Part shown: positions 1 to 64,000 of the stretch, piece after piece | Position numbering within the stretch: position 1 is the first letter of the stretch | How the letters are laid out: each line of letters opens with the position of its first letter | Source: Flavobacterium sp. J49 | Lineage (GTDB): Bacteria > Bacteroidota > Bacteroidia > Flavobacteriales > Flavobacteriaceae | Direction: 5' to 3' | Length of the DNA: 64,000 nt | Assembly (NCBI RefSeq): GCF_011742145.1 | Contig: NZ_JAAQQU010000104.1 | Coordinates: forward strand, 143,938 to 207,937 | The notes under the pieces: model-generated | What the model was told of the DNA's origin: nothing | Databases searched by the model: none | What the model saw: only the letters and a program-made list of their open reading frames with translations | Program-made: the position numbers and the translations under genes

Positions 1-1
1 T

Positions 2-109
2 TTAGGTATATTTGCTATCCTTATTCCTGCTGTTCGTTACAATTTTTTGATTTGCCTTTCACTGGCGTTACAGGCCGATCAAAAAGATTTTCACTTCCAT
101 CAGGGCTAA
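2..109 (+). CDS. C-terminal end of an unidentified, probably membrane, protein (partial)
   Basis: An open frame enters from the left edge and stops with TAA at 107-109, giving 35 residues. The first 23 are strongly hydrophobic (LGIFAILIP, then YNFLICLSLALQ) and look like a last membrane helix, followed by a short polar tail rich in His, Asp and Lys. It stops 24 bases before the dCMP deaminase start on the same strand, so the two could share a transcript. Too little is present to name a family, and a chance frame cannot be excluded. Confidence 0.35.
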   Translation, partial: LGIFAILIPAVRYNFLICLSLALQADQKDFHFHQG

Positions 110-133
110 AGGAAAAACCATTGATTTTCTGTT

Positions 134-562
134 ATGAAAGAAGCCAAACAAAAAAAATACGACGTTGCCTACTTGAGAATTGCAGCCGAATGGAGCAAAT
201 TGTCTTATTGCAAACGCAAACAAGTCGGCGCCATTATTGTCCGAGATAAAATGATCATTTCTGATGGCTATAACGGAACACCTTCCGGATTTGAAAACTG
301 TTGCGAAGACGACGAAGGATTGACCAAGTGGTATGTGCTACACGCCGAAGCCAATGCGATTTCTAAAGTGGCGCGCTCTACTCAAAGTTGTGAAAATGCC
401 ACTTTGTACATCACGCTTTCGCCTTGCAAAGAATGCAGCAAACTCATCCACCAATCGGGGATTAAACGTGTCGTTTTTAAAAACGGCTATCGCGATGAAT
501 CCGGTTTAGATTTCCTCAGAAAAGCCGGAATTGAAGTAACTCAAATCGAAAATTTAGATTAA
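134..562 (+). CDS. dCMP deaminase (cytidine/deoxycytidylate deaminase family)
   Basis: Cytoplasmic zinc enzyme expected to convert dCMP to dUMP, feeding dTMP synthesis. The 142-residue length is normal for bacterial dCMP deaminases of the ComEB type. The zinc/catalytic signature is complete: His70-Ala-Glu72 (the HAEAN motif) and the PCKEC motif with Cys98 and Cys101. A GYNGTP segment near residue 45 and Cys56-Cys57 match the substrate-side loop of this family. It ends 18 bases before the S41 protease gene on the same strand. Identification as a dCMP rather than a free cytidine deaminase rests on family resemblance. Confidence 0.9.
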   Translation: MKEAKQKKYDVAYLRIAAEWSKLSYCKRKQVGAIIVRDKMIISDGYNGTPSGFENCCEDDEGLTKWYVLHAEANAISKVARSTQSCENATLYITLSPCKECSKLIHQSGIKRVVFKNGYRDESGLDFLRKAGIEVTQIENLD

Positions 563-580
563 CACCTCATCATACATCCA

Positions 581-2149
581 ATGAAATCTAAGGAAAAATA
601 CTTGCCTTTATTGCTGTTCGCTTGCGTCGCCTTGGGAATCATCATTGGTGGTATGCTCAATTTCCCTAAACGAACCCTTTCCAAACAAAATGCCAGCAAA
701 GCCAAAATCGAAAAACTAATCGACTTCATCAATAATGAATATGTTGACGATGTTGATTCAGATTCTATTGTTGACCTAACGGTGAACAGTATTTTGGCCA
801 ATCTGGATCCGCATTCGGTTTATATTCCACCAAGCGAACAATCCTCAGAAGCCGAATTGATGAAAGGCGATTTTGTAGGCATTGGCGTCAACTTCTACAT
901 GTTTAACGACACCGTAACGATAGTAAAACCTTTGGCAAATGGCCCGGCCGAAAAGGCAGGTATTTTAGCCGGCGACCGCATTTTATATGCCGATAAAGAC
1001 AAACTTTTCGGAAGAAAATTACCAACAGACAGTTTGTTTAACAAATTAAAAGGTGAAGAAGGCTCAAAAGTCTTATTGACCATCTACCGAAAAAGCACCA
1101 ACAAGAAATTAAAAATCCCGGTAGTTCGGGATGTAGTTCCTATTAAGAGTGTTGACATTTATTTGAAACTAAACGCCACAACCGGTTATATCAAAATCAA
1201 TCGCTTTGCCGAAAGCACTTATGACGAATTCCGAGTAGGTTTGGAGCAATTGAAAAAACAAGGCATGAAAACCTTAGTCATAGACTTGCGAGACAATGGC
1301 GGCGGTTATTTGGAAAAAGCGGTTGAAATTGCGGATGAATTATTAAAAGACAAAGAACTCATTGTTTTTACCAAAAATAAAAAAGGCGAAATCAACAAAA
1401 CTTTTGCCACTGAAGAAGGCATTTTTGAGTCCGGAAGCGTTTTTGTTTTAATTGATGAGAATTCTGCTTCTGCCAGTGAGATTTTAGCCGGCGCCATACA
1501 AGACAACGACCGCGGTACTATTGTCGGCAGACGCTCTTTCGGAAAAGGTTTAGTGCAACGCGAAATGGACTTTGAAGACGGTTCGGCTGTTCGTTTAACA
1601 ACTTCCAGATATTACACTCCAAGCGGTCGCTCTATTCAAAAACCTTATATCAAAGGCCATGGCGAAGAATACAGTCATGATTACAAAGCCCGATTTGAAA
1701 ACGGAGAATTGTACGCCAAAAACAAAATCAAAATGGCTGATTCTTTAAAATTCAAAACCAAAAAAGGCCGAACCGTTTATGGCGGTGGCGGCATCGTTCC
1801 CGATGTTTTCGTGCCTTTGGAAGTCAAAAAAGGAGAGGAAAGTGTGGCTTATATTTTAAGCTCCGGTTTGGTGAGCCATTTTGTTTTTGAACAATTAGAC
1901 AAAAATCGAACTGCTTTCAAAGGAGTAAAATTTGATGCTTTTTTGGTCACAATGCTTCAAGACAATACCATAGTTTCTAAATTCGAAAAGTATTTAAAAG
2001 AGGCCGGTTTGGAAATGTCTTTAACGAATAACAAAGCATTAGTAAAAAAATACCTAACTGCAGAATATGCCCGTCAACTTTTTGGTGAAAACCAATACTA
2101 TCAAATCATTTTGAAAGATGATGCCATGTTAAAAGCTGTTTTAAAGTAA
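581..2149 (+). CDS. S41 family C-terminal processing peptidase (CtpA/Tsp type)
   Basis: A 522-residue tail-specific protease, expected in the periplasm. It begins with an uncleaved-looking hydrophobic segment (about residues 7-24, LPLLLFACVALGIIIGGML). A PDZ domain follows at roughly 85-170 (GIGVNFYM, then KPLANGPAEKAGI, GDRILY), then the S41 catalytic core. The Ser-Lys dyad is visible as Ser297 in NSASASE and Lys322 in FGKGLVQ, at the usual 25-residue spacing. A C-terminal extension of about 130 residues follows VYGGGGIVPD, common in Bacteroidota members. Members cleave proteins from their C-terminus. The substrate here cannot be inferred. It converges on the oxidoreductase gene with a 3-base gap. 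Confidence 0.9.
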   Translation: MKSKEKYLPLLLFACVALGIIIGGMLNFPKRTLSKQNASKAKIEKLIDFINNEYVDDVDSDSIVDLTVNSILANLDPHSVYIPPSEQSSEAELMKGDFVGIGVNFYMFNDTVTIVKPLANGPAEKAGILAGDRILYADKDKLFGRKLPTDSLFNKLKGEEGSKVLLTIYRKSTNKKLKIPVVRDVVPIKSVDIYLKLNATTGYIKINRFAESTYDEFRVGLEQLKKQGMKTLVIDLRDNGGGYLEKAVEIADELLKDKELIVFTKNKKGEINKTFATEEGIFESGSVFVLIDENSASASEILAGAIQDNDRGTIVGRRSFGKGLVQREMDFEDGSAVRLTTSRYYTPSGRSIQKPYIKGHGEEYSHDYKARFENGELYAKNKIKMADSLKFKTKKGRTVYGGGGIVPDVFVPLEVKKGEESVAYILSSGLVSHFVFEQLDKNRTAFKGVKFDAFLVTMLQDNTIVSKFEKYLKEAGLEMSLTNNKALVKKYLTAEYARQLFGENQYYQIILKDDAMLKAVLK

Positions 2150-2152
2150 GTT

Positions 2153-2761
2153 TTACTTTCTGATGCTGTCATGCACCTGAGCATGAATTCCACCATTCCA
2201 CAAGGTTAAAATATCGGTTGCTACAGCGGCACCACTTCCGGCGGCTATGGCCAATTGACTGCGCCAACCGGCTAAAGTTCCGATAACGTAGATGCCTTCG
2301 GTTACCCTGTGGTCAATATTTTTGAGTTGGATTCTGTTTTTCTCCGGAATGACTTTTTGATGTGGCATGACAAAGTCCTCTAATCCTTCTATGGTAAACG
2401 GATTTCCGGCACCTATTCCGACAACAACTATTTTCGTTTGATAGGAATTTTTATTGGTGATTACGGTAAAATTTCCGTCTTCGCCTTCAATTTTCATTAC
2501 TTTTTCACCTGCAATTTGGTCGATGTGCGGATACAATTGGTTCAAATGGTCAATGCTTTCCGTCAATAATTCCGAACCCAATTTTCCTGCGGAAATGCCG
2601 TAAGCATTATTGAAAAGAGCGTCTTGTAAGGATGAAGCTTTTTGATGGACAATGATGCCGATTTTTTTATCGGTAACAAAAGGTTTGTTTTGAGCTGAAC
2701 CTAAAATCAAAGCACAAGACATGCCCGAAACGCCGCCACCAATAATCAAAACATCATACAT
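2153..2761 (-). CDS. FAD/NAD(P)-dependent oxidoreductase, thioredoxin-reductase-like, short
   Basis: A 202-residue flavoprotein with the N-terminal Rossmann dinucleotide motif GGGVSG (residues 8-13), a second GxGxxN-like turn (VVVGIGAGNP) and a C-terminal FAD-binding stretch with YVIGTLAGW followed by IAAGSGAAVA. The general layout is that of small thioredoxin-reductase-like proteins, but at 202 residues it is much shorter than true TrxB (about 310) and has no CxxC redox pair, so it is unlikely to reduce thioredoxin. The substrate is unknown. The 65-residue membrane protein gene lies upstream on the same strand, separated by a 113-base gap that holds a long inverted repeat. Confidence 0.75.
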   Translation of the reverse strand: MYDVLIIGGGVSGMSCALILGSAQNKPFVTDKKIGIIVHQKASSLQDALFNNAYGISAGKLGSELLTESIDHLNQLYPHIDQIAGEKVMKIEGEDGNFTVITNKNSYQTKIVVVGIGAGNPFTIEGLEDFVMPHQKVIPEKNRIQLKNIDHRVTEGIYVIGTLAGWRSQLAIAAGSGAAVATDILTLWNGGIHAQVHDSIRK

Positions 2762-2790
2762 AAGTTGGAAAATTTGAAATTATAAAATGA

Positions 2791-2866
2791 CAAATTCCAA
2801 AAAAGCTTCAAAATCAAATATAAAGTCCCGAACATTTGAATTTTGAAATTTCCTTTTTGGAATTTG
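2791..2866. repeat. Long imperfect inverted repeat built on CAAATTCCAAAA
   Basis: The left arm at 2791-2819 starts CAAATTCCAAAAAAG. The right arm at 2834-2866 ends CTTTTTGGAATTTG, with further pairing of CAAAAT and ATTTTG inside. About 27 positions can pair, with a 3-base bulge and a loop of about 14 bases. It sits in the 113-base gap between two minus-strand genes and has no uridine run that would make it a clear terminator. AAATTCCAA units also fill the short gap before recO (42896-42924). Confidence 0.7.
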
Positions 2867-2874
2867 AGAAACCC

Positions 2875-3072
2875 TTAGTTTTTTAGTTTGTCCTCGATTT
2901 TCTTTGACATTCTAAAAATCAAAAGGATTAAGACCGCACAAAACGACGCGGCTATACCGATTAAAGCCACCATGCTGTCGCCTTCAAAAGGATTATTAAA
3001 ATCAAGTAAATAAATATTTACCAATATCAGCGCGACGGCAAGAAATATAAGTATGTTGGTGAAAATTTTCAT
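2875..3072 (-). CDS. Small two-helix membrane protein, unknown function
   Basis: A 65-residue protein with two hydrophobic stretches, about residues 4-23 (ILIFLAVALILVNIYLL) and 36-54 (ALIGIAASFCAVLILLIF), joined by a short acidic loop (NPFEGDS). It ends in a charged tail (RMSKKIEDKLKN). This suggests a hairpin in the inner membrane. I do not recognise a named family. It lies 38 bases after marC on the same strand, so the two may be co-transcribed. The ATG start gives a clean hydrophobic N-terminus. Confidence 0.65.
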   Translation of the reverse strand: MKIFTNILIFLAVALILVNIYLLDFNNPFEGDSMVALIGIAASFCAVLILLIFRMSKKIEDKLKN

Positions 3073-3110
3073 GAAATAAATTTATGGAACAAAAATACTA
3101 ATTTTTGAGG

Positions 3111-3686
3111 TTATGCAAATAGTCCTTTAACATTAGCCGCAAATAATTTAACAGCAATCGCCAATAAAACTACTCCAAAAACTTTTCTGATAATACTCAG
3201 CCCGTTTTTACTGAGCATTCTTTCAATTTTTGAAGACGATTTCAATACGGCATAAACCAAAATAATATTCAACAAAATAGCAATGATAATATTAATTGAT
3301 TGAAATTCGGCGCGCAAAGAAAGTAAAGTGGTCATCGTTCCGGCACCGGCGATTAAAGGAAATGCTATCGGAACAATCGAGGCAGAAGTAGCCGCTTCAT
3401 CACGGTATAATCTGATGCCTAAAATCATTTCTAAAGCTAAAAAGAAAAGGACAAACGAACCGGCGACGGCAAACGAATTGACATCAATTCCGATTAGTTT
3501 CAAAATTTCTTCTCCCACAAAAAGAAAGGCAATCATGATTCCGGCCGATACCAAAGATGCTTTTTCCGATTGAATGTGCCCAAACTTTGTTCTCAAATCA
3601 ATAATCACCGGAATGCTCCCAACGATGTCAATCACTGCAAAAAGCACCATCGTAGCTGTCGCAATTTCTCTAAAATCTAAATTCAT
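3111..3686 (-). CDS. MarC family integral membrane protein
   Basis: A 191-residue polytopic inner-membrane protein with about six hydrophobic helices. The family markers are MVLFAVIDIVGSIPV near the N-terminus and PIAFPLIAGAGTMTTLL in the middle, typical of MarC/UPF0056 (NAAT) proteins. The physiological substrate of this family is not settled, and the old multiple-antibiotic-resistance link was withdrawn. I start at the ATG at 3686 (MNLDFREIATATM). A TTG 18 bases further upstream overlaps the -7 promoter box at 3702-3709 and is therefore unlikely to be used. Confidence 0.85.
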   Translation of the reverse strand: MNLDFREIATATMVLFAVIDIVGSIPVIIDLRTKFGHIQSEKASLVSAGIMIAFLFVGEEILKLIGIDVNSFAVAGSFVLFFLALEMILGIRLYRDEAATSASIVPIAFPLIAGAGTMTTLLSLRAEFQSINIIIAILLNIILVYAVLKSSSKIERMLSKNGLSIIRKVFGVVLLAIAVKLFAANVKGLFA

Positions 3687-3701
3687 GACGTTTATTTTTT
3701 G

Positions 3702-3709
3702 CAAAATTA
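3702..3709 (-). promoter_or_regulatory. -7 box of marC promoter
   Basis: Read on the minus strand the sequence is TAATTTTG, a full match to the Bacteroidota TAnnTTTG box. It lies 15 bases before the chosen marC ATG. No -33 TTG at proper distance was seen. Confidence 0.45.
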
Positions 3710-3745
3710 GGTTTTTAATAATTCACTTAAGCCAATTTTCATTTG

Positions 3746-3753
3746 TACTTTTG
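3746..3753 (+). promoter_or_regulatory. -7 box of the DUF3109 gene promoter
   Basis: TACTTTTG matches TAnnTTTG and lies 18 bases before the start codon at 3772. Together with the marC box it makes this a divergent promoter region. No clear -33 TTG was seen. Confidence 0.45.
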
Positions 3754-3771
3754 CATTCTTAAAATCAGATT

Positions 3772-4344
3772 ATGTTTCAATTAGGCAAAACCATCGTTTC
3801 AGAAGACATCCTCGAAAAAGATTTTGTGTGCAACCTTTCGGCTTGTCACGGCGCTTGTTGCGTAGATGGTGATGCAGGCGCACCTTTAAGCAAAGAAGAA
3901 ACTCAAATTTTAGAAGAAATCTACCCCAAAGTAAAACCCTTTCTCCGCAAAGAAGGTATCGAAGCCATAGAAAGATTAGGCACTTGGGTTGTGGGAACCG
4001 ACCAAGATTTAGAGACGCCACTAATTGACAACAAAGATTGTGCTTACGTAATTTTCGACGGAAAAACCGCACTTTGTGGTATTGAACAAGCTTACAACCA
4101 AGGCATCATCAACTGGAAAAAACCGGTTTCGTGTCATTTGTATCCCATAAGAGTAAAAGATTTTAGCGAATTTGCCGCCGTAAATTATGATCGTTGGGAT
4201 ATTTGCAGCGATGCTTGTACCTTAGGAAAAGAACTTCAGGTTCCCGTTTATAAATTTGTCAAAGAAGCTTTAATTCGAAAATTCGGAGAAGATTGGTATA
4301 CTGAATTGGAAAAAGTAGCGGAAGATTTAAAAAACGGAAAGTAA
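3772..4344 (+). CDS. DUF3109 family cysteine-rich protein
   Basis: A 190-residue soluble protein with eight cysteines in conserved settings: [11 protein letters not shown] near residue 20, a CAYV motif near 88, CGIEQAY near 101, SCHLYPIR near 122 and CSDACTLG near 144. The spacing recalls CxxxCC-type metal- or cluster-binding proteins, and DUF3109 is the family I recognise. The function is unknown. It is followed by a strong terminator, so it is probably transcribed alone. Confidence 0.8.
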
Positions 4345-4352
4345 AAAATAAA

Positions 4353-4384
4353 AAAAGCCGAAATCATTTGATTTCGGCTTTTTT
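4353..4384. terminator. Bidirectional intrinsic terminator
   Basis: Stem AAAGCCGAAATCA / TGATTTCGGCTTT with a two-base loop region, followed by T's on the plus strand and preceded by A's. It can therefore end both the DUF3109 gene and the minus-strand tRNA-Ala, whose 3' end is two bases away. Confidence 0.85.
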
Positions 4385-4385
4385 G

Positions 4386-4459
4386 TGGAGAATACCGGAT
4401 TCGAACCGGTCACCTCTTGCCTGCCAGGCAAGCGCTCTAGCCAAATGAGCTAATCCCCC
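4386..4459 (-). tRNA. tRNA-Ala (anticodon GGC)
   Basis: A 74-base cloverleaf read on the minus strand. The acceptor stem GGGGGAT pairs with ATTCTCC and includes the G3:U70 wobble that is the alanine identity element. The D-arm is TAGCTCATTTGGCTAGAGC. The anticodon stem-loop CTTGC-CTGGCAG-GCAAG gives anticodon GGC. The T-arm is CCGGTTCGAATCCGG and the discriminator base is A. The CCA end is not encoded, as is usual in this phylum. Confidence 0.95.
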
Positions 4460-4562
4460 ATTTTTTTGAGACGACAAATATATAATTTTATCCAAACAAA
4501 AAGCAATTCAACAAGTATCTTTTTTGAGATTTGTTGTAAATTTACATTAAATATCCTTTTTT

Positions 4563-5327
4563 ATGTCTGCCGAAAATACCAATGGGTTTATTGCAACCCA
4601 AATTGAAAACAAAATCGCAACCATTACCTTCAGTCATCCGGCGAGCAATTCTTTTCCCAGTGATTTACTGCAAAAACTGACAGAAGAACTTACTGATTTA
4701 AGTAAAAACAATGATATTAATGTCATCATACTGCAAAGCGAAGGGAAAACTTTTTGTGCCGGCGCTTCATTCGACGAATTACTTTCCATCACCGATTTTG
4801 AAACCGGAAAAAAATTCTTTTCAGGTTTTGCCAATGTGATCAATGCAATGCGCAAATGCTCTAAAATTATCCTCGGGAAAATTCAAGGCAAAGCGGTTGG
4901 CGGTGGTGTGGGTTTGGCTTCGGCTTGTGATTTTGCTTTTGCTTACCAAGACGCTTCGATTAAATTATCCGAAATAGCCATCGGCATCGGACCCTTTGTG
5001 ATTGAACCTGCTGTTTCAAGAAAGATTGGAAAAACTGCCATGACACAGCTTACTTTACAACCCAACACTTGGCAAACCGCTGATTGGGCTGTAGAGAAAG
5101 GTCTTTATGCCGATGTTTTTGACAGTTATGGCGAATTAGATGAGGCCGTTTTGGCTTTCGCCAAAAAATTAGCGAGCTATAATCCTGAAGCCTTAACCGA
5201 AATGAAAAAAGTGTTTTGGGAAGGTACCGAAAATTGGGACAACCTTTTATATGAACGCGCCGCTGTTTCCGGGAAATTGGTCCTTTCCGAATTTACTAAA
5301 AATGCGTTGAACGAATTTAAAAAATAA
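4563..5327 (+). CDS. Enoyl-CoA hydratase/isomerase family protein
   Basis: A 254-residue crotonase-fold enzyme of CoA-thioester metabolism, cytoplasmic. Both oxyanion-hole segments are visible: KTFCAGASFDELL (about residues 62-74) and GKAVGGGVGLASACDFAFA (about 108-126). The acidic catalytic position of the family is represented by LSEIAIGIGP, and the end has the usual helical trimerisation tail. Whether it acts in fatty-acid beta-oxidation, phenylacetate or leucine degradation cannot be told, because its neighbours are unrelated. A 57-residue membrane protein starts four bases downstream. Confidence 0.85.
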   Translation: MSAENTNGFIATQIENKIATITFSHPASNSFPSDLLQKLTEELTDLSKNNDINVIILQSEGKTFCAGASFDELLSITDFETGKKFFSGFANVINAMRKCSKIILGKIQGKAVGGGVGLASACDFAFAYQDASIKLSEIAIGIGPFVIEPAVSRKIGKTAMTQLTLQPNTWQTADWAVEKGLYADVFDSYGELDEAVLAFAKKLASYNPEALTEMKKVFWEGTENWDNLLYERAAVSGKLVLSEFTKNALNEFKK

Positions 5328-5330
5328 AAC

Positions 5331-5504
5331 ATGACGCTTATTTCGCTTATTCAGCAAATCAATATTGATGAAAAAATAAAAAACGCCCCCGATAACGGCT
5401 ATTTAATTGGTGTTTGGATTGGCTATGTATTGCCTTTTGCCGTTTTGGTCGGACTAGCTTGGCTTATGTATCGCAGAGCTAAAAAAAGACAAGACGAGCG
5501 CTAG
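5331..5504 (+). CDS. Small single-helix membrane protein, unknown
   Basis: A 57-residue open frame starting three bases after the stop of the enoyl-CoA hydratase. It has a polar N-terminal part (about 24 residues), one clear membrane helix (YLIGVWIGYVLPFAVLVGLA) and a very basic end (YRRAKKRQDER), the positive-inside pattern of a single-pass inner-membrane protein. Tight coupling to the upstream gene supports translation. The family is not recognised. Confidence 0.6.
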   Translation: MTLISLIQQINIDEKIKNAPDNGYLIGVWIGYVLPFAVLVGLAWLMYRRAKKRQDER

Positions 5505-5515
5505 TTATATTTTAC

Positions 5516-5523
5516 TAAATTTG
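5516..5523 (+). promoter_or_regulatory. -7 box of queD promoter
   Basis: TAAATTTG matches TAnnTTTG and ends 19 bases before the start codon at 5543. No -33 TTG at the expected distance. Confidence 0.4.
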
Positions 5524-5542
5524 CCCTGTAAAAATATCTTTC

Positions 5543-5995
5543 ATGAGTAACATCAGAATCACCAAACAATTTTCTTTCGAAACCGGACACGCACTCTATG
5601 GCTATGACGGCAAATGTAAAAACGTACATGGACACAGCTATAAACTTTCCGTGACGGTGATTGGTAAACCCATAACTGATTCGTCCAATGTGAAATACGG
5701 AATGGTGATTGACTTCTCTGATTTGAAAAAAATTGTAAAGGAAGATATTGTAGATGTTTTTGACCATGCCACCGTTTTTAATAAAAACACGCCACATGTT
5801 GAATTGGCTGCTGAATTAAAATCGCGCGGTCATCATGTGATTTTAGTCGATTACCAACCTACCAGCGAAAATATGGTAACCGATTTTGCCCAAAAAATAA
5901 AAAGTCGTTTGCCCAAAGACATTCTTTTGCATTCGCTAAAACTTCAAGAAACCGAAACCTCTTTCGCCGAATGGTATGCTTCGGATAACGAATAA
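5543..5995 (+). CDS. queD: 6-carboxy-5,6,7,8-tetrahydropterin synthase (QueD/PTPS family)
   Basis: A 150-residue enzyme expected to convert dihydroneopterin triphosphate to 6-carboxytetrahydropterin, an early step towards queuosine and other 7-deazaguanines. The zinc ligands His16, His29 and His31 (the last two in VHGHSY) and the nucleophile Cys25 (GKCKN) are all present. FDHATVFN near residue 73 and PTSEN near 110 are the other family motifs, and a Glu in LQETETS near the end completes the active site. The next gene starts five bases after the stop. A PTPS-like role in another pterin pathway is possible, because no other queuosine genes are in view. Confidence 0.85.
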   Translation: MSNIRITKQFSFETGHALYGYDGKCKNVHGHSYKLSVTVIGKPITDSSNVKYGMVIDFSDLKKIVKEDIVDVFDHATVFNKNTPHVELAAELKSRGHHVILVDYQPTSENMVTDFAQKIKSRLPKDILLHSLKLQETETSFAEWYASDNE

Positions 5996-5999
5996 AAAT

Positions 6000-6752
6000 A
6001 TGACGCTTTCACCCGATAAAAAAATATACTTTGCTTCTGACCAACACCTTGGTGCGCCAACGCCCGAGTTGAGTTTCCCTCGTGAACAAAAGTTTGTTGC
6101 TTGGCTGGATGAAGTTAAGAAAGATGCCGATGCAATTTTTCTTTTGGGCGATTTGTTTGATTTTTGGTTCGAATATAAAACCGTTGTACCTAAAGGCTTT
6201 GTGCGTGTTTTAGGAAAATTGGCTGAAATTCGCGACAGCGGTATTCCGATTTACTTTTTCGTAGGCAATCACGATTTGTGGATGGACGATTATTTCGAAA
6301 AGGAATTAAACATCCCTGTATACCACGACAATCGAGAATTTACTTTTAATAACAAAACGTTTTTAATAGGTCACGGAGATGGCAAAGGTCCGGGCGACAA
6401 GGGTTACAAACGCATGAAAAAAGTATTTACGAGTCCTTTTTCAAAATGGCTCTATCGTTGGTTACATCCGGATATTGGGGTAAAATTGGCACAATATCTT
6501 TCCGTAAAAAACAAACTGATTTCAGGCGAAGCCGATGTAAAATTCTTGGGTGAAGAAAACGAATGGTTGGTCCAATATGCCAAACGCAAACTCGAAACCA
6601 AACACTATAACTACCTCATCTTTGGTCACAGACACTTACCAATGATTATCAAAGTAGGCGAAAACTCGGAATACATCAATCTCGGCGATTGGATTGGTTA
6701 TTTTACTTATGGTGTTTTTGATGGAGAGAATTTTGAGTTGAAGGAATATTAA
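6000..6752 (+). CDS. UDP-2,3-diacylglucosamine diphosphatase-type phosphoesterase (LpxH-like)
   Basis: A 250-residue calcineurin-type metallophosphoesterase at the membrane face, expected to cleave UDP-2,3-diacylglucosamine to lipid X in lipid A synthesis. All metal motifs are visible: SDQHLG (Asp, His), LLGDLFDFWFE, GNHDLWM, GHGDGKGPGD and FGHRHLP. The order and spacing fit LpxH/LpxH2. I start at the ATG at 6000, five bases after queD, giving MTLSPDKKIYFASD. A longer frame from 5976 would overlap queD. Confidence 0.85.
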   Translation: MTLSPDKKIYFASDQHLGAPTPELSFPREQKFVAWLDEVKKDADAIFLLGDLFDFWFEYKTVVPKGFVRVLGKLAEIRDSGIPIYFFVGNHDLWMDDYFEKELNIPVYHDNREFTFNNKTFLIGHGDGKGPGDKGYKRMKKVFTSPFSKWLYRWLHPDIGVKLAQYLSVKNKLISGEADVKFLGEENEWLVQYAKRKLETKHYNYLIFGHRHLPMIIKVGENSEYINLGDWIGYFTYGVFDGENFELKEY

Positions 6753-6753
6753 T

Positions 6754-8442
6754 CTACCTCAAATCCTTCAACCTCAACTGTATGGTTACATTACCGTTGA
6801 ACTCATTTTCATCAATACAATAGACTGCCTCAAACGGGTTTTGATTTTTAACTAAATTTAGTTTTTTGCCTAAACCAAAACCAATTGCGCCAAAACCTTG
6901 GCTTCCGTTTTGTTTTACAAATAGTTTTAGATGGTCTTCATCGGCACCGATTCCCTTGGCATAGCCTGAATCTTTTAAGCCTTTAGACATAAAGACAGGA
7001 GTCATATTTTGAGGGCCGAAAGGCTCAAACTGATTCAAAATTCTAATTAGTTTATCGTTGATATCCGTCAGATTAATTTCCGCATCAACCGAAATTTCCG
7101 GTGTCAATAAATCGGGATGAATCGTTTCTTCGACTGTTCTTTCAAATGCTTCTTTAAACGCGGCATAATTTTCTTCTTTCAAGGTCATTCCTGCGGCATA
7201 CATGTGTCCGCCAAATTGTTCCAAATGTTGTGCGCAAGCTTCGAGCGCATTATAAATATCGAAATCCTTGACTGAGCGTGCCGAAGCGGCCAATTTGTCT
7301 CCGCTTTTGGTAAAAACAATCGTCGGGCGATAATAAGTTTCGGTCAATCGCGAGGCCACAATGCCGATGACACCTTTGTGCCAATTTTTGTTGTAAACCA
7401 CCGTTGTAAATTTGTCTGTCTCCTGATTAATCTCTATTTGATCTAGTGCTTCAATCGTGATTTGTTTGTCCAAATCCTTTCGGTCGCTATTGTGTTGCTC
7501 AATTTCGGAAGCGAAAATTTCGGCTTGGTCTAAATCGTATTCTGTGAGCAAAGCCACGGCTTCATTACCATGCTTAATCCTTCCCGCGGCGTTGATTCTT
7601 GGTGCAATGATAAAAACTACGTCGGTTATGGTGAGTACTTTTTTCTTTACATTTTGAACCAAAGCTTTGATGCCGGGTCGTGGGTTTGAATTTATCACTT
7701 CCAACCCAAACTTCGCTAAAGTTCTGTTTTCACCGGTTATCGGAACGATGTCAGCGGCAATCGCGGTAGCCACCAAATCTAAATAAGGCAACAAATCTTC
7801 TATGGTTTGGTTTCTATTTTGGGCCAAGGCTTGAATGAGTTTAAAACCAACACCACAACCGCACAATTCGTCATAAGGATAGCTGCAGTCTTCTCTTTTT
7901 GGGTCTAAAACGGCAACAGCTTCAGGTAAAAATTCACCCGGACGATGGTGATCGCAAATGATAAAATCTATATTTTTCTTTTTGGCGTAAGCCACATGGT
8001 CAATGGATTTAATCCCACAATCGAGAGCAATAATCAACGAACAACCATTGTCGTCCGCATAGTCAATGCCTTTATAAGAAATCCCATAACCTTCATCATA
8101 ACGGTCGGGAATGTAAGTCGCAACATTGGGATAAAAACTCTTTAAATAACTCGACATCAGGGAAACAGCAGTCGTCCCATCAACATCATAATCGCCAAAG
8201 ACCAAAATATTCTCGCCTTCCGCTATCGCAGTTTCAATTCGATTCACGGCTTTGAGCATGTCTTTCATCAAATATGGATCGTGTAAATCTTCCAAACTCG
8301 GGCGGAAAAATTGACGCGCAGCTTCATACGTTTCAATCCCTCTTTGTACCAAAAGTGTTGCGATAAGTTGGTCAACCTTTAATTCGGCGGACAAAGTTTT
8401 TACTTTTTCGGATGATGGTTTGGGTTTTAAAGTCCAGCGCAT
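6754..8442 (-). CDS. recJ: Single-stranded-DNA-specific exonuclease RecJ
   Basis: A 562-residue 5'-3' ssDNA exonuclease of recombination and mismatch repair. It carries the DHH phosphoesterase motifs: DYDVDGTTA (about 83-91), an IIALDCGIK segment near 135 and ICDHHRPGE near 160. The DHHA1 domain follows, with EQFGGHMYAAGM near 410, and a C-terminal OB-fold region runs to the end. The length matches RecJ. It converges on the LpxH-like gene with a one-base gap. The start gives the expected MRWTLKPK beginning; RWxL is common at this N-terminus. Confidence 0.93.
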   Translation of the reverse strand: MRWTLKPKPSSEKVKTLSAELKVDQLIATLLVQRGIETYEAARQFFRPSLEDLHDPYLMKDMLKAVNRIETAIAEGENILVFGDYDVDGTTAVSLMSSYLKSFYPNVATYIPDRYDEGYGISYKGIDYADDNGCSLIIALDCGIKSIDHVAYAKKKNIDFIICDHHRPGEFLPEAVAVLDPKREDCSYPYDELCGCGVGFKLIQALAQNRNQTIEDLLPYLDLVATAIAADIVPITGENRTLAKFGLEVINSNPRPGIKALVQNVKKKVLTITDVVFIIAPRINAAGRIKHGNEAVALLTEYDLDQAEIFASEIEQHNSDRKDLDKQITIEALDQIEINQETDKFTTVVYNKNWHKGVIGIVASRLTETYYRPTIVFTKSGDKLAASARSVKDFDIYNALEACAQHLEQFGGHMYAAGMTLKEENYAAFKEAFERTVEETIHPDLLTPEISVDAEINLTDINDKLIRILNQFEPFGPQNMTPVFMSKGLKDSGYAKGIGADEDHLKLFVKQNGSQGFGAIGFGLGKKLNLVKNQNPFEAVYCIDENEFNGNVTIQLRLKDLR

Positions 8443-8566
8443 GTTGAAGTACGATTTACGAAATTAGAAGCACTAAGTTTTAGTTGCGGTTAAACAAATA
8501 TATAAAAAATACTACAAAAAATAATATGGGATGAGTAGAAAAAATTCAACTATTCTGTTGTCTCTG

Positions 8567-9751
8567 CTACAGGTGCTGATTGATAAAAGGATCTGCCCAC
8601 TTTTCATTATTCAAAATATTTGGGTCAGTCAGTGTTCTTAAAAAAGCAACTAAGGCTTCTTTCTGTGCTTCGGTCAAATTGAGTTGTTGCGGACTTCCGT
8701 CAGGTCCTTTCAGGAAAGGAGACAAATTCGGGTGATTCTTGACGCCGCTATTGTAATGTTCGACTACTTGTTGGAGTGTTTGAAAACGTCCATCGTGCAT
8801 GTATGGCGCACCTAATGCAATATTTTTTAAAGTTGGAATTTTAAAAGCTCCTCTTAAATTGTTGTTGGCCGGAAAAGTTTCAAATGCGCCTAAATCATTA
8901 GTTGAAACCAAATCAAGACCATTGTTTTTAGGTCCCGAATTGACACTCACAAAAGCTTCAGTCGCATGACAATTCACACAGCCTGCTCCTCCTTCAGCCA
9001 CGGGTTTCAAGAAAAGTTCTTTGCCTAAATTTTCAGCTTCGGTAAAATTAGGAAACGGAGTCAGCCTTGTGGCCACTTGAGCTCTGCCATCATCATACCG
9101 ACTTTGAGAACTCACAATACTTCTGATAAATTGCGACAAAGCTTTTGAGATTCTTTCGTGGGTAATATTTCCCGAACCGAAAGCGTTCAAAAACAAACTA
9201 CTGTAAAATGGTCGCTCGGAAACTCTTTGGACAATTTCATTTTGGGTTAATCCCATTTCGTTGTGATCAAGTATTGGCTGCAAGACTTGTTCTTCCAAAG
9301 TGGCGGCTTTTTCATCCCAAAAAAATCGGCCTCTCAGATAATATTTTTGGTTAACCAAGGCAATTGAATGCCTTCTGGTTGGAACAAAATTGAATCCGAG
9401 ACTGCGCACAGGCGAATCGGTAAAGGCCAAATTCTGGCGGTGACAACTGGCACAAGCTACCGTTTTATTTTGGCTTAAATTGACATCATAAAAAAGCACT
9501 CTGCCCAAAGTGGCGCCGGCATCGGTAACTGGATTATCATCAGGCGTATTGTCAATTCCGTTGACAGCACTGGCCAAAACACCACCGTCATTGGTGGTAA
9601 AATGAGTTGGCAAATTTAAGTCCGTGTAATTGTATGGCGTTTCCGGTAGCGAAATAATTGCTGCCGGTTCTGATATAGGAACATATTTACTGTCTTCCGA
9701 ACATGAGGTACAGAAGACAAAAACCAACGCAATAACCGAAACTCTTATCAT
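8567..9751 (-). CDS. Di-haem cytochrome c peroxidase family lipoprotein
   Basis: A 394-residue periplasmic protein of the CCP/MauG family. Two c-type haem sites are present: CASCH near residue 100 and CVNCH near 257. Further conserved segments follow: YMHDGRF near 340 (distal-site region) and a C-terminal ALVAFLRTLTDP typical of bacterial CCPs. The N-terminus (VIALVFVFCTSC) looks like a lipoprotein signal with Cys17 as the likely lipidated residue. It would reduce hydrogen peroxide with electrons from small cytochromes, or oxidise another partner. The start ATG overlaps the stop of rsmI by four bases (ATGA), suggesting translational coupling. Confidence 0.88.
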   Translation of the reverse strand: MIRVSVIALVFVFCTSCSEDSKYVPISEPAAIISLPETPYNYTDLNLPTHFTTNDGGVLASAVNGIDNTPDDNPVTDAGATLGRVLFYDVNLSQNKTVACASCHRQNLAFTDSPVRSLGFNFVPTRRHSIALVNQKYYLRGRFFWDEKAATLEEQVLQPILDHNEMGLTQNEIVQRVSERPFYSSLFLNAFGSGNITHERISKALSQFIRSIVSSQSRYDDGRAQVATRLTPFPNFTEAENLGKELFLKPVAEGGAGCVNCHATEAFVSVNSGPKNNGLDLVSTNDLGAFETFPANNNLRGAFKIPTLKNIALGAPYMHDGRFQTLQQVVEHYNSGVKNHPNLSPFLKGPDGSPQQLNLTEAQKEALVAFLRTLTDPNILNNEKWADPFINQHL

Positions 9752-10449
9752 TCTTCGCTTTTTCTCTTTTCTTTTTCAGCAACTTTTCCGCCAACTACCG
9801 CGACGATTTCTCCTTTGGGTGGTTTGTCTTCAAAGTGTTGTAAAACCTCAGCGGCTGTACCGCGAATGGTTTCTTCGTGTAATTTTGACAATTCTCTGGA
9901 AACCGAAACCGGGCGGTCTGCCCCAAAATACAGTACAAATTCGGCTAAAGTTTTAACCAATTTGTGTGGTGACACATAAAAAATCATCGTTCGTGCTTCT
10001 TCGGCTAACGCCAAAAAACGGGTTTGTCTGCCTTTTTTTTCAGGTAAAAACCCTTCAAAAACAAATCTATCGTTGGGCAAGCCGCTATTGACCAAAGCCG
10101 GTACAAAAGCTGTTGCGCCGGGTAAGCAATCGACTTCAATATTATTTTCTACACAAGCACGTGTCAATAAAAATCCGGGATCGGAAATCGCCGGTGTTCC
10201 TGCATCGCTAATTAAAGCAATACTTTCTCCGGCTTGCAATCTTTTAATTAAATTGTCGACGGTTTTGTGTTCGTTATGCATGTGGTGACTGTGCATGTGC
10301 GTCGAAATCTCAAAATGCTTGAGGAGTTTTCCGCTCGTACGCGTGTCTTCGGCCAAAATCAAATCGACTTCTTTCAAAACTTTGATCGCTCTGAAAGTCA
10401 TGTCTTCTAAGTTGCCGATAGGCGTGGGAACGATGTAAAGTTTGGCCAT
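9748..10449 (-). CDS. rsmI: 16S rRNA (cytidine(1402)-2'-O)-methyltransferase RsmI
   Basis: A 233-residue SAM-dependent tetrapyrrole-methylase-fold enzyme that 2'-O-methylates C1402 in the ribosomal decoding site. The family start LYIVPTPIGNLEDMT, the AEDTRTSG motif near residue 35, and the SAM-binding ALISDAGTPAISDPG near 80 are all visible, followed by PLPGATAFVPAL-like and EGFLP segments. The ATG follows directly on the stop codon of the upstream acidic protein, and its own stop overlaps the peroxidase start. These three minus-strand genes thus look like one operon. Confidence 0.95.
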   Translation of the reverse strand: MAKLYIVPTPIGNLEDMTFRAIKVLKEVDLILAEDTRTSGKLLKHFEISTHMHSHHMHNEHKTVDNLIKRLQAGESIALISDAGTPAISDPGFLLTRACVENNIEVDCLPGATAFVPALVNSGLPNDRFVFEGFLPEKKGRQTRFLALAEEARTMIFYVSPHKLVKTLAEFVLYFGADRPVSVSRELSKLHEETIRGTAAEVLQHFEDKPPKGEIVAVVGGKVAEKEKRKSEE

Positions 10450-11406
10450 TTACTTGAATTTATTCTCCACAACCGTCATAAAACGTTCAATATAATCCTC
10501 TTTACCAACCCAATAATTATAGTCCGGAATTACCATTTCGTTTAAAAAAGTCTTGGCTTCTTCTAGGGTGTCGAACGTATTCAATTGCGAAATCACTCGG
10601 TTAAAATCTTCGTTGCTTTCGCCAAAAAGGTTATTTACAAAGGCCACTCGGTCATTCAATCCAATCTCAATGGTTTTGGAAGATGCCGTATTCAACGAGG
10701 CCGGTTTAGACGTGTTTTCTTCTTTAGCTTCTGAGGCGAAGAGCGAAACTTCATTAGGTTTTACAAAGATAGGATCTACATAATTTTCGCCCAACAAATC
10801 TTCCAATGCCACATGTTTGGTATCGGGTTTTACTTCTGAAGCCGTTTCTGCCGGTTCAATGTGCTCCGCCAGTTCGCTATCGCTCGGGTCTTCTTCCTCT
10901 TCATCATCCGCTAATTCAAAGATAGGTTTGAAAACCGGTTCTTCTTCGACAGTTTCCGGTTCGCTTTCACCTATAACTTCTTCCGCTTCTTCTTCCAAAA
11001 CAGGTTCTGCTTCTTCTACCGTTTCTTCCGAGACGATATTCTCTTCCACTTCTTCGATTGCTTCTTCGGTAACCACCACTGCTTCTTCTTCCGTAGCTAC
11101 AATTGCTTCCGGTTCCGCTTGTATTTCAACGGTTGGTTCATCAACCGGTTCATCAGCAGGTTTTACTTCGAATACAACTTCTTGTGGCGTTTCTTCCTCA
11201 AGATGTTGCTCTAATTTTTGTTCTAAAACCGTGGGTTCAACATCGTTTTTCACCAATTCAAAATTGTCTTGATAAAACTTTAAAACCGCTAGTGTTTCGT
11301 ATAATTTTTGGGTTTCTTTATACAATTGATCAACTTCCGACTTGTTTTTCAGTTTCAAAATTCGGTGGGCAATGCTGATTAATTCGGACTCTAATCTTTT
11401 TTTCAT
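10450..11406 (-). CDS. Acidic low-complexity protein, unknown function
   Basis: A 318-residue soluble protein in three parts. The N-terminal helical region (about 1-70) is charged, beginning MKKRLESELISIAHRI, and likely coiled-coil. The middle (about 70-215) is very acidic, dominated by Glu, Val, Pro and Thr. The C-terminal domain (about 235-318) is more ordered and includes LNDRVAFVNNLFGESNEDFNRV and a YNYWVGKEDYIERFM end. The C-terminal part suggests a conserved domain. No catalytic motif is seen. It immediately precedes rsmI on the same strand with no spacer. I do not recognise a named family, although similar proteins next to rsmI would not be surprising in Flavobacteriaceae. Confidence 0.75.
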   Translation of the reverse strand: MKKRLESELISIAHRILKLKNKSEVDQLYKETQKLYETLAVLKFYQDNFELVKNDVEPTVLEQKLEQHLEEETPQEVVFEVKPADEPVDEPTVEIQAEPEAIVATEEEAVVVTEEAIEEVEENIVSEETVEEAEPVLEEEAEEVIGESEPETVEEEPVFKPIFELADDEEEEDPSDSELAEHIEPAETASEVKPDTKHVALEDLLGENYVDPIFVKPNEVSLFASEAKEENTSKPASLNTASSKTIEIGLNDRVAFVNNLFGESNEDFNRVISQLNTFDTLEEAKTFLNEMVIPDYNYWVGKEDYIERFMTVVENKFK

Positions 11407-11506
11407 GTGTTTTGAAATTATATGGAATACACTTGTATTTTCTGTTAATTTTCTTCCTTGTCATTTATTTAACCTTGGGAAGAAGTAACGTTAATTAAAA
11501 TTTTTC

Positions 11507-11514
11507 TACATTTG
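11507..11514 (+). promoter_or_regulatory. -7 box of tdk promoter
   Basis: TACATTTG matches TAnnTTTG, 92 bases before the chosen tdk start. No well-spaced -33 TTG. Confidence 0.4.
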
Positions 11515-11605
11515 AATCGACGTAAAAATAGAAATTTTTTACCTCGATTTGTTACCGTTACAAAGTAATAAAAACTATTCATTTTTAGCGCAAGAAAAAT
11601 ACAAA

Positions 11606-12226
11606 ATGTTTCTCGAAAATACAGTAAATCATAAAGAACAGTTTGGTTGGATTGAAGTCATCTGCGGATCGATGTTTTCGGGTAAAACAGAAGAGCTTAT
11701 TCGCCGATTGAAAAGGGCCCAATTTGCCAAACAAAAAGTCGAAATTTTCAAACCTTCCATCGACACGCGTTACGATGAGGAAATGGTCGTTTCCCATAAT
11801 AAAAATGAAATCCGTTCCACTCCGGTTCCTGCGGCAGCCAACATTCGAATTTTGGCACAAGGCTGCGAAGTGGTTGGCATTGACGAAGCCCAGTTTTTTG
11901 ATGATGAAATTATATCTGTTTGTAACGATTTAGCCAATTCAGGCATACGTGTTATCGTTGCCGGATTAGACATGGATTTTAAAGGCAATCCTTTCGGACC
12001 AATGCCGGCTTTAATGGCCACAGCCGAATATGTTACCAAAGTACACGCCGTTTGTACCAGAACGGGCAACCTAGCGCATTACAGTTTTCGAAAAAACGAC
12101 AATGACAAACTGGTGATGCTCGGCGAAACCGAAGAATACGAACCTTTAAGTCGCGCCGCCTATTTCAATGCCATGCGTGAAAACATGATTGTTAAAGACG
12201 CCGAAAACCTATCTAAAGAAGAATAA
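11606..12226 (+). CDS. tdk: Thymidine kinase (type II)
   Basis: A 206-residue enzyme that phosphorylates thymidine to dTMP (pyrimidine salvage). The P-loop [11 protein letters not shown] lies at about residues 17-27, the Walker-B-like GIDEAQFFD at about 91-99, and a substrate-side loop around [15 protein letters not shown] at about 119-133. I start at ATG 11606 ([21 protein letters not shown]). A longer frame from 11549 adds a run that does not look conserved. The structural zinc lobe of classical type II kinases is altered: only one Cys (VCTRTGN) remains where CxxC is usual, and the C-terminal Cys/His pair is not seen. Confidence 0.9.
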
Positions 12227-12230
12227 CCCC

Positions 12231-14675
12231 TTGACACTAACCCTACGAAATATCATTCCCATCATTAAGGCCAATTGGATCGGCCAAAATGATGTAGCCG
12301 TTATTGACGCGATTTCTATTGACAGCCGCTCGTTGCAAAATGGAGAAAATACTTTGTTTTTTGCGATATCCGGACCCAATAATGACGGCCACACTTATAT
12401 TGAAGAACTGATAAGAAAAGGCGTAAAGCATTTTGTGGTAACGCACATTCCTTCAACTGTAACCGAGAAAGCAAATTTTTTGGTGGTTGAAAATACTTTA
12501 GAAGCGTTGCAAAAATTCGCTTCGTATTACCGAAGTTTATTTGACTTCCCAATCATCGGAATCACCGGAAGCAATGGCAAAACCATCATCAAAGAATGGT
12601 TGAATTTTCTATTAAGCCCGGATTACAACATCATTCGCAGTCCCAAAAGTTACAACTCGCAAGTAGGTGTTCCCCTGTCGATTTTAGGCATCAATGAAAA
12701 ACACAATCTCGGAATTTTTGAAGCCGGAATTTCAAAGATGCATGAAATGGAGAAGCTCCAAAAAATCATTCGCCCTACAATTGGTATTTTGTCCAATATC
12801 GGTACGGCGCACGATGAAGGTTTTCCCAGCGTAGCCGAAAAAATAAAAGAGAAATTAAAACTTTTCACTTCGGTAAATGTTTTGATTTTAAACAAAAACA
12901 AAACGATTATTGCCTTTGTCAACCCAAAAATTAAAACCTTTAGCTGGTGTTCTGACGATAAGAGCGCGGATGTTTATATCACCAAGAAAAACATAGGTGA
13001 TTTAACCGAGTTGCAAGTCACTTATAAAGAAGACACGTTCCCGATTATCATTCCGTTTCAGGACCAAGCCTCTATTGAGAATGCGATTCATTGCATGATG
13101 GTAATGTTGTATTTTGGCTATAACCAAAAAGTCATTCAAACGAGAATGGCACAATTGTATCCGGTGGAAATGCGCCTGAAAGTCAAAAACGGCATAAACA
13201 ACTGTACAATTATCGATGACAGTTACAGTTCTGATTTTCAGTCATTGAAGATTGCTTTGGACTTTTTGGAACACCAAAAACAACACAAAAAGAAAACCAT
13301 TATTCTCTCGGATATTTTCCAAAGCGGATTGAACAATGAAGAATTGTATTCGCAAGTTTCCCAATTGATTATTTCGAATAAAATTACTCGTGTAATTGGC
13401 ATTGGTGAAACGATTTCGCAATATAAAAGCAAATTTATTAATGGTACTACTTTTAAAAACGTATCCGAATTTTCCAAGGCGTTTGACCAATTGAATTTTG
13501 AAAACGAAACCATACTCGTCAAAGGCGCGCGTGATTTTCACTTTGAAGAAATTGTCTCCATGCTCGAAGAGAAAACCCATGAAACCGTTTTGGAAATCAA
13601 TCTCAACGCGGTGAGTCACAACCTGAATTTCTTCAAATCGAAATTGGCTCCCAAAACCAAAATGATGGTGATGGTCAAAGCTTTCGGCTATGGCAATGGC
13701 GGATTTGAAATTGCGAAATTATTGGAGCACCACAAAGTAGATTATCTGGGTGTGGCTTTCGCCGATGAAGGAATATCACTAAAAAGTGCCGGAATCTCGG
13801 TGCCGATTATGGTGATGAATCCTGAAACAACAAGTTTTTCGGCTATCATCCAACACCAATTGGAGCCCGAAATCTATTCGATTAAAGGGTTGAAAGCCTT
13901 TTTAAAAATTGCCGAGCAAAAGAAACTGAAAAACTTCCCGATTCATATCAAAATTGACACAGGCATGCACCGCTTAGGCTTTGAAGAAGAAAACTTAGCC
14001 GAATTGATTACGATTTTAAAAGGCAATGAAACGGTTCAAATTAAGAGTGTTTTATCCCACATGGCAACAAGCGATGATTTAAAACACAATGCTTTTGCCC
14101 AATCTCAAATTGCCTTGTTTGAAAAATTATCGGCTCAATTGCTGTCGGAACTTAAAATCAAACCGATTCGTCATATTTTAAACACTTCAGGAATCTCCAA
14201 TTATCCCGAAGCACAGTATGACATGGTTCGTTTAGGCATAGGTTTGTATGGCATTTCCAACGATGAAGAAGAACAAAAGTACTTGGAAAATGTAGGTACT
14301 TTAAAATCGGTTATTTCTCAAATCAGAACCATTGACCCAGGGGAAAGTGTGGGTTACGGCAGAAGATTTATAGCAGAAAAACAAACTAAAATTGCCACGA
14401 TTCCCATAGGTTACGCCGATGGCATTCGCAGAAGCTGGGGCAATGGGGTTGGTTATGTTATTATCAATGGAAAGCAAGCTAAAATTGTCGGCAGTATTTG
14501 TATGGACATGCTGATGGTTGATGTCACCAATATTGATTGTAAAGAAGGCAATGCTGTGGTTATTTTTGGTGAAAACCCATCCGTGAATCATATAGCCGGA
14601 CAATTGAATACAATTCCGTATGAAATTTTGACCGGCATTTCCCAACGCGTCAAACGCGTCTTTTTCAGAGAATAG
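12231..14675 (+). CDS. Bifunctional MurF ligase / alanine racemase fusion
   Basis: An 814-residue fusion that both makes D-Ala and adds D-Ala-D-Ala to UDP-MurNAc-tripeptide in peptidoglycan synthesis. The N-terminal half is MurF: SIDSRSLQ near 32, ATP motif GITGSNGKT near 108, FEAGISKMHEM near 160, and DDSYSSDFQS near 328. The C-terminal half, from about 460, is an alanine racemase with PLP Lys483 in MVKAFGYGNGG, IDTGMHRLGF, the catalytic Tyr region SVGYGRRF, and SICMDMLMVDVT. No ATG fits. The likely start is TTG at 12231, four bases after the tdk stop, giving MTLTLRNIIPII. An in-frame TTG at 12189 inside tdk is an alternative. Confidence 0.92.
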   Translation: MTLTLRNIIPIIKANWIGQNDVAVIDAISIDSRSLQNGENTLFFAISGPNNDGHTYIEELIRKGVKHFVVTHIPSTVTEKANFLVVENTLEALQKFASYYRSLFDFPIIGITGSNGKTIIKEWLNFLLSPDYNIIRSPKSYNSQVGVPLSILGINEKHNLGIFEAGISKMHEMEKLQKIIRPTIGILSNIGTAHDEGFPSVAEKIKEKLKLFTSVNVLILNKNKTIIAFVNPKIKTFSWCSDDKSADVYITKKNIGDLTELQVTYKEDTFPIIIPFQDQASIENAIHCMMVMLYFGYNQKVIQTRMAQLYPVEMRLKVKNGINNCTIIDDSYSSDFQSLKIALDFLEHQKQHKKKTIILSDIFQSGLNNEELYSQVSQLIISNKITRVIGIGETISQYKSKFINGTTFKNVSEFSKAFDQLNFENETILVKGARDFHFEEIVSMLEEKTHETVLEINLNAVSHNLNFFKSKLAPKTKMMVMVKAFGYGNGGFEIAKLLEHHKVDYLGVAFADEGISLKSAGISVPIMVMNPETTSFSAIIQHQLEPEIYSIKGLKAFLKIAEQKKLKNFPIHIKIDTGMHRLGFEEENLAELITILKGNETVQIKSVLSHMATSDDLKHNAFAQSQIALFEKLSAQLLSELKIKPIRHILNTSGISNYPEAQYDMVRLGIGLYGISNDEEEQKYLENVGTLKSVISQIRTIDPGESVGYGRRFIAEKQTKIATIPIGYADGIRRSWGNGVGYVIINGKQAKIVGSICMDMLMVDVTNIDCKEGNAVVIFGENPSVNHIAGQLNTIPYEILTGISQRVKRVFFRE

Positions 14676-14749
14676 TTTTAAAATAATTCTGACTTAATAA
14701 TTTTTTTAACTAATTTAGTGTCACTATAACCAATTAAAACAAATTAATT

Positions 14750-15166
14750 ATGGGATTTTTTAGCGATTTCAAAGCGTCTTTAATGAAAGGCGATGTGTTG
14801 AGTTTAGCCACCGCGGTGGTTATTGGAGCTGCTTTCGGTAAGATTGTTGGTTCTGCAGTTGATGATGTCATCATGCCAATTGTAGGATTGCTAACCGGAG
14901 GAATTGATTTTACTACCAAGTTCATTACGCTTGACGGAAACACTTATGAAAATTTGGCCAAAGCCAAAGAAGCCGGTGCCGCTGTAATTACTTATGGTAA
15001 TTTGGTTCAAGCCATCATCAACTTTATCATTATTTCGTTTTTCATATTTGTGATTTTGAGAGCGGCCGAAAAAGCCAGAAAAAAAGAAGAAGCTGCGGCT
15101 CCTGCACCGGCCGGACCAACTCAAGAAGAATTGCTTACTCAAATTAGAGATTTGCTTAAAAAGTAG
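14750..15166 (+). CDS. mscL: Large-conductance mechanosensitive channel MscL
   Basis: A 138-residue inner-membrane channel that opens under hypo-osmotic tension. The N-terminal amphipathic helix and TM1 carry [27 protein letters not shown] (family constriction region), then the [14 protein letters not shown] loop. TM2 is near residues 85-108 ([18 protein letters not shown]). A Lys/Glu-rich, Ala/Pro linker leads to a short terminal helix ([13 protein letters not shown]). The length is normal for MscL. It has its own terminator, preceded by a repeated intergenic element. Confidence 0.96.
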
Positions 15167-15196
15167 TACCGCTACATTATATATTCTAACAACTCT

Positions 15197-15235
15197 AGGC
15201 GCAGCCGAACTGTATGGAGCGCCAGCGAAATAAAA
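15197..15235 (+). repeat. Intergenic repeat element, copy 1
   Basis: Lies 30 bases after the mscL stop and runs directly into the terminator. The core GTATGGAGCGnCAnCGnAATAAAA at 15212-15235 is shared with copy 2 after gdhA (40481-40504), with only three variable positions. The flanking AGG and GCCGA blocks are also shared, with a one-base shift. Confidence 0.7.
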
Positions 15236-15266
15236 CCGCTTCCTAATTGAGGCGGTTTTTCTTTTT
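15232..15266 (+). terminator. Intrinsic terminator after mscL
   Basis: AAAACCGCT / AGGCGGTTTT hairpin with a loop of about nine bases, followed by TTCTTTTT. Confidence 0.75.
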
Positions 15267-15333
15267 AGGAATAACTGCTTTTATAATTCGGTAATTTTTA
15301 TAGTAAAAAAGAAAGCAGAAGTGGTTTTCTGAT

Positions 15334-15341
15334 TACTTTTG
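15334..15341 (+). promoter_or_regulatory. -7 box of asd promoter
   Basis: TACTTTTG matches TAnnTTTG and lies 36 bases before the asd ATG. No clear -33 TTG. Confidence 0.45.
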
Positions 15342-15377
15342 TACTTCAAAATTTATTAAATCTAAATTACATTTATT

Positions 15378-16367
15378 ATGAAAGTTGCTGTAGTAGGCGC
15401 AACCGGTATGGTTGGCGAAGTGATGCTTCAAGTATTGGCGGAAAGAAATTTTCCCGTAACCGAATTAATTCCCGTAGCTTCTGAGAAATCGGTGGGTAAG
15501 GAAATCGAATTTAAAGGTAAGAAGTACAAAGTGGTTGGTTTACAAACAGCAGTAGACATGAAAGCCGATATCGCTTTGTTTTCAGCAGGTGGACAAACCT
15601 CTTTAGATTGGGCTCCCAAATTTGCCGAAGCCGGAACTACCGTAATCGACAACTCATCGGCTTGGAGAATGGATCCAACTAAAAAATTAGTCGTTCCTGA
15701 AATCAACGCTTCTGAATTGACAGCAGCCGATAAAATCATCGCCAATCCAAACTGTTCTACCATTCAAATGGTCATGGTTTTGGCACCGTTGCATAAAAAA
15801 TACAATATCAAACGCGTGGTGGTTTCCACTTACCAATCTATAACCGGAACCGGAGTGAAAGCGGTACAACAATTGGAAAATGAATACGCCGGCGTGCAAG
15901 GCGAAATGGCTTATAAATACCAAATTCACCGCAATGCGATTCCGCAATGTGATGTATTTGAAGAAAACGATTACACCAAAGAAGAAATGAAATTGGTGCG
16001 CGAAACCCAAAAAATCATCGGTGACAAATCAATCGCAGTTACCGCTACCGCCATAAGAATTCCGGTAGTTGGCGGACACAGCGAAGCGGTAAACGTAGAA
16101 TTTTCTAATGATTTTGAGGTAAACGAAGTTAGAAATATTCTTCACCATACACCCGGTGTAACGGTTCAAGACAATACCGATACGTACACGTATCCGATGC
16201 CATTGTACGCGCAAGGTAAAGACGATGTGTTTGTGGGCAGAATTCGTCGTGACGAAAGTCAACCCAACTCTCTAAATATGTGGATTGTAGCCGATAACCT
16301 TAGAAAAGGCGCGGCAACCAACACAGTACAGATTGCTGAATATTTGGCAGCAAATAATTTAGTGTAA
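15378..16367 (+). CDS. asd: Aspartate-semialdehyde dehydrogenase
   Basis: A 329-residue NADPH-dependent enzyme that makes aspartate semialdehyde for lysine/diaminopimelate, threonine and methionine. The N-terminal dinucleotide motif VVGATGMVGEVM (about residues 4-15) is complete. The nucleophile Cys126 lies in NPNCSTIQM. The QSITGTG stretch follows, and a C-terminal IRRD segment and HSEAVNVEF motif match the family. The gene stands alone with its own promoter box and a strong terminator. The start gives the canonical MKVAVVGATG beginning. Confidence 0.96.
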   Translation: MKVAVVGATGMVGEVMLQVLAERNFPVTELIPVASEKSVGKEIEFKGKKYKVVGLQTAVDMKADIALFSAGGQTSLDWAPKFAEAGTTVIDNSSAWRMDPTKKLVVPEINASELTAADKIIANPNCSTIQMVMVLAPLHKKYNIKRVVVSTYQSITGTGVKAVQQLENEYAGVQGEMAYKYQIHRNAIPQCDVFEENDYTKEEMKLVRETQKIIGDKSIAVTATAIRIPVVGGHSEAVNVEFSNDFEVNEVRNILHHTPGVTVQDNTDTYTYPMPLYAQGKDDVFVGRIRRDESQPNSLNMWIVADNLRKGAATNTVQIAEYLAANNLV

Positions 16368-16382
16368 TTTACACTTCACTAT

Positions 16383-16438
16383 AATCCGTCCGGTTTTACA
16401 AATCCTAAAGTTTGTTAAAATCGGGCGGATTTTCTTTT
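16383..16438 (+). terminator. Long-stem intrinsic terminator after asd
   Basis: AATCCGTCCGGTTTT pairs with AAAATCGGGCGGATT (15 bp with two wobble pairs). An inner ACAAA/TTTGT extends the hairpin, and TTTCTTTTT follows. Confidence 0.85.
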
Positions 16439-16447
16439 TCAATGTTT

Positions 16448-16455
16448 TACATTTG
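16448..16455 (+). promoter_or_regulatory. -7 box immediately before the His/Cys-rich gene
   Basis: TACATTTG matches TAnnTTTG. It ends only five bases before the ATG at 16461, which would place the transcription start on or next to the start codon. Confidence 0.45.
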
Positions 16456-16460
16456 CGTCG

Positions 16461-16814
16461 ATGAAAAGAAAACTAGTTTTAACCAATGCGTTGATGGGAT
16501 TGATGATATTGTTCGCAATATTATTTCAGTCGATACACTCTTTTGAGCATTTGGTAAAACAATTTTCTGAAAAACAATGTCAACACGTATACAACCATCA
16601 CAAAACAGAAATCGGTCATGGTCATGACGGTTTAGAAAAGTGTTTTGTCTGCGAATTTGCCTTTAGTAGTTATACGCCAACACCCGTAAAGCCTTTTGAG
16701 TTCAGAAAAACAGAAGTGCTCACTGCCTATACTTTTTTCTATTCCAAAGAAATTACTCAGAAATTTAGAGGCTCACTCTTTGCACTTCGGGCGCCACCAA
16801 GTTTTATTGTATAG
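16461..16814 (+). CDS. Exported His/Cys-rich protein, possible metal binder
   Basis: A 117-residue protein with an N-terminal hydrophobic segment (about residues 8-25, TNALMGLMILFAILFQS) that could be a signal anchor. A His-rich stretch follows: HSFEH, then CQHVYNHHKTEIGHGHDG, then CFVCEF with a CxxC pair. Ten histidines and three cysteines lie within about 45 residues, suggesting metal binding. The C-terminal half is basic and unremarkable. The gene is followed after 61 bases by a TonB-dependent receptor on the same strand, a context that fits metal handling. The family is not firmly recognised, and the metal is unknown. Confidence 0.7.
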   Translation: MKRKLVLTNALMGLMILFAILFQSIHSFEHLVKQFSEKQCQHVYNHHKTEIGHGHDGLEKCFVCEFAFSSYTPTPVKPFEFRKTEVLTAYTFFYSKEITQKFRGSLFALRAPPSFIV

Positions 16815-16875
16815 ATAGCTTTTTCAAGACCAAAATTCCTTTGGTCCCTATTCATTTACAATAAAAATCATTCTT

Positions 16876-19083
16876 ATGAAATCATTATATCTGATCCTAA
16901 CGTTAGGATTATCTCTCGTTGCTTCGGCACAAAATAAAATCAGCGGAACGGTTTCCGACAAAAACAATAAACCATTGGCCAATGTGATTGTTTCTGTTCC
17001 CGAAATCCATAAAGAAACCATTACTAACGATAGTGGAAATTACAGTTTGGGCAATCTGCCAACCGGAAATTTTAAAATCGTTTTCTCCTTAGTGGGATTT
17101 GAAAGACAAACGGTTGCAGTCACTATTTCAAACCAAGAAATTACGCAAAACATTACTTTGACAGAAAGCATCACCCATATGGATGAAGTAATAGTTTCTA
17201 CGGCTTTTAACAAATTGCAATCACAAAACGTGATGAAAGTAGAGCATCAAAACGTAAAAGCGATACAACAAAAAGGCGCTGCCACTTTAGTAGAAGGTTT
17301 GGCAACCATTCCGGGAGTTTCCCAAGTTTCAACCGGTACTTCTATCGGAAAACCGGTCATTCGTGGGTTGAGCGGGAATCGCGTTTTGGTGTATACCCAA
17401 GGCGTTCGCTTAGAAAACCAACAATTCGGTGAAGAGCACGGTTTGGGATTGAATGATGCCGGCGTGGAAAGTGTGGAAGTGATTAAAGGTCCGGCGTCCT
17501 TACTTTACGGCTCAGATGCATTAGGTGGTGTTTTGTATTTTAATCCGGAAAAATTTGCCAATGCCGGCGACCTTAAAGCTGATTTTGGACAAAGAGTTTT
17601 TTCCAACACCTTGGGAAGCAATACAACATTGGGACTAAAAACTTCGGGCGAACATTGGAAATTCTCAGCCCGCGGCAGCTACAATACGCATGCAGATTAT
17701 CAAATTGCCGATGGCGACCGCGTTACCAATACCCGTTTCAACGAAACCGACATCAAAGCCGGTGTAGGCTATAGTAATTCGAATTTTTCGAGTGTATTGC
17801 GTTATAATTTCAACAAATTGAATTTAGGCATTCCGGAAGAAGGAATCGCAGAACAATCAACCAGCCGAGATATTTTGTATCCAAGACAAGGTGTTGACAA
17901 TCACATTTTGAGTTTACACAACACGCTTTATTTTAAAAACTCAAAATTGGATGCCGATTTGGGTTATATTTTTAACGACCGAAGCGAATTTGAAGACAGC
18001 AACGTAGCCGTTTTACATATGGAACTGTCTACTTTTAATTATGATATAAAATATTACCTGCCAAAATTAGGTAAAATTGAAACCATCGTTGGTGTTCAAG
18101 GGATGAACCAAACCAATAGCAATTTTGGCGAAGAATTGTTAATTCCGAATGCGGTCACCAATGATTTTGGTGTTTTTGGAACGGCCAATTACGAATGGGG
18201 CAAAAATGTGATTCAGGCCGGATTGCGTTTTGACAACCGAAATGTCACTACCGAAAATCACGGCATTGTTGGCGAAGAAGGTTATTTTGAAGCCATTGAC
18301 AAAAGTTTTGACAGTTTCAATGCGTCTTTGGGATACAAAACCGATTTGGCCAAAGATTTTACCCTGCGTTTGAATGTTGCTTCGGGTTTCCGTGCGCCGA
18401 ATTTGGCCGAATTGACCTCGAATGGCGTGCATGAAGGCAGCAACCGCTACGAAATTGGGAATGCCAATTTAAAAAATGAGCAAAACGTACAAACCGATTT
18501 GAATTTGGAATACAAAAGCTCACACTTTGAACTGTTTGCGAACGGGTTTTACAATCACATTAATGATTACATCTTCATTTCCCCTAACGGCAACGTAATT
18601 GACGGCAATAATGTTTACGATTACGTTCAGGCCAATGCGCGATTGTATGGTGGAGAAGCCGGAATTCACTTCCATCCGCATCCTTTGGATTGGTTGCACT
18701 TGTACAGCAGTTTTGAAACCGTAATTGGTGAACAAGACAATGGTGACAACTTGCCCTTGATTCCTGCAAACAAATGGAATAACACTTTCCGTGGTGAATT
18801 TGAAGTCAAAAACTGGTGGAAAGAAGGTTTTGCCACAGTGAATATAGAAAGTGTTTTCGACCAAAATAATACCGGTGAATTTGAGACTAAAACCAATGAT
18901 TATACTTTGGTGAACTTGAGCTTGGGTGGAAAAATAGTGTTCAACAAAACGGTTTTCAATTTGAATTTAAATGCCAATAATGTTTTTGACAAGACTTATG
19001 TTTCACACCTTTCAAGATTAAAAGCCGACGGCATTCCGAATATGGGTCGGAATATTGTTTTAGGCATTAATTTTATGATATAA
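16876..19083 (+). CDS. TonB-dependent outer-membrane receptor
   Basis: A 735-residue outer-membrane transporter. The signal peptide ends near residue 19 (LVASAQ). A carboxypeptidase-D-like regulatory domain follows at about 22-100 (ISGTVSDKNNKPLANVIV). The plug domain at about 115-225 contains IPGVSQVS, KPVIRGLSGNRVLVYTQGVR and VEVIKGPASLLYGSDALGGV. The C-terminal 22-strand barrel includes RLNVASGFRAPNLAEL and ends in an aromatic-hydrophobic strand (IVLGINFMI). The barrel carries an HFHPHPLDWLH segment, often seen in receptors linked to metal uptake. With the His/Cys-rich protein upstream, metal or metal-chelate uptake is a reasonable inference, not proven. Confidence 0.9.
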   Translation: MKSLYLILTLGLSLVASAQNKISGTVSDKNNKPLANVIVSVPEIHKETITNDSGNYSLGNLPTGNFKIVFSLVGFERQTVAVTISNQEITQNITLTESITHMDEVIVSTAFNKLQSQNVMKVEHQNVKAIQQKGAATLVEGLATIPGVSQVSTGTSIGKPVIRGLSGNRVLVYTQGVRLENQQFGEEHGLGLNDAGVESVEVIKGPASLLYGSDALGGVLYFNPEKFANAGDLKADFGQRVFSNTLGSNTTLGLKTSGEHWKFSARGSYNTHADYQIADGDRVTNTRFNETDIKAGVGYSNSNFSSVLRYNFNKLNLGIPEEGIAEQSTSRDILYPRQGVDNHILSLHNTLYFKNSKLDADLGYIFNDRSEFEDSNVAVLHMELSTFNYDIKYYLPKLGKIETIVGVQGMNQTNSNFGEELLIPNAVTNDFGVFGTANYEWGKNVIQAGLRFDNRNVTTENHGIVGEEGYFEAIDKSFDSFNASLGYKTDLAKDFTLRLNVASGFRAPNLAELTSNGVHEGSNRYEIGNANLKNEQNVQTDLNLEYKSSHFELFANGFYNHINDYIFISPNGNVIDGNNVYDYVQANARLYGGEAGIHFHPHPLDWLHLYSSFETVIGEQDNGDNLPLIPANKWNNTFRGEFEVKNWWKEGFATVNIESVFDQNNTGEFETKTNDYTLVNLSLGGKIVFNKTVFNLNLNANNVFDKTYVSHLSRLKADGIPNMGRNIVLGINFMI

Positions 19084-19112
19084 AAAAAGCGGCTCAGGCC
19101 GCTTTTTATTTT
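19084..19112. terminator. Bidirectional terminator between convergent genes
   Basis: AAAAAGCGGC-TCAG-GCCGCTTTTT, a perfect 10-bp stem with a four-base loop, flanked by A's and T's. It serves the receptor gene and the convergent AIM24-like gene. Confidence 0.85.
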
Positions 19113-19911
19113 AAAATCTATTGTCTCCGTCAATCATTCGGCCCAAACCGCCGAGCAGACTTCCCTCTTCTCTTCCGCTACCACCACTTTTGGGAGCTGA
19201 AGCAATAATTCTGTCGGCCAAGCGGCTGAAAGGCAATGATTGTACGTAGACCGTTCCCGGACCGCGAAGGGTGGCGTAAAACAACCCTTCTCCGCCAAAC
19301 AACGAATTTTTAATTCCGCCAATAAACTCAATATCATAATCAACCTCTTTGGTAAAACCAACGATACAACCGGTATCTACTTTTAAGATTTCTCCGGAAG
19401 CCAATTCTTTCTTGGCCAAGGTTCCGCCACTGTGAACGAAAGCCATGCCATCGCCTTCTATTTTTTGCATGATAAAACCTTCACCGCCGAAAAGCCCTCT
19501 CCCTAATTTTTTTGAAAATTCAATGCCTACGGCAACACCTTTGGCCGCACAAAGGAAAGAATCTTTTTGACAAATAAATTTACCTCCAAATTGGGTCAAA
19601 TCAATTGGAACAATTTTTCCGGGATAGGGAGATGCAAAACATGCTTTGCTTTTGGTACTATTCTGGTTGATGTAGGCTGTCATAAAGAGACTTTCTCCGG
19701 TTAATACTCTTTTCCCGGCCGACAATAATTTGTCGAATATGCCGGATTGTTGTTGGGAACCATCACCAAAAATAGTTTCCATTTTGATGCCATTGTCCAT
19801 CATCATAAAACTTCCGGCTTCAGCTATTACAATTTCCTGCGGGTCGAGTTCAATTTCTACATATTGCATTTCTTCACCATAAATATGGTAGTCAATTTCA
19901 TGAGCTTGCAT
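19111..19911 (-). CDS. TIGR00266/AIM24 family protein
   Basis: A 266-residue soluble protein of the AIM24 superfamily. Repeated beta-strand elements carry the family features: [21 protein letters not shown] near residue 20, [24 protein letters not shown] near 140-165, [17 protein letters not shown], and [29 protein letters not shown] near 205-235. A Gly/Ser-rich end follows. The molecular function of this family in bacteria is unknown. It is convergent with the TonB receptor and probably monocistronic. Confidence 0.85.
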
Positions 19912-20092
19912 AGGTTTATTTTTTAGTTATACCCATTAGTAAAATTATTTTAAAAATGTTACATCCATCGATTAAAACTCAAAGAATATTAATAAATACA
20001 GATAATGTGTTAATAATTTGGGTTTTTTAACGCTATAATTATAAAATTTTAATGTTATTTTTACCATATCACTAATCCAAAACTGTCTACTT

Positions 20093-20467
20093 ATGAATTC
20101 AATGTTTACTAAAATTGTTCGAATAGCTTTAGGATTGGCTCTGGTTGTTTTTGGAGCCAATAAATTGTTTCATTTTCTACCTATGGAAGCTCCAACCGGT
20201 TCTGCCGGCGACTTCATGAATTCTTTAGGCGCAACTGGCTACATTTTTCCGGTATTAGGGGTTTTGGAAGTAATCATTGGAGGAATGTTATTGGTCAAAA
20301 AATGGGTTGCTTTTGCCTTGATATTATTGGCACCGATATCCATAAATATTTTACTGTTTCATTTATTTTTAGGAATTTCAGGATTACCGGTTGCCATCGT
20401 TATTTTACTTTTCAATACCATTTTAATTTACAAGCATTGGCAACAATACAAACCGCTTTTTTACTAA
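20093..20467 (+). CDS. DoxX-like small membrane protein
   Basis: A 124-residue four-helix membrane protein. Helix 1 carries the KIVRIALGLALVVFGANKLFHF pattern common in DoxX-like proteins. Helix 2 has the GYIFPVLGVLEVIIGGMLLV motif, and two further hydrophobic helices follow (AFALILLAPISINILLFHLFL and LPVAIVILLFNTILIY). A Gly- and Glu-containing second helix is typical of DoxX/SURF4-like families. The biochemical role is uncertain. It stands alone and ends at a strong bidirectional terminator. Confidence 0.75.
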   Translation: MNSMFTKIVRIALGLALVVFGANKLFHFLPMEAPTGSAGDFMNSLGATGYIFPVLGVLEVIIGGMLLVKKWVAFALILLAPISINILLFHLFLGISGLPVAIVILLFNTILIYKHWQQYKPLFY

Positions 20468-20487
20468 AGGATTTTGAATATATAACG

Positions 20488-20521
20488 AAAAAGCCGTCCC
20501 GATAATCGAGACGGCTTTTTT
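20488..20521. terminator. Bidirectional terminator between DoxX-like gene and mtgA
   Basis: AAAAAGCCGTC / GACGGCTTTTTT stem with an 11-base loop, running into the stop region of the convergent mtgA. Confidence 0.85.
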
Positions 20522-21200
20522 AATATTCTATTTTACCAATGTGTCGCATGTTGCGCATGATTCGGTCTTTTCTTCGTTCGATATAACCGGAAGAGTTCGA
20601 GGCTTTGTATTTTCTTGGATTAGGCAATATCGCTGCTATCCCAGCGGCTTCTCTTTTGGTAAGATTGGCTGCCGAAGTACGGTACCAAACTCGAGCTGCT
20701 TCTTGGGCACCATAAACACCATTTCCCATTTCGATGCTGTTGAGGTATACTTCCATGATGCGCTCTTTACCCCAAATAAGTTCAATTAAAACAGTGAAAT
20801 ACGCTTCCAATCCTTTGCGCAAATAACTGCGCCCTTGCCAAAGGAAAACATTTTTAGCGGTTTGTTGAGAAATGGTACTGCCACCTTTTAGTCTTTTCCC
20901 TTTTTGGTTATTCTTAAAAGCTTTTTGCATCGCTGCAAAATCAAAACCATTGTGCTTCAAAAAATTACCATCCTCGCTGGCGATTACGGCTTTTTGAAGA
21001 TTGGAAGAAATCTCCTCCAACGGTACCCAATCGTGGCTGAGCACAGCATCATTGCCGTCGATTTTATTTTCTATAGCGCGTGTAATCATCAATGGAGTAA
21101 TGGGTATTGGCACCCATTTAAAAACAATTACGGTTAGGATGGAAAGTCCCAAGAACCAAAGCATGGCTTTTTTAAGCCACCCAAAAATCTTTTTTATCAT
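20520..21200 (-). CDS. mtgA: Monofunctional biosynthetic peptidoglycan transglycosylase
   Basis: A 226-residue GT51 glycosyltransferase that polymerises lipid II into glycan strands at the outer face of the inner membrane. One N-terminal membrane helix lies at about residues 12-30. The first catalytic Glu76 is in VIASEDGNFLKHNG. Then come KGGSTISQQTAKN (about 105-118), GKERIMEVYLNSIEMGNGVYGAQEAA (second Glu region) and AGIAAILPNPRKY. No transpeptidase domain follows, so it is MtgA rather than a class A PBP. The FAD oxidase gene upstream ends one base before it, indicating an operon. Confidence 0.93.
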   Translation of the reverse strand: MIKKIFGWLKKAMLWFLGLSILTVIVFKWVPIPITPLMITRAIENKIDGNDAVLSHDWVPLEEISSNLQKAVIASEDGNFLKHNGFDFAAMQKAFKNNQKGKRLKGGSTISQQTAKNVFLWQGRSYLRKGLEAYFTVLIELIWGKERIMEVYLNSIEMGNGVYGAQEAARVWYRTSAANLTKREAAGIAAILPNPRKYKASNSSGYIERRKDRIMRNMRHIGKIEY

Positions 21201-21201
21201 A

Positions 21202-22317
21202 TTACTTGACTAAATCTGCTAATTCCTGACCTATTAAACTACCAATGGCGACGCCCATTCCTCCTAATCTCACACCACAATAGACATTCTCGGACAACTG
21301 GTCTACAATTGGTCTTTTGCTCGAGCCTAATCCCATGATGCCGCTCCAACGGTGAGCGATTTTGAAATCGGTATCGGGTAAAATTACTTCTTTTAGTAAT
21401 TCCTCCAAACGATTTTGGATTAAATCAGTTTGTGTTAAATCCGTAGTGGTTTCTCCTTCGAAATCTAAATTTCGGCCACCACCAAAAAGTATTCTGTCAT
21501 CAATATTTCTGAAATAATAATACCCTTTATCCAAATGAAAAGTTCCTTTGATATCTAAATCAGGGATTGGTTCAGTAATTAAGACTTGGGCTCTGGCGGG
21601 TTTCACTTGGTGATTGGTTAACGCTCCGGCAAAACCATTGGTTGCAAAAAGCAATTTTTTGGCCCTAAAACTAAAATCCCCAAGCGCAATTTCCACCTGA
21701 TTATTTTGTTCCTGAAATGAAGTCACTTCAACTTGATTTAGAACCATAATGTTATTCGCGATTGCTTTTTGCAATAAAGTGTGCATCATTTTTCCTGTAT
21801 CAATTTGGGCTTCGTAGGGATTAAAAATCAGATATTCTTGTATGCCTTTAAAATCAAAACGGTCGACTTCTTTGGCAAAAACATCGGTTCTAAATATCGG
21901 TTTTAGAATTTCGTTGACAAAAGGCAACTTTTGCAAACACTCACTATAACTACTTTCATCGGTTTTAAGGAACAATTCATAGCCGCCAAAGGGCTTGAAA
22001 TCAATAGCAGCATCACCCAGGTTTTTTCGCAGCAATTGCAAACCATTCCAACGCTTTTGGATCAACTGAATGACCTCTTCTTCGCTATGTGATTTTAAAT
22101 CGTCTAAAATCTCAGACAAACTGCCAAAACAAGCAAAACCGGCATTCTTAGTACTGGCGCCTTGGGGCAAAATGCCTCTCTCCAAAACCAATATTTTATG
22201 CTCGGGAAATCTTTCACGCAAAGCCAGAGCACAGTGCAAACCAACGATTCCACTACCTACGATAGTGAAGTCGATATTGGTAAACCAATTTTTAAGTTCC
22301 CAGTAACTGAAATGCAT
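21202..22317 (-). CDS. FAD-dependent oxidoreductase (D-amino-acid oxidase family)
   Basis: A 371-residue DAO-type flavoprotein. The N-terminal FAD motif is FTIVGSGIVGLHCAL, followed by KILVLERG and GASTKNAGFACFGS, the DAO-family FAD-contact segment. A C-terminal RWSGIMGLGSSKRPIVDQL and GVRLGGMGVAIGSL complete the FAD site. The substrate is a primary or secondary amine or amino acid, not predictable here. I start at ATG 22317 (MHFSYWELKNW). An in-frame ATG at 22353 would add a basic 12-residue extension. It is directly upstream of mtgA, but a shared role is not obvious. Confidence 0.8.
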   Translation of the reverse strand: MHFSYWELKNWFTNIDFTIVGSGIVGLHCALALRERFPEHKILVLERGILPQGASTKNAGFACFGSLSEILDDLKSHSEEEVIQLIQKRWNGLQLLRKNLGDAAIDFKPFGGYELFLKTDESSYSECLQKLPFVNEILKPIFRTDVFAKEVDRFDFKGIQEYLIFNPYEAQIDTGKMMHTLLQKAIANNIMVLNQVEVTSFQEQNNQVEIALGDFSFRAKKLLFATNGFAGALTNHQVKPARAQVLITEPIPDLDIKGTFHLDKGYYYFRNIDDRILFGGGRNLDFEGETTTDLTQTDLIQNRLEELLKEVILPDTDFKIAHRWSGIMGLGSSKRPIVDQLSENVYCGVRLGGMGVAIGSLIGQELADLVK

Positions 22318-22472
22318 CCTTAATTTTTTTTTAAAATTACTTTTTTTCGCCATTGCTCAACCTTCTCGAACATAGTTTTTTCGAATTTAATATCATTTTA
22401 ATTAATTTGTTTGTTTTTCATCAGCAACATTGCTTGTAGTTTATCGATTTGTTAAGATTTTTAGCGTTTTAG

Positions 22473-22504
22473 TTGTTGTACTGTGAAAAATAATTTTACT
22501 TTTG
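22473..22504 (+). promoter_or_regulatory. Promoter of the secreted metalloprotease gene
   Basis: TTGTTG at 22473-22478 followed by TACTTTTG at 22497-22504. The TTG to -7 spacing is 18 or 21 bases, matching the Bacteroidota TTG/TAnnTTTG promoter. It lies 30 bases before the start codon. Confidence 0.6.
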
Positions 22505-22534
22505 AAATGATTATTTAACCAAATTCAATCATTT

Positions 22535-25500
22535 ATGAAGTACAAATTACTTACCATTGCTATATTGACAATCAGCAGTGTAGCTTTTTCTCAAACGGGA
22601 AATGCACTATGGAACTCAACCACCAAGAAAAGTGACATGATACCGTTGGAAAGCGGAATGGTACTGCCGGAAAACCATCTTTTAACCTTAAATCTGGACG
22701 ATCTGAAAAATGTTTTGGCCAATGCTCCTCAACGATTCGCAAGTGTAAAAAGCGCCGGAGTTACCATTTCTATTCCAAATGAAAATGGCGTTTTGGAGAG
22801 ATTTATAGTGTACCAAAATTCGGTTCTAGACCCAGCTTTAGCGGCTCGTTATCCCGAAATCAAATCTTACATTGGTATAGGAATTGACAATCCTACATCG
22901 ACCTCCTATTTCAGCGTTTCTCCGCTTGGATTCAAAGCGATGACTTTAAACGCAGACAAAGCTGCAGTATTCATTGAACCAATCTCTCAAGATTTAACAA
23001 CATACACTGTCTATAGAAAAGCAGATAAAAAGAAGTCTTTGAGTACTTTTGAATGTTCTGTAGTTGATAATGTAGCCCCACAAATTGACGGTACAAATTT
23101 AAGACCCAATGCGGACGACTCCACTTTGAGAACGTTTCGTTTGGCCATGTCTTGTACCGGAGAATACGGCACATACTTTGGCGGCACTAAAGCTTTGGCT
23201 TTGGCAGCCATCAACAACTCTATCACCAGATGTAATGGGGTTTTTGAAAAAGATTTTGGCGTAAGAATGGTGATTATTGCCAATACTGATTTGGTAATTT
23301 ATACCAATGCCTCAACCGATCCTTACTCAGCATCTTCAAGTATGTCTAATTGGAATAACCAATTGCAAACCACTTTAACCAATATAATCGGTGAAGCCAA
23401 CTACGATGTAGGCCATTTATTTGGTGCTACCGGTGGTGGTGGAAATGCGGGTTGTATCGGATGTGTTTGCGTAAATGGTTCTAAAGGTCGCGGATATACC
23501 TCGCCTGCAGACGGAATTCCTTACGGAGACAATTTTGATATCGATTATGTGGCCCACGAATTGGGTCACCAATTTGGAGCCAACCACACTTTCTCAATGA
23601 GTAATGAAGGTACAGGAGCCAATATGGAACCGGGCAGTGGCTCGACCATTATGGGCTATGCCGGAATTACGGCTCAAGACGTACAACCACATTCTGATGC
23701 TTATTTTCACGCGATCAGTATCCAACAAGTTACCAATAATATCAAAGGAAAAACTTGTCAAACCAACACTGCTACAGGAAATGCTGTACCAACAGCCAAT
23801 GCCGGTTTAGATTATACTATCCCTAAAAGCACGCCATTCATGCTAACCGGTTCAGGAAGCGATGCTAATGGAGATGCTTTGACCTACAACTGGGAACAAT
23901 TTGACAATGCAGCGAGTACCGCTACCGGAACCAGTTCAGCAGCAAGCGCTACCAGAACCAGTGGACCAACATTCCGCTCTTACAATTCCTCAACCTCTCC
24001 GGTTAGGTATTTCCCAAGAATTCAATCGGTTTTAACCGGCGCCACAACCACGGCAGGATCTGAAATCACTGTAGAAGCTTTACCTTCAGTAGCCAGAACC
24101 ATGAACTTCAGGTTGACCGTTCGTGACAACAGAGCCGGTGGTTCTGCTAATAATAGTGACGACATGATTGTTACCGTTAACGCTACGGCCGGACCATTTA
24201 CCGTAAGTGCTCCTAACACCGCTGTTACGTATGCGGGTAACAGCACACAAACAGTGACTTGGAATGTGGCAGGAACTACTGCGAATAATGTGAATTGTGC
24301 CAATGTAGACATCCTATTGTCAACTGACGGAGGATTTACTTATCCCATAACTTTATTGGCTGCTACACCTAATGACGGAACACAAGCGGTTACTATTCCA
24401 AATCTAGCCGGAACAACCAATCGTATCATGGTAAAAGGAACCAATCATATTTTCTTTGATGTATCTAATACTAACTTTACCATTACCAATTCGGCTCCGG
24501 ATACTACCGCACCTACCGCTGCTACTTTAAGTGCTTCAGGAACTACCACCAACTCAACCAACTTATCTTGGTCGGGTGCCACAGACAACATTGGCGTAAC
24601 AGGTTATGATGTATACCAAGACGGTGTTTTCAGAGCTTCTACCGCAGCCACTGCTTTTGCAGCGACAGGATTAGCATCTTCTACGGCATATAGCTTCTAT
24701 GTGATTGCCAAAGACGCTGCAGGCAATGTTTCTCCGGCTAGTAATACCGTAAATGTAACCACACTTACCCCTGATACCACTGCGCCAACGGCACCCACTT
24801 TGAACGCTTCAGGAACTACTTCTAATTCAACTAATTTATCATGGTCAGGAGCTACAGATAATATTGCTGTAACAGGGTATGATGTATACAGAAATGGTTC
24901 TTTCTTAGCGTCGACAGTATCAACTACTTATGGAGCAACAGGCTTAACGGCTTCAACGGCTTATACTTTCTATGTAATTGCTAAAGATGCCGCAGGCAAT
25001 GCTTCTACGGCCAGTAACACCGTGAATGTAAACACACTTACGCCATCAGTTACTTATTGTACTTCAAGAGGAAATAACACTACCGATGAATACATCAACA
25101 GAGTACAATTGGGCACCATCAACAACCTATCAGGCAACAACGGCGGATATGGCAACTTTACTTCCCTTTCTACTAATTTAGTTCGCGGGACCGCAAATAC
25201 AGTCACCATTACTCCGGCTTGGACAGGAACAGTTTACAGCGAAGCTTACCGAGTATGGATTGATTACAACCAAGATGGAGATTTTCTTGATTCCGGAGAA
25301 CAAGTGTTCAACCGAGCTAAAACCAAAAGCACCCCTATTTCAGGAAGCTTTACCGTTCCGGCTACTGCTTTGTTAGGTCAAACCAGAATGCGTGTTTCTA
25401 TGAAGTACAATGCCTCGCCAACCTCTTGTGAAACTTTTGCAGATGGTGAAGTAGAAGACTACACGGTAAACATCACAGCAACGGCTCGTTTGGAAGACAA

Positions 25501-25735
25501 CACCGCCAGAGTTGTTTTCAACTTGTATCCAAACCCGGTAAAAGGAGATATTTTAAACATTGACAATCTTGACACTGATGCCTCGTTTAGAATTTTCAAC
25601 ATGATGGGACAAGAATTAGGGAAAGGCAAAATCGAAAACAACAGTGTATTCGTAGGCTCGTTAAAAGCCGGAACTTACTTGATCGAAATAAGCAACGGAA
25701 CTTCAACCACTACCAAACGTTTTATTAAGGAATAA
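22535..25735 (+). CDS. Secreted reprolysin-like zinc metalloprotease with T9SS type A sorting domain
   Basis: A 1066-residue secreted protein. It has a signal peptide (to about residue 20, VAFSQ) and a propeptide-like region. The metzincin domain has zinc motif HELGHQFGANH at 341-351, with the Met-turn segment STIMGYAG near 370. An Ig/PKD-like region follows at about 415-460, with further beta-sandwich up to 650. Two fibronectin type III repeats lie at about 655-745 and 747-837. A GEVED-type domain at about 860-985 contains WIDYNQDGDFLDSGEQVF and FADGEVEDY. The end, LYPNPVKGD to RFIKE, is a type A T9SS C-terminal signal. It is expected to be exported through T9SS and to act as a surface or extracellular protease. 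Confidence 0.92.
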   Translation: MKYKLLTIAILTISSVAFSQTGNALWNSTTKKSDMIPLESGMVLPENHLLTLNLDDLKNVLANAPQRFASVKSAGVTISIPNENGVLERFIVYQNSVLDPALAARYPEIKSYIGIGIDNPTSTSYFSVSPLGFKAMTLNADKAAVFIEPISQDLTTYTVYRKADKKKSLSTFECSVVDNVAPQIDGTNLRPNADDSTLRTFRLAMSCTGEYGTYFGGTKALALAAINNSITRCNGVFEKDFGVRMVIIANTDLVIYTNASTDPYSASSSMSNWNNQLQTTLTNIIGEANYDVGHLFGATGGGGNAGCIGCVCVNGSKGRGYTSPADGIPYGDNFDIDYVAHELGHQFGANHTFSMSNEGTGANMEPGSGSTIMGYAGITAQDVQPHSDAYFHAISIQQVTNNIKGKTCQTNTATGNAVPTANAGLDYTIPKSTPFMLTGSGSDANGDALTYNWEQFDNAASTATGTSSAASATRTSGPTFRSYNSSTSPVRYFPRIQSVLTGATTTAGSEITVEALPSVARTMNFRLTVRDNRAGGSANNSDDMIVTVNATAGPFTVSAPNTAVTYAGNSTQTVTWNVAGTTANNVNCANVDILLSTDGGFTYPITLLAATPNDGTQAVTIPNLAGTTNRIMVKGTNHIFFDVSNTNFTITNSAPDTTAPTAATLSASGTTTNSTNLSWSGATDNIGVTGYDVYQDGVFRASTAATAFAATGLASSTAYSFYVIAKDAAGNVSPASNTVNVTTLTPDTTAPTAPTLNASGTTSNSTNLSWSGATDNIAVTGYDVYRNGSFLASTVSTTYGATGLTASTAYTFYVIAKDAAGNASTASNTVNVNTLTPSVTYCTSRGNNTTDEYINRVQLGTINNLSGNNGGYGNFTSLSTNLVRGTANTVTITPAWTGTVYSEAYRVWIDYNQDGDFLDSGEQVFNRAKTKSTPISGSFTVPATALLGQTRMRVSMKYNASPTSCETFADGEVEDYTVNITATARLEDNTARVVFNLYPNPVKGDILNIDNLDTDASFRIFNMMGQELGKGKIENNSVFVGSLKAGTYLIEISNGTSTTTKRFIKE
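24497..25046 (+). repeat. Tandem duplication encoding two fibronectin type III modules
   Basis: Two adjacent units of about 276 bases (starting near 24497 and 24773) encode near-identical modules. Both contain TAP-T-LSASGTT/LNASGTT, NLSWSGATDNI, VTGYDVY and FYVIAKDAAGN. The DNA differs mainly at third codon positions. Confidence 0.8.
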
Positions 25736-25769
25736 AGCCAAAAGTAATCAGGCATTAGCCAATAGTTTA

Positions 25770-25799
25770 AAAGCCACTCTTAAAGGAGTGGCTTTTTTT
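25770..25799 (+). terminator. Intrinsic terminator after the protease gene
   Basis: AAAGCCACTC-TTAAAG-GAGTGGCTTT with a run of T's. Confidence 0.85.
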
Positions 25800-25844
25800 A
25801 TGGATTATTTTAGAAGCGAAAGGTTTGGGTGTTCTTGGCATCGA

Positions 25845-25945
25845 TATTCCCGCTTTTCATTACAATCTTATTGTATTTTCCTTCCGCTTTGCTACAGGAT
25901 AATCCAAAAGGATTTCCATTACAATCGGGGCTGGTTAGGATATGT
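25845..25945. repeat. Decayed intergenic hairpin element with flanking direct repeats
   Basis: TTTTCATTACAATC (25854-25867) recurs as TTTCCATTACAATC (25913-25926), a direct repeat with 13 of 14 matches. Between them, AATCTTATTGTATTTTCC and GGATAATCCAAAAGGATT form an imperfect inverted pair around CTTCCGCTTTGCTA. The general form resembles an intergenic element I associate with flavobacterial genomes. That is recollection, not a search result. Confidence 0.45.
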
Positions 25946-26133
25946 CTTTTATAAAAAAAGAATTTTAACAACCTATTTTCTCCAAAATCTGTAATCTTAA
26001 TAATGTAGGCAAAAAGACATCTCTTAACTAGAGAAAATCTTTTGGTTGCTCTATATTCTGATTTCCAAAATAAATAAGCACAACTATATCATAAATAATT
26101 CCGCTTTCCTATTCAGGCTAAGATTATTTCCAA

Positions 26134-26141
26134 TACTTTTG
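26134..26141 (+). promoter_or_regulatory. -7 box before the small lipoprotein gene
   Basis: TACTTTTG matches TAnnTTTG, 32 bases before the start at 26174. No -33 TTG seen. Confidence 0.4.
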
Positions 26142-26173
26142 GAGCCAATTTATTAAAAAACAAAAATTAAATT

Positions 26174-26644
26174 ATGAAAACATTCAAAAAAGCAGCTATG
26201 CTGATTGTATTGGCAATTGCCGGTGCTATTTCTTTTAACTGTAGTTCTGATAGCAACAGCAGTGCCTCTACAAACTTTTACTTAAAATGTAAGGTAAACG
26301 GAACCTGGGTAGAATTTGCCGATCCGATGGTTATCAATTCTTTGGCCAAATCAATCACAGGAAACAATGCCGATAACGGTAAGGTGGTAACATTATTTAC
26401 GCCTTTAAATGTTGCTACAGGCACGTTCACAATTACTGATGAGCCTTCTAATGTTAATTCTTATGCAGGAAGTTTCAGTGATTTTAACGAAGAAGTTTAC
26501 ACCGATAACGAAACAGGAACAATGGTTATTACAGAAGTTAATGCAAACGTTATTAAAGGCACTTTTTCTTTTACAGGAGATGATGGAAACGGAGGCACCA
26601 TTACAGTCACAGAAGGAAGCTTTAGAGCTGAAAATATAGAATAA
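26174..26644 (+). CDS. Small lipoprotein, unknown function (DUF6252-like)
   Basis: A 156-residue protein with a lipoprotein signal ending at SFNC (Cys24), followed by a Ser/Asn-rich linker (SSDSNSSAST). The mature part looks all-beta: YLKCKVNGTWVEF near residue 37, then alternating strands, and a C-terminal GTFSFTGDDGNGGTITVTEGSF. The last motif resembles the small beta-barrel lipoproteins annotated DUF6252 in flavobacteria. That assignment is tentative. It is probably anchored to a membrane. It is transcribed alone, between its own promoter box and a bidirectional terminator. Confidence 0.7.
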   Translation: MKTFKKAAMLIVLAIAGAISFNCSSDSNSSASTNFYLKCKVNGTWVEFADPMVINSLAKSITGNNADNGKVVTLFTPLNVATGTFTITDEPSNVNSYAGSFSDFNEEVYTDNETGTMVITEVNANVIKGTFSFTGDDGNGGTITVTEGSFRAENIE

Positions 26645-26671
26645 GTATTTTATCCTGCAAAAGCATAAAAC

Positions 26672-26703
26672 AAAAACCCCGAACATTGCTGTTCGGGGTT
26701 TTT
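26672..26703. terminator. Bidirectional terminator
   Basis: AAAAACCCCGAAC-ATTGCT-GTTCGGGGTTTTT, a 13-bp stem between the convergent lipoprotein and OmpA-family genes. Confidence 0.9.
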
Positions 26704-26722
26704 ATATTTTAGGAGTAAATAA

Positions 26723-28591
26723 TTACTTCACTATCAAGAATTCTGAACGTCTGTTTTGAGCGTGTTGCTCTTCAGTACAGTCTTTACCGCAATCCACTTT
26801 AGGCTCTAACTCACCCATTCCTTTAGCAGAAATTCTGCTGGCATCAATGCCTTTAGAAATGATGTATTGCGCCGTTGATTTGGCTCTTCTTTCAGACAAT
26901 CTTTGGTTGTAACGGTCAGTTCCTCGGTTATCAGTATGTGATTTAGCCAAAATAACTAACTTGTCATTGTTCTTCATCACCTGAACCAATTTGTCTAACT
27001 CAAAAGCACCTTCCTGAGTGATGTTGCTTTTGTCGTATTCAAAGAAAATTGGTTTTAAGATAATTTCTGTTGGTGTTACAATCACGTCTATTGGTTGTAA
27101 TGCAGCATCCACTTTAGCTGTTGGTCCTTTGCTTGGTGTAACGGCAAAAGTATTACCTTCATAACCGTCTTTAGAAGCTTGTACTACATAAGGTTTGTCA
27201 CACTCTACTCTGTATTTTACTTCACCTCTGGCATTAGACATTTCAGTAGCAATTACGTTTTTCTTATCATCCAAGATAGCCACGTTAGCATTCGCTAAAA
27301 TAGCGCCCGTTTTAGCATCGGTAACCACAATAGTTACATCAACCCCACAAATCGGGCTTACTACTAAGATATCGTCATTGCCACCACGGTTACTGGACAG
27401 GAAACCAACATTTTTAGTCCCGTTGAAAGAGAAAGCAAAATCGTCTTTTTCTGTATTAACCGGTTTTCCTAAGTTAGTAGCTTCAGCACCGCTTGATAAG
27501 TCAGCCTGATAAACATCATAACCACCTAAACCTTGTTTTCCGGCTGAAGCGAAGTACAATGTTTTGTTATCATCAGCTATGAAAGGAAAACTTTCGTTGC
27601 CTTCAGTATTTATTTTACTGCCTAAGTTTTGAGGTTCACCATAAGTACCATCCTCATTTATGGCAACTTTCCAAATATCAACACCTCCTAAACTTCCTGG
27701 TCTGTTAGAAGAGAAGTATAAAGTTTTACCGTCTCTACTCAGAGAAGGGTTACTGTTTGAATAGGTTTTGTCATTAAAAGGCAAAGCGGTAAGCTCTCCC
27801 CAAGTGTCACCACTTTTAGTAGCTTTAAACAAATATACCTGACTGAAACGGGCATTGTTCTTTTTATCCTTTTCGTAGTCTTTCTCTTTGTAGCTTTCGC
27901 TGGCAAAATAAGCTGTATTTCCATCAGCACTTATAGTCACCGGACCATCGTGCCATTTAGAATTTAAAGAGGCAACAACACCTGCGTTAGTAATCGTCCC
28001 ATCCGAATTGTAATCGGCTTTGTAAATGTCTAAGAAAGGCTCTTCTGTCCAACCATAAGTTTTACGGGCACCGTTACGGGCGCTGGCAAAATACAAACTG
28101 TTGTCATAAAGCACTGCACCAAAATCAGATTTATCACTACTAATGTCAGAAGGGTTAACATTATACAATTTCGTTTTGTCTAATAATCTAGGAACGTAAT
28201 TAGGGTTTTCTTTGAAAGCTTTGGCACGTTGATCGTTTGGTGCAGCAGCGGCAAATTTTTGCATTTGCTTGTTGGCTTCTTCATATTTACCATTGGCTTT
28301 TAACATCTGAGCATAACGATAGTAAGTCTCCGCATCCTGATCAGTTTCAGTTGCTTTGGCGTACCATTTTACAGCTTCTGTAGAGTTAAACATGTTGTAA
28401 TAAGTATCGGCCAATTGCTTATACACATAAGCATCTCCTTTATCGTTCTCAACAAGTTTCAGATAAGTTTTGGCTGCATCGACATATTCGTATCGAGCGA
28501 ATAATTTATCGGCAGCTTTGGTATCTTTATTTTGTGCCGAAAGAGTAAAACTAAAGGCTACAAAACTTAAGGCTATATATAGATTTTTCAT
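26723..28591 (-). CDS. PorE-like OmpA family protein with TPR and PD40 repeats
   Basis: A 622-residue envelope protein with a signal peptide (to about residue 19, TLSAQ). TPR-like helices lie at about 25-135 (DAAKTYLKL, EAVKWYAKA, YRYAQMLKANGKYEEA). A PD40/WD40-like propeller at about 150-415 has repeated SxDGxTxYFAS units such as LSRDGKTLYFSSNRPGS. A carboxypeptidase-regulatory-like domain lies at about 418-495. The OmpA peptidoglycan-binding domain at about 510-622 contains SHTDNRGTDRYNQRLSERRA. This order is that of PorE-type proteins, which link T9SS components to peptidoglycan. It is the last gene of a minus-strand set with the SprF-like and giant surface-protein genes, with a 20-base gap. 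Confidence 0.88.
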   Translation of the reverse strand: MKNLYIALSFVAFSFTLSAQNKDTKAADKLFARYEYVDAAKTYLKLVENDKGDAYVYKQLADTYYNMFNSTEAVKWYAKATETDQDAETYYRYAQMLKANGKYEEANKQMQKFAAAAPNDQRAKAFKENPNYVPRLLDKTKLYNVNPSDISSDKSDFGAVLYDNSLYFASARNGARKTYGWTEEPFLDIYKADYNSDGTITNAGVVASLNSKWHDGPVTISADGNTAYFASESYKEKDYEKDKKNNARFSQVYLFKATKSGDTWGELTALPFNDKTYSNSNPSLSRDGKTLYFSSNRPGSLGGVDIWKVAINEDGTYGEPQNLGSKINTEGNESFPFIADDNKTLYFASAGKQGLGGYDVYQADLSSGAEATNLGKPVNTEKDDFAFSFNGTKNVGFLSSNRGGNDDILVVSPICGVDVTIVVTDAKTGAILANANVAILDDKKNVIATEMSNARGEVKYRVECDKPYVVQASKDGYEGNTFAVTPSKGPTAKVDAALQPIDVIVTPTEIILKPIFFEYDKSNITQEGAFELDKLVQVMKNNDKLVILAKSHTDNRGTDRYNQRLSERRAKSTAQYIISKGIDASRISAKGMGELEPKVDCGKDCTEEQHAQNRRSEFLIVK

Positions 28592-28611
28592 TTTTTAGGT
28601 TTCTTTATAGG

Positions 28612-29532
28612 TTAGAAATATCTTGGTGAACGTGATACTTTTTTCGGGAAGTTCAAATCGAACAATAACATTACCTCGTGTGAAGATGGTGTTACTGTAT
28701 TCAAATCTGAAACGATGTGGTCGTAAGCATATCCCACTCTTAAGCTAGGTGTGATTACAAAGTTAACCATCGCCCCGAAAGAGTCTTCTACTCTATAGGT
28801 TGCTCCTAATTCTAACTTATCATAAAGCATAAAATTGGTCGATACATCAAAAGATGTTGGTGCATTCAACGATGATTTAATCATCGCGAAAGGTTTAAAT
28901 TTCAAGTTCGGATTAATGTCGAAAACATAACCTCCGGTCAAGAAATAGTGCATTACATCGGTTCCGTATTCTCTTCCGTCAAAATCTAAATATTTAGACT
29001 TTAACATATTCGGCACAGAGAAAGCAACATAGTACTTGTCCGTATAATAGAAAACCCCTGAACCAACATTTAAGAAGGTATTGTTAGGATTTCCGGCACT
29101 AAATGGATCTTGCGGAACCGGTTGTGGTAAGGTTTCGAAAATATAGTTAAAATCGATTTTGTGCATGGTGAGACCGGCTTTTAAACCAAAAGCCAATCTC
29201 TTTTCACCTCCTAAGTTTAAGGTATAGGAGAAGTCTGCATAGAAGTTGTTTTCTTCTACAGGACCGATTTTATCTGATATAACAGAGAGACCTAATCCAA
29301 CGTTTCTACCAACAGGGCTGTGTATAAAAAACGTTCCTGTAGTCGGAGCATCTTCAATTTCAACCCATTGCTTACGATAAAGTAAACCGCCTGAAACAGC
29401 TTCTTTAGACCCTGCGTAGGCCGGATTCATAACACTCATATTGTACATATATTGAGTGTAATGAGGATCTTGCTGTGCTCTTAACTCTGTTACTGCTAAA
29501 GCTAATACTGCAATGAAATATAGTTTCTTCAT
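28612..29532 (-). CDS. PorP/SprF family type IX secretion outer-membrane protein
   Basis: A 306-residue beta-barrel protein. The signal peptide ends near residue 19, then comes the hallmark QQDPHYTQYMYNMSVMNPAYAGS (about 20-43, also seen in SprF and PorP). GLLYRKQWVEIEDAPTT follows, and then repeated amphipathic strands. In Flavobacterium johnsoniae, SprF is needed for secretion of SprB, and SprF-like proteins generally pair with substrates bearing type B C-terminal domains. Here the gene lies 38 bases after just such a substrate gene and 20 bases before the PorE-like gene, so a dedicated partnership is likely. Confidence 0.92.
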   Translation of the reverse strand: MKKLYFIAVLALAVTELRAQQDPHYTQYMYNMSVMNPAYAGSKEAVSGGLLYRKQWVEIEDAPTTGTFFIHSPVGRNVGLGLSVISDKIGPVEENNFYADFSYTLNLGGEKRLAFGLKAGLTMHKIDFNYIFETLPQPVPQDPFSAGNPNNTFLNVGSGVFYYTDKYYVAFSVPNMLKSKYLDFDGREYGTDVMHYFLTGGYVFDINPNLKFKPFAMIKSSLNAPTSFDVSTNFMLYDKLELGATYRVEDSFGAMVNFVITPSLRVGYAYDHIVSDLNTVTPSSHEVMLLFDLNFPKKVSRSPRYF

Positions 29533-29570
29533 TTTGTTTTGTTTTATTTTGAATGCAAATTTATAATGTC

Positions 29571-32500
29571 CTATTGTGCTCTGTTGATGTAAATCCAGCC
29601 TGTTCTGTTTTCTCCATTATCTCTTTCAATTACGAAATAATAGGTTCCGTCAGGAAGTTCGTCTCCATCATCAGATTGACCTTTCCATTGATCAGTATAA
29701 TTTCCTTTGGTATATACTTTCATTCCATATCTGTTAAAAATAGATAATTTCTTAACATTGAAACCTCTAAGGTCAAAATAGTCATTATAGCCATCATTAT
29801 TAGCAGAAATACCTTTTTGAATAACACAAGTTATTGCATCAACTGGTAATGATGCGGAATCAGGACATCCGTTAGAAGTGACAGTAACAGTATAAGTGTC
29901 TAAAGCTGTAACCACAATACTTTGTGTACTACCTACTACTGTTCCTGCACTGTTCTCCCATACAAAAGTAACATTTGAATCAAACGTTCCTTCAACCGGA
30001 GATGCCGTTAACACAAACTGAACGCCTTCACAATTACCAGTGGCAACAATTTGAATTGGCGATGAGATCACTACTTGGGCAGTACTTGAACCCGGTACTC
30101 TACAAGTATTCGAATCAGCTCCAACACTATAAGTTACAGTATAAGTTCCAGCCGGAGAAGATAAATCAACTAAACCTGTTGAAGCGTTAATTAGCAATCC
30201 ATTCGTTCCGGTAAATGTGCCGCCAGTAGTAAATCCAGGTGCACTTGTATCAGGTAGCGGATCATCTTCGTCAGAACAGTATAAGGCATCATACCCTATA
30301 GTCGTAACCGGTGTGATTATTGGGTTAATTACAATATCAAATGTAAATGCACCGCCGGCTAAACAAATATTGTTATCCGGTAAAACAGTATATGTAATAG
30401 TATGATTACCCGGTGTTGAACCATTAGCGCCTAAAGTAATTACCCCTGTATTTCCATTAATTACCAATCCAGCAGTACCTGTAAATTGACCATTAGTAGT
30501 AAATCCAGGGTCTAAAACAGGTGATAATGTTGCCTGAGCATTTTGACAAATTGGTGTTGTATAACTAAATCCTAAAACTGTTGGGGTAAATGGTACAGGA
30601 TTGATTACAACAGTAAGCGGTAATGAGGAACATCCTGTTGCCAAATCAAGAACTGTAACTGTGTGTGTTCCTGGCGCAACATTATTGAAAGTTGTACTTA
30701 CTTGATAAGCACCATTGTCTAAGCTATATTGATAAACAGATGCCGGTGTAGCATAACTACCAATATTTGTATAATCTTCCGGATCAGTTGTAGTCCAGTC
30801 TGCAGCATTCCATGTTGTACTTGGAGCAACAGCTGTAGTGTTTCTTCTGTAAGTATATCCTGGCTGACCTCCTGGTGTAAATGTCGTTCCATCTACTCTT
30901 CCCCAAATGTCTATGTCAACATTGGCAGTTGTAGTTAATCTGATGTTATCATCAACATTAACTCCTGTACACAATGCAAAAACCTGGTTTGGAACAATAC
31001 CTCCTTGATTGGTAGCGCTTCCAACAGCAACTACAAAAGTACTATTGTTGTTTAAAATTCCGGATAAAGTATTGTCACAAGAAGAAGTTACCGTTGCAGA
31101 ACCATTATTGAATGTTCTTAATTTATAATTGCTCAAATCAACAGCAGCACCAGTACCATTAAATATCTCAATGTAAGTTAATGCGCCTGAAGTGGCATCT
31201 GTAATCTCAGAAATAAATAAATTAGATGGTAAGCCTCCTGTTGAAACCGGTGAAGTAACTTCTATCGTTCCTGTTTGAACAGTACAAGTTGTCTGTGTAA
31301 CATTTACTGTTGGGGTAGGTACTGAAATAATATTTACTGTAAATGAAACTTCATTGATACAACCTAAATTACTAACCGCATATATATAAAGCGTTTGTGT
31401 GTTAGTTACTAAATAACCTGCACTCAACTGATTTCCTGTTCCACCAGGCCCATCAAAATAGTTCCCTACTGATAAAGCCGGAAGTGCATAACTATTACAA
31501 GCTTGAACATCTGCAGGTTGAGTAATACTTGGTAACGGAGCAATCTCAACTTGAGTAGAAGGATTAGCCCCTATACAAACTCCAGATCCAGGTAAAGAGT
31601 AAGAAACGGTGTAAACACCTGGTGAACTCAAACTTGGATTGATCGCCCCTGTGTTAACATCAATAAACAAACCACCATTTGGCAACGCCGAGTATGTACC
31701 TCCTGTCGTTCCGGTTTGAGTTACGTTGTATACCGTTGTATCACTTTCGCAATAGGACGTTGCACCATAGACAATAGTTGCTGCCGCTGGTAGTACAAGG
31801 CTTATAGTGAAAGTATATTGTATTTCTAAACAAGTACCGTTTGCAGCTAATGTATTAACAACAACATAATTTCCTGGCAAACTGTTTTGTAAATCAATCT
31901 CTCCAGTTGCTGTATTAGCAAATACTAATCCGGTAGGAGTATTTGGCAACAATGAGAATACCCCGGCAACAGAACCTTGTGGAAGAGTTGGAATCGGGTT
32001 GGCAACACTTGGGTCAATACAATAAGTTGATGAAGAATAAGCAAAATCAGCTTCCGGACAACAAAGAGTTGCTCCAGAAGTAGTCCCAAAATTTGTTTGT
32101 GTCAAAGTAATATAACCCGGTTGGTTGGAGAAGTTTGTAATTAAAATTACATAGAACTGTCCTGCCACGGCATTGGCTATATTAAAGTTTTCAGTTGGCG
32201 CTGCCGAATAACTACATCCTGTAGTCAAACCGGTCAAAGGTGCCTGACCTCCGGCAATGGCCGCACAAACTTGAGCTTGTGTAGAGAAAGGTCCCCATGC
32301 CGCATAATCAACATCTAAATTAGGTGTTCCTCCAGGAGTTGTTGATTGTGTTAATAGGTAATTAATTGGACCTGATGTAACTACTTGAATAGTAAAGAAA
32401 GTTGGGTTAGGTGAAGTAAATAAACATCCTATCTGCCCCAAACTGGTAACTCCTGTAGTATTACCATAATTTAAACCATCCTCACTACATATTGATGAAC

Positions 32501-35500
32501 TGTTAGCACATGTTGAAGGAGTTGAGATACATAAATTAAAGTTGGCTGACTGTGGTGTAGCTGAGTTAGAGAATACTCTAATGTAATAGGTCGCTCCTAC
32601 TGTTAAGTTGTTCAATACACCCGCTAAATTTGTACTACAGAACACTTGAGTTAAAGTACCGCATTGTCCTGAATATACTGCAAAATTTAAGTTGGTTGTT
32701 GAACCAACAACACTTTGTAATGAAACATTTAAATAAGCATTTGTAGCTATAAATTGGAACCAAACATCATCATCAGGTGTTCCGACACATGGCGCTACAA
32801 TTCCGGGAGCAACTGAAGCCGTTGCACCGGTGATAGTTCCCGGAGTGACTAGCTGACAAACTGCGTCAGAATTTACAGGCGCAAATATTGCCCCATCACA
32901 ATTGTCATTTTCTATTAGAGTATTAAAATTAAATCCTGTTGACCACAAACTAGTTCCTGATGTTGGACAAATTCCTCTTACATAGAAAGTATATTGTGTT
33001 CCTGAATCTAAACCGGTAAATAAAGCCGGATTAGTTGAAACTATAGTTCCGGTTGCTGATGGCGATGGCACAGGAGATCCTAAAGGCAATATAATAACCT
33101 CCCACTGCACTATAGCTGGGTTAGGTTCTGACCATCCTAAATAAGCAGAAGTTGTTGTAATATTTGTTGCTGTCAATGTGTTTGGTCTTTGACATTCCGG
33201 AGCCGGATTACAAGTTACATTGGCAACCCATCCTGCTAAGTTAACTGCCCCATCACTTCTGAATCTGAAGGTCAAACATCCATCAGGACTTGATGAGGTA
33301 AACGGACCAGGTATGGTAGATCCCCAATATCCTCCAGTTAAACCGCCGGGAACATTTCCTGCTCCATTGGTACTGGCAATTTGAGGTGAAGTAATTGAGT
33401 TACCGTCAAAAACATACAAGGCATCCCAATTGGTTTCCGTATTAAATGAAGTAAATGTTACTGTAACAACATCTCCAGGGTTTACCGGACAAACAGTAAC
33501 GGTAGAATCTGAATTTCCTGGGTAATTTGCAGGACCTCCAGCGTCAACAAATGTACCACCACAAACGGGAGGTGCTACTTGTGTTGTTATAGTAGACGGA
33601 CCAGACCAGATACTGCTATCGGTAGAGCTACATACTGCTCTAATATAAATATCATAACAAGTTGAAGAACTCAGACCTGTCAATGTGTATGGTGGTCCAG
33701 AAGTCACATCAACAAAACCTGTTGCATTAGCTGCAGGAGCAGGTGAACCACATGGTAAAGCCAAAACTTGCCATGCAGATGCCACACTATTGTCAGGGTT
33801 TGTTGGTTGTGTCCAGTTTAATATCACTGAATTTGAAGTAACTGTTGAAGTTGTAACCGCAGTTGGTCTTCTACAAGTTGGTGGCGGACCACAAGTTACA
33901 TTGGCAACCCATCCCGCATCTTGAACAGAAGTGTCACTTCTAAATCTGAAAGTTAAACATCCGTCTGCACTTGATGAAGTGAAAGGACCTGGTATTGCAG
34001 TTCCCCAATATCCACCTGGCAATCCTCCGGGTACATTACCTGCACCATTGGTACTGGCTATTTGAGGCGCTGTGATTGAATTACCGTCAAAAACGTATAA
34101 GGCATCCCAATTGGCTTCTGTTTCAAATAAATTAAAGGTTACTGTAACAACATCTCCAGGGTTAACCGGACAAATCGTTACTGTTGAATCTGTACTTCCC
34201 GCATAATCACCATTTGGTCCACCCGGGTCAGTAAATGTACCGCCACAAACCGGTGGCGCTACTTGTGTTGTAAACGTAGCAGGCCCTGTCCATGGACTAA
34301 TGTCTGTTGGAGAACATACCGCTCTTACATAAACATCATAACAAGTTGTTGGTGTTAAACCGGTCAAAGTGTAAGGCGGACCTGCAGTAACATCAACAAA
34401 TCCAGTTGAACTTGCTGTAGGAGCCGGAGAACCACAAGGCAAAGCTAAAACTTGCCAAGCTGTTTCCGAACCTCCATTAGTCCACGATATAGTTGCAGAT
34501 GTTGATAACACTCCGCTTGAAGCTACTAAAGTAGGCTCAGGACATGTTGGGATATCTTCAATAATTACATTATCGATATACAATCTCCATCCATCTAAAC
34601 CTCCAGCCGGAATATGCCATGCAATATTTACCGGTCCGCTGATTCCAGCTAAAGTTTGGATTCTTTGAACATAGGTAGTATTGTTATAGGATGCTAAAGG
34701 AATTAAAGTGGTTGTAAAGTCAGCCGGGCTTGTCCCGTTTTGAGACAACATTACTCTAAAATCATTTGGCTCGCCGGTTGATTGAACTCTATAATGGAAT
34801 TTCAATCTTTGGTTACCGTTTAATATGATTTGAGGAGAAATCAACCAATCGTTGTTAGCACCAGCATTAAAGTCTGTAGTAATTGCGGCACATTGATTAC
34901 CTTCAAATGGAGTAGTTGCATAATTCATATTCCAAGCGTCAGCATCATTATTTAAATTTAATACCGTCCAACAGTTTTCAGTTGGAGACCCTGTATTAAA
35001 ACCTTCTTGGAATGGAACCGGGAAAGCATCACACAAAGTATTAAATAAGAAAGGTCCTGCCCAAGCACTGAAAGTACCATTGTTACAATCTGCTCTTACA
35101 TAATACTGATAAGCAGTGTTTACGGTAAGTCCCGGTACAAGGTAGTTCGCATTAACATTCGTTTGTACTCCCGGCCCTGCAGGTATAGGTGATCCTGCCG
35201 TTTGAACAGCAACTTCCCATGAAGTAGCACCACCCGGATTGGCCCAAGATAAATTGGCTGATGTTTGTGTTAAACCACTAACTGATAATGTAGTTGGTTC
35301 GGCACAGTTTACAGTTTGAATTACCAATGTATAACCTATTGTTTGAGGCGCTGCATTGGTTGAAATAACGATGATGTATTCTTGTCCGGCTGTTACTGCT
35401 ATACTCGGAATAACTCTAGGAGCTCCACCGGTATTGGCCACACCGGCCAAACAGCTAACTCCTACATTAGCACAACCTTGATATACGAATACCCCCGACC

Positions 35501-36635
35501 AGTTTGCCGTAGGTGTCATTGTAACACTAATAGCACCACTAGTGGTTGGAGTATAAGAGTAAAATACATCGTTTCCAGTCATGTAATTGGTTGCCGTTCC
35601 CGCACAAGCTGCAGGTTGTGCCACGTCGGTTGTATCACCATAGTTCCCGGTATTATCCGTTGTACTATATGGAACCGACCCAATAACAATTGGAGCCGCA
35701 CAAGAAAACCCTGGAGAGGTTGTCGAGAAATTAAATGGTCCAATCCAAAGACTGTTAGACCCATTCGAACACAAGGCTCTCACATAATATTTATAATCTG
35801 TTGAAGGCGCCAATGGCGTTCCGGTTGCAGTTGCAGTAGCATTAAATGGCAAAGCACCATTATAAACCACACCAACACCCGTGAAGGTGCCTGCTACCGG
35901 CAAAACTTCAATCTCCCATGACGTCGCTCCACTTGGATTACCCCAGCTTAAGTTTGCTGAAGTTTGCGTTATTCCGTTAGCAGCAAGGTTTGTAGGATCT
36001 AAACATCTTTCAAGTATACTAACATTGTCTATTAACCAACGATCACCATCTAAAACAGTTAGTGGCTGTGTATACACTTTAACAAACGAAACATAAACTT
36101 GTTGATTCGCGTAAGCCGACAAATCAACCAATTTTTCTTCATAAATGTTGTAGTTGACCGTTAAATCAACTTCAGTCCATTGCTGTACCAAAGTATAAGC
36201 TGCGGGATCAGTTTGTGAAGCAGTTGAAGGCGCCACTTTTATTTGATACAAAGTTCCCTGATTACCCGTAGAAAAAGTACGAGTGTAGAAACGAAGTTGT
36301 CCATTTGTTGGTATATTAACCAATGGCGTTGACAAATAATCTTCTGAAGTGTTCCCTTGGCCAATATTCTCTCTATTGACATAAGCAGAATTTGCTCCTT
36401 GATAAACAAGCGGCGGGGTTGGAGGCGTTACAACGGTAGAATTTATCCCCCATCGTTGATTAAGCCCAACACCATTGTCAAATACTGCCCAATTCCCCGT
36501 AGACAAAGACCATGTAGTTGATGGTAACGGGGTAGGTCCTGTGGTTGACTCAAATCCTTCAACAGTTGGTGTTAATTGAGAATAACCAACCATAGAAAAA
36601 AATAAGGTCACCAGTAGTAAAGTAATTTTTTTCAT
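29571..36635 (-). CDS. Giant cell-surface protein with type B (gliding-motility-type) T9SS C-terminal domain
   Basis: A 2354-residue multidomain surface protein. It has a signal peptide (to about 19, VGYSQ) and a choice-of-anchor J/cleaved-adhesin domain (about 22-205). It continues with FN3 (about 212-305), a pre-peptidase-like beta domain (310-445), FN3 (447-530) and a second choice-of-anchor J domain (535-695). Two tandem FN3-CUB units follow (about 695-1145), then another FN3 and two pre-peptidase-like domains (about 1240-1550). Ig-like segments come next, a lamin-tail domain (about 1798-1950), and more Ig-like modules. The end (GISANNDGYNDYFDLRG, FNRYGMKVY, ELPDGTYYFVIE) is the gliding-motility C-terminal domain. 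It probably acts in adhesion or polymer binding. The SprF-like gene lies directly downstream. Confidence 0.9.
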   Translation of the reverse strand: MKKITLLLVTLFFSMVGYSQLTPTVEGFESTTGPTPLPSTTWSLSTGNWAVFDNGVGLNQRWGINSTVVTPPTPPLVYQGANSAYVNRENIGQGNTSEDYLSTPLVNIPTNGQLRFYTRTFSTGNQGTLYQIKVAPSTASQTDPAAYTLVQQWTEVDLTVNYNIYEEKLVDLSAYANQQVYVSFVKVYTQPLTVLDGDRWLIDNVSILERCLDPTNLAANGITQTSANLSWGNPSGATSWEIEVLPVAGTFTGVGVVYNGALPFNATATATGTPLAPSTDYKYYVRALCSNGSNSLWIGPFNFSTTSPGFSCAAPIVIGSVPYSTTDNTGNYGDTTDVAQPAACAGTATNYMTGNDVFYSYTPTTSGAISVTMTPTANWSGVFVYQGCANVGVSCLAGVANTGGAPRVIPSIAVTAGQEYIIVISTNAAPQTIGYTLVIQTVNCAEPTTLSVSGLTQTSANLSWANPGGATSWEVAVQTAGSPIPAGPGVQTNVNANYLVPGLTVNTAYQYYVRADCNNGTFSAWAGPFLFNTLCDAFPVPFQEGFNTGSPTENCWTVLNLNNDADAWNMNYATTPFEGNQCAAITTDFNAGANNDWLISPQIILNGNQRLKFHYRVQSTGEPNDFRVMLSQNGTSPADFTTTLIPLASYNNTTYVQRIQTLAGISGPVNIAWHIPAGGLDGWRLYIDNVIIEDIPTCPEPTLVASSGVLSTSATISWTNGGSETAWQVLALPCGSPAPTASSTGFVDVTAGPPYTLTGLTPTTCYDVYVRAVCSPTDISPWTGPATFTTQVAPPVCGGTFTDPGGPNGDYAGSTDSTVTICPVNPGDVVTVTFNLFETEANWDALYVFDGNSITAPQIASTNGAGNVPGGLPGGYWGTAIPGPFTSSSADGCLTFRFRSDTSVQDAGWVANVTCGPPPTCRRPTAVTTSTVTSNSVILNWTQPTNPDNSVASAWQVLALPCGSPAPAANATGFVDVTSGPPYTLTGLSSSTCYDIYIRAVCSSTDSSIWSGPSTITTQVAPPVCGGTFVDAGGPANYPGNSDSTVTVCPVNPGDVVTVTFTSFNTETNWDALYVFDGNSITSPQIASTNGAGNVPGGLTGGYWGSTIPGPFTSSSPDGCLTFRFRSDGAVNLAGWVANVTCNPAPECQRPNTLTATNITTTSAYLGWSEPNPAIVQWEVIILPLGSPVPSPSATGTIVSTNPALFTGLDSGTQYTFYVRGICPTSGTSLWSTGFNFNTLIENDNCDGAIFAPVNSDAVCQLVTPGTITGATASVAPGIVAPCVGTPDDDVWFQFIATNAYLNVSLQSVVGSTTNLNFAVYSGQCGTLTQVFCSTNLAGVLNNLTVGATYYIRVFSNSATPQSANFNLCISTPSTCANSSSICSEDGLNYGNTTGVTSLGQIGCLFTSPNPTFFTIQVVTSGPINYLLTQSTTPGGTPNLDVDYAAWGPFSTQAQVCAAIAGGQAPLTGLTTGCSYSAAPTENFNIANAVAGQFYVILITNFSNQPGYITLTQTNFGTTSGATLCCPEADFAYSSSTYCIDPSVANPIPTLPQGSVAGVFSLLPNTPTGLVFANTATGEIDLQNSLPGNYVVVNTLAANGTCLEIQYTFTISLVLPAAATIVYGATSYCESDTTVYNVTQTGTTGGTYSALPNGGLFIDVNTGAINPSLSSPGVYTVSYSLPGSGVCIGANPSTQVEIAPLPSITQPADVQACNSYALPALSVGNYFDGPGGTGNQLSAGYLVTNTQTLYIYAVSNLGCINEVSFTVNIISVPTPTVNVTQTTCTVQTGTIEVTSPVSTGGLPSNLFISEITDATSGALTYIEIFNGTGAAVDLSNYKLRTFNNGSATVTSSCDNTLSGILNNNSTFVVAVGSATNQGGIVPNQVFALCTGVNVDDNIRLTTTANVDIDIWGRVDGTTFTPGGQPGYTYRRNTTAVAPSTTWNAADWTTTDPEDYTNIGSYATPASVYQYSLDNGAYQVSTTFNNVAPGTHTVTVLDLATGCSSLPLTVVINPVPFTPTVLGFSYTTPICQNAQATLSPVLDPGFTTNGQFTGTAGLVINGNTGVITLGANGSTPGNHTITYTVLPDNNICLAGGAFTFDIVINPIITPVTTIGYDALYCSDEDDPLPDTSAPGFTTGGTFTGTNGLLINASTGLVDLSSPAGTYTVTYSVGADSNTCRVPGSSTAQVVISSPIQIVATGNCEGVQFVLTASPVEGTFDSNVTFVWENSAGTVVGSTQSIVVTALDTYTVTVTSNGCPDSASLPVDAITCVIQKGISANNDGYNDYFDLRGFNVKKLSIFNRYGMKVYTKGNYTDQWKGQSDDGDELPDGTYYFVIERDNGENRTGWIYINRAQ
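33200..34560 (-). repeat. Tandem duplication of an FN3-CUB unit inside the giant gene
   Basis: Two adjacent units of about 684 bases encode the same FN3 (WQVLALPCGSPAP, ATGFVDV, GPPYTLTGL) plus CUB (CGGTF, NWDALYVFDGNSIT, GCLTFRFRSD, GWVANVTC) pair. Landmarks recur at a constant offset, for example ACATTGGCAACCCATCC near 33214 and 33898. Long stretches of DNA are identical or nearly so. Confidence 0.8.
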
Positions 36636-36684
36636 GAAATGAAAATTTAGTTGTTTAATTGAGTTTTTTTTGGATTTTGAGTTC

Positions 36685-36692
36685 CAAATTTA
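36685..36692 (-). promoter_or_regulatory. -7 box before the giant surface-protein gene
   Basis: Read on the minus strand it is TAAATTTG (TAnnTTTG), about 50 bases before the start codon. It would drive the three-gene T9SS-related set. No well-placed -33 TTG. Confidence 0.4.
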
Positions 36693-36799
36693 GTAAAAAT
36701 TATGAAAAAAATAACATTTATATTTTTTTTGGCAAAATAATTGAAGCTAATGTTACTATTTGGTAAACAAAATGTAGCCTAACTTAAATTTCTAATCAC

Positions 36800-36807
36800 T
36801 ATTTTTG
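36800..36807 (+). promoter_or_regulatory. -7 box of hflX promoter
   Basis: TATTTTTG matches TAnnTTTG, 17 bases before the hflX ATG. No -33 TTG at normal spacing. Confidence 0.4.
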
Positions 36808-36824
36808 TGGTTCAATAAGACCTA

Positions 36825-38045
36825 ATGTTAGAAAAAGAAATAATCAATTTTGAGAGAACAATAATTGTCGGTATCATTACTCAAAACCAAAGTGAAGAAA
36901 AGTTAAATGAATACCTCGATGAATTAGAATTCTTGACGTATACCGCAGGCGGAGAAGTAATTAAAAGATTTTCACAAAAATTGGAGAAACCAAATCCTAA
37001 AACATTTTTAGGAACGGGTAAAATAGATGAAATCCATTTGTTTATTAAAGAAAATAATATTTCAACCGTTATTTTTGATGATGAACTCTCCCCATCACAA
37101 CAAAAAAATATCTCCAAAATTTTAGACTGCAAAATTCTGGACCGAACCAATTTGATCTTGGATATTTTTGCCCAAAGAGCAGAAACTTCATATGCAAGAA
37201 CCCAAGTTGAGTTGGCACAATGCCAATACTTACTACCTCGACTCTCAGGGATGTGGACACACTTAGAGCGTCAAAAAGGAGGGATAGGACTACGCGGACC
37301 GGGAGAAACTGAAATTGAAACCGACCGAAGAATTGTTCGCGACAGAATTGCATTGTTAAAAGAAAAAATCAGAACCATTGACAAGCAAATGTCTGTCCAA
37401 AGAAGTAATCGTGGCGCCATGGTCAGGGTGGCTTTGGTGGGCTATACCAACGTCGGAAAATCGACTTTGATGAATGTAATCAGCAAAAGTGAAGTTTTTG
37501 TAGAAAACAAATTATTCGCCACACTCGATACTACCGTCCGAAAAGTAGTAATCAAAAATTTGCCTTTCTTACTCTCCGATACCGTTGGTTTTATTAGAAA
37601 ATTACCCACACAACTGATAGAATCTTTTAAAAGCACCTTAGATGAAGTGCGAGAGGCGGATTTATTACTACATGTGGTAGATATTTCGCATCCCGATTTT
37701 GAAGAGCACATTCAATCTGTAAATCAAATCTTATTGGACATTAAAAGCAATGACAAACCTACCATCATGGTTTTTAACAAAATTGATGCTTACAAGCATT
37801 TGCAAATTGAAGCCGATGATTTAATTACTGAAAAAACCTCCAAACATTACACTCTGGAGGAATGGAAAGCCACTTGGATGAGTAGCTTGGGAGAAAAAAA
37901 TACCTTATTTATTTCGGCCACAAACAAAGAAAACTTTGAAGAATTCAGAGAAAAAGTATACGAAGCCGTGAGAGAAATTCACATCACGCGCTTTCCATAC
38001 AATAAATTCTTGTATCCGGATTATAAAGATGTAATTGAGGATTAA
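36825..38045 (+). CDS. hflX: Ribosome-associated GTPase HflX
   Basis: A 406-residue GTPase that binds the 50S subunit and can split stalled ribosomes. The N-terminal HflX domain (about 1-185) includes KTFLGTGKIDEI, and RAETSYARTQVELAQCQYLLPRL in the middle, followed by the GGIGLRGPGETEIETDRR linker helix. The G domain has G1 GYTNVGKST (about residue 205), G3 DTVGFIRKLP and G4 NKID, with SATNKENF as the G5 region. The length is typical. It is convergent with the outer-membrane protein gene, with a three-base gap. Confidence 0.95.
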   Translation: MLEKEIINFERTIIVGIITQNQSEEKLNEYLDELEFLTYTAGGEVIKRFSQKLEKPNPKTFLGTGKIDEIHLFIKENNISTVIFDDELSPSQQKNISKILDCKILDRTNLILDIFAQRAETSYARTQVELAQCQYLLPRLSGMWTHLERQKGGIGLRGPGETEIETDRRIVRDRIALLKEKIRTIDKQMSVQRSNRGAMVRVALVGYTNVGKSTLMNVISKSEVFVENKLFATLDTTVRKVVIKNLPFLLSDTVGFIRKLPTQLIESFKSTLDEVREADLLLHVVDISHPDFEEHIQSVNQILLDIKSNDKPTIMVFNKIDAYKHLQIEADDLITEKTSKHYTLEEWKATWMSSLGEKNTLFISATNKENFEEFREKVYEAVREIHITRFPYNKFLYPDYKDVIED

Positions 38046-38048
38046 ATC

Positions 38049-38831
38049 TTATTGAAGATAATAGATATAACCAAAGTTTATCCAAACATTCCAATCGTTA
38101 GCTCTGTTTTCAACATATACAGCAGGGTCAGGATTTAAACCGTCAACCCAATTGGAAAAATAATACTGCCAACGTAAATCCAACATTAAGTCGGATAATT
38201 CGGTAAGCTTATAGCGAGTCCCAATACTGCCTACAATAGACCAAACAGTTCCGCCTTGATTGGTAGTGGCGCCCATGTATTTTATTGGAGTTGAAATTGG
38301 AGAATTTAACTCCCCGAGTGTAGAATAGGCTTCAGGATCATAAAAACTAAACTGACCTCCCAAACTGATAAAGGGTGCCCATGCGCCTATAGTAGAACTA
38401 AAATCTCTGATGCTTAAAGGAAAATATTCCAATTGCATCCCAACATTGGTAACAGATGTACTTCCGCGCATGCCTCTTAACTGATTGGCTATCAATGAAG
38501 TTTTATTATTATCAACCCATCTCCCAAAATGTTGTAACTCCGTTTTATTGTAAGACAATTCACTTCTTAATTTGAAGTGATCATTAAAATAAGTTTCAGG
38601 CGTATAACAATTACACTCCGCTCTGTATGAAAAATTTAGGTAGTGAATAATTCCTATTCCATAACCCGTGTTACCGGCATTAGTAGAAAAATCATGTCGC
38701 TCACCGTAATCCGATTGAAAGGCAACAGGACCAACAATAGCGCCTATTTCATGTGAAAAACCAAATTGAGCAAAAGTGCTATTTGAAAATGCAAATAACA
38801 ACAGCGAGGTTATGATAAATTTTTTGGGCAT
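38049..38831 (-). CDS. Outer-membrane beta-barrel-like protein (THC0290_0291-type)
   Basis: A 260-residue exported protein. The signal peptide MPKKFIITSLLLFAFSNSTFAQ ends at about residue 22. The mature start FGFSHEIGAIVGPVAFQSDYGER and the segment SYRAECNCYTPETYFNDHFK resemble a Flavobacteriaceae family named THC0290_0291, as far as I recall. Alternating strands such as FISLGGQFSFYDP and LDLRWQYYFSNWVDGL suggest an outer-membrane barrel. I start at ATG 38831. In-frame ATGs at 38837 and 38861 would place extra residues before the signal peptide. The function is unknown. Confidence 0.7.
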   Translation of the reverse strand: MPKKFIITSLLLFAFSNSTFAQFGFSHEIGAIVGPVAFQSDYGERHDFSTNAGNTGYGIGIIHYLNFSYRAECNCYTPETYFNDHFKLRSELSYNKTELQHFGRWVDNNKTSLIANQLRGMRGSTSVTNVGMQLEYFPLSIRDFSSTIGAWAPFISLGGQFSFYDPEAYSTLGELNSPISTPIKYMGATTNQGGTVWSIVGSIGTRYKLTELSDLMLDLRWQYYFSNWVDGLNPDPAVYVENRANDWNVWINFGYIYYLQ

Positions 38832-39040
38832 TTGCATACTAATAAGTTCAATTCTCGACAAATATATAAAAACATCATTCAGTTATAAAATAAAATAAAA
38901 ATTTGTTAGCTTATATACGAAAAAAAGCAACAAAAGTTTTAAAAGACAACATTTATTACAACTATCTTCAAATTTTCTTAACATAACCGTAAAAATTCTG
39001 AGAATTTAAAAAAACGTATACCCATATTTTTAATAAAATG

Positions 39041-39048
39041 TATATTTG
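39041..39048 (+). promoter_or_regulatory. -7 box of gdhA promoter
   Basis: TATATTTG matches TAnnTTTG, 48 bases before the gdhA start. The 235-base gap before gdhA is otherwise AT-rich, and I see no other element in it. Confidence 0.45.
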
Positions 39049-39096
39049 TCGGAATTTACGAAAACGTTTTCTTAAAAAAATTAAACAGTATATTTT

Positions 39097-40440
39097 ATGT
39101 CACAAAGTATTAACGAATTTATCGAATTGGTTGCTAAAAGAAATGCCAATGAGCCTGAATTTATGCAAGCTGTAAAAGAAGTTGCTGAAACTGTAATTCC
39201 TTTTATTGAACAAAATAAAAAATACCAAAACAAAATGCTTTTGGAGAGAATGGTGGAGCCGGAAAGAGTAATCATGTTCCGCGTGACTTGGATTGATGAT
39301 GCCGGAAATACACAAGTGAATCGTGGTTACAGAATCCAAATGAACTCTGCTATCGGACCCTACAAAGGCGGAATTCGTTTCCACCCTTCTGTAAATTTAA
39401 GCATCCTAAAATTCTTAGCTTTTGAGCAAACTTTTAAGAACAGCTTGACAACCCTACCAATGGGTGGTGGAAAAGGTGGTTCCGATTTTGACCCGAAAGG
39501 AAAATCAGATATCGAAATCATGAAATTCTGCCAAGCTTTTATGACCGAATTGTCTAAACACATCGGTGCTGACACAGACGTGCCTGCAGGGGATATCGGT
39601 GTTGGAGGTAGAGAAGTTGGTTATATGTTCGGTCAATACAAAAGATTAAGAAACGAATTTACCGGCGTTTTAACCGGAAAAGGAATCTCTTTCGGAGGCT
39701 CATTAATCCGTCCGGAAGCTACAGGTTACGGTGATGTTTATTTCGCGCAAAATATGTTGGCTACCAAAGGTGACAGCTTCACAGGTAAAACAGTTGTGGT
39801 TTCCGGTTCAGGAAACGTAGCCCAATACGCCATTCAAAAAGCAACTCAATTAGGCGGAAAAGTAGTTACCGCTTCTGACTCATCGGGCTATATCCACGAT
39901 GCTGACGGAATTGATGCCGAAAAATTGGCTTACATCATGGAAATCAAAAACGTAAACTACGGCAGAATTTCTGATTACGTAGCCAAATATCCTAACACCA
40001 AATTCGTTGCCGGAAAACGCCCATGGGAAGTAAAATGTGATATCGCTTTGCCTTGTGCAACCCAAAACGAATTAAACGGAGATGAAGCAAAAGCATTAGT
40101 AGCCAATGGCTGTATTTGTGTTGCCGAAGGCGCCAACATGCCTTCTACTCCCGAAGCTATTGAAGTATTCTTAAATGCAAAAATCCTTTTCGCACCGGGG
40201 AAAGCTTCTAATGCCGGAGGTGTGGCAACTTCAGGTCTTGAAATGTCACAAAACTCATTGCGTTTGAGCTGGACTTCAGAAGAAGTTGACCAAAGATTAA
40301 AAGACATCATGGCTAATATTCACGCCGCTTGTGTGAAATACGGCACAGATGCTAATGGTTATACAGATTACGTAAAAGGAGCAAACGTTGCCGGTTTCGT
40401 AAAAGTAGCCGATGCCATGTTAGCCCAAGGAATCGTATAA
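39097..40440 (+). CDS. gdhA: NADP-type glutamate dehydrogenase
   Basis: A 447-residue cytoplasmic enzyme that interconverts 2-oxoglutarate plus ammonia and glutamate. The substrate-site Lys region is [18 protein letters not shown] (about residues 120-137), with the upstream [32 protein letters not shown] follows at about 163-181. The Rossmann motif [12 protein letters not shown] is near 235, and the C-terminal [19 protein letters not shown] completes the fold. Length and the PMGGGKGG form match the hexameric NADP-type enzyme. It is a single-gene unit with its own terminator, preceded by a repeat element shared with mscL. Confidence 0.95.
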
Positions 40441-40462
40441 TTTCAGTATACAACCAACCAAC

Positions 40463-40505
40463 CGAGGCCACTGCCGATCCGTATGGAGCGACAACGGAAT
40501 AAAAA
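40463..40505 (+). repeat. Intergenic repeat element, copy 2
   Basis: Lies 22 bases after the gdhA stop. The core GTATGGAGCGACAACGGAATAAAA at 40481-40504 matches copy 1 after mscL (15212-15235) except at three positions. GAGG and GCCGA blocks are shared upstream. As in copy 1, it leads straight into an intrinsic terminator. Confidence 0.7.
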
Positions 40506-40510
40506 CCTTA

Positions 40511-40540
40511 AAAATGCTCTCGTATGGAGAGCATTTTTTT
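40511..40540 (+). terminator. Intrinsic terminator after gdhA
   Basis: AAAATGCTCTC-GTATG-GAGAGCATTTT, an 11-bp stem, ending in seven T's. Confidence 0.9.
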
Positions 40541-40578
40541 ATGGTAAAATACCAAAACGATAGTTTTTGCGTTTATAC

Positions 40579-40586
40579 TATATTTG
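40579..40586 (+). promoter_or_regulatory. -7 box of porZ promoter
   Basis: TATATTTG matches TAnnTTTG and lies 18 bases before the chosen porZ start. Confidence 0.45.
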
Positions 40587-40604
40587 TACACTAATTGTTC
40601 TCAA

Positions 40605-42896
40605 ATGAAAAAGAACCTACTATATCTGCTGGTACTTGTTTTCCATATTGGTTTTTCTCAAGAAAATCAGAATTGGAAAGGCTATTTTTCATACAATCAA
40701 ATCAAAGACGTCTCTGAATCAGCCAGCAAAGTTTATGCTGCGGCAGAAAATGCCTTGTTCATCAAAAATACGGTGACCAACAACCTCCAAACCATAAACT
40801 CTATCGATGGGCTTTCAGGGCAAACCATTTCAGCCGTTTATCACAGTGATACTTTCAACAAGACCATCGTAGGCTATGAAAACGGATTGATGATTGTAAT
40901 CAATGACGTCAATGGCTCGATGTTGAATGTAGTAGACATCATCAATAAAAACATTCCGTCTAATATTAAAAAAGTCAACCACTTTATGGAATTTGACGGA
41001 ATTGTTTATGTTTCTTGTGACTTTGGAATAGTGCAATACAAGCTCGATTCCTTAGAGTTTGGCGATACTTATTTTATTGGTCCGGCCGGCGAAGAAATAA
41101 GGGTTTATCAAACGGCGATTTACAATGGTGAAATTTATGCAGACACTCAAAATCACGGTATCAGAAAGGCTTTACTCACCAACCCTAACCTGAACGATTA
41201 CGCACAATGGCAAGTCTTTGACGGTGGTTATTGGGCTGGTTTAGTTACTTTCAACAACCAATTAATAGGGCTGAGCACAAATAACAAAGTATACAAATAC
41301 AACGGAAGTTTTTTTGAAGAGTTCAGCGATATCGGACAACCCGGATTGGATATTCGAGCGACACCGAATTATTTAATCGTTACCTCTCTTAACCATGTGT
41401 TTGTTTACAACACCGGCCTAACCCAAACAGCTCATATTCAGAGTACACAAATCACCTCATCAAACGTCACTTTTACCTGTGGTACCGTAATTAATGAGAA
41501 CATTTACATCGGGACCAATGAAAACGGATTATTAGCGTCAACAACTAGCAATTCGACGAGCTTCGAATTCATTATGCCCGACGGACCAATCAGAAATTAT
41601 ATCTTTTCCATTGACAGCTCTTCTTCCAGTCTTTGGGCAACTTATGGCGGATACAATGTATTGTATAATCCCTATACTTTTATCGGGTTTGATTTAACCT
41701 CTTTTGGGATAAGTAAATACAGTGAAACCGGCTGGTTGAACATTCCCTATGCCGATGTTTTAGGGGCAAAATCTTTAACTAAAGTCACCATAAATCCCAA
41801 TGACGAAAATAAAGTGTACGTGGGTTCTTATCACAATGGTTTGTTGGAAGTGGTCAATGACATTCCCACTACCCTATACAATGTTTCCAACAGCTCTTTG
41901 CAATCGCTGGATAACGCAACCACAACCGGAATTAGGGTAAACGGCTCTGTTTTTGACCGAACCGGAAACCTTTGGGTCACCAACAGCAATGTACAAAAGC
42001 AACTTAATGTTCTGAAAACAAATGGCCAATGGCAATCCTACAACATGACTGATATTCTGGATAACTTTGGCTCAAGTCATTTGAATAAAATAGCTATTGA
42101 CAACAGTGGAACCAAATGGATTGCTTCTTACCTTGACGGTGTTATCGCTTTCAACGAAAATACCAATATCTTTAAAAAAATAACCGAAGGTGTTGACGTA
42201 GGAAATCTTCCCTCCAAAGACGTCAGAGCCATTGCCATCGATAACCGTAATCAAGTATGGATTGGGACAAATAAAGGCCTTCGCGTATTGCCCAGCACCG
42301 GCAGTTACAACGGAACTGACCAAATGCGCGCCAATGCCATTATTATTTTGGAAGATGGTTTGGCTCAAGAGCTTTTATACGAGCAATTCATCACCGATAT
42401 TGAGGTCAATGGTTCCAACGAAAAATGGATAAGTACTGCCGACTCGGGTGTTTTTCTCTTTTCTCCCAATGGACAAGAAACCATTTATCATTTTACTAAA
42501 GACAATTCTCCACTCCCTAGTAATGTTGTCAATGATGTCGAAATCAATGCAGAAACCGGTGAAGTTTTCTTTGCTACCGACAAAGGATTAGTCTCATTTC
42601 AAGGCACGGCTACCAAGCCCGCAGATGATTTAAAAGACGTCTATGTCTATCCAAATCCGGTTCGCCCTGAATTTGTGGGTACAGTTAAAATTGCTGGTCT
42701 AATTTCCAATGCCAATATCAAAATCACCGATATCGAAGGTAATTTGGTTTACGAAGCGACTTCTGAAGGCGGAACCCTCGAATGGGACACCACTGCTTTT
42801 GGCAAATACAAAGTGGCATCGGGCGTTTACATGATTTTTATCGCCGCCGAAGATGCTTCTGAAACTGCCGTTAAAAAAGTAATGATCATTAGGTAA
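40605..42896 (+). CDS. porZ: PorZ-like T9SS surface protein (beta-propellers plus C-terminal sorting-type domain)
   Basis: A 763-residue exported protein. The signal peptide ends at about residue 19 (HIGFSQ), and the mature protein begins ENQNWKGYFSYNQIKDV. Two beta-propellers are made of short repeats such as VYAAAENALFIKN, IYADTQNHGIRKA, LYNPYTF, KWIASYLDGVIAF and VWIGTNKGLRVLP. The C-terminal module VYPNPVRPEF to VKKVMIIR resembles a type A CTD. PorZ in Porphyromonas gingivalis belongs to the attachment complex that delivers anionic LPS to sortase PorU. I start at ATG 40605. The upstream ATG at 40584 overlaps the promoter box. recO follows after 28 bases, a pairing I believe is common in flavobacteria. 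Confidence 0.85.
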   Translation: MKKNLLYLLVLVFHIGFSQENQNWKGYFSYNQIKDVSESASKVYAAAENALFIKNTVTNNLQTINSIDGLSGQTISAVYHSDTFNKTIVGYENGLMIVINDVNGSMLNVVDIINKNIPSNIKKVNHFMEFDGIVYVSCDFGIVQYKLDSLEFGDTYFIGPAGEEIRVYQTAIYNGEIYADTQNHGIRKALLTNPNLNDYAQWQVFDGGYWAGLVTFNNQLIGLSTNNKVYKYNGSFFEEFSDIGQPGLDIRATPNYLIVTSLNHVFVYNTGLTQTAHIQSTQITSSNVTFTCGTVINENIYIGTNENGLLASTTSNSTSFEFIMPDGPIRNYIFSIDSSSSSLWATYGGYNVLYNPYTFIGFDLTSFGISKYSETGWLNIPYADVLGAKSLTKVTINPNDENKVYVGSYHNGLLEVVNDIPTTLYNVSNSSLQSLDNATTTGIRVNGSVFDRTGNLWVTNSNVQKQLNVLKTNGQWQSYNMTDILDNFGSSHLNKIAIDNSGTKWIASYLDGVIAFNENTNIFKKITEGVDVGNLPSKDVRAIAIDNRNQVWIGTNKGLRVLPSTGSYNGTDQMRANAIIILEDGLAQELLYEQFITDIEVNGSNEKWISTADSGVFLFSPNGQETIYHFTKDNSPLPSNVVNDVEINAETGEVFFATDKGLVSFQGTATKPADDLKDVYVYPNPVRPEFVGTVKIAGLISNANIKITDIEGNLVYEATSEGGTLEWDTTAFGKYKVASGVYMIFIAAEDASETAVKKVMIIR

Positions 42897-42924
42897 AATT
42901 CCAACCTTAAAATTCCAAATTCCA

Positions 42925-43638
42925 ATGTTGGTAAAAACCAAGGCGATTGTCATTTCTTCCCTAAAATACCAAGAAAAAAGCTTGATAGTGAAGTGTTTTA
43001 CGCTAAGTGATGGCTTGAAAAGTTATTTTGTACAAAGCGCTTTTTCGGCTAAAAAATCCAACCAAAAGATTGCCTATTTCCAACCGTTAACGCTACTCGA
43101 AATCGAAGCCAATCACAAAAACAAAGGCACTTTAGAACATTTCAAAGAAATCAGACTTTCAACAGCTTACCACACCATCAATACCGATGTCATTAAAAGT
43201 ACGATTGTAATTTTCCTTTCCGAAATTCTACATCACAGCATACAAGAAGAAGAAAAAAATGAAAACTTATTTATCTTTTTAGAATCGGCGCTGCTTTGGT
43301 TAGACCACCATGAGGAAACATCAAATTTTCATCTAATTTTAATGCTAGAAGTGACCAAATTCCTAGGCTTCTATCCCGATACTTCTGAAATTGACGGTAA
43401 ACATTTCGAAATGAAAGATGGTTTTTTCACCCCTTTTTTGGGAATCGGCTGCCTTAACGAACACGAAACCCATCTGTTTAAAAAACTAATCGAACTCAAA
43501 TTTGACAGCAACCAAAAGGTTTTCGCCGGTGTCGAACGCCAAATTTTACTCAAAATCCTACTCGATTACTACACCATTCACCTCGACGGTTTCAAAAAAC
43601 CTAAATCACTGGAAGTTTTAAAGGAAGTTTTTGCTTAA
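42925..43638 (+). CDS. recO: DNA repair protein RecO
   Basis: A 237-residue RecFOR-pathway mediator that helps load RecA on SSB-covered ssDNA. The N-terminal OB fold begins MLVKTKAIVISSLKYQEKSLIVKCFT, the classical start. LLEIEANHKNKGTLEHFKEIR comes near residue 60, and a helical C-terminal domain includes FLGFYPD and FFTPFLGIGCLNEHE, where the zinc-binding cysteines of other RecO proteins are mostly absent. The 28-base gap after porZ is filled with AAATTCCAA-type units. It is likely co-transcribed with porZ. Confidence 0.9.
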   Translation: MLVKTKAIVISSLKYQEKSLIVKCFTLSDGLKSYFVQSAFSAKKSNQKIAYFQPLTLLEIEANHKNKGTLEHFKEIRLSTAYHTINTDVIKSTIVIFLSEILHHSIQEEEKNENLFIFLESALLWLDHHEETSNFHLILMLEVTKFLGFYPDTSEIDGKHFEMKDGFFTPFLGIGCLNEHETHLFKKLIELKFDSNQKVFAGVERQILLKILLDYYTIHLDGFKKPKSLEVLKEVFA

Positions 43639-43768
43639 TCTTCCAAAAACGAAGGCTGTTTTTAATTATTCTTAAAAAACACGTCTCAGCCCTCTTTTTT
43701 CTTGCTTCTTTTCTCTCTTTTATTCAAAATTCCTTACTTTCGCAACCTGATTTAAGAAAACGACAAAA

Positions 43769-46700
43769 ATGAGTACTAAGTTTACTGAATACAAAGGACT
43801 TGACCTGCCAACTGTGGCCTCGGAAGTTCTTGATTTTTGGAAGAAAAATAACGTCTTTGAGCAAAGTGTAACTTCTCGCGAAGGCGCCACGCCTTTTGTG
43901 TTTTTTGAAGGTCCGCCGTCTGCGAATGGTTTGCCCGGAATTCACCACGTAATGGCTCGTGCCATCAAAGATATTTTTTGTCGTTATAAAACCCAAAAAG
44001 GATACCAAGTTAAGCGTAAAGCCGGATGGGACACGCATGGTTTGCCGGTTGAATTAGGTACCGAAAAAGAATTGGGCATCACCAAAGAAGACATTGGAAA
44101 AACCATTTCCATCGAAGAATACAACGAAGCGTGTAAAAGAACCGTAATGCGCTACACCGACGTATGGAATGACCTAACCGAAAAAATGGGGTATTGGGTA
44201 GATATGGAAGATCCGTATGTGACCTACAAATCCAAATACATGGAAAGCGTTTGGTGGCTTTTGAAACAAATCTACGATAAAGGCTTGTTGTACAAAGGCT
44301 ACACCATCCAACCCTATTCTCCTAAAGCGGGAACCGGATTGTCTTCGCACGAAGTTAACCAACCGGGAAGTTACCGCGATGTAACCGATACAACGGTTGT
44401 AGCACAATTCAAAACAAAACCGGAAACATTGCCTTCTTTCCTTCAAGGATTTGGTGATATTCACATACTCGCTTGGACAACCACACCGTGGACGTTGCCA
44501 AGTAATACCGCGTTGACCGTCGGACCAAAAATCGATTATGTGTTGGTGAAAACGTTTAACCAATACACTTTCGAACCGGTTACTGTGGTTTTGGCCAAAA
44601 ACTTAGTCGGGAAACAATTCGCCGGTAAATATTTTATGGCCGAGAGTGATGCCGATTTTGCCAATTACAAAGCCGAAGACAAAAAAATTCCATACCAAAT
44701 CTTAACCGAAGCCAAAGGGGCTGACTTAGTCGGAATCCGTTATGAACAGCTAATGCCATTGGCTTTACCATATCAAAATCCGGAAAATGCCTTTAGGGTA
44801 ATTTCAGGAGATTTCGTGACTACCGAAGACGGAACCGGAATTGTACACACTGCGCCTACTTTTGGTGCCGATGATGCTAAAGTGGCCAAAGAAGCAACTC
44901 CGGAAGTACCGCCAATGTTGGTTTTAGACGAAATAGGAAATCCTGTGCCGTTGGTGGATTTACAAGGAAAATTCATCCAAGGTTTGGGCGATTTGTCTGG
45001 TAAATACGTAAAGAACGAATATTACGAAGCCAATGAAGCGCCGGAACGTTCTGCCGATGTCGAAATTGCGATTCAGTTGAAAGAAGAAAACAAAGCTTTC
45101 AAAGTAGAAAAATACGTTCACAGTTATCCGCACAGTTGGAGAACCGACGAACCATTGTTATATTATCCTTTAGATTCTTGGTTCATCAAAGTAACCGATA
45201 TCAAAGACAGAATGTTCAACTTAAACGACACCATCAACTGGAAACCCAAAGCCACCGGCGAAGGCCGTTTCGGAAACTGGCTGAAAAACGCCAACGACTG
45301 GAACTTGTCGCGTTCAAGATATTGGGGAATTCCATTGCCAATTTGGAGAACCGAAGACAAACAAGAAGAAGTATTGATTGGTTCGGTTGAAGAACTGTAT
45401 AATGAAATAGAAAAGGCAATCCAGGCCGGAGTAGAAACCGTAAATCCTTTCCAAGGTTTCGAGGTAGGCAACATGAGCGAGGAGAATTATGATTTGGTGG
45501 ATTTACATAAAAATGTAGTGGATAACATCACTTTAGTTTCTCCATCGGGCAAACCGATGAAACGCGAAAGCGATTTGATTGACGTTTGGTTTGATTCGGG
45601 TGCTATGCCTTATGCACAGTGGCATTACCCATTTGAAAACAAAGATAAAATAGACGAAAACAAAGACTTCCCTGCCGATTTCATAGCCGAAGGTGTCGAT
45701 CAAACTCGTGGTTGGTTCTATACTTTACACGCCATCGGAACGTTGGTTTTTGACAAAATTGCCTATAAAAATGTAGTGTCAAACGGTTTGGTTCTAGACA
45801 AAAACGGACAAAAAATGTCCAAACGTTTAGGCAACGCCGTTGATCCGTTCACAACATTGGCAGAATATGGTCCGGATGCAACACGTTGGTACATGATTGC
45901 CAATGCGAATCCTTGGGACAACTTAAAATTTGACATTGAAGGTGTGGCCGAAGTACGTCGGAAATTCTTCGGAACACTTTATAATACTTACTCGTTCTTT
46001 AGTTTATATGCTAACATTGACGGATTCAAATACGAAGAAGCAGAAGTACCGTTAAACGAAAGACCTGAAATCGACCGTTGGATTTTATCCGAATTGCACA
46101 CTTTGATTAAAGTGGTGGATGAAGCTTACGCCGATTATGAACCAACCAGAGCTGCAAGAGCTATTTCTGATTTCGTTCAGGAGAATTTGAGCAACTGGTA
46201 TGTTCGTTTGTGCCGAAGAAGATTCTGGAAAGGCGAATACGGTACCGATAAAATTGCGGCTTACCAAACATTGTATACTTGTTTGTTAAACGTGGCAAAA
46301 TTGTCCGCTCCCATCGCACCGTTCTTTATGGACAAACTTTACAGAGACTTAACACAGGCCACACACACAGAGGAATTTGAGTCAGTACATTTGGCAAAAT
46401 TTCCGGTTTCGGTTGAAAACTTTGTTGATAAATCGTTAGAGAGTAAAATGATGAAAGCACAAACAGTTTCGTCACTGGTTTTATCACTCCGCAAAAAGGA
46501 GATGATTAAAGTGCGCCAACCTTTGCAAAAGGTAATGATACCAATACTTGACGAGCAACAACGTGCTGAAATCGAGGCGGTTTCCGACCTGATAAAAGCG
46601 GAAGTTAACGTCAAAGAAATCGAACTTTTGGATGATGCATCGGGCGTTTTAGTAAAGCAAATTAAGCCTAATTTTAAAGCGCTTGGACCGCGTTTTGGCA

Positions 46701-47170
46701 AGGACATGGGCTTGATTTCCAAAGAGATACAAAATTTTACGCCCGAGCAAATCAACGAATTGGATGCTAAAGGTGAATTAACGCTTGTTATTTCAGGAAA
46801 AAGTATAATTTTATCCTTAGAAGACGTCGAGATTTCTTCGCAAGATATTCCGGGTTGGTTGGTTGCCAATGCAAATGGCATAACTGTTGCACTGGATATT
46901 ACGCTGACCGAGGAATTGAAAAACGAAGGTATTGCAAGAGAATTGGTGAACCGAATCCAGAATCTAAGAAAAGACAGCGGATTTGAAGTTACCGATAAAA
47001 TTAAAGTTCATTTACAACATCATGATAGTTTAGCGAAAGCTATACAAGAAAACGAAAACTATATCAAATCAGAAACCTTAACCGAAACCTTAGTTTTAGA
47101 CAACGAAGTTTCCAATGGTACTGAGATAGAATTTGACGAGATAAAAACACGAATATTAATTTCTAAATAA
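43769..47170 (+). CDS. ileS: Isoleucyl-tRNA synthetase
   Basis: A 1133-residue class Ia synthetase. The HIGH-type motif appears as GLPGIHHVMAR near residue 57, and the KMSKS-type motif as GQKMSKRLGNAVDP near 690. The editing CP1 domain sits between (WTTTPWTLPSNTAL; GTGIVHTAPTFGADD). SRSRYWGIPLPIW and EGVDQTRGWFYTLHAIG are in the catalytic core. A long C-terminal anticodon-binding extension is consistent with the eukaryote-like IleRS2 type, which can resist mupirocin; I infer that type from length and the GIHH form. The DksA-like gene follows after 12 bases. Confidence 0.96.
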   Translation: MSTKFTEYKGLDLPTVASEVLDFWKKNNVFEQSVTSREGATPFVFFEGPPSANGLPGIHHVMARAIKDIFCRYKTQKGYQVKRKAGWDTHGLPVELGTEKELGITKEDIGKTISIEEYNEACKRTVMRYTDVWNDLTEKMGYWVDMEDPYVTYKSKYMESVWWLLKQIYDKGLLYKGYTIQPYSPKAGTGLSSHEVNQPGSYRDVTDTTVVAQFKTKPETLPSFLQGFGDIHILAWTTTPWTLPSNTALTVGPKIDYVLVKTFNQYTFEPVTVVLAKNLVGKQFAGKYFMAESDADFANYKAEDKKIPYQILTEAKGADLVGIRYEQLMPLALPYQNPENAFRVISGDFVTTEDGTGIVHTAPTFGADDAKVAKEATPEVPPMLVLDEIGNPVPLVDLQGKFIQGLGDLSGKYVKNEYYEANEAPERSADVEIAIQLKEENKAFKVEKYVHSYPHSWRTDEPLLYYPLDSWFIKVTDIKDRMFNLNDTINWKPKATGEGRFGNWLKNANDWNLSRSRYWGIPLPIWRTEDKQEEVLIGSVEELYNEIEKAIQAGVETVNPFQGFEVGNMSEENYDLVDLHKNVVDNITLVSPSGKPMKRESDLIDVWFDSGAMPYAQWHYPFENKDKIDENKDFPADFIAEGVDQTRGWFYTLHAIGTLVFDKIAYKNVVSNGLVLDKNGQKMSKRLGNAVDPFTTLAEYGPDATRWYMIANANPWDNLKFDIEGVAEVRRKFFGTLYNTYSFFSLYANIDGFKYEEAEVPLNERPEIDRWILSELHTLIKVVDEAYADYEPTRAARAISDFVQENLSNWYVRLCRRRFWKGEYGTDKIAAYQTLYTCLLNVAKLSAPIAPFFMDKLYRDLTQATHTEEFESVHLAKFPVSVENFVDKSLESKMMKAQTVSSLVLSLRKKEMIKVRQPLQKVMIPILDEQQRAEIEAVSDLIKAEVNVKEIELLDDASGVLVKQIKPNFKALGPRFGKDMGLISKEIQNFTPEQINELDAKGELTLVISGKSIILSLEDVEISSQDIPGWLVANANGITVALDITLTEELKNEGIARELVNRIQNLRKDSGFEVTDKIKVHLQHHDSLAKAIQENENYIKSETLTETLVLDNEVSNGTEIEFDEIKTRILISK

Positions 47171-47182
47171 TTAAGAAAGATT

Positions 47183-47563
47183 ATGGTAGAAGAAAAATTA
47201 AGATACTCAGATGCTGATTTAGCAGAGTTCAAAGAAATTATTTTAGCAAAAATTGAAAAAGCCAAAGCCGATTTAGACTTGATAAAAAGTGCCTATATGA
47301 ACGATTTAAACAACGGAACTGATGATACATCACCTACGTTTAAAGCCTTTGAAGAAGGAAGCGAAACCATGTCTAAAGAAGCAAACTCTCAACTGGCTAT
47401 ACGCCAAGAAAAGTTTATCCGCGATTTAAAAAACGCGCTTTTCCGTGTGGAAAACAAAACTTACGGTGTTTGCAAAGTGACCGGAAAGCTAATTTCAAAA
47501 GAAAGATTGAAAATCGTTCCTCACGCTACGATGAGTATAGAAGCTAAAAATTTACAACGATAA
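47183..47563 (+). CDS. TraR/DksA family protein with degenerate zinc finger
   Basis: A 126-residue protein with an N-terminal coiled-coil (about 5-75, ADLAEFKEIILAKIEKAKADLDLI). The C-terminal region matches the DksA finger in layout (TYGVCKVTGKLISKERLKIVPHAT). Only one of the four zinc cysteines (Cys102) is present, and the second CxxC is replaced by MSIEAK. DksA-type proteins act in the RNA polymerase secondary channel with ppGpp. An Asp-rich loop tip (NDLNNGTDDTSP) is present here. The gene follows ileS by 12 bases and may share its transcript. It ends at a bidirectional terminator. Confidence 0.85.
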   Translation: MVEEKLRYSDADLAEFKEIILAKIEKAKADLDLIKSAYMNDLNNGTDDTSPTFKAFEEGSETMSKEANSQLAIRQEKFIRDLKNALFRVENKTYGVCKVTGKLISKERLKIVPHATMSIEAKNLQR

Positions 47564-47588
47564 TATATGATTGTACTTTACTAAGTAT

Positions 47589-47618
47589 AAAAAAGCCTCG
47601 ATTTCTCGAGGCTTTTTT
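47589..47618. terminator. Bidirectional terminator
   Basis: AAAAAAGCCTCGA-TTTC-TCGAGGCTTTTTT between the convergent DksA-like and LVIVD genes. Confidence 0.88.
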
Positions 47619-47620
47619 AA

Positions 47621-48865
47621 TTATAAATCTATTTCGCTTATGAGTGTCAAAGTGAAATTCGGCCCGTAACTGTATTGCTTAATATGATTATCACCTACCA
47701 CAATCAAATGACTGTCCAGCGGAATTATATCTTTTACATTTCCGGCATAAGTATTTTCTAAAGTCAGGTTAGCACTATTGGATGCATCAAAAATCTTTAA
47801 CCCATTAGCACCACAACCTACATACAATACACTATTTTTAATCCCTAAACCATAAGGTTCATTGATTAAATAAGTTGAAATCAGAGTTGGATTGGCAATA
47901 TTCTCAACATCAATCACATTAATTTGGTCCTCAATCGCACCACAAGTTGATCCGCCGCGAACCGTTATATAGGCTGTGTTTCCAAAAACCACCACAGGGT
48001 CACAAGCCGTAGCATGTGAAAATCCGGAAACAAAATAAGGATTAAATTCATCCTCCGCATCAACGGTGTACATTCCGGTAGTAGAGCCTACAAACAAAAT
48101 GTCTTTCTGAATAAATAAGGTTTCAAATTCGCCACCTCCAAACCATTGGGTCATGTAAACTTCTTTGTCAAAAAAGGCGTTAACCGGATCCGAAATATTA
48201 AAAACATTCAACTTATAAGCGTCTATGGTATAAAGTGCATCATTGTTGATTTGAAAACGAGCATAAGAACCACCGATTCCTACCTGAGAAGCATTAGAAC
48301 TTTCAAAAGAGGCCAAAGCATCTCCGGCCATAATCAACGCTTGACCTTGCGGTCGGTCTTTCATTTCAATAGCAAAACCGGTGATGATTTCATCGCCTGT
48401 CGGGTTGACTGTGTAATCATAAAACTCTGCGTCTTCCGGATAGGTCGGGAAAAAAGCCACTACATTTTCGATGGTTCTGACCAAAGTGATATTCTGAATA
48501 TCGGAAATATCAAAAACCAATAAGTCTACAAAGTTATCGGCATAAAGGTAGTTGCCCTTTACCGAAATATCGTGAACACCGGCCAAACTGATAAAAGCAA
48601 TATTCAAAGGTGTCGCGGGATTTGAATTGTTAAAAACATGCACACCCGACTCTTGGGCAATGTAAAAAAGATAGTTTTCCGCCACATAAATCTTTCCGTC
48701 AGATTGGGTTTGTCTGGCTGTGGTGACAGCGACATCATCTCTGATTTCTGCCAATGATTTTATAACCGGAACGGCAAATTTTGCTTGAACTTCAGCGTCG
48801 TCATTATCACAAGAAAAGGATAAAAGCGATATTGCCAATAGGGTAAGTAAATAAATATTTTTCAT
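47621..48865 (-). CDS. LVIVD-repeat lipoprotein
   Basis: A 414-residue lipoprotein. The lipobox SLLSFSC gives Cys19, followed by an acidic DNDDAEVQ linker. The rest is a beta-propeller built of LVIVD-like repeats: VHDISVKGNYLYADNFVDLLVFDISD, ALYTIDAYKLNVFNISDP, TAYITVRGG with INVIDVENIANP, and LKIFDASNSANL. Such propellers are usually surface or periplasmic and of unknown function. It is transcribed alone, convergent to the DksA-like gene. Confidence 0.85.
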   Translation of the reverse strand: MKNIYLLTLLAISLLSFSCDNDDAEVQAKFAVPVIKSLAEIRDDVAVTTARQTQSDGKIYVAENYLFYIAQESGVHVFNNSNPATPLNIAFISLAGVHDISVKGNYLYADNFVDLLVFDISDIQNITLVRTIENVVAFFPTYPEDAEFYDYTVNPTGDEIITGFAIEMKDRPQGQALIMAGDALASFESSNASQVGIGGSYARFQINNDALYTIDAYKLNVFNISDPVNAFFDKEVYMTQWFGGGEFETLFIQKDILFVGSTTGMYTVDAEDEFNPYFVSGFSHATACDPVVVFGNTAYITVRGGSTCGAIEDQINVIDVENIANPTLISTYLINEPYGLGIKNSVLYVGCGANGLKIFDASNSANLTLENTYAGNVKDIIPLDSHLIVVGDNHIKQYSYGPNFTLTLISEIDL

Positions 48866-48933
48866 ATCAATAGTTTATTGGTTATTGTTTGTTGCTTAAG
48901 ATGTAAAAAAACAGTTTGGGTTGCTTGTATTAG

Positions 48934-48941
48934 CAAAATTA
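48934..48941 (-). promoter_or_regulatory. -7 box before the LVIVD lipoprotein gene
   Basis: TAATTTTG on the minus strand. A TTG on the same strand (CAA at 48958-48960) lies 16 bases upstream, slightly short of ideal spacing. Confidence 0.45.
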
Positions 48942-49026
48942 CTAATTCTTTTGTTAACAACGGTAAATTGTATAGGATGAGATTTATAACTATAAAAATA
49001 TTATGTTTTTTGTATAATAATATTGC

Positions 49027-49034
49027 TATTTTTG
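49027..49034 (+). promoter_or_regulatory. -7 box of lspA promoter
   Basis: TATTTTTG matches TAnnTTTG, 19 bases before the lspA ATG. Confidence 0.4.
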
Positions 49035-49053
49035 CGCCATTAAAACCCTAAGA

Positions 49054-49677
49054 ATGTCATTACGCAATTCCATTTTAATCATCGCTGTTATTTTATTGAT
49101 TGACCAATTCAGCAAGATATATATCAAAACCAATTTCATTCTTGGTGAAGAAGTTCCGGTTTTTGATTGGTTTAAAATTTATTTCATAGAAAATGACGGA
49201 ATGGCATGGGGGACAAAAATTCCGGGAACTCATGGCAAACTGTTCCTAACCATTTTCCGATTATTGGCTATTACCGGAATTGGCTATTGGTTGTATGACT
49301 CAAGCACCAAACATTCTTCGAGGTATTTAATGGTGGCGATTTCACTAATTTTTGCCGGCGCAGTAGGAAACATTATCGATTCTGTTTTTTACGGACAACT
49401 TTTTAGCGACAGTCACCATCAATTAGCCGAAATGTTTACCGACAAACCTTATCAAAAATGGTTTCACGGCGAAGTAGTAGACATGCTCTATTTCCCTATT
49501 GTCGAAGGTCATTTCCCGGATTGGTTGCCTATTTGGGGCGGACAGCCATTTAAATTCTTCAATGCCATTTTTAACGTAGCCGATGTGGCGATATCAACTG
49601 GAGTTGGGATTTTAATTGTCTTTAACAAAAAGGCTTTCGCCAAAAAAACGGCTATTGAAAGTTATAAAGAGTCATAG
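49054..49677 (+). CDS. lspA: Lipoprotein signal peptidase II
   Basis: A 207-residue inner-membrane aspartic protease that removes signal peptides from lipoproteins. Helix 1 carries the family VILLIDQFSKIYIK motif. NDGMAWG follows, then the first catalytic Asp in GAVGNIIDSVFYG and the second in FNVADVAIST. The protein is longer than E. coli LspA (164) because of an insert of about 40 residues between the catalytic motifs (SDSHHQLAEMFTDKPYQKWFHGEVVDML), usual for Bacteroidota. Several lipoproteins in this window are its likely substrates. The 3' end overlaps the convergent cyclo-ligase gene by 26 bases. Confidence 0.95.
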   Translation: MSLRNSILIIAVILLIDQFSKIYIKTNFILGEEVPVFDWFKIYFIENDGMAWGTKIPGTHGKLFLTIFRLLAITGIGYWLYDSSTKHSSRYLMVAISLIFAGAVGNIIDSVFYGQLFSDSHHQLAEMFTDKPYQKWFHGEVVDMLYFPIVEGHFPDWLPIWGGQPFKFFNAIFNVADVAISTGVGILIVFNKKAFAKKTAIESYKES

Positions 49678-50218
49678 GCGTTACACAATAATCCAAACGA
49701 ATATCGACAGCAGAAACATCGTCTATAGCCTCTTCAGGTTCAAAGAATGACAAACCAATTTTGACCACGTCTTCTCTGCATTCAGACAAAAATTTGTCGT
49801 AAAATCCTTTGCCGTAACCTACTCGATTGCCCTTGGTATCATAAGCCAAAAGCGGGACAAAAACCGCATCAATTTTTGTGGTAGGCACTTCTATTCCGTC
49901 AACGGGTTCATAAATGTTGTACTCATTTTTTTGAAACTTGGTATTATCGGTAAGCAAATAATGAGTCATTTCGAGGGTTTCAAAATTGCTTTTGGCCACC
50001 ACGATTTCTTTGTCTTTTCCGGCTAAGATTTGCAGTATAAACTCGGTGTCGACTTCCTTTTGCTCTTCAATGGTGAGAAACAAATGAAAATAAGTTTTGT
50101 CCCAAATATCTAATGACAACAAACGATTGGCGATGGCCAAACTTTTATCTTCCGTTTGTTCTTCAGAAAGTTGTTGTCTTAATTCTTTGTATTTTTTGCG
50201 TAAGTCCTTTTTAAGCAT
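49652..50218 (-). CDS. 5-formyltetrahydrofolate cyclo-ligase
   Basis: A 188-residue cytoplasmic enzyme converting 5-formyl-THF to 5,10-methenyl-THF with ATP. The N-terminus has basic KKDLRKKYKELRQQL, followed by the DYFHLF-like strand KTYFHLFLTIEEQKEVDTE. The C-terminal ATP/folate motif is VPLLAYDTKGNRVGYGKGFYDKFL (about 132-155), then GLSFFEPE. The gene overlaps the upstream PLP decarboxylase by eight bases on the same strand and converges on lspA. Confidence 0.9.
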   Translation of the reverse strand: MLKKDLRKKYKELRQQLSEEQTEDKSLAIANRLLSLDIWDKTYFHLFLTIEEQKEVDTEFILQILAGKDKEIVVAKSNFETLEMTHYLLTDNTKFQKNEYNIYEPVDGIEVPTTKIDAVFVPLLAYDTKGNRVGYGKGFYDKFLSECREDVVKIGLSFFEPEEAIDDVSAVDIRLDYCVTPMTLYNFQ

Positions 50219-51449
50219 AATTGGTGGCCATCAATTCTTCTATAAAAGTAGTCAAATGTTCTACTTCTACGTGATCCATGAGCACAATTTTGTACCATTT
50301 ATTGTTTTTGTCATGCTGTTGCGGTACCAAATCATATTTCTCGGCTACCGCTTGTGGAATGTATTCGGCTTTAATCGTTACGATATTCATAAACGGCTCG
50401 CGGAAATATTGAATGTTCATCATGTCCAATTGGTTACACAAAAACTGTGTCCGCATTTGAAGCACGCTAACTTTTTCAAACCAACCGTTAGGTCCGTAAG
50501 TAAACAATATCATCCAAACCGCCACTGCATTGGCACCGCTTCGACTGCCGCAAAGGGTTAAATCCATGCCTTCCACATATTCGGCTTCTTTGGTTAGGAC
50601 GTTTTCGATATAGCCTTTTCGACAAATAAAAACGCCGGTTCCATAAGGTGCCTGCAACATTTTATGAGCATCAATAGTGATAGAACTAATCTTCGGATTG
50701 CTGAAATTAATCTCCGATTGTTGGTTACTGAACGGATAGACAAAACCACCGTAAGCACCGTCAATGTGCAATCTGTATTGCAAATGATATTTCTCAAAAA
50801 CTTGAATGTAATCTTCCGGGTTATCAACGGAACCAAACATCGTTGTGCCCATATTTGAAATGGCTATAAAATATTTCTTGCCTTGTTTTTGAGCTTCAAG
50901 AATAATTCGTTCCAATTGCATTTTATCAATAGCGCGCGTGTCAAAATCTACCGGAATTTTCAGCCAATCTAACTGCAGTAAGTTGGAAGCTTTCGGAATT
51001 GAATAATGCGTGTCTTCTGAAGCTACTATAGCAATCTCTTGCCCTTTGGCCTCAAAATGATTCATAAAATAATTGCGGAACATCCAAATGGCTTGGATAT
51101 TGGCTTCGGTGCCTCCGGGCGAAATATACCCATCAAAACCATTGGGCTCTGCCTTAAAAATATCAACCGCTATCACATTCAATACTTCGCGCTCTATCTC
51201 ATGTGTTCCGTTAAAAGCTTTTTCCGAAGTCCCAAAAGTGTGGCAACCAATGTTATTCGGATTGGCCACATACGTTTGCAAAATTGGTGCGTCTTTCAAA
51301 AATGGCGCGTCATCGTTAAATACCCTGCTGTCTAATTTTGACGCAGGATAACCCAAGGAAGTGTCTTTTGAAAAATTGACATTATCATGCAATGCCTTTT
51401 CAATGCGTATCTTTCTTTCGTCGTTGGTGAGTTTTTTCCAGAATTTCAT
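50211..51449 (-). CDS. PLP-dependent group II decarboxylase family protein
   Basis: A 412-residue fold-type I PLP enzyme. The Schiff-base lysine is in TIDAHKMLQAPYGTG (about residue 240). Upstream are the PLP phosphate/ring contacts SPGGTEANIQAIW (about 110-122), ASEDTHYSIPKAS and LHIDGAYGGF (Asp near 214). The layout resembles histidine, glutamate or aromatic-amino-acid decarboxylases of pyridoxal-dependent group II, but the substrate cannot be assigned. Its end overlaps the start of the cyclo-ligase gene, so the two are co-translated. The start is followed by the ordinary MKFWKKLTNDERKIR. Confidence 0.85.
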   Translation of the reverse strand: MKFWKKLTNDERKIRIEKALHDNVNFSKDTSLGYPASKLDSRVFNDDAPFLKDAPILQTYVANPNNIGCHTFGTSEKAFNGTHEIEREVLNVIAVDIFKAEPNGFDGYISPGGTEANIQAIWMFRNYFMNHFEAKGQEIAIVASEDTHYSIPKASNLLQLDWLKIPVDFDTRAIDKMQLERIILEAQKQGKKYFIAISNMGTTMFGSVDNPEDYIQVFEKYHLQYRLHIDGAYGGFVYPFSNQQSEINFSNPKISSITIDAHKMLQAPYGTGVFICRKGYIENVLTKEAEYVEGMDLTLCGSRSGANAVAVWMILFTYGPNGWFEKVSVLQMRTQFLCNQLDMMNIQYFREPFMNIVTIKAEYIPQAVAEKYDLVPQQHDKNNKWYKIVLMDHVEVEHLTTFIEELMATNYA

Positions 51450-51463
51450 ACCTAAATTTTTGT

Positions 51464-51471
51464 CAAAACTA
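51464..51471 (-). promoter_or_regulatory. -7 box before the PLP decarboxylase gene
   Basis: TAGTTTTG on the minus strand, 14 bases before the start codon. No -33 TTG seen. Confidence 0.4.
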
Positions 51472-51519
51472 AGGCTTACTCTCAGGAAAAAACATGATAA
51501 ATGTTAGGCTTTACCGCTC

Positions 51520-51549
51520 TTGTATTTAAGTAGAATTCCGTTAACTTTG
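51520..51549 (+). promoter_or_regulatory. uvrC promoter, consensus TTG-N19-TAACTTTG
   Basis: TTG at 51520-51522, a 19-base spacer, then TAACTTTG at 51542-51549. This is a full match to the Bacteroidota housekeeping promoter. The box ends five bases before the uvrC ATG, so the transcript would begin about at the start codon. Confidence 0.7.
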
Positions 51550-51554
51550 TTTTT

Positions 51555-53354
51555 ATGGAAATCCCATCTATTGAACTCCAACTCCAAACCTTGCCCGACA
51601 GTCCGGGTGTTTATCAATATTATGATAAAGAAGGGAAAATTTTATATGTGGGCAAAGCCAAAAACCTAAAAAAAAGGGTTACTTCATATTTCAATAAACT
51701 CCATGACAATGCTAAAACGAATGTATTAGTCAAGAAGATAGTCGAAATAAAGCACATTGTAGTTATCTCTGAAGCCGATGCGCTTTTGTTGGAAAACAAT
51801 CTCATCAAAAAACTCCAGCCACGCTATAATGTCTTGCTCAAAGACGACAAAACCTACCCTTGGATTTGCATCAAAAAAGAACCCTTTTCAAGAATATTTC
51901 CAACGCGAAGAATGGTCAAAGACGGTTCGGAATATTTTGGCCCGTACACCAATTTCAAAACAGTCAATACAATATTAGACTTGATTAAGGAATTGTATCC
52001 ATTGCGCACTTGCAACCATGATTTAAATGATGCCAATATTAAATCCAGAAAATACAAAGTCTGTTTGGAGTACCATATCGGCAACTGCAAAGGACCATGT
52101 GAAGGCTATGAAACTTTGGAACATTACCAAAAGCAAGTCGATGCCATTCGTGAAATTCTCAAAGGCAACTTCAAAGACAGTTTGCGCGATTTTAAAAAAC
52201 TGATGCAAGAATTGGCTGTGGAAATGAAATTCGAAGCCGCGCAAAAAATCAAAGAAAAAATCGAGGTTTTAGAAAATTACCAATCGCGTTCCACCATTTT
52301 AAATCCGAAAATTTCGAATGTGGATGTGTTTTCGATTGTTTCTGATGAAACGATGGCTTATGTGAATTTCCTTCAGATTTCTCATGGCGCTATTATTCGC
52401 TCGCATACGATGGAGATCAAAAAGAAGCTCGACGAAACCGATGAAGAACTTCTAGAATTGGCCGTTGTTGAGTTGAGAGAACGCTTTCACCTGACGACCA
52501 AAGAAATTATTTTGCCTTTCGAACTCGATTTTGGCGACAAAATAAAAGTCACCGTACCACAACTTGGCGACAAAAAACAAATCTTAGAACTATCGCAACG
52601 CAATGCCAAATACCAGCGTTTGGAACAATTGAAACAAATCCAAATTGTTGATCCCGAAAGGCATACGAACCGAATTATGGCACAAATGCAAAAAGATTTA
52701 CGGCTTCCAACCGAACCGCGACACATTGAATGCTTTGACAACTCTAATATTCAAGGAACCAATCCGGTTTCGGCTTGTGTGGTTTTTAAAGATGGAAAAC
52801 CGAGCAAAAAAGACTACCGCCATTTCAACATCAAAACTGTCGAAGGCCCGAATGATTTTGCCTCAATGGAAGAAGTTGTTTACCGAAGATATAAACGTCT
52901 GCTTGATGAAAACCAACCATTACCGCAACTCATCATTATTGACGGCGGAAAAGGCCAATTATCTTCAGCATTAAAAAGTATTGACGATTTAGGATTGCGA
53001 GGTAAAATCGCTATCATTGGCATTGCCAAAAGATTAGAAGAATTGTTTTATCCCGGTGATTCGGTGCCTTTGTATTTGGATAAAAAATCGGAAACTTTAA
53101 AAATCATACAGCATTTGCGCAACGAAGCTCACCGTTTCGGAATTACCCATCATCGCGACAAACGAAGTAAATCGGCTTTGCAAACTTCGATAGAAACCAT
53201 TCCCGGAATAGGAGAAAAAACCATGTTGGCACTGATAAAACATTTTAAAAGTGTTAAAAGATTACAATTGGCTACAGAAAAAGAAATTTCTGAGGTTGTT
53301 GGTGCGTCAAAAGCCAAAAAAATTTCCGAATTTTACAACATCAGCAAATCCTAG
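51555..53354 (+). CDS. uvrC: Excinuclease ABC subunit C
   Basis: A 599-residue nuclease subunit making both incisions in nucleotide-excision repair. The GIY-YIG domain is at the N-terminus (SPGVYQYYDKEGKILYVGKAKNLKKR, about 16-41). A Cys-bearing segment CLEYHIGNCKGPCEGY lies near 170-185, and a UVR helix near 205-240. The C-terminal RNase-H-like nuclease has ECFDNSNIQGTNPVSA and IIDGGKGQLSSA. Two helix-hairpin-helix motifs are near the end (IPGIGEKTMLALIKHF). Complete length. The patatin gene begins nine bases after the stop. Confidence 0.96.
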   Translation: MEIPSIELQLQTLPDSPGVYQYYDKEGKILYVGKAKNLKKRVTSYFNKLHDNAKTNVLVKKIVEIKHIVVISEADALLLENNLIKKLQPRYNVLLKDDKTYPWICIKKEPFSRIFPTRRMVKDGSEYFGPYTNFKTVNTILDLIKELYPLRTCNHDLNDANIKSRKYKVCLEYHIGNCKGPCEGYETLEHYQKQVDAIREILKGNFKDSLRDFKKLMQELAVEMKFEAAQKIKEKIEVLENYQSRSTILNPKISNVDVFSIVSDETMAYVNFLQISHGAIIRSHTMEIKKKLDETDEELLELAVVELRERFHLTTKEIILPFELDFGDKIKVTVPQLGDKKQILELSQRNAKYQRLEQLKQIQIVDPERHTNRIMAQMQKDLRLPTEPRHIECFDNSNIQGTNPVSACVVFKDGKPSKKDYRHFNIKTVEGPNDFASMEEVVYRRYKRLLDENQPLPQLIIIDGGKGQLSSALKSIDDLGLRGKIAIIGIAKRLEELFYPGDSVPLYLDKKSETLKIIQHLRNEAHRFGITHHRDKRSKSALQTSIETIPGIGEKTMLALIKHFKSVKRLQLATEKEISEVVGASKAKKISEFYNISKS

Positions 53355-53363
53355 TCTCAATTT

Positions 53364-55577
53364 ATGAAAAAAACTATACTGCTTCTTGTTGGACTCTTAT
53401 TTCTTCAAGTAGTTGTGGCACAAGATTCTACTAAAACCAAAAGACCCAAGATCGGTTTGGTGCTTAGCGGCGGCGGTGCCAAAGGATTTGCCCATATTGG
53501 TGTTTTAAAAGTATTGGAAGAATCCGGAGTTAAAATCGACTACATCGGCGGAACCAGTATGGGTGCGGTGGTTGGCGGTTTGTATGCCTCAGGTTACAGC
53601 GCTGCTCAAATCGATTCTATTTTTTACAACACCAACTTTGACGAATTACTCCAAGACTACATTCCGCGTTCTTCTAAGAATTTTTATGAGAAGCGAAACG
53701 ACGAAATGTATGCGATTTCATTGCCTTTTCACAAATTTAAAATTGGGATTCCCATTGCCCTTTCTAAGGGAATGTATAACTATAATTTGTTGTCAAAACT
53801 GACGCATAAGGTTAGACACGTTAGAAAATTTAACCAACTCCCGATTCCGTTTTTGTGTGTGGCCACTGATATTGAAACCGGAGAACCCATCGTCTTGAAA
53901 GACGGTTATTTGGCGCAAGCTTTGTTAGCCAGTTCGGCCTTTCCCTCTTTGTTCTCTCCCGTTGAAATTGACGGCAGGGTTTTAATTGACGGCGGAGTAG
54001 TCAATAACTATCCGGCAGAAGAAGTGCGTAAAATGGGTGCCGATATCATCATTGGTGTTGATGTTCAGGATGATTTAAAAAATCGAGACGCGTTGAAAGA
54101 TGCCACTCGGATTTTGGTACAAATCACCAATTTGGACATGATTAAAAGCATGAATGACAAAAAGAAAATCACCGACATTTACATCAAACCCGATATTTCA
54201 AATTATGGGGTAATTTCTTTTGACCAAGGCAGAGAAATCATCAAAAAGGGTGAAATTGCTGCTTTACTCGAATTGGAAAAAATAAAAAGGCTGGCCAATC
54301 CCGACAGTCTCTATGTAATGAACAAGTTCTCAGGAAGTGCAGACTCTTTGTTTATTAAAAGCATTAGTCTTAACAGACTTGATAATTACACTCGAGCCTA
54401 TGTATTGGGTAAACTGCGTTTTAAAAACGGCAAAAAAATCAGTTATGAGGATTTAAAGACCGGCATCAACAACATCAATGCTACTCAAAACTTCAGCAGA
54501 ATAAGTTATACTATCGAGCCCTATCAAGGCGCCGATGAGTTAAAACTGAGCCTTACGGAAAACGCCACAAAAACCTTTTTGAAATTTGGTTTACACTATG
54601 ATGGCCTATACAAAAGCGCGCTTTTGACCAACATCACCCAAAAAAAATCACTTTTTAAAAACGATGTCGTTTCACTCGACGTAGGTCTTGGCGATAATAT
54701 CAGATATAATTTGGATTACTATATCGACAACGGTTTTTACTGGAGTTTCGGACTCAAATCTCGTTTCAACCAATTCAATCGAAATGTTGAAACCGATTTT
54801 CGAGACGGAATTGTTTTGGGACAATTGGGATTGAGTACGCTCAACATTGACTTTTCTGATTTTACCAACCAAGCTTATATGCAAACGGTTTTCATACAAA
54901 AGTTTCTCATTGGCGCCGGTCTGGAATTCAAACATCTGAAAATCAGATCCGAAAATTTGGGAGATATAAATCCAACTTTTGAAAAAAGCAATTATACCAG
55001 CGTTTTTGGTTATATGAAATATGATTCTTTTGACAACAAATTATTCCCGAAGAAAGGATGGTTTTTCTCAGGAGATATACAATCTTTTATATACTCTTCT
55101 GATTACACTCAAGAATTTAACAGATATTCAATAGCCAAAGGAGAAATTGGTGTAGTAAAAACATTTTACAAAAAAGCAACTGTCAAGATACAGTCTGATT
55201 TAGGATTTGCTTTTGGCAATGACAGCGTTCACTTTTTTGATTTTGTGCTTGGCGGTTATGGCTACAACACAATCAATAACTTCAAACATTTTTATGGCTA
55301 TGACTTTTTGAGTTTGTCTGCGGATAGTTACATCAAGTCTTGTATTACTTTTGATTACGAATTTTTCAAAAAAAATCATGTCAATTTTGCCGCTAACTTT
55401 GCCAATGTAGAAGATGATTTGTTCCGAACCGGCAATTGGCTTTCGAAACCAACTTACAACGGTTATGCCATTGGCTATGCTTTGGAATCGGTTATCGGTC
55501 CGGTGGAAGTTAAATACACTTGGTCACCCGAACTCACCCGAGGCTATACTTTTATCAGTGTCGGATTTTGGTTCTAA
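53364..55577 (+). CDS. Patatin-like phospholipase fused to POTRA and outer-membrane barrel
   Basis: A 737-residue outer-membrane protein. The signal peptide ends near residue 20 (VVVAQ). The patatin domain (about 28-240) carries the oxyanion motif LSGGGAKGFAHIG, the nucleophile motif GTSMGA and the second dyad element LIDGGVVNNYPAEE. A POTRA-like region follows at about 330-395 (YVLGKLRFKNGKKISYEDLKTGINNINA), then a C-terminal Omp85-type beta-barrel (about 400-737) ending in an aromatic strand (TFISVGFWF). This arrangement resembles type Vd secretion proteins such as PlpD. It lies nine bases after uvrC. Confidence 0.88.
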   Translation: MKKTILLLVGLLFLQVVVAQDSTKTKRPKIGLVLSGGGAKGFAHIGVLKVLEESGVKIDYIGGTSMGAVVGGLYASGYSAAQIDSIFYNTNFDELLQDYIPRSSKNFYEKRNDEMYAISLPFHKFKIGIPIALSKGMYNYNLLSKLTHKVRHVRKFNQLPIPFLCVATDIETGEPIVLKDGYLAQALLASSAFPSLFSPVEIDGRVLIDGGVVNNYPAEEVRKMGADIIIGVDVQDDLKNRDALKDATRILVQITNLDMIKSMNDKKKITDIYIKPDISNYGVISFDQGREIIKKGEIAALLELEKIKRLANPDSLYVMNKFSGSADSLFIKSISLNRLDNYTRAYVLGKLRFKNGKKISYEDLKTGINNINATQNFSRISYTIEPYQGADELKLSLTENATKTFLKFGLHYDGLYKSALLTNITQKKSLFKNDVVSLDVGLGDNIRYNLDYYIDNGFYWSFGLKSRFNQFNRNVETDFRDGIVLGQLGLSTLNIDFSDFTNQAYMQTVFIQKFLIGAGLEFKHLKIRSENLGDINPTFEKSNYTSVFGYMKYDSFDNKLFPKKGWFFSGDIQSFIYSSDYTQEFNRYSIAKGEIGVVKTFYKKATVKIQSDLGFAFGNDSVHFFDFVLGGYGYNTINNFKHFYGYDFLSLSADSYIKSCITFDYEFFKKNHVNFAANFANVEDDLFRTGNWLSKPTYNGYAIGYALESVIGPVEVKYTWSPELTRGYTFISVGFWF

Positions 55578-55602
55578 AATTTTAATTCAATCGCAAAAAA
55601 TA

Positions 55603-55610
55603 TATTTTTG
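55603..55610 (+). promoter_or_regulatory. -7 box of the amino-acid permease promoter
   Basis: TATTTTTG matches TAnnTTTG, 56 bases before the start at 55667. Confidence 0.4.
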
Positions 55611-55666
55611 CAGTACATGAAACATAAAAAACTATATTTGAAAGCTATTAACTAAACTAACTATTT

Positions 55667-57148
55667 ATGTCAATTTGGAAAAGAAAACCCATGGCGCTAC
55701 TATTAGCAGAAGCGTCAGAATCTGAAAAAGGATTAAAAAGAACACTAACCGCTTGGTCTTTGGTTGCCTTGGGAATTGGAGCAATTATTGGGGCCGGTCT
55801 ATTCGTTAGAACTGCCACTGCTGCGGCTCAAAATGCAGGACCATCTGTAACGATAGGCTTTATTGTGGCTGCTATTGGTTGTGCTTTAGCCGGATTGTGT
55901 TATGCTGAATTGTCCTCTTCTATTCCCATTGCCGGAAGTGCATACACTTATACTTACGCAACGATGGGTGAATTCCTGGCTTGGATTATCGGATGGGATT
56001 TGATTTTGGAATATGCTGTTGGAGCAGCTACTGTAGGTATTGCTTGGAGTGAATACCTCAACAACCTGCTGGTCAATGTGCTCCATGTGAGCCCAATTCC
56101 GTATGAACTTTGCCACTCTCCTTTCCAAACTTCAGTTGATGGAGTTAACGGAATTATCAATTTACCGGCATTATTTATTGTTGGTGTTATCAGTTTACTT
56201 TTAATCAAAGGAACACAAGAATCCGCATTTGTAAACGGAATTATTGTTGTAGTAAAAGTAGCTATCGTAGTAATGATCATTGTTTTTGGTTGGAGTTTTA
56301 TCAATGATGCCAATCATACACCTTACATTCCGGAACCAAGTGTATTTACTGACGAACATGGGATTGGTCATAGTTATGGTGGTATACTGGGTATTCTCGG
56401 TGCGGCCGGAACAGTTTTCTTTGCTTTCATAGGATTTGATGCCGTGAGTACAGCGGCCCAAGAAACCAAAAATCCAAAACGCGATATGCCTATTGGGATT
56501 TTAGGTTCATTGGCTATTTGTACTGTTTTATACATATTGTTCGCACACGTTTTAACCGGTGTGGCTACTGTTGAAGATTTCAGAACCGGTGGAAAAGAAG
56601 CTTCAGTTTCTTTTGCAATTCAAAAATATATGTTGGGCTACGAATGGTTAGCTCAATTTGTTACTGTAGCGATTTTAGCCGGATTCTCTTCTGTTATTTT
56701 AGTAATGTTATTAGGTCAATCCAGAGTTTTCTACTCTATGGGTAAAGATGGTTTGTTGCCAAAAGCATTTAGTGAAGTACATCCAAAATACAAAACACCA
56801 TACAAAGCCAACTTAGCCATCTTAGTGATTGTGGGCCTTTTTGCCGCTTTTGTTCCCGGTGATATTGTTGGTGATATGACCAGTATTGGTACCTTATTTG
56901 CCTTTATTTTGGTGTGCATTTCTGTGATTGTGCTGAGAAAAACCGAGCCGGATATGAAACGTGAATTCAAAACGCCTTTTGTACCATTGGTGCCAATATT
57001 AGGAATCATTGTTTGTTTGGCTATGATTTATGGCTTAGGTTGGACCAACTGGTTAAGACTGATAGGTTGGTTGGCTTTAGGTTTTATAGTTTACTTTGGT
57101 TACAGTAAAAAAAGAAGCAAACTAAACAACCCAAATAATCAAGAATAA
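55667..57148 (+). CDS. APC-family amino-acid permease (cationic amino-acid transporter type)
   Basis: A 493-residue inner-membrane transporter with about 12-14 helices. The N-terminal helix carries the APC signature GIGAIIGAGLFVRT. It has PSVTIGFIVAAIGCALAGLCYAEL in TM2 and AGSAYTYTYATMGEFLAWIIGWDLILEY in TM3, a strong APC/CAT family pattern. FIGFDAVSTAAQETKNPKRDMP is the TM6-7 family motif. The substrate is unknown. Downstream genes for tyrosine breakdown make an aromatic or related amino acid a possibility, but CAT-type permeases often move other amino acids. Confidence 0.9.
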   Translation: MSIWKRKPMALLLAEASESEKGLKRTLTAWSLVALGIGAIIGAGLFVRTATAAAQNAGPSVTIGFIVAAIGCALAGLCYAELSSSIPIAGSAYTYTYATMGEFLAWIIGWDLILEYAVGAATVGIAWSEYLNNLLVNVLHVSPIPYELCHSPFQTSVDGVNGIINLPALFIVGVISLLLIKGTQESAFVNGIIVVVKVAIVVMIIVFGWSFINDANHTPYIPEPSVFTDEHGIGHSYGGILGILGAAGTVFFAFIGFDAVSTAAQETKNPKRDMPIGILGSLAICTVLYILFAHVLTGVATVEDFRTGGKEASVSFAIQKYMLGYEWLAQFVTVAILAGFSSVILVMLLGQSRVFYSMGKDGLLPKAFSEVHPKYKTPYKANLAILVIVGLFAAFVPGDIVGDMTSIGTLFAFILVCISVIVLRKTEPDMKREFKTPFVPLVPILGIIVCLAMIYGLGWTNWLRLIGWLALGFIVYFGYSKKRSKLNNPNNQE

Positions 57149-57168
57149 TTCAATAGTATAATTTTAAT

Positions 57169-57210
57169 AAAAGGATTAAAGAGTCAACTAAAACTCTTTA
57201 ATCCTTTTTT
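57169..57210 (+). terminator. Intrinsic terminator after the permease gene
   Basis: AAAAGGATTAAAGAGT pairs with ACTCTTTAATCCTTTT (16 bp) with an eight-base loop, followed by T's. Confidence 0.9.
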
Positions 57211-57285
57211 GTTTTTTAAAAATTTGACAATTATCATTTTTAGAATTTATATTATTACGATATTTGTATAGCAAAAAATCATTTT

Positions 57286-57360
57286 ATGATAATACTATTG
57301 GCCATTATCGCCGCTTTTGGCATGGGAATCGTTGTAGGTAAGAACCTTAAAGACAAATAA
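57286..57360 (+). CDS. Possible 24-residue membrane microprotein
   Basis: ATG at 57286 opens a frame of 24 residues. It is a hydrophobic helix (MIILLAIIAAFGMGIVVG) with a short basic tail (KNLKDK), ending at TAA 57360. It is preceded by a near-consensus -7 box (GATATTTG, ending at 57266). Such tiny single-helix proteins exist, but there is no independent evidence that it is expressed. Confidence 0.4.
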   Translation: MIILLAIIAAFGMGIVVGKNLKDK

Positions 57361-57451
57361 TTTCTGAAATATGACTTCGGCTTGGCAAGATTTATTAGCA
57401 CATTTAAAATTCCTCATCAAGAGAAATCCTGAATGAGCATTCTTTCTTTTA

Positions 57452-57466
57452 GCTGAAAATTTCAGC
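57452..57466. promoter_or_regulatory. Perfect 15-base palindrome upstream of hmgA
   Basis: GCTGAAA-A-TTTCAGC lies 45 bases before the hmgA start. It could be an operator for a dimeric regulator of homogentisate breakdown or a small hairpin. No regulator gene is adjacent. Confidence 0.3.
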
Positions 57467-57510
57467 CCTAATTTATTTTTTACCCTAATAAATTTTAAAA
57501 TTAAAAGATT

Positions 57511-58668
57511 ATGCCATTATATCATAAACTGGGAAATATTCCCCCTAAAAGACATACCATTTTTCGCAAACCTAACGGCGACTTGTACTACGAACAACTG
57601 TTCGGCACTGTAGGTTTTGATGGCATGTCAACCAACTCCTATCACGAGCACCGACCAACGCAGGTTAAGGAAATCAGAAGTCAATATAGTGTTGCTCCCA
57701 AAATTTCCAAAGCCAATAATATTCAATCGTATCGCCTTCGTGGATTTCAGGTAAATCCGGAAAACGATTTTTTGGAAAGCCGAAAAATTGTCTTAACCAA
57801 CTCGGATTGCCACATAGTGTTGGCCGCACCCAAAAATTCGACCACCGAGTATTTCTATAAAAATACCGATTCCGATGAAATGATTTTCATCCACAAAGGT
57901 TCTGGGAAATTGAGAACCATGTTGGGCAATATCGATTTCAAATACGGAGATTATTTAATCATTCCGCGTGGAATAATTTACAAAATCGATTTTGACACCG
58001 AAGACAATCGTCTGTTTATTGTAGAATCACACCGACCAATTTATACGCCAAAACGCTACCGAAACTGGTTCGGACAATTATTAGAACATTCGCCTTTTTG
58101 CGAACGCGATATCCGTAGACCATATGAATTGGAAACCCACAACGAAAAAGGCGAGTTTGTGATTAAAGTCAAAAAGAAAGACGAAATCTTTGACATGGTC
58201 TATGCCACACATCCTTTTGATGTCATTGGTTACGACGGTTACAATTACCCGTATGCTTTTTCTATTCACGATTTCGAACCAATTACCGGAAGAATTCACC
58301 AACCACCACCGGTACATCAAACTTTTGAAACCGATGCGTTTGTGGTTTGCTCTTTTGTGCCTCGTTTGTACGACTACCATCCGGATGCTATTCCGGCGCC
58401 ATATAACCACAGCAACATCGATTCTGATGAAGTATTGTACTATGTAGATGGTGATTTTATGAGCCGAAACGACATTGAAGCCGGACACATTTCATTACAC
58501 CCGGCCGGAATTCCGCATGGTCCGCACCCCGGCGCTGCAGAAAGAAGTATCGGCAAAAAAGACACGCAAGAATTAGCGGTAATGGTAGACACGTTCAAAC
58601 CTTTAATGGTCACCGAAGAAGCCATGAAAATTGCCGATGATAAGTACTATCAATCTTGGTTAGAGTAA
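57511..58668 (+). CDS. hmgA: Homogentisate 1,2-dioxygenase
   Basis: A 385-residue ring-cleaving iron dioxygenase that turns homogentisate into maleylacetoacetate in tyrosine and phenylalanine breakdown. The C-terminal cupin contains the iron-site segments: PYNHSNIDSDEVLYY supplies His and Glu, and LHPAGIPHGPHPGA supplies the second His. HQPPPVHQTFET and FVVCSFVPRLYDYHPDAIPAPY precede them, all family hallmarks. The size is slightly under the eukaryotic enzyme (about 445), as is common in this phylum. hppD follows after 53 bases on the same strand, so the two consecutive pathway steps are encoded together. Confidence 0.94.
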   Translation: MPLYHKLGNIPPKRHTIFRKPNGDLYYEQLFGTVGFDGMSTNSYHEHRPTQVKEIRSQYSVAPKISKANNIQSYRLRGFQVNPENDFLESRKIVLTNSDCHIVLAAPKNSTTEYFYKNTDSDEMIFIHKGSGKLRTMLGNIDFKYGDYLIIPRGIIYKIDFDTEDNRLFIVESHRPIYTPKRYRNWFGQLLEHSPFCERDIRRPYELETHNEKGEFVIKVKKKDEIFDMVYATHPFDVIGYDGYNYPYAFSIHDFEPITGRIHQPPPVHQTFETDAFVVCSFVPRLYDYHPDAIPAPYNHSNIDSDEVLYYVDGDFMSRNDIEAGHISLHPAGIPHGPHPGAAERSIGKKDTQELAVMVDTFKPLMVTEEAMKIADDKYYQSWLE

Positions 58669-58688
58669 AAAATTAAACACAACTTTCG

Positions 58689-58703
58689 GGGAATGACATT
58701 CCC
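58689..58703. promoter_or_regulatory. Palindrome between hmgA and hppD
   Basis: GGGAATG-A-CATTCCC followed by TTTT. It could fold as a weak hairpin (stem GGGAA/TTCCC) that reduces read-through into hppD or protects mRNA ends, or act as a binding site. Confidence 0.35.
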
Positions 58704-58721
58704 TTTTAAATAGATTATATT

Positions 58722-59882
58722 ATGTCAAAAGAAATAAAATCCGTGGAATACGGACTTGAAAAAATATTTGAGGGCGCACAAGATTTTTTGCCGCTTTTAG
58801 GAACCGATTATGTAGAATTTTATGTGGGTAACGCCAAACAAGCTGCCCATTTTTACAAAACTGCTTTTGGTTTTCAGTCCCACGCCTATGCCGGTCTAGA
58901 AACCGGAATGAGAGACCGAGCGTCTTATGTTTTGAAACAGGACAAAATCCGTTTAGTATTAACCACAGCTTTAAACAGCGATTCTCCTATTGGTGAACAC
59001 GTAAAAAAACATGGCGATGGTGTGAAAATAATTGCTTTATGGGTGGAAGATGCTCGTTCTGCTTTTGAAGAAACTACCAAGCGCGGAGCAAAAGTTTACA
59101 TGGAACCAACCGTAGAAAAAGACGAGCACGGAGAAGTAGTTCGCGCCGGAATTTATACTTACGGCGAAACCGTTCACATGTTTGTAGAACGTAAAAATTA
59201 CCACGGTTCCTTCTTACCGGGCTATAAAGAATGGAAATCCGATTACAATCCGAAACCGGTTGGTTTAAAATATGTAGACCACATGGTAGGTAATGTAGGT
59301 TGGAACGAAATGAACACTTGGGTAAAATGGTACGAAGACGTAATGGGATTTGTAAACTTCCTTTCGTTTGACGACAAACAAATTACCACTGAATATTCTG
59401 CTTTGATGTCAAAAGTAATGAGTAACGGTAATGGTAGAATCAAATTCCCAATCAATGAACCGGCCGAAGGAAAAAAACGTTCACAAATTGAAGAATATTT
59501 GGATTTCTATGAAGGATCAGGTGTGCAGCACATTGCCGTAGCGACCGACGACATCATCACCACAGTTGCTGATATGCGCGCCAGAGGAATTGAATTCTTA
59601 ACCACTCCTCCTCAAGCGTATTATGATGCGATTCCTGAAAGATTGAAAGATCATATGAGCAAATTCAAAGAAGACATTAATGAACTTCAAAAATTAGGGA
59701 TCATGATTGATGCGGATGACGAGGGTTATTTATTACAAATTTTCACCCGGCCGGTTGAAGACCGACCAACTTTGTTTTTCGAGATTATTCAAAGAATGGG
59801 CGCCAGAGGTTTTGGTGCCGGAAATTTCAAAGCTCTATTTGAGTCTATTGAAAGGGAACAAATGTTACGAGGAACACTGTAA
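58722..59882 (+). CDS. hppD: 4-hydroxyphenylpyruvate dioxygenase
   Basis: A 386-residue non-haem iron enzyme converting 4-hydroxyphenylpyruvate to homogentisate, the step just before HmgA. It is a two-domain vicinal-oxygen-chelate fold. The N-terminal domain begins TDYVEFYVGNAKQAAHFYKTAFGF. The catalytic domain carries the three iron ligands: His in LKYVDHMVGNVG (about 187), His in GSGVQHIAVATDD (about 270) and Glu in PTLFFEIIQRMGARGFGAGNFKALF (about 351). The last motif is the conserved C-terminal helix gate. Complete length. Confidence 0.95.
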   Translation: MSKEIKSVEYGLEKIFEGAQDFLPLLGTDYVEFYVGNAKQAAHFYKTAFGFQSHAYAGLETGMRDRASYVLKQDKIRLVLTTALNSDSPIGEHVKKHGDGVKIIALWVEDARSAFEETTKRGAKVYMEPTVEKDEHGEVVRAGIYTYGETVHMFVERKNYHGSFLPGYKEWKSDYNPKPVGLKYVDHMVGNVGWNEMNTWVKWYEDVMGFVNFLSFDDKQITTEYSALMSKVMSNGNGRIKFPINEPAEGKKRSQIEEYLDFYEGSGVQHIAVATDDIITTVADMRARGIEFLTTPPQAYYDAIPERLKDHMSKFKEDINELQKLGIMIDADDEGYLLQIFTRPVEDRPTLFFEIIQRMGARGFGAGNFKALFESIEREQMLRGTL

Positions 59883-59968
59883 AAATTAAAATTTGTTAAA
59901 CATAATTTAAAAAATAGCCTTAAAAAAGTCTATGTTTTATTAATTTATTGTTAAAGTTGGTTTTTTGC

Positions 59969-60000
59969 TTGTAATAATGCAACAGGTTGAATTATCTTTG
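59969..60000 (+). promoter_or_regulatory. Promoter of a possible small RNA
   Basis: TTG at 59969-59971, a 21-base spacer, then TATCTTTG at 59993-60000. This fits the Bacteroidota promoter pattern and points to a start near 60006, far from any coding start. Confidence 0.55.
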
Positions 60001-60005
60001 CAGCA

Positions 60006-60120
60006 TCAAAAAAGAGGGGTGGTTCCCTCAACTTTTGGATAAATTTTCATAATTTATAGTTTTTTGGTTGGTTAATAGCATAAAAACTCAGTCATTAATT
60101 TGATTGGGTTTTTTTGTTTT
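60006..60120 (+). ncRNA. Candidate free-standing small RNA
   Basis: A transcript of about 112 bases is bounded by a consensus promoter and an intrinsic terminator in the 288-base gap between hppD and the DUF3108 gene. It can form three hairpins: GAGGG-GTGGTT-CCCTC (60014-60029), ATAAATT-TTCAT-AATTTAT (60039-60057) and the terminator (60083-60112). No open frame of note lies within it. It might match a known structured-RNA family of flavobacteria, such as Flavo-1, but I cannot confirm this. Alternatively it is a leader for the downstream gene, although that gene has its own -7 box. Confidence 0.5.
60083..60120 (+). terminator. Intrinsic terminator of the small-RNA-like unit
   Basis: AAAACTCAGTCA-TTAATT-TGATTGGGTTTT, a 12-bp stem with two wobble pairs, followed by TTTGTTTT. 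Confidence 0.75.
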
Positions 60121-60122
60121 AA

Positions 60123-60130
60123 TACTTTTG
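60123..60130 (+). promoter_or_regulatory. -7 box of the DUF3108 gene promoter
   Basis: TACTTTTG matches TAnnTTTG, 40 bases before the start at 60171. A TTG 16 bases upstream lies inside the preceding terminator. Confidence 0.45.
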
Positions 60131-60170
60131 GAACAGATATTGCACTTACAGTTTTAAAAATCACTATTCA

Positions 60171-60947
60171 ATGAAAAAAGTTATCGTTTTACTTTTGTTT
60201 TTTATTACTGTTAGTTTTGATACCCAAAAGCCGGAAGCCTATGATGTAGGAGAATGGTTCAAGTTCAGAATACACTACGGATTTATCAATGCAGGATATG
60301 CGACTTTAGAGGTTAAAGAAGCCGTAAAAGAACACAAAAAAGTCTATCACGTCATCGGCAAAGGATATACTGTCGGAATGTCACGCTTCTTCTTCAAAGT
60401 AGATGACACCTACGAAAGTTACTTTGATAAAATCACCAACAAGCCTTATCAATTCGTTAGAAAGATAGATGAAGGTGGTTATACCAAAAACCAAGAGGGC
60501 TTTTTCAACCAAGCCAACAATAAAGTTTTGGTGAAAAATTATAAAAACAATACCGAAAAAACATTTGCTGTAACAGAGAACGTTCAAGACATTTTATCTA
60601 CCTTTTATTATCTGAGAAATCACCCCAATATTGACAAATTAAAAGTTGGTGAATCTATTGTAGTTGATATGTTTTTTGATGATGAAGTTTTTAAATTCAA
60701 GTTAAAATTCACCGGTAGAGAAGAATTAAAAACTAAATTCGGAACCGCGTCTACCATGGTTTTTAGACCATTGGTTCAATCGGGACGTGTGTTCAAAGAA
60801 GAAGAAAGTCTGACCGTTTGGATATCAGATGACGAAAATAAAATACCTTTGCGAATTAAAGCCAGTTTAGCCGTTGGTTCTATTAAGGCAGATTTAGACG
60901 GCTTCAAAGGATTGAAAAGTCCTTTTATGGTTAAATTAAAAAAATAA
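60171..60947 (+). CDS. DUF3108 domain-containing exported protein
   Basis: A 258-residue protein with an N-terminal signal peptide (MKKVIVLLLFFITVSF, to about residue 17). An all-beta DUF3108 domain follows: EWFKFRIHYGFINAGYATLEV near 26-46, KKVYHVIGKGYTVG, RFFFKVDDTYESYFD, and ESLTVWISDDENKIPLRIKASLAVGSIKADL near the C-terminus. It is likely periplasmic, and its function is unknown. Its stop overlaps the ATG of the tryptophan dioxygenase gene by one base (TAATG), so the two are translationally coupled. Confidence 0.85.
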   Translation: MKKVIVLLLFFITVSFDTQKPEAYDVGEWFKFRIHYGFINAGYATLEVKEAVKEHKKVYHVIGKGYTVGMSRFFFKVDDTYESYFDKITNKPYQFVRKIDEGGYTKNQEGFFNQANNKVLVKNYKNNTEKTFAVTENVQDILSTFYYLRNHPNIDKLKVGESIVVDMFFDDEVFKFKLKFTGREELKTKFGTASTMVFRPLVQSGRVFKEEESLTVWISDDENKIPLRIKASLAVGSIKADLDGFKGLKSPFMVKLKK

Positions 60948-61882
60948 TGAACAACAAAACAACAAACTACAACCCAATCTTAGAAGCATTAGAACAAAAG
61001 TTTGAAGCCATAAACCAAAAAACGGAAACCCATCTTGAAGGATTACTTTGGGCCAAACCAATTACGTATTGGGATTATATTCAAACCGATGCGTTATTAA
61101 ACCTTCAAACCCAAAGAACCGTTTTACCCGACGAAATGGTTTTTATCATGTACCATCAAGTCAACGAGTTGTTGTTTAAAATGATTCTTTGGGAAATCGA
61201 CCAATTGTGTCACACTGAACAACCTAAAACCGCTTTTTTCACAGAAAAACTCAGAAGAATCAGCCGTTATTTCGACATGCTCACCACTTCTTTCGATATC
61301 ATGGGCGACGGAATGGAAGTAGAACAATACATGAAATTCAGAAATACATTGACTCCGGCAAGCGGATTTCAGAGCGCTCAATACCGAATGATTGAATTCT
61401 CTTCAACCGATTTAATCAACTTAATTGATTACCGGTTCCGAGCAACCATCGACAGAAATACGCCTTATTCGCATGCTTTCGAACACTTGTATTGGCAAGC
61501 CGCCGGAAAAGATTACCATACCGGTGAAAAGTCGTACCTGATTTTAGAATTCGAAAGAAAATACCGTGAAGAGTTTCTTCGCTACATGGAAGAATACAAC
61601 ACCATCAACATTTGGCAAAAATTCAAACAACTTCCTATTGAAGACCAGCAGGACACCGAATTGGTTAAAGCCATGCGCCACTACGATTACACCGTAAACA
61701 TTACTTGGGTAATGGGTCATTTAAATGCCGCCAAAAAATACATAGAAAGCGGTCATGGATCAGGTGAAGCCACCGGCGGAAGCGATTGGAAAAAATACAT
61801 GCATCCCAAATACCAACGCCGTATCTTTTTCCCTGAATTGTGGAGCGAAGAGGAATTAAAAAATTGGGGAGAAGGATTATAA
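60947..61882 (+). CDS. Tryptophan 2,3-dioxygenase
   Basis: A 311-residue haem enzyme, cytoplasmic, that opens the indole ring of L-tryptophan to N-formylkynurenine. Family segments are TYWDYIQTDALLNLQ near 26-40, EMVFIMYHQVNELLFKMILWEI (distal His and substrate contacts) near 62-85, LTPASGFQSAQYRMIEF near 130-145, and the C-terminal HGSGEATGGSDWKKYMHPKYQRR loop that closes on the substrate. No kynureninase or formamidase is in the window, so the rest of the pathway must lie elsewhere. It follows the DUF3108 gene with overlapping codons, and the M23 gene is six bases downstream. Confidence 0.92.
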   Translation: MNNKTTNYNPILEALEQKFEAINQKTETHLEGLLWAKPITYWDYIQTDALLNLQTQRTVLPDEMVFIMYHQVNELLFKMILWEIDQLCHTEQPKTAFFTEKLRRISRYFDMLTTSFDIMGDGMEVEQYMKFRNTLTPASGFQSAQYRMIEFSSTDLINLIDYRFRATIDRNTPYSHAFEHLYWQAAGKDYHTGEKSYLILEFERKYREEFLRYMEEYNTINIWQKFKQLPIEDQQDTELVKAMRHYDYTVNITWVMGHLNAAKKYIESGHGSGEATGGSDWKKYMHPKYQRRIFFPELWSEEELKNWGEGL

Positions 61883-61888
61883 GCAAGC

Positions 61889-63130
61889 ATGATGTCAAAA
61901 CTCTTTCGAATAATTTTCCTGGCCTTACTCGTCACTTCTTTTGTAATCTCTTGTGAGAAAACAAAAGAAGAAGAATTTATTGTAGAAAAACCCAAACCCA
62001 AATTGATTGATTTTGGATTTAACCTACACGACTTCAACGTGGTCAATGACACCGTGAAATCTGGAGATACTTTCGGAAGTTTAATCGAAAAACAAAACCT
62101 CAACGGCAACGAAGTGTATGACATTGTAGCCAAAGTAAAAGACACTTTTGACGTGCGCAGCATCCGAATCGGGAAGCCATACACCATTCTTCGCAGCAAA
62201 AACAAAACCAACAAAATTCAGTATTTTATCTATCAACCTGATAGAATGAATTATTATATCATCGATTTTAGAGATTCGATTACGGCCCATAAAAAAACCA
62301 GACCGTTAACCTTCAAAACAAGAACTATCGCAGGTGCTTTGAATGGTTCTTTGTCTGAAACTTTAGCCCAAGAAAATGTTGATCCGGCATTGGCTTCCAA
62401 AATTGCCAAAATATACGCTTGGTCTATCGACTTTTTCAAACTGCAAAAAGGCGATAAATTTGGGTTGACCTTTACTGAACGTTACATCAACGATACCGTC
62501 TATGATGGTGTCGACAGCTTGAAAGCTTCCTTTTTTGAATACAAAGGCAAAAAAATCTACGCCTTCCCTTTCTCGCCTAATGAAAATTCTAAAAAACAAG
62601 AATACTACGACGAAGAAGGAAAAACACTGAAGAATTTCTTCCTGAAAGCACCGTTAAAATTTGTCAATATCACTTCCCGATATTCACGTAGCCGATTCCA
62701 TCCGGTACAAAAAAGATGGAAAGCCCACAACGGAACCGATTATGCAGCACCAACCGGAACGCCAATCATGTCAACGGCAGCCGGCGTAGTAGAACAAGCA
62801 GGTTATACCACCGGAAACGGAAATTTTGTTAAAGTAAAACACGACCGAACTTATTCTACCCAATACTTACACATGTCCAAAATTTTGGTGCGTCGCGGTC
62901 AAAGAGTTACCCAAGGACAAGTCATTGGTAAAGTAGGAAGTACCGGTTTAGCTACCGGACCGCACGTGTGTTATCGCTTTTGGAAAAATGGGGTGCAAGT
63001 AGACGCATTGCGTTTAAAATTACCTACCTCAACACCTATGGATTCTAAATACAAACAGAAATTCTTAGAAGTCATTACTCCGCTCAAAAAAGTATTAGAC
63101 AGCACCGCCGAAGCCAAATTCAGAAAGTAA
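61889..63130 (+). CDS. M23 family peptidoglycan endopeptidase, lipoprotein
   Basis: A 413-residue murein hydrolase of the LytM/M23 type. The lipobox VISC follows a hydrophobic signal, placing Cys near residue 22, and an acidic linker comes next. An N-terminal OapA/LysM-like region (about 45-105, [20 protein letters not shown]) precedes a middle domain. The M23 domain starts near 265 with [22 protein letters not shown], whose His and Asp are zinc ligands. [41 protein letters not shown] carries the remaining histidines. All four zinc-site residues appear intact, so it is probably active against cross-links rather than a degenerate regulator. It follows tryptophan dioxygenase by six bases. Confidence 0.92.
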
Positions 63131-63190
63131 TTTCAATTTTTTTTGTTACTACAACGTTGGCGTAAAATATTCAGCCTTTTTTTACCAATC

Positions 63191-63198
63191 TATATTTG
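63191..63198 (+). promoter_or_regulatory. -7 box of pgi promoter
   Basis: TATATTTG matches TAnnTTTG, 26 bases before the pgi start. Confidence 0.4.
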
Positions 63199-63224
63199 TA
63201 AATTTGTCGTTCAAATGTAAAAGA

Positions 63225-64000
63225 ATGGCATTAGCACAAATAAATCCGACCAGCACTAACGCTTGGGAAAAATTGAACCAACATTACGCTCAAATGAAAA
63301 ACGTTTCCATGAAGGAAATGTTTGTCAATGACACTACAAGAGCAGAAAAATTCAGCATACAATGGAATGATTTTTTAGTCGATTATTCTAAAAACATCCT
63401 CAATCATGAGACTTTAACTTTGCTGCAGGATTTGGCCCAAGAAGCCAACTTGAAAGAAGCAATTTCCCAATATTTCAATGGAGATGCCATCAATCAAACC
63501 GAAAACAGAGCGGTGTTACATACCGCTTTGCGTTCGCCTGAAAGCGCTACTGTTTTAGTCGATGGTGACAATGTAATGCCGGAGATTTATGCCGTAAAAA
63601 ACAAAATAAAAGCATTCTCTAACGAAGTCATTTCGGGACAAAGAAAAGGATTTACAGGCAAAGCTTTTACCGATGTAGTTAACATTGGAATTGGCGGTTC
63701 AGACCTTGGTCCGGCGATGGTTGTTGAAGCTTTACAGTTTTATAAAAACCATTTAACTGTTCATTTTGTATCCAATGTGGATGGCGATCACGTGAACGAA
63801 GTCATTAAAAAACTAAATCCCGAAACGACGCTTTTTGTCATTGCTTCCAAAACGTTTACCACTCAAGAAACCCTTTCCAACGCTGAAACAATTCGCGCTT
63901 GGTTTTTGAAATCTGCCAAGCAGGAAGATGTGGCCAAACATTTCGTAGCGGTTTCTACCAATATTCAAAAAGTGACCGAATTTGGCATCAATCCCAACAA
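63225..64000 (+). CDS. pgi: Glucose-6-phosphate isomerase (partial, 5' part)
   Basis: The first 258 residues of phosphoglucose isomerase, which interconverts glucose-6-phosphate and fructose-6-phosphate. The start [21 protein letters not shown] is typical. [11 protein letters not shown] near 105, [20 protein letters not shown] near 150-170, [35 protein letters not shown] near 185-220 (phosphate-binding site) are all family motifs. The coding frame is open to the window edge, so the C-terminal half is outside. Confidence 0.95.

Follow-up and report, generated by a model that had tools for sequence, protein, structure and literature searches.

The 64,000-nucleotide stretch of DNA from Flavobacterium sp. 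J49 analyzed here (the window) contains a gap between hppD and a DUF3108-type gene, in which an initial annotation, made from the sequence alone, placed a small RNA (sRNA) gene. This locus raises the question of whether the gap encodes an independent RNA or a part of the transcript of a neighboring gene, and how such an RNA would act. The features discussed below are the following.

58722..59882, +: hppD, the upstream neighbor in most loci (name from the initial annotation and from PMC5682007, where hppD is THC0290_0232)
59950..59957, +: upstream element GTTAAAGT, putatively an activator site or upstream promoter element
59969..60000, +: sRNA promoter as read in the sequence, with TTG at 59969-59971, N21, and TATCTTTG at 59993-60000
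60005..60117, +: sRNA gene (probable Rfp18 orthologue), approximately 113 nt with predicted ends
60014..60029, +: hairpin 1, GAGGG-GUGGUU-CCCUC, a covarying stem with a mostly conserved loop
60039..60057, +: hairpin 2 of the predicted fold, AUAAAU...AUUUAU, holding the conserved UUUCAUAAUUUA block
60062..60077, +: conserved core UUUUGGUUGGUUAAUA, defined by identity across copies; proposed seed
60082..60113, +: intrinsic terminator stem (13 pairs, loop of 6), followed by T
60100..60130, +: separate promoter of the downstream gene, with TTG at 60100-60102 (in the 3' arm of the terminator), N20, and TACTTTTG at 60123-60130
60171..60947, +: downstream neighbor, a DUF3108-type gene (name from the initial annotation)

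Conservation of the element

In a search of 60 relatives, each of the 36 other genomes of the same genus contained the element (best E values of 6.4e-49 to 7.2e-18), and the 23 genomes of other families gave no match better than 3.0e-5, with matches that were short and chance-like. Twenty-nine of the 36 same-genus loci were examined and form, together with the J49 locus, a set of 30 aligned loci, across which the stretch from the AU hairpin (hairpin 2) to the terminator is nearly invariant. A covariance model built from these 30 loci produced matches at an E value of ≤0.01 in 122 of the 299 family genomes, representing 101 of 236 genera; this search used strict filters and rough E values, and some of the weaker matches are due to chance. 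A second covariance model, built from 73 family copies, gave matches at an E value of ≤0.001 in 46 of the 296 genomes sampled from the order, all in the window's own family, the share of other families among the 296 not being given by the search output. The genome of J49 itself has one strong copy; a candidate second copy (C26:63173; E value of 0.007) was rejected, as the core is absent. In one other member of the genus (L258, 1595-1717, minus strand), the GGGGTGGTT motif is missing around hairpin 1, and the core and terminator are kept. An Rfam covariance search that includes Flavo-1 had been named as a check on the sRNA; when run against Rfam 15 at gathering and permissive thresholds, no family matched the element, Flavo-1 included, and the best subthreshold match was MicC, with 20 bits versus a gathering score of 90.

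Promoters and predicted fold

The promoter with both boxes described in the initial annotation was read at 59969 to 60000. According to PMC9723704, TAnnTTTG at positions −12 to −5 is the housekeeping box of F. psychrophilum, and because of this spacing, position +1 of the sRNA is predicted at about 60005, in agreement with the start near 60006 suggested before. TAnnTTTG is invariant in the 30 aligned Flavobacterium loci (30/30). Compared with this box in the genus, the TTG part of the promoter is far less conserved in the family: among the 55 linked copies, which have hppD, the DUF3108-type gene, or both as neighbors, an exact TAnnTTTG is present in 40, and 16 also have a TTG at a suitable distance. 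GTTAAA lies upstream of 54 of the 55 linked copies, in 34 of them as GTTAAA-N3..5-GTTAAA, both being raw counts. The GTTAAAGT element upstream of linked copies is often doubled with a 10-bp period (e.g., in L062 and L064) and is possibly the site of a regulator.

The downstream gene had been assigned a promoter box of its own, and this box proved to be real. It lies at a conserved place in 29 of the 30 loci, 28 of them recognized by a search expression and one (L020, with TATATTTG) by eye, and its TTG part overlaps the 3' arm of the sRNA terminator. The expression for box and TTG together matched in 29 of the 30 loci, versus approximately 2.4 expected from mononucleotide shuffling; in L030, where the conserved box is longer by one T, it matched at another place. 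The sigma-70 scan that we used was built for the E. coli type and listed neither this promoter nor that of the sRNA.

The two hairpins and the intrinsic terminator that had been described between the promoters are part of a stable predicted fold. For positions 60006 to 60118, the folding energy is −30.6 kcal/mol, versus a mean of −17.28 for dinucleotide shuffles (z score of −4.45), and none of 200 shuffles was as good. A U/G-rich stretch lies between the AU hairpin and the terminator. Since the 4-kb stretch around the element has six terminator-like sites, versus 3.7 expected, the terminator alone is no proof of an sRNA. On the minus strand, hairpin 1 with its preceding A-run also reads as a terminator (window positions 60029 to 60014). 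As stated before, there is no substantial reading frame: within the 113 nt, frames that open with ATG, GTG, or TTG have at most 11 codons, three of them running past the end of the element, and a small-peptide reading was rejected, as no frame exceeds this length.

Covariation and the conserved core

Conservation of the pairing in relatives, whose absence would have refuted the sRNA according to the initial annotation, was found in the form of compensatory changes. In a sequence-only alignment of 73 family copies, 93.0% of the cells in the two strong helices (hairpin 1 and the terminator) are paired, versus 69.5% after shuffling, and 178 cells show double changes, versus 45.6; none of 500 shuffles reached the observed pairing, double changes, or covariation score. 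Sliding the helix partners abolished the pairing, and the 30-locus genus set agrees with this result. Helix 1 is paired in 90.2% of the cells, with double changes in five of seven pairs and one pair without letters, and the terminator helix is paired across genera in 95.5% of the cells, with double changes in all six pairs. That 11 of the 13 pairs show a double change somewhere says little, as 84 of the 500 shuffles reached this number. Hairpin 2 is a feature of the predicted folding.

Over the same 73 copies, mean identity is 62 to 77% in the arms of the strong helices, 95% in loop 1, 95% in UUUCAUAAUUUA, and 99% in UUUGGUUGGUUA. The mean unpaired probability of UUUGGUUGGUUA is 0.61, and the core is thus predicted to be only largely free.

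Neighboring genes and copies at other loci

The most constant neighbor of the element is the DUF3108-type gene, which lies directly downstream in all 30 element-bearing genus loci and in all 30 best-scoring family loci, the J49 locus being in both sets. Upstream, hppD was not found within approximately 1.5 kb in L013, L014, and L020, nor in several family loci, and some of the fetched stretches showed no hppD or no tryptophan dioxygenase (TDO) gene. The hinted link to tyrosine and tryptophan breakdown is therefore unsupported.

Some copies have other surroundings. In L082 and L102, copies lie beside hppD/TDO or hppD, with the DUF3108-type gene absent from the fetched stretch, and tandem copy pairs occur at the usual kind of locus in L082 and L083. 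Copies in stretches with neither hppD nor the DUF3108-type gene were found in L075 to L077 (three copies in one genome), L080, L081, L086, L093, L108, L111, and others, next to genes that by eye are lipA-like, fabH-like, transporter-like, and others. In L080 and L081, which come from two genomes, three tandem copies each lie between genes that by eye are esterase-like and symporter-like, with a sigma-54-type site on two of the three in each. In L086 (1557-2292, minus strand), five tandem copies with a spacing of approximately 161 nt lie beside a lipA-like gene, each with the motif TGGCAC-N5-TT. The matches in L085 and L089 start where a small coding gene ends, contain the core and terminator, and look like relatives derived from 3' untranslated regions.

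The promoter motifs of these copies differ from those at the usual locus. The sigma-54-type motif TGGCAC-N5-TT is present in 11 of 23 off-locus copies, in 5 of 14 loci, with 5 of the 11 belonging to one array, versus none of the 55 copies at the usual locus, the window copy included; TAnnTTTG was found in 3 of the 23. Before this count, the matches in L087 and L094 were rejected and removed, as they lack the core, and the weak members L078, L085, L089, L092, L108, L111, and L079:2845 were retained. Among the later loci L253 to L258, clear sigma-54-type sites are present in L253, L254, and L255. Both the sigma-54 and the activator assignments are putative, being based on motifs. The family-wide matches, the copies at other loci (some in arrays of three to five), and the sigma-54-type motifs are new here, and in the literature searched we found no other report of the element, its family-wide spread, its sibling copies, or the second promoter type.

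Probable relationship to Rfp18 of F. psychrophilum

PMC9723704 describes an F. psychrophilum sRNA, Rfp18, with conservation in the genus, a strong structure, and a predicted pairing site in the 107-bp intergenic region between fpp2 and fpp1; the pairing region of the sRNA is placed in the "third stem-loop." Expression of Rfp18 and a deletion phenotype are reported there: in stationary phase, the mutant has lower levels of the fpp1 and THC0290_0300 mRNAs, with fpp2 unaffected. The same text gives dxs as THC0290_0298, and the affected protease gene is THC0290_0300.

F. psychrophilum DSM 3660 has one strong copy of the element (93.7 bits), with hppD on its upstream side and the DUF3108-type and TDO genes downstream. 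By interpolation between anchors given in PMC9723704, THC0290_0232 falls at approximately 280 kb, between Rfp11 (182,564) and Rfp36 (840,245), an interval that also holds other RNAs numbered Rfp12 to Rfp35. The S46 peptidase genes gave no anchor for placing the element in F. psychrophilum, and a match on contig C14 was rejected as the end of a groEL gene with a chance terminator. In the predicted fold, the core occupies the interval that separates stem 2 from stem 3 and is immediately followed by the terminator, the third hairpin, whereas the published description places the pairing region in the third stem-loop itself. Candidate sRNAs have also been reported in F. columnare (PMC5395568).

In DSM 3660, two tandem metalloprotease genes begin 3.7 kb from the element. 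Their 106-bp spacer, approximately 7 kb from the element, contains in its second half TTAACCAACC, an exact complement of the core, and TTTAACCAACCTAAACTT with TTAACCAA 19 to 26 nt before the second protease gene, giving 10 contiguous pairs with the core. The predicted duplex of core and spacer has an energy of −16.6 kcal/mol; 25 of 1,000 shuffles and 49 of 2,400 windows were as good, which places it only among the best 2% of windows. Judged by spacing and family, the pair is presumably fpp2 and fpp1. Beside dxs, which in this draft is on another contig than the element, lies a tandem pair of closely similar HEXXH protease genes; they have TTAACCAA 15 to 22 nt before their starts and are presumably THC0290_0299 and THC0290_0300.

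Among 58 frames of at least 120 amino acids in the fetched DSM 3660 stretches, one of which is a fragment of an fpp2-like gene, TTAACCAA occurs in the 50-nt leaders of three of four HEXGH-type protease genes versus 1 of 54 other frames (P = 0.0005, or 0.006 with the dxs pair counted once). Three hundred letter-shuffled 8-mers were found in a mean of 0.16 leaders and a maximum of 3, versus 4 for TTAACCAA, and TTAACCAA is absent from the 50-nt leader of the presumed fpp2. Its presence in the leaders of the presumed fpp1 and the dxs-side genes and not in that of fpp2 fits the reported phenotype of the Rfp18 mutant (PMC9723704). The element is thus in all likelihood orthologous to an sRNA already published, and from its locus, conservation, and pairing, we regard its identification with Rfp18 as highly probable, with Rfp13 or Rfp15 as less likely alternatives.

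Putative targets in Flavobacterium sp. J49

With up to two mismatches, the seed complement TTAACCAACCWAAA is rarer in the J49 genome than its reversed control (97 + 91 versus 172 + 174 sites), and a 12-mer of the seed complement showed no excess in 25 genomes (205 versus 266 for the reversed control). When the placement of 30 loci each was compared, 3 of 27 non-self seed-complement sites were in leaders, versus 1 of 30 control sites (P = 0.27). In the J49 genome, 8 of the 15 sites with at most one mismatch, excluding the element itself, are located no more than 50 nt upstream of a start codon, compared with 2 of 14 examined two-mismatch sites (of 172) in leaders (P = 0.033, or 0.052 when two sites before one gene count once). 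By eye, the frames behind these leader sites resemble a lipoprotein, LpxD, two RDD proteins, and others. The leader excess is weak, and a regulon of such candidate targets in this organism is only a suggestion. In the control search, AAATCCAACCAA recurred in multiples of 291 bp (G007, contig C4, 1687-6936, and contig C3, 81345-81938), and this is a tandem-repeat gene or array.

Discussion

The earlier proposal of a free-standing sRNA gene holds, in that the element has its own promoter and terminator, the next gene has a separate promoter, both strong helices show compensatory change, and copies exist elsewhere without these neighbors. In our judgment, the element is very likely the Rfp18 orthologue, an sRNA that acts in trans by base pairing through a GGUUGGUUA seed. 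The sRNA would be transcribed from a housekeeping-type promoter and would fold into hairpin 1, the AU hairpin, and the terminator, leaving the seed UUUGGUUGGUUA largely unpaired. The seed would then pair with AACC-bearing leader sequences some tens of bases upstream of the start codons of target mRNAs, in bacteria without Shine-Dalgarno sequences, and pairing would alter translation or stability; in F. psychrophilum, loss of Rfp18 is reported to lower the mRNAs of two metalloproteases (PMC9723704).

Action in trans is favored because copies exist without the neighboring genes, and this bears directly on the idea of a cis-acting leader, in which an attenuator or riboswitch with a ligand-switched terminator would express the DUF3108-type gene by read-through. 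The position of the element directly upstream of this gene in all loci of both sets, a steadier association than that with hppD or TDO, is what such a leader would produce, but the gene is served by a conserved promoter of its own past the terminator, arrays of three and five copies occur in stretches without it, and in the fetched stretches the L082 and L102 copies have hppD/TDO or hppD beside them and not this gene; we hold a cis-acting leader to be highly improbable. A 3'-end or read-through product of hppD, with no independent gene, would agree with an element that starts approximately 120 nt past the hppD stop on the same strand. An invariant promoter box and the loci in which hppD was not found upstream speak against this, making it extremely unlikely. 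The element could also be a protein-binding RNA, acting as a sponge or scaffold, with the GGUU modules in the loop (GUGGUU) and in the core (GGUUGGUU) as binding sites. The high conservation of both blocks, the increase in dosage that tandem copies would bring, and a seed complement without overall enrichment all suit such a role. Nevertheless, the core is complementary to the leaders of the presumed Rfp18-dependent genes and not to that of the presumed fpp2, and L024, L025, L026, and L035 have another loop in place of GUGGUU with an unchanged core, so that we consider a protein-binding RNA very unlikely.

Going beyond the trans-acting sRNA itself, it is conceivable, as a tentative proposal, that the Flavobacteriaceae have a family-wide regulon with two arms, consisting of the housekeeping copy beside the DUF3108-type gene and, in some genera, sigma-54-controlled siblings, some in tandem, with the same GGUUGGUUA seed directed to AACC leaders without Shine-Dalgarno sequences. 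If so, envelope or stress signals would feed into the same target set. Multicopy sibling sRNAs with a shared seed, in tandem or dispersed, are known as Qrr in Vibrio and LhrC in Listeria, Qrr being driven by sigma-54. The layout of the element is similar; these RNAs belong to other phyla and have other sequences, and the comparison is an analogy only.

Among sRNAs of the Bacteroidota, the element resembles Rfp18 in its genus-wide conservation, strong structure, and the presumed hppD-side locus and protease-leader pairing sites, and differs from Rfp18 as published, at the genus level, in its family-wide matches, off-locus copies, sigma-54-type motifs there, and defined core (PMC9723704). Many off-locus copies share a sigma-54-type motif with Rfp36, which the same source describes as a putative regulatory RNA under a sigma-54 (SM4) promoter; the F. 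psychrophilum draft has only one strong copy of the element, so kinship to Rfp36 is unsupported. Like the element, GibS of Bacteroides thetaiotaomicron is an intergenic sRNA with a conserved single-stranded seed that acts near start codons, but its seed is in the 5' part, it is approximately 145 nt long, and it is conserved within Bacteroides, as compared by description (PMC7366714). Seeds or targets are known for few sRNAs of the Bacteroidota. In light of this, an element that has a conserved core, sibling copies carrying another promoter type, and a published deletion phenotype that probably belongs to it in one species offers a testable model for sRNA action on leaders without a Shine-Dalgarno sequence, and its covariance model is absent from Rfam 15.

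The Flavo-1 RNA (Rfam RF01705) is also found in Flavobacteriaceae, and the window has two matches to it, at 19-111 (minus strand; 68.6 bits) and 25842-25936 (minus strand; 58.2 bits), both unrelated to the element. With these and a tRNA in the same window, the description of the gap as the only place there with a transcript unit without a gene was overstated.
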